From a virus, in the IMG/VR virus record IMGVR_UViG_3300031774_000162, positions 1-23,172 of that record: a stretch of DNA of 23,172 nucleotides, one strand, 5' to 3'. The notes beneath the pieces are model-generated. The model did not search any database, had not been told where the DNA came from, and saw nothing but the letters and a program-made list of their open reading frames with translations. The position numbers and the translations under genes were made by a program. This document shows positions 1 through 23,172 of the stretch, piece by piece. Numbering within the stretch: position 1 is the stretch's first letter; each line of letters begins with the position of its first letter.

Positions 1-180
1 ATTTCCCGTTGCGGCTGCAACTGGATTAGAGACATTATTGTTCTCCTCCTCTGCTTTAACAGGTGCTATTGAGAGAAGACTGATAAGGAGACCGTAGTAG
101 AGGAGACGTCTATTTCTCTGTCTATTACTTCTACGGATAATACCTGACTGGCTGCTCTTGTTACTATTTCTAGCTCGAAT
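1..180 (-). CDS. Secreted cyanophage protein, partial (runs off left edge; start uncertain)
   Basis: This minus-strand frame is still open at base 1, so the 3' end is missing. It reads an Arg/Asn-rich stretch, then LLYYGLLISLLSIAPVKA, a plausible signal peptide, then EEENNNVSNPVAAATGN. From memory, the VSNPVAAATGN segment resembles a secreted protein of cyanophages; no search was run. The gene overlaps the 3' end of the preceding 123-residue gene in another frame. No ATG, GTG or TTG lies close upstream of the signal peptide. Candidate starts are ATT at 180-178 (a GGAGA lies three bases upstream), ATT at 141-139, or a distant ATG at 273-271 that lacks a clear ribosome binding site. Function is unknown; export to the periplasm or envelope is inferred from the leader alone. 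Confidence 0.55.
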   Translation of the reverse strand, partial: MRARNSNKSSQSGIIRRSNRQRNRRLLYYGLLISLLSIAPVKAEEENNNVSNPVAAATGN

Positions 181-437
181 GGATCTCCAGCTGTATGTAG
201 AGTGAATATTGAATCTGAGTCGGCTATACCTCCTGAGGAGGCTGATGTATGGGTTATATTTTCCCCAGTCCATTTGTTTAATGCAGACCCATAAGTGGTC
301 GTAGTAATTTCTTCTACGATCTCTTGAGTTGTTGTAGTTGTACTGTTCATCGAACCCTGGGTGAAGTTTGGGGTTACTAATTCTGCTCTCGCTACCGAGG
401 GGGATAACAGTGCTAAGAGTACTAGCCATTTTTTCAT
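66..437 (-). CDS. Small secreted cyanophage protein with signal peptide
   Basis: A 123-residue product. It opens with MKKWLVLLALLSPSVARA, a textbook signal peptide with a likely cut after ARA, followed by ELVTPNFTQGSMNSTTTTTQ. The mature part is about 105 residues, Thr/Ser-rich and strand-like, has no Cys, and ends SLSVFSQ. The LVTPNFTxGSMNSTTTTT pattern looks like a hypothetical secreted protein found in T4-like cyanophages; this is from memory, not a search. Its ATG overlaps the stop of the holin-like gene as ATGA, implying translational coupling. Its 3' end is overprinted by the next secreted-protein gene. An envelope-facing or virion-associated role is inferred from the leader and neighbours; no enzymatic motif is visible. 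Confidence 0.82.
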   Translation of the reverse strand: MKKWLVLLALLSPSVARAELVTPNFTQGSMNSTTTTTQEIVEEITTTTYGSALNKWTGENITHTSASSGGIADSDSIFTLHTAGDPFELEIVTRAASQVLSVEVIDREIDVSSTTVSLSVFSQ

Positions 438-718
438 TGTTTTGGTTTATCCTTTTTATTACTACCATTACTACCAGTAGTCAAGCCGAATGTTGCTAGG
501 GCTCCAGTGAAGACACTGGCAGGAAAAGTTATGTCCCCACCTGGACTTTTCTTAATCATAGGTATTTCTACGTAGTTTAACGTAATGATAAATCCGCTCC
601 AAACCACAACTCCAAGACGGACAAATGTACCTAAGATTTGGATTTGGTGTTCTTGGTCCTCTGCAGCATCTTTCAGCTTTCCGAGGAATCCTTTTTTTTC
701 TTCCGCTGTTCCTTCCAT
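434..718 (-). CDS. Two-helix membrane protein, holin candidate
   Basis: A 94-residue product. Residues 1-24 are charged and amphipathic (KKGFLGKLKDAAED). Two hydrophobic stretches follow, about residues 29-52 (LGTFVRLGVVVWSGFIITL) and 65-82 (DITFPASVFTGALATFGL). The C-terminus is Lys-rich. Short length, two hydrophobic segments and a basic tail match small holins, but there is no holin signature motif. Similar proteins appear in cyanophage genomes as hypotheticals, as far as I recall. The first 46 bases overlap the preceding proline-rich membrane protein gene, and its stop forms an ATGA overlap with the next ORF. The context of small secreted and membrane proteins fits a lysis or envelope cassette. 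The holin role is inference. Confidence 0.8.
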   Translation of the reverse strand: MEGTAEEKKGFLGKLKDAAEDQEHQIQILGTFVRLGVVVWSGFIITLNYVEIPMIKKSPGGDITFPASVFTGALATFGLTTGSNGSNKKDKPKQ

Positions 719-1053
719 TTGTTGACTTTAGCTTGTAGTTGTTTTTGAACTTTCTTTTTAATAGGTTCGAATAAAGATGAAGTAATAGATGTTGTTGCTA
801 CCGCTACTACAGCAGTAGTAACAGCAGTGATCACTACCGCAGGTTCAGGTAGTGGCATCTGTATATCTATAACAGGTATCTGTAACTTAGGTTGCTCTAC
901 TTGTTCTGTAGATTCCTGTTTAACGTCTTCAGGTGCCTCCAAATCACTCGGAGGTATAACCATAGGTTTATACGACGGTATCCGAGATGTAGGAGGTCTG
1001 AAGTAAAGAGCATCAGGTTTTGGTAATGTTGCTCTAGGTAAGTATATTTTAAT
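673..1053 (-). CDS. Proline-rich single-span membrane protein; probable ATT start
   Basis: The first ATG is at 963 and gives 96 residues. The same frame is open upstream to 1053 and encodes coding-looking sequence (YLPRATLPKPDALYFRPP, then TSRIPSYKP) that I associate with the N-terminus of a conserved T4-like cyanophage protein. No ATG, GTG or TTG occurs there. The best start is ATT at 1053-1051, whose last T is the first T of the upstream TAA, a geometry suited to re-initiation; this gives 126 residues. After the Pro-rich region comes IPVIDIQMPLPEPAVVITAV and a hydrophobic span (VVITAVTTAVVAVATTSI), then a strongly basic tail (KKKVQKQLQAK, KWKEQRKKKK). Function is unknown; it is an inner-membrane or virion candidate. 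A +1 frameshift from the upstream gene is the alternative to an ATT start. Confidence 0.7.
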   Translation of the reverse strand: MKIYLPRATLPKPDALYFRPPTSRIPSYKPMVIPPSDLEAPEDVKQESTEQVEQPKLQIPVIDIQMPLPEPAVVITAVTTAVVAVATTSITSSLFEPIKKKVQKQLQAKVNKWKEQRKKKKDSSES

Positions 1054-1297
1054 ACTTAGATTTACCTAAAGTAACTGCTGCATCATGCGTGGAGAAATCT
1101 TCACTTCCCCAGATACTTGTTGTACCGTCTTCTTTTTTGTATACCTTGATGATCTCAAGATGATCGACATTACGCTTAAGAGTAGCCTTATCCTCATCAG
1201 TAATAGTTGATTGAGCAGCTATACTATTAATTAAAGTAACACTATCTTTTGATGCATTGTAGATTTGTGCTACTTCATCAGTCGTTCGTTCCGCCAT
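1049..1297 (-). CDS. Conserved small cyanophage protein, unknown function
   Basis: An 82-residue acidic-to-neutral protein starting MAERTTDEVAQIYNASKD and ending GKSKY. The helical N-terminal half (DSVTLINSIAAQS, DEDKATLKRNVDHLEII) is followed by a short segment with SIWGSEDFSTHDAAV. It has no signal peptide or membrane span. The start is well supported: a strong GAGGAGG sits four bases before the ATG. It overlaps the end of the 51-codon coiled-coil ORF by 20 bases. The layout (helical N-half, WxSED, DAA) resembles small proteins that follow tail-fibre genes in cyanophages, so a minor structural or assembly role is plausible but inferred. Confidence 0.78.
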   Translation of the reverse strand: MAERTTDEVAQIYNASKDSVTLINSIAAQSTITDEDKATLKRNVDHLEIIKVYKKEDGTTSIWGSEDFSTHDAAVTLGKSKY

Positions 1298-1433
1298 TAG
1301 CCTCCTCTGTAGGGTTTTCTTCTCGTGCTAATTCGTTTAGTACATTAAGAGCACCATTAATTTCATTGAATCTAACTGAGATTTGATTTCTTTCTTCAAT
1401 TAGTTTCTGAGCTTTTTCTTGTAATTTTTCCAT
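1278..1433 (-). CDS. 51-residue coiled-coil peptide
   Basis: This short ORF starts at an ATG whose A is the last base of the upstream TAA (TAATG), a standard coupling arrangement. It reads MEKLQEKAQKLIEERNQI, then SVRFNEINGALNVLNELARE, then a short acidic tail. It is almost wholly predicted helix with heptad-like hydrophobic spacing (L4, A8, L11, I12, I18, F22, I25, L29, V31, L34), so a coiled coil or helical hairpin is likely. Its stop lies 20 bases inside the next gene. No function can be assigned. Its place right after the fibre-associated gene suggests an assembly-partner role, which is inference. Confidence 0.68.
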   Translation of the reverse strand: MEKLQEKAQKLIEERNQISVRFNEINGALNVLNELAREENPTEEANGGTND

Positions 1434-1771
1434 TAGGATGGTTTAGGGTATTTATCTTTTGTGGCTTTTATTGCAGAAGCAAATCCTCCACTTGTCGTAA
1501 CTGTTCCAGCTACTATGTCTTTATAGAGTAAATCAAGTTGCTCTCCTATTGGTAAATAAACAGTATCACCTGTTCCTATTCTAGGATTACCTTGTCTATC
1601 TGATTTATATTTAACTGCAGCAGCAGCCGTATTAAGCTCTGTTCGAGCTGTATCTATATTCGATTGTACGAGGGTAACTTTATTACCATCTTTGTCAAAA
1701 GCACCTTGGCTGTCATCAACACGGACAACACTTGAATATGCTTTGTAAATTGCTTCGTGATCTAGTGCCAT
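1433..1771 (-). CDS. Fibre-associated small protein (cyanophage conserved; chaperone candidate)
   Basis: A 112-residue product starting MALDHEAIYKAYSSVVRV. It contains VTLVQSNIDTAR, then LPIGEQLDLLYKDIVAGT and ends KATKDKYPKPS. Start and end match a small protein that commonly follows tail-fibre genes in cyanophages. The C-terminal pattern (IGxQLDxLYxD, then a KxxKDKYPKP tail) recalls short tail-fibre-associated or assembly domains of many phages. It has no signal peptide or membrane segment. The start overlaps the stop of the preceding head-protein gene by one base (TAATG), so the two are translationally coupled. A fibre assembly or chaperone role rests on position and the C-terminal motif and is not proven. 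Confidence 0.78.
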   Translation of the reverse strand: MALDHEAIYKAYSSVVRVDDSQGAFDKDGNKVTLVQSNIDTARTELNTAAAAVKYKSDRQGNPRIGTGDTVYLPIGEQLDLLYKDIVAGTVTTSGGFASAIKATKDKYPKPS

Positions 1772-2310
1772 TATGCGGCTACCTCCATCAATGTAAGAGT
1801 ACTAATACCGTGATAATTATCGTTTCCTTGCCATCTATTCAAATAGATTGTATGAGCGTCAGTATGCCATTGAAGTTTATATGTAGTCGCACTTGTAGTA
1901 CTAGGACTATCTAAATAAGACATATTATGTTGAATCATAAGCAAGCCTCCTATATATACACTTGTTGTAGCTGGTGCGCTACCAGAGGTATTGGCTGGTT
2001 GAGCAATATTAGTACTTCCTCGAACAAGATTTATATGCGATGTATTGCTTTGAGTATGACTTAGAAAAAGATTATAACTAATCAAAATCTTACTACTACT
2101 AGAACTTGGTGTTATTGCTTGAGATATACCTATATCTGTAAAGCTAGTAGCGGATGTTGATGCTGTATCACTTTTAGTTGTTGAAAGAACTTGAAGAATC
2201 TTACCTCCACCACTTAGATTAGATACGGTTGTACTACCATCTGAGTTAAGAACAATATTATTTGAACTAGAGGAGGCATGTTTTATATTTGTTGTAGCTA
2301 ATGTACTCAT
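1771..2310 (-). CDS. Tail-fibre head-like protein, paralogue B
   Basis: A 179-residue Ser/Thr-rich beta protein. The N-terminal linker contains NSDGSTTVSNLSGGGKILQV. The body shares landmarks in the same order with the neighbouring 198-residue protein: GKILQV, TxSDTAS/KTDTAS, ITPSSSSSKILISYN, YLDSPSTTSATTYKLQ, TIYLNR and a final STLTLMEVAA. This pattern is a repeated head or tip domain of cyanophage fibres as I know them, so a role in receptor binding or as a fibre tip is likely. The ATG overlaps the preceding stop as ATGA. The middle differs most from its paralogue, as expected if binding loops diversify. The ligand is unknown. Confidence 0.78.
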   Translation of the reverse strand: MSTLATTNIKHASSSSNNIVLNSDGSTTVSNLSGGGKILQVLSTTKSDTASTSATSFTDIGISQAITPSSSSSKILISYNLFLSHTQSNTSHINLVRGSTNIAQPANTSGSAPATTSVYIGGLLMIQHNMSYLDSPSTTSATTYKLQWHTDAHTIYLNRWQGNDNYHGISTLTLMEVAA

Positions 2311-2903
2311 GCGGCTACCTCCATAAGAGTTATTGTTGATGCACTTCGACCATCAAATTCTGAATTATTTGCATCTATACCATTACGGTTTAAATATACG
2401 GTCTCACTACCTCCCCAGACAGCACCTTGAACTTTATAAGTAACAGAAGAAGTTGTACTTGGTGAATCTAAATAGCTAATATCCACATCAACAGACTTAT
2501 AGTATTCAACATTACCATCATGATAATCAGTAATGTTTTTAGTAACTCTAGGTCTATTTCCAGCAGAATCGCCTAACATTAGTTGCGTAGAATCTCTTAC
2601 TAAGTAAGTGTATAAACCATACATACTTGTACCTCCAAGTATCATATTACAAGTAACTAATATTTTACTTGATGTAGAAGCAGGAGTAATCGAACAAGAA
2701 AGTCCCCAGTCTGCAGGGCTGCTATAAACAGCAGTTAGAGATGCCGTATCTGTCTTTACTGTTTGGACTACTTGAAGAATCTTACCAAAACTTTGTGAAG
2801 TACTAGGTAATGTAAAAGTTACATCAGCTCCACTTGTCGAGTTTGGAGGAGCTAAAGAAACTGAACCTCCACCACTCGTGGGTATTAATTTAATTGCACT
2901 CAT
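2307..2903 (-). CDS. Tail-fibre head-like protein, paralogue A
   Basis: A 198-residue beta-rich protein starting MSAIKLIPTSGGGSVSLAPP, a common short N-terminal fibre module (SxIKLxPxxGGGSVSLxxP). Then come GKILQVVQTVKTDTAS, ITPASTSSKILVTCN, YLDSPSTTSSVTYKVQ, TVYLNR and the terminal TITLMEVAA. It is a tandem paralogue of the next 179-residue protein, identical in the final TLMEVAA and in most landmarks. The insert between the strands (YLVRDSTQLM to DGNVEYYKS) is unique to this copy. Junctions on both sides are four-base ATGA overlaps. It is probably a receptor-binding tip or accessory fibre head; host receptor unknown. Confidence 0.8.
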   Translation of the reverse strand: MSAIKLIPTSGGGSVSLAPPNSTSGADVTFTLPSTSQSFGKILQVVQTVKTDTASLTAVYSSPADWGLSCSITPASTSSKILVTCNMILGGTSMYGLYTYLVRDSTQLMLGDSAGNRPRVTKNITDYHDGNVEYYKSVDVDISYLDSPSTTSSVTYKVQGAVWGGSETVYLNRNGIDANNSEFDGRSASTITLMEVAA

Positions 2904-3475
2904 ATTGATAAAGCTGTGATTCCTATACGTGGTACGGATAGCTGCTGATTCTCACTACCATCCCACCAGTAAGTTTTATGTATGTGTATAGGATAACTAC
3001 TCGAATATTCTCTAAATTGCATTTTTAATGTTTTATTTGAAGACCAGCTGGCTACTCTACCTGTATCTGTATTAGCAGTACCGCCAATCCTAACAGGCCA
3101 CTCAAAGGTAACTAACTGAAGGATATCTTCACCAGTTATTTCTGTACGGCTATGTACAACTTCATCACTATCTACAAAGAATTTAAAATTAGCTATATGG
3201 AGATCAGTAGCACCCTCTCTACTACACTGAAAGTGGAATTTATATACCACTGTCTTTGTATCTGCTGGTGGTGTATATGCGATAGTGCTGCCAGTTACGT
3301 CAGCATAGCTATCAGTTGCAACCTGCTTGTCTGTTACGTTTGGGAGGGTTATATTTCCAGCCGAAGTTGTAACAGTCTCTCCATTACAAGGATAAAAGAA
3401 CTCTTCTAATACAACATTAGTTATTTCGTTACTTAATCCTGTTACCGTTCCATTACCGTTAATTGTTACTGCCAT
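2900..3475 (-). CDS. Stand-alone fibre head domain, duplicate of the gp17-like fibre C-terminus
   Basis: I take the ATG at 3475, giving MAVTINGNGTVTGLS, a recurrent cyanophage fibre N-terminus. It begins two bases after the upstream stop; a longer form from ATG 3493 would overlap that stop. The product has 191 residues. Residues 25-191 align with residues 275-447 of the first fibre protein (7993-9336). Shared landmarks: AYTPPADTKTVVYKF, DSDEV/DTDEV, FEWPxxI, ASWSSNKTLK/SSWTSAKTIK, xYSxxY, YWW/YWD, and PRIGITALS/PTISITAIS. It is therefore a free copy of a receptor-binding-like head domain. It could replace, decorate or compete with the covalent head of the main fibre, which is inference. Confidence 0.82.
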   Translation of the reverse strand: MAVTINGNGTVTGLSNEITNVVLEEFFYPCNGETVTTSAGNITLPNVTDKQVATDSYADVTGSTIAYTPPADTKTVVYKFHFQCSREGATDLHIANFKFFVDSDEVVHSRTEITGEDILQLVTFEWPVRIGGTANTDTGRVASWSSNKTLKMQFREYSSSYPIHIHKTYWWDGSENQQLSVPRIGITALSI

Positions 3476-3477
3476 AA

Positions 3478-5991
3478 TTAAATCACCGTCCAAGTTTCAC
3501 CAGCACCAACCGTTACGGTGACACCAGAGTTGATAGTTACAGGACCAAAAGTACCTGCATTTGTGTTGTTAGTTATTGTGTAATTAGTTGTCACTGTTTG
3601 TCCGTTTTCCCAAAATATAGAATCACCACCAGCTCCTGTAGCACCACCGCCTCCAGCTGCTTCCCATCCAGCTTCACCGTTAGCGTCAACTGTTAGAACG
3701 TAGTCTTCAGTAGCAGTAGTGTCTTTAACCGTAAAGTTAATACCAGGTATCCTGAATTTGGTAATTGCTGTATCACCTAAAGTTATTTCGTTATCTACAC
3801 CTACAGCACTGGCAGTTGCATCATGTCCAAGTATTAGACAGTTGGCTCCTGTGGTAAAACCATCTGCTGCTTTTTGTCCTATTATCGTGCAATTAGTTGC
3901 TGAAGTCATATCCTCACCAGCCGATTGCCCTACCACAGTATTGTCATTACCTACCAGCGTTCCCCAGACACAAGCGTACTCACCAATAATGGTATTACGG
4001 GAAGCATTACCAGCAGTCCAAGCACTTTTTCCAATAACTATGTTACTTGACCCAGTAGTGAGTCCAGCACCTCCATTGCTTGCAATGACAGTGTTACTGG
4101 CTCCTGTAGTGAGATTTCCTGCGGCTGAATGACCGCACAAATTATTATTTGTTCCTGTAGTGACTGAATCACCAGCACCTTTTCCTATCGCAGTATTGTA
4201 ATTTCCAACTGAAAGTTTTAATGCGTTATATCCTATAGCAGTTTGGCTATTTGCTGTTTCGTTAGTCTTTAAAGCTTCATAACCCAGCGCAGTGTTTGAA
4301 GTACCTGTAGTATTAGCTGTTAAAGAGTACAATCCAATGGCTATATTGTTATCTGCTGTAGTATTAGCTTTTAAAGCATCAACTCCAATGGCTATATTGT
4401 TATCTGCTGTAGTATTAGCTTTTAAAGCATCAACTCCAATAGCTATATTTGATGAACCAGTCGTCTGGTTATATATTGAGTCCATCCCAATGGCAATATT
4501 TTTCTCTCCTGTAGTTGTAAAAGCTAGAGTGCTTCGACCTATTCCAATATTTGTATTTCCAGAGGTAAGTCTTACTCCTGTAAGCCAACCGATATTTATA
4601 TTATCACTACCTGTGGAATCAGATACTTTAGGGCCAGCACCGCATCCAAGTCCAATATTACGACTTCCACTTGTAGTTGCGACACCAGCTTCAGCACCTA
4701 TAAATGTATTTGCTTCTCCTGTGACAGCATAACCAGCACGATAACCAAGACCTGTATTTTCTATAGTAGTAGTTACATTTCCAAGGGTATAATCACCTAT
4801 ACCTACATTTCTTCTTGATGTTGTTAATTTGCCAAGAGCATCTTTTCCAACTGCTGTGTTGTCATATCCAGTAGTACAAGCATCTAAAGCTTTATATCCA
4901 AAGGCAGAGTTATCGTCTCCTGAAGTGATCGCAGTACCAGCATCATATCCGAATAAAGTATTATATTCTGCATCAGTTCCAGTAAAGCTATCACCAGCAT
5001 TCGAACCACCTACCGTGTTGTACTGAGCATCAGAGCTAACTCCTCCACCAGCAGCAGCTTCCCAACCAGCTTCTCCATTAGCATCAACTGTTAAGACATA
5101 ATCTTCAGTAGCAGTAGTATCTTTAACAACGAAGTTAATACCAGGTATCCTAAACTTCGTTATATCGCTATTACCTAGAGTTATTTCGTTATCGACCGTT
5201 GGCGAGCTAGGCATTGCTAACTTTCCTATTATTGTATTATTAGCACCTGACGTTAAAGCTGTACTCGTATCATTCGAATTATAACCAGCGTACGAACCTA
5301 TACATATATTGCCACTACCTGTCGAACTGTAACCAGAGTGAGTCCCTATACCAACGTTTTCACTTGCGGCACAATTATATAAAGCTTTATATCCGACAGC
5401 AGTACTGTGATCTTCGTGCGTTATAGCACCTGATAAGGCTTGTTTTCCTACCGCTACGTTTTGACTTCCCGTCGTGAGATTGTCTAGTGCTAAACTTCCA
5501 ACGGCAGCATTTTCATACCCAGTTGTAGTATTTCTCGCCGCATGTGCACCAATGACCGTATTGCTATTACCTGTAGTCTGAGAATTTAAAGTTTGATGAC
5601 CAATAGCTATATTGTTATATGAAGTATTTTCTTTTAAAGCTTCATATCCAATAGCAATATTTTGAGTGCTAGTTGCTAGTGTTTTTAAAGCTTCAGATCC
5701 AATTGCAACGTTCTTATCGCCCGTAGTTAGAGCCGTACCAGCGTTATATCCAAATAAAGTGTTGTTAGTAGCATCTGTACCAGTAAATGAGTCTCCTGCA
5801 TTCGTACCACCAATCGTGTTGTATTGAGCGTCAGAACTAACTCCTCCACCTCCAGACCCAACCTCAACTACTGAGCCGCCTGAAGTTTTTGTAAACAAAC
5901 CTCCATCAGAGGTATTAATGGCAAGTTCACCTACAGTTAAATCGCTTGCTGAAGGGTCAGCAGCTTTTCTTTTATGTAGTATATTTGCCAT
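3478..5991 (-). CDS. Large adhesin-like fibre protein with YadA-type head repeats
   Basis: An 837-residue protein. Residues 1-46 (MANILHKRKAADPSASDLTV, GELAINTSDGG) form a fibre N-terminal module common in cyanophages. Residues about 75-260 and 345-730 are dozens of 14-25-residue repeats of the form N-x-A-I-G-x-x-A-L-x-x-x-T-T-G, the spacing of YadA-like left-handed parallel beta-roll heads. Each block ends NEITLG, ITKFRIPGINF, KDTTATEDYVLTVDANGEAG (residues 268-313 and 734-779), and each begins VSSDAQYNT, GDSFTGTDA. The protein thus carries two unequal copies of one module. The C-terminus (SIFWENGQTVTTNYTITNNT, TVTVGAGETWTVI) is another recurrent cyanophage fibre cap. It abuts the preceding gene with no gap (TAA-ATG). 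Most likely a trimeric fibre or side-fibre for cell-surface adhesion. Confidence 0.85.
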   Translation of the reverse strand: MANILHKRKAADPSASDLTVGELAINTSDGGLFTKTSGGSVVEVGSGGGGVSSDAQYNTIGGTNAGDSFTGTDATNNTLFGYNAGTALTTGDKNVAIGSEALKTLATSTQNIAIGYEALKENTSYNNIAIGHQTLNSQTTGNSNTVIGAHAARNTTTGYENAAVGSLALDNLTTGSQNVAVGKQALSGAITHEDHSTAVGYKALYNCAASENVGIGTHSGYSSTGSGNICIGSYAGYNSNDTSTALTSGANNTIIGKLAMPSSPTVDNEITLGNSDITKFRIPGINFVVKDTTATEDYVLTVDANGEAGWEAAAGGGVSSDAQYNTVGGSNAGDSFTGTDAEYNTLFGYDAGTAITSGDDNSAFGYKALDACTTGYDNTAVGKDALGKLTTSRRNVGIGDYTLGNVTTTIENTGLGYRAGYAVTGEANTFIGAEAGVATTSGSRNIGLGCGAGPKVSDSTGSDNINIGWLTGVRLTSGNTNIGIGRSTLAFTTTGEKNIAIGMDSIYNQTTGSSNIAIGVDALKANTTADNNIAIGVDALKANTTADNNIAIGLYSLTANTTGTSNTALGYEALKTNETANSQTAIGYNALKLSVGNYNTAIGKGAGDSVTTGTNNNLCGHSAAGNLTTGASNTVIASNGGAGLTTGSSNIVIGKSAWTAGNASRNTIIGEYACVWGTLVGNDNTVVGQSAGEDMTSATNCTIIGQKAADGFTTGANCLILGHDATASAVGVDNEITLGDTAITKFRIPGINFTVKDTTATEDYVLTVDANGEAGWEAAGGGGATGAGGDSIFWENGQTVTTNYTITNNTNAGTFGPVTINSGVTVTVGAGETWTVI
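3655..3792 (-). repeat. Segmental repeat, distal copy (NEITLG...VDANGEAGW module)
   Basis: This encodes residues 734-779 of the adhesin-like fibre. It is nearly the same protein sequence as the copy at 5053-5190 and very similar in DNA (for example both have the stretch coding TEDYVLTVDANGEAGWEAA). Together with the matching block starts, it marks a duplication of a whole repeat module inside one gene. Confidence 0.8.
4333..4434 (-). repeat. Perfect tandem repeat, 2 x 51 bp
   Basis: Bases 4333-4383 and 4384-4434 are identical as read. Each copy encodes one 17-residue beta-roll repeat (NNIAIGVDALKANTTAD). The next repeats downstream and upstream are related but diverged. DNA identity between neighbouring coils, amid otherwise drifting repeats, indicates a recent in-frame duplication by slippage or recombination that lengthens the fibre by one coil. 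Confidence 0.92.
5053..5190 (-). repeat. Segmental repeat, proximal copy (NEITLG...VDANGEAGW module)
   Basis: This encodes residues 268-313 of the same fibre protein. The partner copy is at 3655-3792. The two differ mostly by synonymous third-position changes, so the duplication is old enough to have drifted but is still constrained at protein level. Confidence 0.8.
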
Positions 5992-7506
5992 TTACCATGT
6001 ACCACCATCGATAATACCACATCCTAATTCACCAGTTGAGGAATTATAAGTTAATTGAGAATCACTCTTAGGTGCTAAATTTCCAGTTGCTGCAGTAGCA
6101 AATAATGGGAAACATGTTGTATCACTTGATTCATCAGCAACTGTTACTGTAGTTGCTATTGCAGCTGTACCTGATGTATCTTGGTTAAGTGTACCTACAA
6201 CGAAATCTATTGTATTATCACTATCTTGATAAGTAACTGTAATACCTGTTTCAGTATTACTACCGACCATAGCACCAACAGTATCAGATATATATTCAGC
6301 TAAAGTAGTACCATTAACTGTATATGCATCTGCTTCTAATGTTCCATCAATATCAGCATTACCTGAGATATCAAGACTTGCTGCATCTAATTCCCCTCCA
6401 ATAGTTAATAGACCAGAACTAGGATTATAGGTTAATCCTGTATCAGTCTCGATACCTTGAGCACCTGTTGCTCCATCTACAAAAGTTAAATAGGTAGTCT
6501 CATCTGTTGAGTTATTTGCTGTAGCAGTTACATTACTTGCATTTGTAGCAGTACCTGCATCTTCCCAAATAAGACCATTACTATCTGAATATTTTAGAAC
6601 ATAACCATCAGTAGGACTGTTATGTATATCTAACTTATCTTCTACAATTGAGTCATCGCCTATACGTGCAGCAGGTAAGGTACCTGATGATAAAGCGGAA
6701 GCATTAGTTGAATCTGCAACTTCAGCCCAAGTTAAGCCACCAGTATTACCTGATTGAGCTTGTAAGAAATAACCATTAGTAGGTGAGTTAGATACCTTTA
6801 GATTAGCTTCATCTACTACATCATTTGCAATAGTAGTAGCGATATCGCAATCTGCACTTCCATTAAAACTTGTATCACTAGCAGTAATTTCTCCAGTTAA
6901 AGAGAAGTTTCTTGCTGAAGCTAAGTTTGTAGCAGTAGCAGAGTTACCTGTACATGATCCAGAAGATCCACTTGTATTACCTGTTACATTACCAGTTACG
7001 TTACCTTCTAAGTTACCTACAAGTGTACCTGTTGTAACTGTTAAGTTACCAGTTGAATCAGCAGTAGCTGTAGTTGTACCTAATAAAAACTTATCTGTTG
7101 ATTCATCCCATCCAATAAAAGCATTATCACCAGTTGAACCTCTTTCAATTAGTAATCCGCAATCGTTAGCGTTAGAACCAGCACCACTATTTAATTCAAG
7201 TAGATTATCTGCAACAGTTGTATTTGTAGTTGCTACGGTAGTTGTTGTACCATTAACAGTTAAGTTACCAGTAACTACAACGTTATTACTAAATGTTTTA
7301 TTACCAGCTACTGTTTGTGCATTTGTTAAATCAACAAACGCTCCTGATCCACCAATCTTAATTACACTAGCTGCATTACTACCACTAGTTCCTTCACCAT
7401 AATAAAGTATATCGTTACCTTCAGTAAACGCTAATTCTGCGTTTGCTAAATCTGAACTACTAGGTGCTGTTGACCCAGTAGATCTTTTTATTCTAATTTG
7501 AGCCAT
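5992..7506 (-). CDS. Modular tail-fibre / virion structural protein
   Basis: A 504-residue protein. The N-terminus (MAQIRIKRSTGSTAPSSSDL, ANAELAFTEGNDILYYGEG) is a fibre attachment-type module found in cyanophage structural proteins. Residues 68-90 carry the NKTFSNNVVVTGNLTVNGTT motif, then NLLELNSG. Residues 160-225 hold Gly/Asn/Thr repeats (GNLEGNVTGNVTGNTSG) and a phage-fibre repeat (ATNLASARNFSLTGEITASD, FNGSADCDIATTIAND). Two copies of a short module follow: NSPTNGYFLQAQSGNTGG at 240-257 and NSPTDGYVLKYSDSNG at 296-311; the first recurs in the gp17-like fibre. Residues 406-440 (EYISDTVGAMVGSNTETGIT, YQDSDNTIDFVVGTL) are another recurrent fibre block, and the end is IIDGGTW. A trimeric fibre shaft or base is likely. 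It starts three bases after the preceding stop. Confidence 0.82.
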   Translation of the reverse strand: MAQIRIKRSTGSTAPSSSDLANAELAFTEGNDILYYGEGTSGSNAASVIKIGGSGAFVDLTNAQTVAGNKTFSNNVVVTGNLTVNGTTTTVATTNTTVADNLLELNSGAGSNANDCGLLIERGSTGDNAFIGWDESTDKFLLGTTTATADSTGNLTVTTGTLVGNLEGNVTGNVTGNTSGSSGSCTGNSATATNLASARNFSLTGEITASDTSFNGSADCDIATTIANDVVDEANLKVSNSPTNGYFLQAQSGNTGGLTWAEVADSTNASALSSGTLPAARIGDDSIVEDKLDIHNSPTDGYVLKYSDSNGLIWEDAGTATNASNVTATANNSTDETTYLTFVDGATGAQGIETDTGLTYNPSSGLLTIGGELDAASLDISGNADIDGTLEADAYTVNGTTLAEYISDTVGAMVGSNTETGITVTYQDSDNTIDFVVGTLNQDTSGTAAIATTVTVADESSDTTCFPLFATAATGNLAPKSDSQLTYNSSTGELGCGIIDGGTW

Positions 7507-7509
7507 GTT

Positions 7510-7974
7510 TTAAAAGGAGCCTCCGTCCACGATTTTTGATAATGTTTGAGTCGTATCAGCCTTAAACTTCGAAGCGCTAGAGCTATAATAAATAACAGAA
7601 CCATCAGCCTTAGCTGATTGATCTAAGACAAAATCAGATGAGCTGCTTATAAGTGGATTACTTGTATCAGCAACTTCTTGAGAAAAGTATAGACTTTGGT
7701 CAAAGTTATTATTTAGATCTGTAGCTCTATAGGATGAACCAGATGCGAAAACAGCTTTAGCTGTATCGACATCAGTGTTTCTATAAATCAGTACCTTAAC
7801 TCCAGCACTAGGAGCCGAGTTTAATTGGATGGAGGTGGCTGTTGCAAATGTAAATGCAGTTGTATTTGTACCGTCTAGCGATACCTTCACGTCTTCAGTT
7901 TTTAGATAAGGGAAGTCAAATGAATAAGTTACTGTACTTCCGCTTTGTGTGTATTCTTTTGTTGTTACAGCCAT
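7510..7974 (-). CDS. Short protein with T7 gp17-type N-terminal (virion-anchoring) domain
   Basis: A 154-residue protein. Residues 1-103 match the T7 tail-fibre N-terminal domain and its paralogue just upstream: TKEYTQSGSTVTYSFDFPYL, then VKVSLDG, LNSAPSAGVKVLIYRNTDVD, a FASGSSYRATDLNNNFDQSL segment and a helical end. No shaft or head follows; the rest is a 50-residue linker ending KIVDGGSF, echoed by the GGTW end of the next fibre gene. In T7 this domain docks the fibre trimer on the tail. A free anchoring domain could act as an adaptor on which the next proteins assemble. That role is inference; the fold family is well supported by the two-way match. Confidence 0.82.
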   Translation of the reverse strand: MAVTTKEYTQSGSTVTYSFDFPYLKTEDVKVSLDGTNTTAFTFATATSIQLNSAPSAGVKVLIYRNTDVDTAKAVFASGSSYRATDLNNNFDQSLYFSQEVADTSNPLISSSSDFVLDQSAKADGSVIYYSSSASKFKADTTQTLSKIVDGGSF

Positions 7975-7992
7975 ATCTCATTGTTGTGTATT

Positions 7993-9336
7993 TTAACTAA
8001 TAGCTGTTATAGATATAGTTGGATGATGCATAGTTGCTGCGGGGTTACTATCCCAGTACGCCAGATCATGAAATCTTGATAAGTAACCATCTGAATAAGC
8101 TTTAACTAAAATTTTAATAGTTTTTGCTGACGTCCAAGAACTCATTTGTCCTATACTTAGGTTATTCGATGATCGTATTATAAAAGGCCACTCAAAATGT
8201 TGAGACATTTGAGTGCTAGATGAGTTTATGTAAGGTGAATATCTTGCTGCAGTTACTTCATCAGTGTCTAGCATTAAAGATGTATGATAAAGAATATGAC
8301 CATTGGAGTTGTTAGGTCTTACGAAATAATTAAATTTATAAACCACCGTTTTTGTATCTGCTGGTGGTGTATAAGCCATTTGACTTCCATTAAGAGTAAC
8401 CCAACCTCCTGTAGTATTAACGTCTTGGGCTGCTTGAACATTTTGTGTTTGATACGTACCACTACTAACAACAGCAGATGTACCAGTACAACATAATGTA
8501 AATGTTTCTAATACAGAACCAGCAGGTTTTATAGAAATAGGAGTAGCCCAAGTTAAACCGCCTGTATTACCAGATTGTGCTGTTAAGACATAACCGTTAG
8601 TTGGGTTGTTAGATATTTGTAATTTAGCTTCATTAACAGCTTGATTATCTATCTTAGCTTGAGTTGCAGCAAGATCAGCTATCATATCTGTTGCTACTTG
8701 TACTTCTTGTACTTGACCTGCTGAAGCTCTACCTAGTACTCTATTAGCAGTTACTATATTTTGTAGCTTAGGATATGTAACTGCATCATCTTGAATAGCA
8801 TTAGTATCAACTGCATTGTCAGCTAACTCACTAGCACCTACTGCATTAGCTGCAATTTCATCAGCCGTAACAGCATTAGTTTCTATTTCATCAGTACCAA
8901 CACTGTTATCAGCCATCATTGACTTCTCAACAACACCAGTCCTAATAACCCAGTCAGTATCACTATTAACAGTAATATCATTCTTATTACCTGTAGTGAT
9001 ACCTCCAGATGTAGTCGTAACTAATTTAGCTTCTTCTATTGCATAGAGTGCTTGTTTTTGATTTTCATTTAAACTTGCTGCCGTGATAGATGAACCTGCT
9101 GCATACTCATGTTCAGCTGTGTCTATATTTGTATTACGATATAGTTTTACGTTATCTGTACCTGATGCAGGAGCTGTTCCAAAAGTAACTGTGTTTCCAG
9201 AAATTGTATAATCCGTGTCAACAGTTTTAGTTACTCCACCTACTGATACACCTATATCTGCATGTGTTAAATATGGGAATGTTATATCGAATGTTTTATC
9301 TGATCCATCCCCATTATACGTCTTTTCTGTTGCCAT
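7993..9336 (-). CDS. T7 gp17-like tail fibre protein
   Basis: A 447-residue protein directly after the gp16-like gene, the place of gene 17 in T7. Residues 1-105 form the T7 tail-fibre N-terminal domain (TEKTYNGDGSDKTFDITFPY, FGTAPASGTDNVKLYRNTNI, AAGSSITAASLNENQKQALY). Residues 142-190 are short helical repeats (NSVGTDEIETNAVTADEIAA, NAVGASELADNAVDT). Residues 243-265 carry the NPTNGYVLTAQSGNTGGLTW module. Residues 275-447 form a beta-rich head (AYTPPADTKTVVYKF, HFEWPFII, ISITAIS) that also exists as a separate gene at 2900-3475. Expected role: trimeric fibre fixed to the adaptor/nozzle junction, with the distal head recognising the host surface. Confidence 0.88.
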   Translation of the reverse strand: MATEKTYNGDGSDKTFDITFPYLTHADIGVSVGGVTKTVDTDYTISGNTVTFGTAPASGTDNVKLYRNTNIDTAEHEYAAGSSITAASLNENQKQALYAIEEAKLVTTTSGGITTGNKNDITVNSDTDWVIRTGVVEKSMMADNSVGTDEIETNAVTADEIAANAVGASELADNAVDTNAIQDDAVTYPKLQNIVTANRVLGRASAGQVQEVQVATDMIADLAATQAKIDNQAVNEAKLQISNNPTNGYVLTAQSGNTGGLTWATPISIKPAGSVLETFTLCCTGTSAVVSSGTYQTQNVQAAQDVNTTGGWVTLNGSQMAYTPPADTKTVVYKFNYFVRPNNSNGHILYHTSLMLDTDEVTAARYSPYINSSSTQMSQHFEWPFIIRSSNNLSIGQMSSWTSAKTIKILVKAYSDGYLSRFHDLAYWDSNPAATMHHPTISITAIS

Positions 9337-9338
9337 GG

Positions 9339-12300
9339 TTATTTATTTTGTAGTATGTATTCAGGGTAAGCATCTTCGGTAGGTAATTGTACATCGATTG
9401 CTTGATCGATTGCTCCTTTTTCAGTAAAACTTTTAGAAGCACGTTTAATAAACTCTCTATTTCGTATTTCGGATAACATTTCTTCAGATAATGAAGCTTC
9501 TGCTAATTTTTTAGAAGATTCAAAAGCTTTTCTTATTCTACTATATACTTTTTTATAATCTTCAATAGCGAATAATTCATTCCCTATGCCACCTTTACGT
9601 TGTTCTCTAAGTATATTGGTAAAACCTTTAGTACCGTTATACTCAATATTTTCAGCATACCTTTTAATTTTCTGTAATTCACGTTTAAATACACCTTGCT
9701 CACCCATTTTACTGAAGATAGCACTACGTTCAGTGTTAGTTAATTCAACACCACCAGTACTGCTATTCATTTGTGGATTAGCATTATATTCAATCTTTTG
9801 TAGAAAAGTATGTAATTCTGAAGGATTATCGTGACGCTTCATAGGACTATATGCATTCCATGCTCTAACAAAGAAATTTTCTGGATAACGTATTTTATTA
9901 CCATCAATAAAATCGTAAGATTCAGGAAGTGCCCCTTGTGGATCAAAGGCGTCCAACCAATTATTTCTATTACGTATAGAATCACCTAGTTCTGCTTTTA
10001 TTTCACGTAAGGTTGGATTCATAACACGTCCTAATTCATTACGTTGACCAGATAAAGGTAAAATAGCATTACCAAAAGATGATGCCCATCTATTAAATGC
10101 ACTACCATTACCTTGTAGAATATCATTTAATGGTTCTACATTAGATAAAAGACTTTTGTTTGTAAAACTTGAAGCAAATACAAAAGATAACTTTTTCCAA
10201 AACTCTTCTTGTTTTGAGGTACTTAGAGAATCAGCATTATCTGCTACGGTTACAACTGTTGATAACCATTCACCTAATGGACCTAACCAAGCATAATCAT
10301 ACCATCCACCATCTAAACCTTGAAAAGTGTTTTTTACCCAACCAGTTTTAGTGCGAACTCTTTGTCTAGATTTATCCCAATGACCAGCTCCTCTTAATCT
10401 ACCAGATCTATAAGCACCTAAAGCTGCCATAGTAACTACTGTACCTAAAGCTACTTTACCTTTTACTTCAGCTCTTATTTGACGAAATTCTGTCATATAG
10501 TTTGCGTCAAAGTTTTTACCACGTCTTTCTAAGATTTCTTTAATCTCTTCAATGGGAAACGATTCAATCTTTCTAGCACCTAAAGGGCCGAATAATTGTT
10601 GATATTCTTTTGAAAAAGTACCGAATGGACTATATCTACCTACAGTAGCCAGTACATTAGCCGATGTTCTAGGGAACATAAAGTGAGGTTTGATTATAGG
10701 GAATCGATCTAAGATAGCATTAAAACCTTTAACTAAAGGACTATCTAAGTTTAAAGCTATTTCACTGTTAAGATATTCCACAGCTTTATCTGTAATCATT
10801 CCGTTTTCATCTTGCATTTCTTTGAAGATTTGATCTTTAACTTCGAAAAATGCATCTTTATCAATTTCCCTACCTTCTTGTATAAGTTTATCAAAGGCTC
10901 TGGCTTTTGCTTCTACGTGACCTGTTACTGATCTAGAAAACCCATCTAAACCTGTCATAGCATTAGTACCAAATCTAAGCACAGGGTTTTCAGCCATTGT
11001 TTCTAGATTTTCATATACATGTAATAGAGCACTAGCTCCAAACTCATCTTGTTCTTCAGCTGCTTTTGCATAAGACCAAAGCATATCTAAGTTATTAGCT
11101 TTTTTTAATGCTATATCTTCACGCATTGCATAACTAATAGCTCTAGGTTCTAAAGAAGCTTTTTTGAAAACTAAACCAGCATGGCTTAAACTTTTAGTTA
11201 ATGTATCATCTAATGAGAAATGAGACCACATAGCTCTATGCATTATATGCCAATCACCTTCTAATGCAGCCCCAGCCATAGTTGCTATAGGTCTAGCACT
11301 TAAACCACCTAAGTTTCCAACTAAAGCTTTAATAGGAGTAGAGAAGGCAGAAAGAACAGAGTTAAATATATTACCTAAAAATGCTTTATTAATCATAGGT
11401 GGTATATCAGGATTACCATCATACAAAGCTTTTTTAAATACACCTAAACTATTACTAACATAGTGATTTAATTTATATAATGAATTTACATCACCATCAG
11501 TTAGTTCATTAGCTAACATAAAACTTTTTAAGAAATCAGGATTAACTTCTGCTATTTCTCTAATTGTATTAGTATATTCTTTTACATTAGGAATTAGTTC
11601 ATTAATTTTACTTTTGATTTCATCTTCGATAGCTTTAGCTGCTTGACCCATAATTTGAGGGTCTTTAGTATCAGCTGCTACTTCCCAAGCATTAAGATTA
11701 GATCTGTAGGTACCAGCTTCGAAATTAGCCACACCTTTTTCTATCATCAAATACTCTATACGATCTGCTATTTCATTCGCAGCTCTACGCATAACAGTAG
11801 TATCATCCATTAAACGAATACCTTCTGATATATCAGAGATTTGACCTCCTAAAGAAGTAACTAAATAAGCTCTAGCTTTTTGTACATCAAGATCAATAAT
11901 ATTTTCTTTTAAACTTTTAATAGCTAATTTAACACCTTCAGAACCTTTCCTATTAATGACTTTTAATTCAGTATCACCTACTGCACGTTTAAATTCATCT
12001 AATAGTTTCATCATATCTCCAGGTTCCATTCTTGGATCAAGAAGTATTTCTGATAATCTTTCACCAGACTTTTTAATTTGTGCTGAAGTAATCTTTTTAC
12101 CATTAGCTAATTGTTTTGAATATACACCACCTTCTTTTAAGTTTTCAGCTAGTTCTTTGATAAGAGTTCTTTCACTCATATTAGCTGGATCTAACCCAAC
12201 TTTTAAAGCAGCTTCACTGATAGGATTACCTAAACGTCCGTATGTTGTGTCTATAGTGTTATCGATCCTAGCTTGGTCTACAGCAGCCCCTAAGATGCCA

Positions 12301-13361
12301 TCTGGATCTTTTGTACGTGTTAAGCTTTCCTTGTCACTAAAGACGTCGTGAACGCCTAATACGGGCTGATTAGGATCTTTAATTGGTATAGTACCGTTTA
12401 CTTTAGCTTCTCCTAATTCATCTAAAGCTTTTTCTTTTCTTGCATAGTTACGTAAAACTGTATCTTCTATTGGATTATCAGAGAACTTAATCTTTGAAAA
12501 TTCATCAGTTGTTAGTTCTTCTATACGTTTTTGAGCTTTAGGGTTTTGTGCTATGAATTTAGTTGTTTTATCTAAACTCTTACCAGCTTTAAGTAAATAA
12601 GCTGAACCTTCAACTACACTACTAAGTACATTAAAAACAGCACCTTCATTAACATTCTTCGAACGTTTAGTATCAGAACTATCAGAATCTAAAGTAGCTA
12701 TTGTATCAGGAATAAATTGGTAAGTTTTAGGCCAATGCTTTTTCAACATACCTGTAGCATTATGATCTTCTTGATTTTGTTTTGCTATATAATCAACAAA
12801 ACCACCTGTACCTACATCAATACCGAATTTAGAAAACCATTCAAAGGTTTTACTATTACCTAAACGTTGCATCCAAGGTGCAGCTAATTTAGCTTTATGT
12901 AGTTTTGTACCAGTTTGAATAGCTTTTGCTCTTAAACCTAAAGAAGGTATAATTAAGCCTGACATATCCCTAACTGATTCTAATACCTTACTTTCATATT
13001 TAGGTAGTTTTGGTATTTCAGGTATATTGAAAGGGTCTCTAGCTGGACCTGTAATCCAATTAGCTAAATCTGTAACAGTATCTACTACACCTGCACCCAT
13101 AGCTGCAGGATAGTTAGATGCATTTTGTAAAGCTTTAAGTGGGTTACTTACATCTGCATCACCTCCAACTTCATTGAAACTTTCAGCAAATGTATTGTTA
13201 CCTGTTTCCGTAGAAGCAGGTTCTTGTTGTGTGTTGGAAGCAGGTGTTTGTTCTGCAGCTTCTCCTATACCAGGTGTAATCGGTTCAGCTAGACTTTCTA
13301 AGTCTTCTGGTGTAAACTCTGGTATTTGGATTTCAAGCTCCTCTTGAGGTTCGTTTTCCAT
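9339..13361 (-). CDS. T7 gp16-like internal virion (DNA ejection) protein
   Basis: A 1340-residue protein, close to the 1318 residues of T7 gp16, in the gp16 position between the gp15-like protein and the fibre. The N-terminal 70 residues are acidic and Pro/Glu-rich (MENEPQEELEIQIPEFTPED). The rest is mostly helical, with hydrophobic patches near residues 660-700 (FNSVLSAFSTPIKALVGN) and 966-985 (VALGTVVTMAALGAY) that could engage membrane during ejection. I see no clear soluble lytic transglycosylase motif at the N-terminus, unlike T7 gp16. It belongs to the ejectosome expelled to carry DNA across the periplasm and inner membrane. The call rests mainly on gene order, size and composition. 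Confidence 0.78.
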   Translation of the reverse strand: MENEPQEELEIQIPEFTPEDLESLAEPITPGIGEAAEQTPASNTQQEPASTETGNNTFAESFNEVGGDADVSNPLKALQNASNYPAAMGAGVVDTVTDLANWITGPARDPFNIPEIPKLPKYESKVLESVRDMSGLIIPSLGLRAKAIQTGTKLHKAKLAAPWMQRLGNSKTFEWFSKFGIDVGTGGFVDYIAKQNQEDHNATGMLKKHWPKTYQFIPDTIATLDSDSSDTKRSKNVNEGAVFNVLSSVVEGSAYLLKAGKSLDKTTKFIAQNPKAQKRIEELTTDEFSKIKFSDNPIEDTVLRNYARKEKALDELGEAKVNGTIPIKDPNQPVLGVHDVFSDKESLTRTKDPDGILGAAVDQARIDNTIDTTYGRLGNPISEAALKVGLDPANMSERTLIKELAENLKEGGVYSKQLANGKKITSAQIKKSGERLSEILLDPRMEPGDMMKLLDEFKRAVGDTELKVINRKGSEGVKLAIKSLKENIIDLDVQKARAYLVTSLGGQISDISEGIRLMDDTTVMRRAANEIADRIEYLMIEKGVANFEAGTYRSNLNAWEVAADTKDPQIMGQAAKAIEDEIKSKINELIPNVKEYTNTIREIAEVNPDFLKSFMLANELTDGDVNSLYKLNHYVSNSLGVFKKALYDGNPDIPPMINKAFLGNIFNSVLSAFSTPIKALVGNLGGLSARPIATMAGAALEGDWHIMHRAMWSHFSLDDTLTKSLSHAGLVFKKASLEPRAISYAMREDIALKKANNLDMLWSYAKAAEEQDEFGASALLHVYENLETMAENPVLRFGTNAMTGLDGFSRSVTGHVEAKARAFDKLIQEGREIDKDAFFEVKDQIFKEMQDENGMITDKAVEYLNSEIALNLDSPLVKGFNAILDRFPIIKPHFMFPRTSANVLATVGRYSPFGTFSKEYQQLFGPLGARKIESFPIEEIKEILERRGKNFDANYMTEFRQIRAEVKGKVALGTVVTMAALGAYRSGRLRGAGHWDKSRQRVRTKTGWVKNTFQGLDGGWYDYAWLGPLGEWLSTVVTVADNADSLSTSKQEEFWKKLSFVFASSFTNKSLLSNVEPLNDILQGNGSAFNRWASSFGNAILPLSGQRNELGRVMNPTLREIKAELGDSIRNRNNWLDAFDPQGALPESYDFIDGNKIRYPENFFVRAWNAYSPMKRHDNPSELHTFLQKIEYNANPQMNSSTGGVELTNTERSAIFSKMGEQGVFKRELQKIKRYAENIEYNGTKGFTNILREQRKGGIGNELFAIEDYKKVYSRIRKAFESSKKLAEASLSEEMLSEIRNREFIKRASKSFTEKGAIDQAIDVQLPTEDAYPEYILQNK

Positions 13362-13375
13362 TTTATAATTTTAAA

Positions 13376-15469
13376 TTAAGGATTAAAAGGATTAAACCCA
13401 GGTCTCATTGGTATATTAGGTATTCCAAACATTGACAAGTTTAAATCTTCATCGTATATACCTTCAGGAGATAATTCATAAGCTATACTAGTATATGTAT
13501 TTTCTGAAGGGTCTCTCATAATCGACACTTTTGCTTTAGGTGACAACTCTTTTTTCCAAGTTTTAGCAGCATCAGTTTCTTCTATTTTTTTACCGCCTTG
13601 TCCACTATAAATAATCCAAGGTGGTACGTTTAATTCATCGCTAAGAAATTGTATATCAGGACTCCATGTACCCGATTCTTCAAATTCTACTTCTATCGAT
13701 GCAAGTGAATCTTTGTTTAATAAAACTTCATCATTATTAACTATTGCTTGTCTACTAAGACCTTGATCTGTTAAAGATTTTATAGTATTTCTAGCGTTGC
13801 GTTTTCTAATATCATTATTAGAAAAATCAGCTCCTATACTTTTTAAATAATTTTCAAATCTTCCAGTTTTAGAATTATAAGAATATAAACCAGGTCCATC
13901 TATAGTATCACCTCCTTTAATTTTAAAATCTGTTGTTACTATTGTAGCTGCTGTTGTTGCAGAATTAGGATCATTAGGATCTAATTTAATATATTCTTTA
14001 TTAAAGTCTCTTTTTAATTTATCGACAATACCTTGGGCTTCTGGAGTTAAACCCTTGTTATTAGTATAAGCAATACCTGCTTGAGATACAAATACATTCT
14101 CAAAAGTATTTAATGTATTTTTATATGAATCGGTTTTTCTACCATTTTCTTGTTTCTCAGCTTTAGATGTCCACTCCTGCATTAAATAAGAAACGCCTGT
14201 TTTATTAACCATTTCTACAGTTAATTCATTATTGGCATAAGCTGTTTCTAATTCTCTTTCTGCAGCTTTAATTGTTAAAGTACCTGTATCTAAATTATCT
14301 CTTATACGTTCTAAATTTTCTGGGTTGTGACCATTTTTAATTAAATCATGGATAGCAGTATCTAAAATTATTTTTTGATCTTCTGGAGTAGTACCAGGGT
14401 TATCTACAAGCCATGTAGAAATACGAGTTTCTTTTTCCTCATTTATTTGTTTATTACGTTCTTTGTTTTCTTTATGTCTTTTAATAGATCGTTTAGAAAG
14501 TGCGTCTTCAATACCTTCAGCTTTTTCTTTTCCAAGATAATCTCTAAAAGTTTTGAATCCATCTAAACCAGTTTCACTCTCAAGAAGTATTTTTATTTCG
14601 TCTTCAGTAAATGTATCATTATCTATACCTATTAAAAGTTTATTATAGTCTTCATTTTTATAAATCTTTCTTTCGCCACCATATAGTAAATGTTTTTTAT
14701 TAACATTTTGTATAAATGTTTTAGCAGCTAGACCTGTTCCAGCATTTATTGTATTATCTAGTTCTTTATTATATAAAGTAGTCCTCTCAGCTTTTTCTAA
14801 TTTAGTCCTTGTAACAGCTGCTGTTGTTGTTGAATTTTTAAATAATGTACTAAATTGATCGTAAATTTTTAATTCTTTTCTAGTAGCAGCATCTAATCTA
14901 CCAATGCTAGTGTTAGTTATGTAATCTAATTCAAATTGTTTGTCAAAGTTCTGCCTAGCTAGAGTATCTAATTGATTATAATTTGCCCTATCTTTAGCTT
15001 GTATATACGCTGACGCCGCATTTATCATATCTTCGCCAGCAAAATATTTATTTAACCAAGAAATATCTCTTGGATTTTCAATACCATTTAAAATATCACG
15101 TTTTTCAGCTGATAAATTATATTTCATTTTATCAACTTCATCACCTAAATCTTCTAGTTTTTTCTTATCTTCTAAATTTTTTAAATAATCTTGTGAAGTA
15201 ATACCTGCTTCTTTTAGCTCAACTTGATAGTCTGCCTGACGTTTTTCATCAGCTTTTAACTGCTGTTCTTTAAACATCCCTGCAGCTGTTGGGGATAAAT
15301 TAACTAATGTCTGTATTCCTTTACTTAATTCTTGAGCATTTTGTACTCGGTATTGAGCATTAGTTTGTTTTTGTTGTAGTAATCGTGCTAGATTATCGTT
15401 GTTTCTAGCCACTGAATTTCTTGCACCTGTAGCGTAATCAGGTACAGGTAGTCTTTTATATTCTGCCAT
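13376..15469 (-). CDS. T7 gp15-like internal virion protein
   Basis: A 697-residue protein (T7 gp15 has 747), strongly helical and highly charged, with long Lys/Glu/Asp-rich stretches. It starts MAEYKRLPVPDYATGARNSV and ends PMRPGFNPFNP. No signal peptide, catalytic motif or membrane span is apparent, as expected for the gp15 core protein, which with gp14 and gp16 forms the internal core and then the ejection channel. It lies two bases after the gp14-like stop and 14 bases before the gp16-like gene, the exact T7 arrangement. Confidence is from synteny, length and composition. Confidence 0.78.
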   Translation of the reverse strand: MAEYKRLPVPDYATGARNSVARNNDNLARLLQQKQTNAQYRVQNAQELSKGIQTLVNLSPTAAGMFKEQQLKADEKRQADYQVELKEAGITSQDYLKNLEDKKKLEDLGDEVDKMKYNLSAEKRDILNGIENPRDISWLNKYFAGEDMINAASAYIQAKDRANYNQLDTLARQNFDKQFELDYITNTSIGRLDAATRKELKIYDQFSTLFKNSTTTAAVTRTKLEKAERTTLYNKELDNTINAGTGLAAKTFIQNVNKKHLLYGGERKIYKNEDYNKLLIGIDNDTFTEDEIKILLESETGLDGFKTFRDYLGKEKAEGIEDALSKRSIKRHKENKERNKQINEEKETRISTWLVDNPGTTPEDQKIILDTAIHDLIKNGHNPENLERIRDNLDTGTLTIKAAERELETAYANNELTVEMVNKTGVSYLMQEWTSKAEKQENGRKTDSYKNTLNTFENVFVSQAGIAYTNNKGLTPEAQGIVDKLKRDFNKEYIKLDPNDPNSATTAATIVTTDFKIKGGDTIDGPGLYSYNSKTGRFENYLKSIGADFSNNDIRKRNARNTIKSLTDQGLSRQAIVNNDEVLLNKDSLASIEVEFEESGTWSPDIQFLSDELNVPPWIIYSGQGGKKIEETDAAKTWKKELSPKAKVSIMRDPSENTYTSIAYELSPEGIYDEDLNLSMFGIPNIPMRPGFNPFNP

Positions 15470-15471
15470 AG

Positions 15472-16110
15472 TTAGTTGCCTTTTATAATTTTACCAGCGG
15501 ATGCCCCAGACACAGCACCTGAGATACCAGCCGTTAAGCCAGCTAAGAGTGGGCTTCTATAAACAGGTTTTGGCGGCTCAAACCCAGGTACTTTCTCCCA
15601 CATAACATTTGCAAATAATTGTGATCTATCAGCTTTAGCTTGGTTTCTTAATGATTCAGCTGTTTCTTTAAAAGCATATTCATTTTGAGTTAAAGCATAA
15701 GCGTTTCGTGAACCTTTTCTTAAGTATTCAGCGAAGTCTAAAGTTTCTATTCTGTCAATAGATCGACCTGTTCTACCAGATGCTGCTAATGAAGCACTTT
15801 CACTGTCTTGTAAAAAGTCTTTATAATCTTTTTCATCTGATTGTAAAGCTTGAGCAATTAAATTATTACGTTCAGCATCAAGTTGTTCAAAACCTTCACC
15901 TAAAGCTAAAGCACTTTGGTCTAGACCTTGTTCATATTGAACTCTTTCAACTCCTGCAATTGACAACTGACCCATCCAATCAGCTTCACGTTGTTGAAGG
16001 GCTGATTGATATGACTGAGCTCTGGCTCTATTTTCGGCATTAGCGGCATTAGCAGCTCCTATAAAACTAGCTCCTCCTGCGACTGCTGCTCCTACTACTG
16101 GATTGCACAC
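15472..16110 (-). CDS. T7 gp14-like internal virion protein
   Basis: A 212-residue product (T7 gp14 has 196). The start is GTG at 16110, giving MCNPVVGAAVAGGASFIGAA, like the MC-plus-Ala-rich hydrophobic start of T7 gp14. The body is Ala/Gln/Glu-rich helix, with GRTGRSIDRIETLDFAEYLR a recurring feature of cyanopodovirus homologues as I recall. The C-terminus is a Gly/Ala hydrophobic stretch (LLAGLTAGISGAVSGASAG). gp14 is the outer-membrane pore component of the T7 ejectosome, and both hydrophobic ends fit that. The 5' end overlaps the gp13-like gene by 44 bases. Confidence 0.83.
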   Translation of the reverse strand: MCNPVVGAAVAGGASFIGAANAANAENRARAQSYQSALQQREADWMGQLSIAGVERVQYEQGLDQSALALGEGFEQLDAERNNLIAQALQSDEKDYKDFLQDSESASLAASGRTGRSIDRIETLDFAEYLRKGSRNAYALTQNEYAFKETAESLRNQAKADRSQLFANVMWEKVPGFEPPKPVYRSPLLAGLTAGISGAVSGASAGKIIKGN

Positions 16111-16534
16111 GGCAAAATTCTATAAAGGATAATTGGTTAGGTCCGTATTTTAATTCCCGTAAAAATTTGAACCCGAGGAATTTAAGTAACTTAAGATGGA
16201 CAACGTTTCTTTTATCAACGATGTTCCACAGTAACTTATCTGTTTGTCTTTCGACATATCGTTTAGCTTCTCTAGCAAAGGTGATTGGATAGTCATGGAT
16301 AGCGGGTGTACATAACATCCATATCAGGCCACCAGGGTTTACACCAGCCATACCAGCAGTCTTGCCGTTAGGCACTGTGAAGTAGACACAGGGTGTGTTC
16401 TGAGCAGCGTAAACTAATACTTCCATTGGATCATAGCCATGACCTTCTTCGACCTCTCTACGGTCTTCTAGACGTAAATTAGAGGCCACCTCAATGGCAG
16501 CCTCTTTTGTGATTGGGTGAATGTAGTTAGACAC
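16067..16534 (-). CDS. T7 gp13-like protein (DUF2833/GNAT-like family)
   Basis: A 155-residue protein between the nozzle and gp14-like genes, the gene 13 slot of T7 (138 residues). The start is GTG at 16534, overlapping the nozzle gene stop by eight bases. It has an acyltransferase-like layout: MEVLVYAAQNTPCVYFTVPN, then MAGVNPGGLIWMLCTP, FAREAKRYVERQ, and VVHLKLLKFLGFKFLRE, the usual end of a GNAT-like fold in this family. The catalytic state is unknown; T7 gp13 acts in virion morphogenesis. The final 14 residues (RVQSSSRSSSRRRS) are read from bases that also encode the start of the gp14-like protein. Confidence 0.8.
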   Translation of the reverse strand: MSNYIHPITKEAAIEVASNLRLEDRREVEEGHGYDPMEVLVYAAQNTPCVYFTVPNGKTAGMAGVNPGGLIWMLCTPAIHDYPITFAREAKRYVERQTDKLLWNIVDKRNVVHLKLLKFLGFKFLRELKYGPNQLSFIEFCRVQSSSRSSSRRRS

Positions 16535-19500
16535 GTTTATAATATCTATCTGAATAGTTACCTTCCCAGTTCATTGAATACAATGTTGCAGGTGAAGGGT
16601 GTTGGGAATTAAGTAATAAGGTTAAGTTAGTATTCTTTTCATATATTGGTATATTAACAATTTGCTCACCATCTATACCAGCGGTGTTAGCTGTATAGGT
16701 ATCGGCTTTAACTGATTCAAATACTTCAGAATAATCTGGTTTACCTATTCGTTTCAGAGTTACCTTATACACACCACTAGGACCAAGACTAAACTTAGTT
16801 CTTTGTAATACTAATGATGCTTGTATATCAGATCTATAACTTTCTCCTTCTCTTCTTCCTACATAGATAGTTGGAAACTCAACTTCCATATCAAAGTCAT
16901 AACCTAATACAACATTGAATGCTTTATCACTATCACTTGTAGTCCAATTACCAGGTATCTTTACCTTAGTTGTACCATTATCATCAAATGTAGTGACTGG
17001 TGTTAGTAATCCATTGAAGTCTTTATCTGATCCTGTAGACACAGCAACAGCATATAACTGTCTGGAACTATTGAAGTCAGCTGCAGTATGGTCGAACTTT
17101 GTGTAGTGACCATTTGAGACATACGTTAAATTGGTATGAGCAAAGCTCTTAGCATTATCTAAGTGAACCCTATAAGTAGCATCTTCAACAATGGTATGAG
17201 AGTTATCATCTAACTTGATGCTGAACTTCTGCATCACTGATCTAGGTTCATAAACTCTAATTGTTGAATTATTAGCAGGTGCAGATGTAAAGACAATACT
17301 AGAACTACTTAATGAGAAACCAGATGTTTGATCAATACCATTTATTTGAACATTAAGCTTAGATAAGGCTGGCATCGGATCAAATGCTGTATCAAACGAA
17401 GTGGTACTTCCATTACCAGTAAAACTTTTATCGTTAACTATATTCTCAACGATCCCATACAACGCATCATCAAGCATAGCTATATGCTGTATCTCACCAC
17501 CTAACTCCCATTCAAACCAAGCTTGTTGTAGTCTTTGTTCTCCTGTTGTGTAGTATCTAAAACCATATAGTTTACTAGTACCTTTAGTCGCAAAGAATAT
17601 AGTTGAGTTCTCTCTGGAGTTAGCTATTAGATTAATATTTTTAGGGAATGCTTTAGAAATATTTTTACTTTGTTCTAATACAGTTACTTCTCCTTCTCTT
17701 AGTACACTTTGCATTTCAAAGAAACGAGTGTATTTACCTGCATTATCTAAGAAAGCTGTAGTAGTACCAAGTGATACTGGATTGGTTTCAGAATTAAAGT
17801 TATAAGAAGATAGTGCATTTATCTTTGCAGTTATCGGACTAAGTACATCACTATCTGTAGTCAACATAAACTGTTGATTCTTAGTAAATAAAACTAGACC
17901 TGCGTTAACTTGTAAACCATCATAGACAATAGCTGGATATTCAGAACTACAAGATAAGTCAATCATATCTGTAGCTGTATGTGTGATAGCAGATTTACTC
18001 CAGAAGTTAAAGAACTCTCCAGGTTGAGACATAACTACATTCTCATCACTGAGCATGACTAGTCTATTCCTAAAGAACAACATCTTGTTTATAGTTTGAC
18101 CTACAAATGAACCTCTAGGATTTGTACCACCGTCTGCAGCTGTATCACCTACTAAAGCATTTTCCCACGTAACTTGTTTAACAGTGAACGTACCATTAGC
18201 TTCTCTAATTAATTGTATAGGCATCGTAGCTGGATCATAAGCTATCTCTGTCCCAGGCTTTGCACACTCTTCCCATATACCATCACCATCTCTACCATAG
18301 TTACCGAAGAACTTCACATAGTAATCATCTTCTTCAGCTTCACTATTAGCTACCTTAACTACATAACCATGTTTACATTGTTTAGGTAGTTCTGCTATAT
18401 CATCGATTGAACTAGTTAGTACATTTAAAAGTTCACCTACTGGTGAGGTGATGTTGAATGTACCTTCACTTGCAGGGCGGCTTATGTAAATACCGTTACC
18501 TATTTGTCTACAATAATATTCGTTATCTGGATCAGTTAAATCATCTTTAAATTCATATTTATCATTTGTACCAGAATTACTATCACCTAAAATTGATGTT
18601 CTAATATCTCCAAGAATACTTTCAGCAGTAACTGTAGTCTTAGTATCAAATGATGTAGGCAGAGGACGTACTAAAGCAAGATTTGCTTGTACCTTAGAAA
18701 TACTTGTTTCTTTAATAGTAACTTTATAATACCCATCCTTCATCCAAATAAAGAAGAAATCATTTTCTAACCAACCTTTACCACCAAACAATAAATCGTA
18801 AGTAGTTGTATACCTAGCTTGGTATATGGTAGGGTTGTTTGTTGAAGACTGATAAGGTACTGATTGACCTGTAGTTGAAAGTCTAAAATATAAATCATTT
18901 CTTCCAGTTTGACCGCCTAAGTTATAAGTAACTGATTCTGAAGATATATCAGATACAATAGGGACGACAGCTCTAAACGTATTAGTATCAACATATGTGA
19001 TAGTAAAAGCTCCAGTTGGTAGAGCTGAACTAGGTGTAATATAAACTGTGTCACCTACTGAAAGACCATGATTATTTTTTGTGACACGAATAGTATTATC
19101 TGATGAAACACCTATAGCTGTTGCACTTATCGAAGTGCTGTTAAATACGTCTATGGTATAATAATAGTCTCCTGTTACAGCACCTGAATCTGTATCACTA
19201 CCTCCACTATTAATAGAAAAAATACGAGTACCAACATTAGGTGCATACGCATCTTGAGCATCTCCAGCAGTGTCATCACATCTAGTATTAGCGAAGAGTC
19301 TGTCGTATCTATTATAGGTACCACCATCAATCGCACAATAATTATTACTAGACTTTACAAGTTCCACGTCAATCCTTGTAGCAGTACTTACAGTTTCAGT
19401 GCTTGTATTATCAAATAAATTAACTGTATACTGACTAGCATAAGCAACCTTTTTTAGCTCTATGTATGCTTCTGGAGGTCTAACAGGTTCAACTGTTGTA

Positions 19501-19943
19501 GCCATAGCAGTAGTCTTATTCCTATTAGTTATGTAGGTGTAGTCGTTAAGAGTAAGAGTTTGTAGATCTGCATCAGTAATAGTACCACCACTATTAGTTT
19601 GCTTAAGGTAGTTCTTTAATGCTGTAGTTTGACCTGACTCATAGTTAACTGTAACAGCAGCTCCAGTATCACACTTCCACATCTTAATCTCACCATCACT
19701 CAACTGGATCTGACCTATGTACTGTTCATCCTCATCTCTGTAGTAATGAAACCACTTACTGTTAGTTGTATAAGCACCAAGGTTTCCACCAATCAACCTG
19801 CCACCAGGTCTCTTTAATAGACCATGTGTAACATCAGGTAATACATTCTTAGCTGTCCTAACTTGACCAGGTACTTTTAATTCGTCAGGCTGTTGTGATA
19901 TACCTCCTACATAGTTAGGTATCTGTTGTGTAACATTGGTCAT
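16527..19943 (-). CDS. Tail tubular protein B (T7 gp12-like nozzle) with inserted domains
   Basis: A 1138-residue protein, well above the 794 of T7 gp12. The start (MTNVTQQIPNYVGGISQQPD, LPDVTHGLLKRPGG) is the standard nozzle N-terminus. Family landmarks include FRNRLVMLSDENVVMSQPGE, FFNFW and, near the end, a TLYSMNWEGNYSDRYYKRV tail. Two inserts help explain the length. Residues 282-345 contain a compact beta module (NHGLSVGDTVYIT, TVxxNTF-type) also present in the capsid protein. Residues 838-900 (FTGNGSTTSFDTAFDP, FTSAPANNSTIRVYEP) resemble the T7 fibre N-terminal domain. The nozzle closes the tail and is the platform for fibre attachment. The start overlaps the adaptor stop as ATGA. Confidence 0.92.
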   Translation of the reverse strand: MTNVTQQIPNYVGGISQQPDELKVPGQVRTAKNVLPDVTHGLLKRPGGRLIGGNLGAYTTNSKWFHYYRDEDEQYIGQIQLSDGEIKMWKCDTGAAVTVNYESGQTTALKNYLKQTNSGGTITDADLQTLTLNDYTYITNRNKTTAMATTVEPVRPPEAYIELKKVAYASQYTVNLFDNTSTETVSTATRIDVELVKSSNNYCAIDGGTYNRYDRLFANTRCDDTAGDAQDAYAPNVGTRIFSINSGGSDTDSGAVTGDYYYTIDVFNSTSISATAIGVSSDNTIRVTKNNHGLSVGDTVYITPSSALPTGAFTITYVDTNTFRAVVPIVSDISSESVTYNLGGQTGRNDLYFRLSTTGQSVPYQSSTNNPTIYQARYTTTYDLLFGGKGWLENDFFFIWMKDGYYKVTIKETSISKVQANLALVRPLPTSFDTKTTVTAESILGDIRTSILGDSNSGTNDKYEFKDDLTDPDNEYYCRQIGNGIYISRPASEGTFNITSPVGELLNVLTSSIDDIAELPKQCKHGYVVKVANSEAEEDDYYVKFFGNYGRDGDGIWEECAKPGTEIAYDPATMPIQLIREANGTFTVKQVTWENALVGDTAADGGTNPRGSFVGQTINKMLFFRNRLVMLSDENVVMSQPGEFFNFWSKSAITHTATDMIDLSCSSEYPAIVYDGLQVNAGLVLFTKNQQFMLTTDSDVLSPITAKINALSSYNFNSETNPVSLGTTTAFLDNAGKYTRFFEMQSVLREGEVTVLEQSKNISKAFPKNINLIANSRENSTIFFATKGTSKLYGFRYYTTGEQRLQQAWFEWELGGEIQHIAMLDDALYGIVENIVNDKSFTGNGSTTSFDTAFDPMPALSKLNVQINGIDQTSGFSLSSSSIVFTSAPANNSTIRVYEPRSVMQKFSIKLDDNSHTIVEDATYRVHLDNAKSFAHTNLTYVSNGHYTKFDHTAADFNSSRQLYAVAVSTGSDKDFNGLLTPVTTFDDNGTTKVKIPGNWTTSDSDKAFNVVLGYDFDMEVEFPTIYVGRREGESYRSDIQASLVLQRTKFSLGPSGVYKVTLKRIGKPDYSEVFESVKADTYTANTAGIDGEQIVNIPIYEKNTNLTLLLNSQHPSPATLYSMNWEGNYSDRYYKRV

Positions 19944-20554
19944 CTTAGCAATGCTCTATATGGTTGATAAGGTTTATAGCTACTCTTCTCAGGGAATCCC
20001 ATATAAGAATGATCACCTTGTAAACACTCATACTCCATACAGGTTGCTCTGGTTTGTGCTTCTTGTAGTTGTAGCATCTGTACAAGTTGTGGGTTACTTA
20101 CTAATTGAGTAGCAGCTCTAACTGAAGCTCTAGATATTATGTATCTTTTAAAAGCCATAGGTAGATCTTCATATGTCCATAACCATGTGATATCTAAATA
20201 TGCATCATCATCAAATTCATATGATTGACCAATTGTATCCCATAGTTTACCCGATCTTCTAACTACATTCTTATCTTTTTTCTCATCGTCATAATGTAAA
20301 TCATAACTTAATACGTTAGCTGGTATAGTTATATGCTTATTACTATCAGGTGATATTTTTACATTGTATTCTTTATTGAATACCCAACCTTCATTCTGTA
20401 CATCCTTGTTGACTTCGGTCAGTAGATTATATATAAATGCTATCTCTGGATTCTCATAATTTAAAGTTGTTATTGGTGACTGACCGATAGCTCCCAGTAT
20501 TGAGTTCACTGCGGATAGTTCTGTATCGGTGTCAATTGTTGTGGGAGTAGCCAT
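19940..20554 (-). CDS. Tail tubular protein A (T7 gp11-like adaptor)
   Basis: A 204-residue protein (T7 gp11 has 196). It has the adaptor signature: ELSAVNSILGAIGQSPI near the N-terminus, VNKDVQNEGWVFNKEYNV in the middle, then PMAFKRYIISRASVRAATQL and a Tyr/Pro-rich end (YKPYQPYRALLR). In T7 the gp11 dodecamer links the portal to the gp12 nozzle and holds the fibre N-termini. It is the first gene after the capsid terminator, and its stop overlaps the nozzle start (ATGA), so the two tail proteins are coupled. The ATG is not preceded by a purine-rich Shine-Dalgarno. Confidence 0.92.
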   Translation of the reverse strand: MATPTTIDTDTELSAVNSILGAIGQSPITTLNYENPEIAFIYNLLTEVNKDVQNEGWVFNKEYNVKISPDSNKHITIPANVLSYDLHYDDEKKDKNVVRRSGKLWDTIGQSYEFDDDAYLDITWLWTYEDLPMAFKRYIISRASVRAATQLVSNPQLVQMLQLQEAQTRATCMEYECLQGDHSYMGFPEKSSYKPYQPYRALLR

Positions 20555-20566
20555 AGTTTAAGGAAT

Positions 20567-20592
20567 AAAAAAAAGGGAGACCGAAGCCTCCC
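20567..20592 (-). terminator. Rho-independent terminator after the capsid gene (T-phi position)
   Basis: Read on the minus strand, GGGAGGC pairs with GTCTCCC around a TTCG tetraloop (seven pairs including one G.U), followed directly by eight T. It lies just downstream of the capsid stop and upstream of the adaptor gene, the place of T-phi in T7. It probably keeps capsid transcripts more abundant than tail transcripts by partial termination. Confidence 0.93.
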
Positions 20593-20615
20593 CATGTGTA
20601 TATAGAAAATATTGT

Positions 20616-21953
20616 TTAGAATGCAGCGTCTGCACTTGAACCAACATATAGTTCAACACAAGCAGCTGGGTTTAGATAATCAGCACCCATTGCTAGTCTA
20701 CCTAGAATAACGTCACCCTGATAAATCACGGATACGTCACCAGAGGTTGTTTGAACTTGAGGACCAATAGCTTCAACAACACCTGCAGCTTCTCTTTGGA
20801 AGATAAGACCACAAGAGCCAGCGAAGTTTTCAGAAGAACCATAAGACTGGTTAACTCCAGATACGTTCCACTTAGCACCACCAGAAACAGAATTTGTAGT
20901 TCTAGAACCAGCAACATTAACTGTAAATGTATTAGCATCTGCAACGGTAGCTACTGAGTAAGTACCTGATGAAGCTGCTGAACCACCAGTTAAAGTGATA
21001 TCAACTTTTGAACCAACTGAAAGACCGTGTGCTGTTGCAGCAACTGTAACCACTGTAGTACTCTGAGAGTAGTTAGATGTGGTTTGAGTTACACCGTCAA
21101 CAGAATCAGCACCTATTGTAGAGCCGATAAAGTCTCCAGCATTATCAATAGTATTAGCAGTACCGAACTTACCTAAGAATGGTAGGTTCATAGACTTGTA
21201 GATCTTAATACCAGCAATTGATACTACACCTTCTCCAGACTGTAAACTTGAACCTTGAACATCTCTGTTGATTAGTCCATTATCGCCTACTTGTTGGATG
21301 AGTGCATAGTACTGTCTTGGGTTAAGAACAGCCACACGTCCTTCAGAACTTACACCTTTCTCATCTAATACAGCCGCAGCTTCAAAGAAACCTGTAATTA
21401 AGTTAGAAGCATTTGTTGCTTGTGTATTATTTGCAGTAGCGTTTAACTGAATTTGTGTACCACCTGGTTCTACGTAACCTGAAGCAGTAATTGGAGATGC
21501 CTTACGAGCACCTTTAGCGATAGCTCTGAAGATCTTACGGTCATAATTCTCAGCTAGAGCATAACCAATCTTACGAGAGATCTCTCCTCTCAAATCGTAA
21601 TGAGATAGGGTCTCATCTAGATCGTAAACAAAAGCAGAACTGATTAAGAGATCGTCCATGACGATAGTCTTTTCTGCTACTGGGGGTGACTTATCAGCGT
21701 TACCAAGTATCGGAGTACCAGGAGTATGATAAGAACTTTTCATGCGACCCGTATAGATGAACTGTAAAGATTTACCGTTCTTTAGGGTACGCTTCGTGAC
21801 TAGATCACGAGCAATTGTGTTATGTTGGAAACCTTTGAACATCTCACCTGAGAACAGCTTGAGGTAAAGGGCGTACTTGTCAGCACTTCCATCATAACCA
21901 ACACCAGAAGATAGATTGGCTCTACCTATTCCAGTTTGTAAAGCGTTAGCCAT
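20616..21953 (-). CDS. Major capsid protein (T7 gp10-like, HK97 fold)
   Basis: A 445-residue protein with the T7-like capsid pattern: ALYLKLFSGEMFKGFQHNTI, then a KNGKSLQFIYTGR segment, HTPGTPILG, KTIVMDDLLISSAFVYDLDE, and the C-terminal ALxxxADYLNPAACVELYV-type end (here GRLAMGADYLNPAACVELYV). It is longer than T7 gp10A (345 residues). The excess includes residues 298-360, a beta module (AHGLSVGSKVDITL, SVATVADANTFTVNV) that resembles an insert in the nozzle protein and may form a surface protrusion. The leader before the ATG is A-rich (AAATAAATAAAAA) with no Shine-Dalgarno. The gene sits between a tRNA-like element and a strong terminator. Confidence 0.93.
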   Translation of the reverse strand: MANALQTGIGRANLSSGVGYDGSADKYALYLKLFSGEMFKGFQHNTIARDLVTKRTLKNGKSLQFIYTGRMKSSYHTPGTPILGNADKSPPVAEKTIVMDDLLISSAFVYDLDETLSHYDLRGEISRKIGYALAENYDRKIFRAIAKGARKASPITASGYVEPGGTQIQLNATANNTQATNASNLITGFFEAAAVLDEKGVSSEGRVAVLNPRQYYALIQQVGDNGLINRDVQGSSLQSGEGVVSIAGIKIYKSMNLPFLGKFGTANTIDNAGDFIGSTIGADSVDGVTQTTSNYSQSTTVVTVAATAHGLSVGSKVDITLTGGSAASSGTYSVATVADANTFTVNVAGSRTTNSVSGGAKWNVSGVNQSYGSSENFAGSCGLIFQREAAGVVEAIGPQVQTTSGDVSVIYQGDVILGRLAMGADYLNPAACVELYVGSSADAAF

Positions 21954-22081
21954 TTTTTATTTATTTTAAAATGTATTGAATGTATAAATCATCATCGTGC
22001 ACAATTTGAATTCGAAGTTTTGTGGTCTTTCCCACCGTCTAGACGGCTAAAGGGTATCCTGCGTACAGGGCCAGAAGCCAA
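21954..22081 (-). promoter_or_regulatory. Hairpin-rich leader of the capsid gene
   Basis: A non-coding 128-base interval between the tRNA-like gene and the capsid ATG. On the minus strand it holds GGC-TTCTG-GCC, CCTG-TACG-CAGG (22058-22069) and a perfect palindrome CCGTCTAGACGG (22035-22046), then an AT-rich leader. A weak sigma70-like pair is possible (TTCAAA at 22010-22005, TATACA at 21986-21981, 18-base spacing). The phage RNA polymerase promoter of this lineage is not recognisable by eye. High capsid expression makes a promoter here likely; its position is not established. Confidence 0.45.
22035..22046. repeat. Perfect 12-bp palindrome CCGTCTAGACGG
   Basis: A fully self-complementary 12-mer in the capsid leader, more GC-rich than its surroundings. 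As RNA it would give only a minimal hairpin, so a dimeric protein site or RNA-RNA contact is as likely as a stem-loop. No matching regulator is known to me. Confidence 0.6.
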
Positions 22082-22149
22082 AGCGAGTGAGGGGAATCGA
22101 ACCCCTGTTAAGTTAGATTGGAAATCTACTTTCTGCCATCGGCACTCGC
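22082..22149 (-). tRNA. tRNA-Gly(UCC)-like gene with shortened D-arm
   Basis: On the minus strand the acceptor GCGAGTG pairs perfectly with CACTCGC. The T-arm is AGGGG-TTCGATT-CCCCT, and the anticodon arm is GTAGA-TTTCCAA-TCTAA with anticodon TCC (Gly), its outermost pair a G.A mismatch. The base after the acceptor is T, as in bacterial tRNA-Gly; CCA is not encoded. The weak point is the D region: only 13 bases (CCGATGGCAGAAA) lie between acceptor and anticodon arm, too short for a normal four-base D-stem, although the GATGGCAGAA core still looks like a D-loop. It may be a functional unusual tRNA, a decaying one, or a tRNA-like processing signal for the capsid transcript. Confidence 0.62.
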
Positions 22150-22205
22150 AAGGTAACATTAGATGTTTCCTTATGGTATTGGAGGTGTGCTCCTTCTATC
22201 ATTAT

Positions 22206-22237
22206 AAAAAAGGATAGCAGTCCGAAAACTACTATCC
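22206..22237 (-). terminator. Rho-independent terminator after the barrel-like protein gene
   Basis: On the minus strand GGATAGTAGT pairs with ACTGCTATCC (ten pairs, one G.U) around TTTCGG, followed by six T. It lies 23 bases after the stop of the secreted protein gene and closes the psbA-side unit, so the tRNA-like gene and capsid need read-through or their own promoter. Confidence 0.92.
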
Positions 22238-22259
22238 ATAATTCATTAAAGTGTTTCAC

Positions 22260-22616
22260 TTAGAAACTGTACTTTGCTCCTAACTTTGTACCGTAGGTGT
22301 TGTCAGCGTCTTCCACTTGTGCGAAAGATACTTCACCATAGAAGCCAAGTTTATCTGTAGCAGAGATATTGCCACCAAGCTTGCCAGAGAAATTAGACTC
22401 TGAATCAACCCCATCAGCAGCATTAATTGTCTTACCGCCTTGGACATAATATGCCAAATCGCCAAGATTGTTTTCATAACCTATGTGTAGATCTGTAGCG
22501 CTTGATGTGTAATCTGAACCAGTGTAGTTAGCATTTGATTCTACATTAACATATGGTCCAGCCATTGCAGGTGTAGAAACAAGAGTGGTTGCTAGGACAA
22601 GTGCAAGTTTTTTCAT
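22260..22616 (-). CDS. Secreted small beta-barrel-like outer-membrane protein
   Basis: A 118-residue product. Residues 1-19 (MKKLALVLATTLVSTPAMA) are a classic signal peptide with AMA cleavage. The mature protein of about 99 residues starts GPYVNVESNANYTG and consists of alternating polar/apolar strands with tight Asp/Gly turns (TDLHIGYENNLGDLAYYVQG, SGKLGGNISATDKLGFYGEV, SFAQVED, TYGTKLGAKYSF). It ends in Phe, the usual last residue of outer-membrane barrels recognised by BamA. About six to eight strands fit, like OmpX- or OprB-tail-like mini-barrels. Similar proteins occur in cyanomyoviruses as hypotheticals, to my recollection. The gene lies between psbA and the capsid and has its own strong terminator. 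Outer-membrane placement is well motivated; the role (permeability, receptor masking, lysis) is open. Confidence 0.85.
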   Translation of the reverse strand: MKKLALVLATTLVSTPAMAGPYVNVESNANYTGSDYTSSATDLHIGYENNLGDLAYYVQGGKTINAADGVDSESNFSGKLGGNISATDKLGFYGEVSFAQVEDADNTYGTKLGAKYSF

Positions 22617-22624
22617 TTAATTAA

Positions 22625-22675
22625 TTAGATAGTTTTAGTGTAAGTGACACCACGATACTTTAGTTTTACAGTCAT
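22625..22675 (-). CDS. 16-residue micro-ORF with YRGVTY motif (DUF4278-like)
   Basis: It reads MTVKLKYRGVTYTKTI and ends nine bases before the secreted protein gene. The KLxYRGVxY pattern is the core of DUF4278, a short cyanobacterial/cyanophage domain usually found in somewhat longer proteins. Ribosome binding site: only a weak GAG ten bases upstream. The match to a recognisable motif in so short an ORF argues against chance, but expression is unproven. Confidence 0.5.
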   Translation of the reverse strand: MTVKLKYRGVTYTKTI

Positions 22676-22684
22676 TGTAAATCT

Positions 22685-22720
22685 CTAGTACCTGACTCCC
22701 GTTCCATAGTCAGGTTTCAT
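22685..22720 (-). CDS. Candidate micro-ORF ending KPDYGTGVRY
   Basis: ATG at 22720 gives MKPDYGTGVRY (11 residues). The frame stays open upstream and could start at ATT 22735, giving FHGRMKPDYGTGVRY after the initiator. The composition looks like short Tyr/Gly/Arg-rich peptides seen beside phage photosynthesis genes, but I am unsure of the memory. The coding bases also form a seven-pair stem-loop, which may be the real function. Low confidence as a gene. Confidence 0.25.
   Translation of the reverse strand: MKPDYGTGVRY
22691..22714 (-). other. Stem-loop CCTGACT / AGTCAGG
   Basis: A perfect seven-pair inverted repeat with a ten-base loop, not followed by a T-run, so not an intrinsic terminator. 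A second hairpin (ATCCAT/ATGGAC region, 22722-22740) lies just upstream in transcription. Together they give a structured spacer between the psbA end and the downstream small genes, possibly an RNA processing or stability element. Confidence 0.55.
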
Positions 22721-22753
22721 GCGTCCATGAAAAATGGATGAACGGACGTGGTT

Positions 22754-22822
22754 CTATTTTTTCTTGGTAGTTTTTTTAGGTCTACCTACCTTTGTACCAT
22801 AGGTACCTTTACCCGAGGGCAT
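22754..22822 (-). CDS. 22-residue basic peptide overlapping the psbA stop
   Basis: It starts at an ATG 14 bases inside the end of psbA, in another frame, and reads [20 protein letters not shown] followed by KK. The GKGTYGxKxGRPxK pattern recurs in small marine phage proteins as I know them. VGRPKK resembles an AT-hook core (GRP flanked by basic residues), suggesting binding to the minor groove of AT-rich DNA, or to RNA; this is inference. A GAGAAAG lies upstream of the ATG. Two- to three-fold more basic than any neighbour, it is probably a real translated gene coupled to psbA. Confidence 0.65.
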
Positions 22823-23172
22823 ATTCTTTCTCAGTTGTTGAAGCTAGATCGAGTGGGAAATTGTGTGCATTGCGTTCGTGCATTACCTCCATACCTAAGT
22901 CGGCACGGTTCAGGACATCAGCCCAGGTAGGTACTGTTCTTCCACTGGCATCGACAACGGATTGATTGAAGTTAAAGCCGTTGAGATTAAAAGCCATAGT
23001 GGAGACTCCCATAGCGGTAAGCCATATGCAAGTGACGGGCCAAGCAGCAAGGAAAAAATGTAAGCTACGACTATTATTAAAAGAGGCATACTGAAAGATA
23101 AGTCTCCCAAAGTAGCCATGAGCCGCAACAATATTATACGTTTCTTCTTCTTGGCCGACTGTGTATCCATAA
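22809..23172 (-). CDS. psbA: Photosystem II D1 protein, C-terminal part (partial at right edge)
   Basis: 120 codons plus stop are present, about D1 residue 235 to the end; the 5' part is outside the window. Seen: [20 protein letters not shown], the QB-pocket segment (H252, Y254, F255, S264), [11 protein letters not shown] with the non-haem iron ligand H272, and [16 protein letters not shown] with the oxygen-evolving-cluster ligands H332, E333, H337, D342 and A344. All key residues are intact, so the encoded D1 looks functional. After A344 comes a ten-residue extension ([10 protein letters not shown]), which CtpA would remove. Phage D1 replaces the rapidly damaged host subunit during infection and sustains energy supply. 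Its position upstream of the capsid gene is typical of psbA-bearing cyanopodoviruses. Confidence 0.97.

Follow-up and report, generated by a model that had tools for sequence, protein, structure and literature searches.

A proposed two-fibre locus with covalent and separately encoded heads in a T7-like virus that is very probably a cyanophage

Why should a phage carry two versions of what looks like one receptor-binding head, the first at the end of a gp17-like tail fibre and the second in a small gene of its own? The question is raised by the IMG/VR virus contig IMGVR_UViG_3300031774_000162, the 23,172 bases of which constitute the window analysed here. In the answer that we favour, with a probability of roughly 0.6, gp17 would carry its head covalently, a second fibre composed of the proteins H, G and F would be headless, and the small gene, called C in the following, would belong with two further genes, B and A, to a set of separate anchor-head proteins that serve this second fibre and are swapped at the boundary between anchor and head.

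By its sequence the window virus is a T7-like podovirus. It is very probably a cyanophage, because its gp12 is closest to those of P-SSP3, P-SSP2 and P-SSP7 (56-57% identity), the DNA of small genes at its left end is about 77-84% identical to that of Prochlorococcus podoviruses, and it carries genes matching PF00124 and PF24653 (Table 1). The fibre and head genes discussed here all lie on the minus strand, in the order gp17, H, G, F and then C, B, A after gp16; as in P-SSP7, gp17 directly follows a 1340-aa gp16-like ORF, an internal core gene. C starts 2 nt past the F stop, and B overlaps the stop of C by 4 nt, as A does that of B, so that F-C-B-A look translationally coupled. In the region 9339-16110, gp14 and gp16 of the window and of its syntenic relative L030 (relatives are designated here by L and a number) share only 26-30% identity, against 96% for H and 76% for the gp17 shaft; it looks as if the internal core module had been exchanged.

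Table 1. Positions of the fibre, anchor and head features in the window and of two genes beyond the capsid gene
Feature	Position	Strand	Basis
gp17 residues 1-274, T7 tail-fibre N-terminal dock and shaft	8515..9336	-	PF03906, E 1.9e-16
Fibre 1 head (gp17 residues 275-447), YTPP	7993..8514	-	36% identical to C
gp17 head block matching the C block	8333..8379	-	42/47 nt vs C block
H, second PF03906 dock protein, putative start of fibre 2	7510..7974	-	PF03906, E 2.8e-17
G, putative middle fibre segment	5992..7506	-	Syntenic in L030, L058, L062, L065
F, putative distal fibre segment, YadA-head-like repeats	3478..5991	-	PHROG tail spike / virion structural families, E 1e-68 or better
F headless C-terminal tip, 48 residues	3481..3624	-	Exact C-terminus in 80/80 IMG/VR loci
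C anchor, residues 1-21, MAVTINGNGTVTG...	3413..3475	-	DNA conserved with L030, L062, L137, L138 up to 3437-3441
C head, YTPP, predicted TNF/C1q-like fold	2900..3412	-	pLDDT 93.2; Z 10.6 to PLTL; clusters with L062 B/A heads, 100/99
C block nearly identical in DNA to the gp17 block	3237..3283	-	42/47 nt; within codon-usage expectation
B anchor, about residues 1-39	2787..2903	-	74% identical over 39 aa to L062_B (YTPP head instead of QVL)
B head, QVL, predicted TNF/C1q-like fold	2307..2786	-	Z 14.3 to Pgp3, 13.7 to PLTL
A anchor, about residues 1-35	2206..2310	-	Same anchor on QVL heads in L030, P-SSP7
A head, QVL	1771..2205	-	53% to L137 B-slot head, 54% to L030 A-slot protein; mixed-slot clade 99/98
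Outer-membrane-like beta-barrel protein, cyanophage type	22263-22616, beyond capsid gene	-	PF24653, E 1.4e-45
Photosynthetic reaction centre gene, end only	22812-23171, beyond capsid gene	-	PF00124, E 1.7e-10

A sequence-only reading of the window had described a 191-residue free head and a 447-residue gp17-like fibre ending in a homologous head. Both genes are present as described, the first with its ATG at 3475 and its stop at 2900-2902 on the minus strand, the second at 7993-9336 with a PF03906 N-terminus that scores 60.6 bits (gathering cut-off 25.2). The landmark peptides quoted in that reading occur in both heads in the same order, and the homology of C to gp17 residues 275-447 was borne out, with 36% identity (63/174) and an E value of about 1e-28; in BLASTP within a set of 7 proteins, residues 22-190 of C aligned with this region at E 3e-28. 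The nearly identical DNA that had been noticed is confined to one block of 42 matching positions in 47 (89%), the remaining head DNA aligning only as short pieces. In a simulation of the 15-residue identical peptide encoded by the block, based on the window's own codon usage, 7.6 identical codons were expected and 10 of the 15 are found (P = 0.15), and outside the block the identical residues of the two heads share the codon in 23 cases, with 24.2 expected. Within the head family, designated YTPP, conservation is highest in the segment that holds the block. Because the codon match is as expected from usage and the segment is a conserved one, the block is uninformative on recent copying, of which, between C and gp17, it is no evidence. 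The proposed adjacency of a free head and a complete fibre did not hold: H, G and F, together about 4.5 kb, lie between gp17 and C. C is a separate gene, as had been claimed, but it is not a bare head, having a slot-specific anchor of its own and being one of three genes behind a different, headless fibre.

Alignment-guided searches of IMG/VR yielded 48 loci, and a hidden Markov model found the YTPP domain in 53 distinct proteins, always at the C-terminus: in 35 cases as a small free gene whose short N-terminus does not exceed about 65 residues, in 15 fused to longer fibre-like proteins, with 3 more of the latter cut. The family has no Pfam match above the cut-off and no sequence match in the PDB, its comparison with PHROG gave nothing convincing (one weak match among 42 members), and tblastn with three YTPP queries against a phage isolate collection returned nothing significant; C itself matches neither Pfam nor PHROG. 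Three tandem YTPP genes with short, similar anchors, for example MANLTDYFPA, were seen in other aquatic phages (L046, L049, L050, L054). The heads of B and A, the latter 43% identical to B, belong to a second family, QVL, and a profile comparison (probability 87, E 4e-6) suggests that YTPP and QVL are remotely related. A third family, LLAG, was built from L059, L062 and L138. The heads of C and B are predicted to be TNF/C1q-like jelly rolls. The single-chain AlphaFold2 model of C (mean pLDDT 93.2) resembles, besides the TNF-like lectin PLTL, BC2L-C and Pgp3 (Z 10.2 for both), and that of B has a pLDDT of 81.7 overall and of about 55 across the anchor. The heads are probably trimeric, and they probably bind surface glycans.

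C, B and A each consist of a slot-specific N-terminal anchor and a C-terminal head, and each of the four slots, that of gp17 included, holds three head types across the relatives. gp17 fibres with the same shaft, which is 76% identical to that of L030 and L057 and 66-73% to those of L058-L061, end in YTPP (L030, L058), in LLAG (L059, L062) or in a collar-type head (L060, L061, L063-L065). The C slot is filled by YTPP, QVL or another head (L138, which has LLAG at B), the B slot by QVL, YTPP or LLAG, and the A slot by QVL, YTPP or an LLAG-like head; an A-related anchor carries YTPP in L155 and an LLAG-like head in L149. The array reads QVL-LLAG-QVL in L152 and QVL-LLAG-YTPP in L155. In L062 the heads are LLAG on gp17, QVL at C and YTPP at B and A, the latter two being 52% and 59% identical to C of the window and 74-77% identical to its head in DNA. 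L030 retains the anchor of the C slot with a QVL head in place of YTPP, and its DNA is 92% identical to that of the window from the end of F into codon 12 of C. The end of F and the first 35-39 nt of C are kept in the DNA of L030, L062, L137 and L138, and in each of them the similarity ends at 3437-3441. At the gp17 slot, L030 DNA matches both flanks (from 8500 upward and from 8010 downward) and not the stretch between. Such breaks of similarity are a direct mosaic pattern in the compared DNA. An 89-nt stretch of 80% DNA identity is common to G (6724-6812) and gp17 (8545-8633) and encodes a PTNGY..QAQSGNTGGLTW-like sequence, a further hint that fibre genes share modules.

The fibre gene that precedes C differs from gp17 in ending without a head. 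H is a second protein with a PF03906 dock (63.3 bits, same gathering cut-off of 25.2) and is 96-98% identical in L030 and L062; in the relatives compared, H or an H-type dock protein comes next after gp17-type fibres with covalent heads, and in some relatives the H-type dock and the fibre form one chain. H-G-F can be read as one fibre in pieces, matching the single 715-aa gp17 of P-SSP7. The two PF03906 proteins per genome could represent two fibre types that share the six tail docks. H (7510-7530) and G (5992-6010), otherwise unlike, both end in DGG[ST][FW], a motif that recurs in relatives and may mark a joint between fibre segments. Within F, a 145-nt stretch occurs twice (3654-3798 and 5052-5196, 83% identity), as part of two halves that resemble each other and contain YadA-head-like repeats. 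With the last 48 residues of F as the query, at least 524 contigs were found, the best 80 of which, the closest ones and not mutually independent, were analysed. The tip was the exact C-terminus in all 80, and a small gene started at most 50 nt behind it in all 76 of them that had enough sequence; 67 of these 76, counted from the listing, carry a recognised QVL-type head on that gene. A head gene comes next after 64 of 72 tip ORFs and after 38 of 295 other ORFs, the latter figure including spurious ORFs. Tip-bearing fibres mostly have one recognised head gene, three-gene arrays being a minority. The end of F (GPVTINSGVTVTVGAGETWTVI) resembles the start of C (MAVTINGNGTVTGL), a purely visual impression that would suit a beta-strand joint.

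How the heads reached their slots was examined in trees, the details of which are uncertain owing to long branches. The head of C groups with the B and A heads of L062 (100/99), the gp17 head of the window with the fused heads of L008, L021 and L041 (100/96), and the gp17 heads of L030 and L058 with each other (100/98); the gp17 head of L030 is 44% identical to C of the window, the window's own gp17 head 36%. A recent duplication of, or gene conversion between, C and gp17 was considered and is rejected by the separate clades in the tree together with the codon test. Free and fused YTPP heads fall largely into different clades. Labels for free and fused YTPP change 5 times on the tree, compared with a mean of 15 after shuffling, and at least 2 of the changes are forced by well-supported branches; traffic between the two forms is, on this tree, therefore real but rare. 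QVL heads are not sorted by slot (8 changes, shuffled mean 8.8), and the A heads of the window and of L030 fall into one clade with the B head of L137 (99/98). The earlier suggestion that heads are swapped is upheld by the comparison with related phages, in which gene order and anchors stay the same while the heads at the gp17, C, B and A slots differ; trees and slots support head exchange between phages. The mixed-tip fibres suggested in the same reading may exist. C as a second copy of the gp17 head, or as a reservoir for it, finds no such backing; the two heads lie in separate, well-supported clades, no transfer between C and gp17 was seen among the relatives compared, and the comparisons support neither direct transfer nor a silent reservoir.

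These observations can be assembled into a model in which a T7-like cyanophage would have two tail fibres encoded at this locus. Fibre 1, gp17, would hold its C-terminal head covalently; fibre 2, H-G-F, would end headless, its receptor-binding heads being made separately as C, B and A. The anchors would most likely dock the heads on the tip of fibre 2, C directly, and B and A either there or on each other. The anchors would act as fixed sockets in which recombination between phages at the anchor/head boundary installs new heads; because such recombination would replace only the heads, one head family could occupy any of the four slots. The anchors are short, and that of B is modelled with low confidence. 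In P-SSP2, P-SSP3, P-GSP1 and S-TIP37, isolates with related gp12, the fibre is not followed by a similar series of three genes of about 190 aa each, so that the group can do without the array.

The strongest competitor of this model, which we nevertheless regard as unlikely, regards C, B and A as independent receptor-binding proteins located elsewhere on the virion, for example on the tail tube or the capsid, or released from the cell. It would accommodate the shortness of the anchors and their several unrelated kinds, as well as the tandem single-head free genes of L046, L049 and L054, where no such tip was noted. Against it stand the linkage of tip and following small gene in all 76 loci and the excess of head genes behind tip ORFs over those behind other ORFs. 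A role of C, B and A as chaperones in the assembly of the upstream fibre is considerably less probable. Their location directly behind a fibre gene is that of known tail fibre assembly genes (PMC10579305, PMC9608196), but C has no chaperone match in Pfam or PHROG, nor have its relatives, the same domain forms the covalent C-terminus, in head position, of other fibres (gp17, L008, L030), and the predicted fold is that of a TNF-like lectin. Least probable of all is C as a silent spare copy for the rewriting of gp17 by gene conversion within the genome, since homology and a shared 15-residue block are opposed by separate clades, a block codon match within chance, a complete ORF with its own anchor starting directly behind F, C sequences that are identical in three contigs (unchanged in two near-identical contigs, with the gp17 head unchanged in one), and surroundings of the heads in which no inverted-repeat cassette stands out. 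An invertible or recombinase-driven fibre locus was also considered; on this 23-kb fragment the heads lack a strong flanking pair of inverted repeats, and a recombinase was not noticed.

The two-fibre reading has partial precedents. Separate, variable C1q-like genes accompanying PF03906 fibres have been described in metaviromic islands of marine phages as likely receptor-binding proteins (2014, PMC3909814), highly variable between co-occurring lineages. That such genes lie beside marine fibres is already known. The variability described there is within genes, whereas the window displays a split into tip, anchor and head, three fixed slots, and one head family traced across slots, including the covalent one of gp17. 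What is new here is the separation of tip, anchor and head, the comparison of slots between relatives, and a head family that has no named entry in the libraries consulted. Phages are likewise known to encode detachable tip adhesins and fibre chaperones together with the fibre gene (PMC9608196, PMC10579305). The gp38 adhesin of the T-even-like phages S16 and PP01 is a small, separate, tip-borne specificity protein, a role known for gp38 and proposed for C, B and A, and its gene, like C, lies directly behind the fibre gene. The two differ in that they have no sequence match, gp38 has a polyglycine domain in place of a TNF/C1q-like head, and the window has up to three tandem genes, the products of which would dock on the fibre; adhesin families were matched neither by C in Pfam nor among the weak matches of 42 relatives. 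PLTL, the N-terminal domain of BC2L-C and the C-terminal domain of Pgp3 resemble both head families in predicted fold (Z 10-14), at 8-18% identity. The PF03906 dock of T7 gp17 is found on gp17 and H of the window, which unlike T7 has two dock proteins in one genome and heads of other families.

The closest known counterpart is P-SSP7 (AY939843). Its 715-aa gp17 has a T7-type N-terminus and ends in an F-type tip, which is followed by 037, 038 and 039; these are annotated as uncharacterized or tail fibre and carry C-, B- and A-type anchors in the same order. P-SSP7 differs from the window in having one PF03906 protein instead of two, and QVL heads with no YTPP. The distal parts of cyanopodovirus fibres are unresolved in published structures (PMC10575957, PMC5345008), and a virion proteome of P-SSP7 was not found in the accessible literature.

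It is conceivable, although we hold this wider proposal to be somewhat doubtful, that the headless fibre shows several detachable lectin-like tips at once, each picked by its anchor, beside a covalent head of the same family on the second fibre, which would give up to four receptor specificities per particle, renewed by swaps at the slots. The YTPP heads constitute a family absent from Pfam, PHROGs and the isolate collection. In a cultured phage, the slot-and-head pattern singles out three candidate tip proteins, 037-039 of P-SSP7, which are predicted to sit on the tip of its gp17. For marine phages it offers a simple rule by which receptor-binding proteins may be found in hundreds of contigs: anchor-head genes are to be looked for behind a headless tip.
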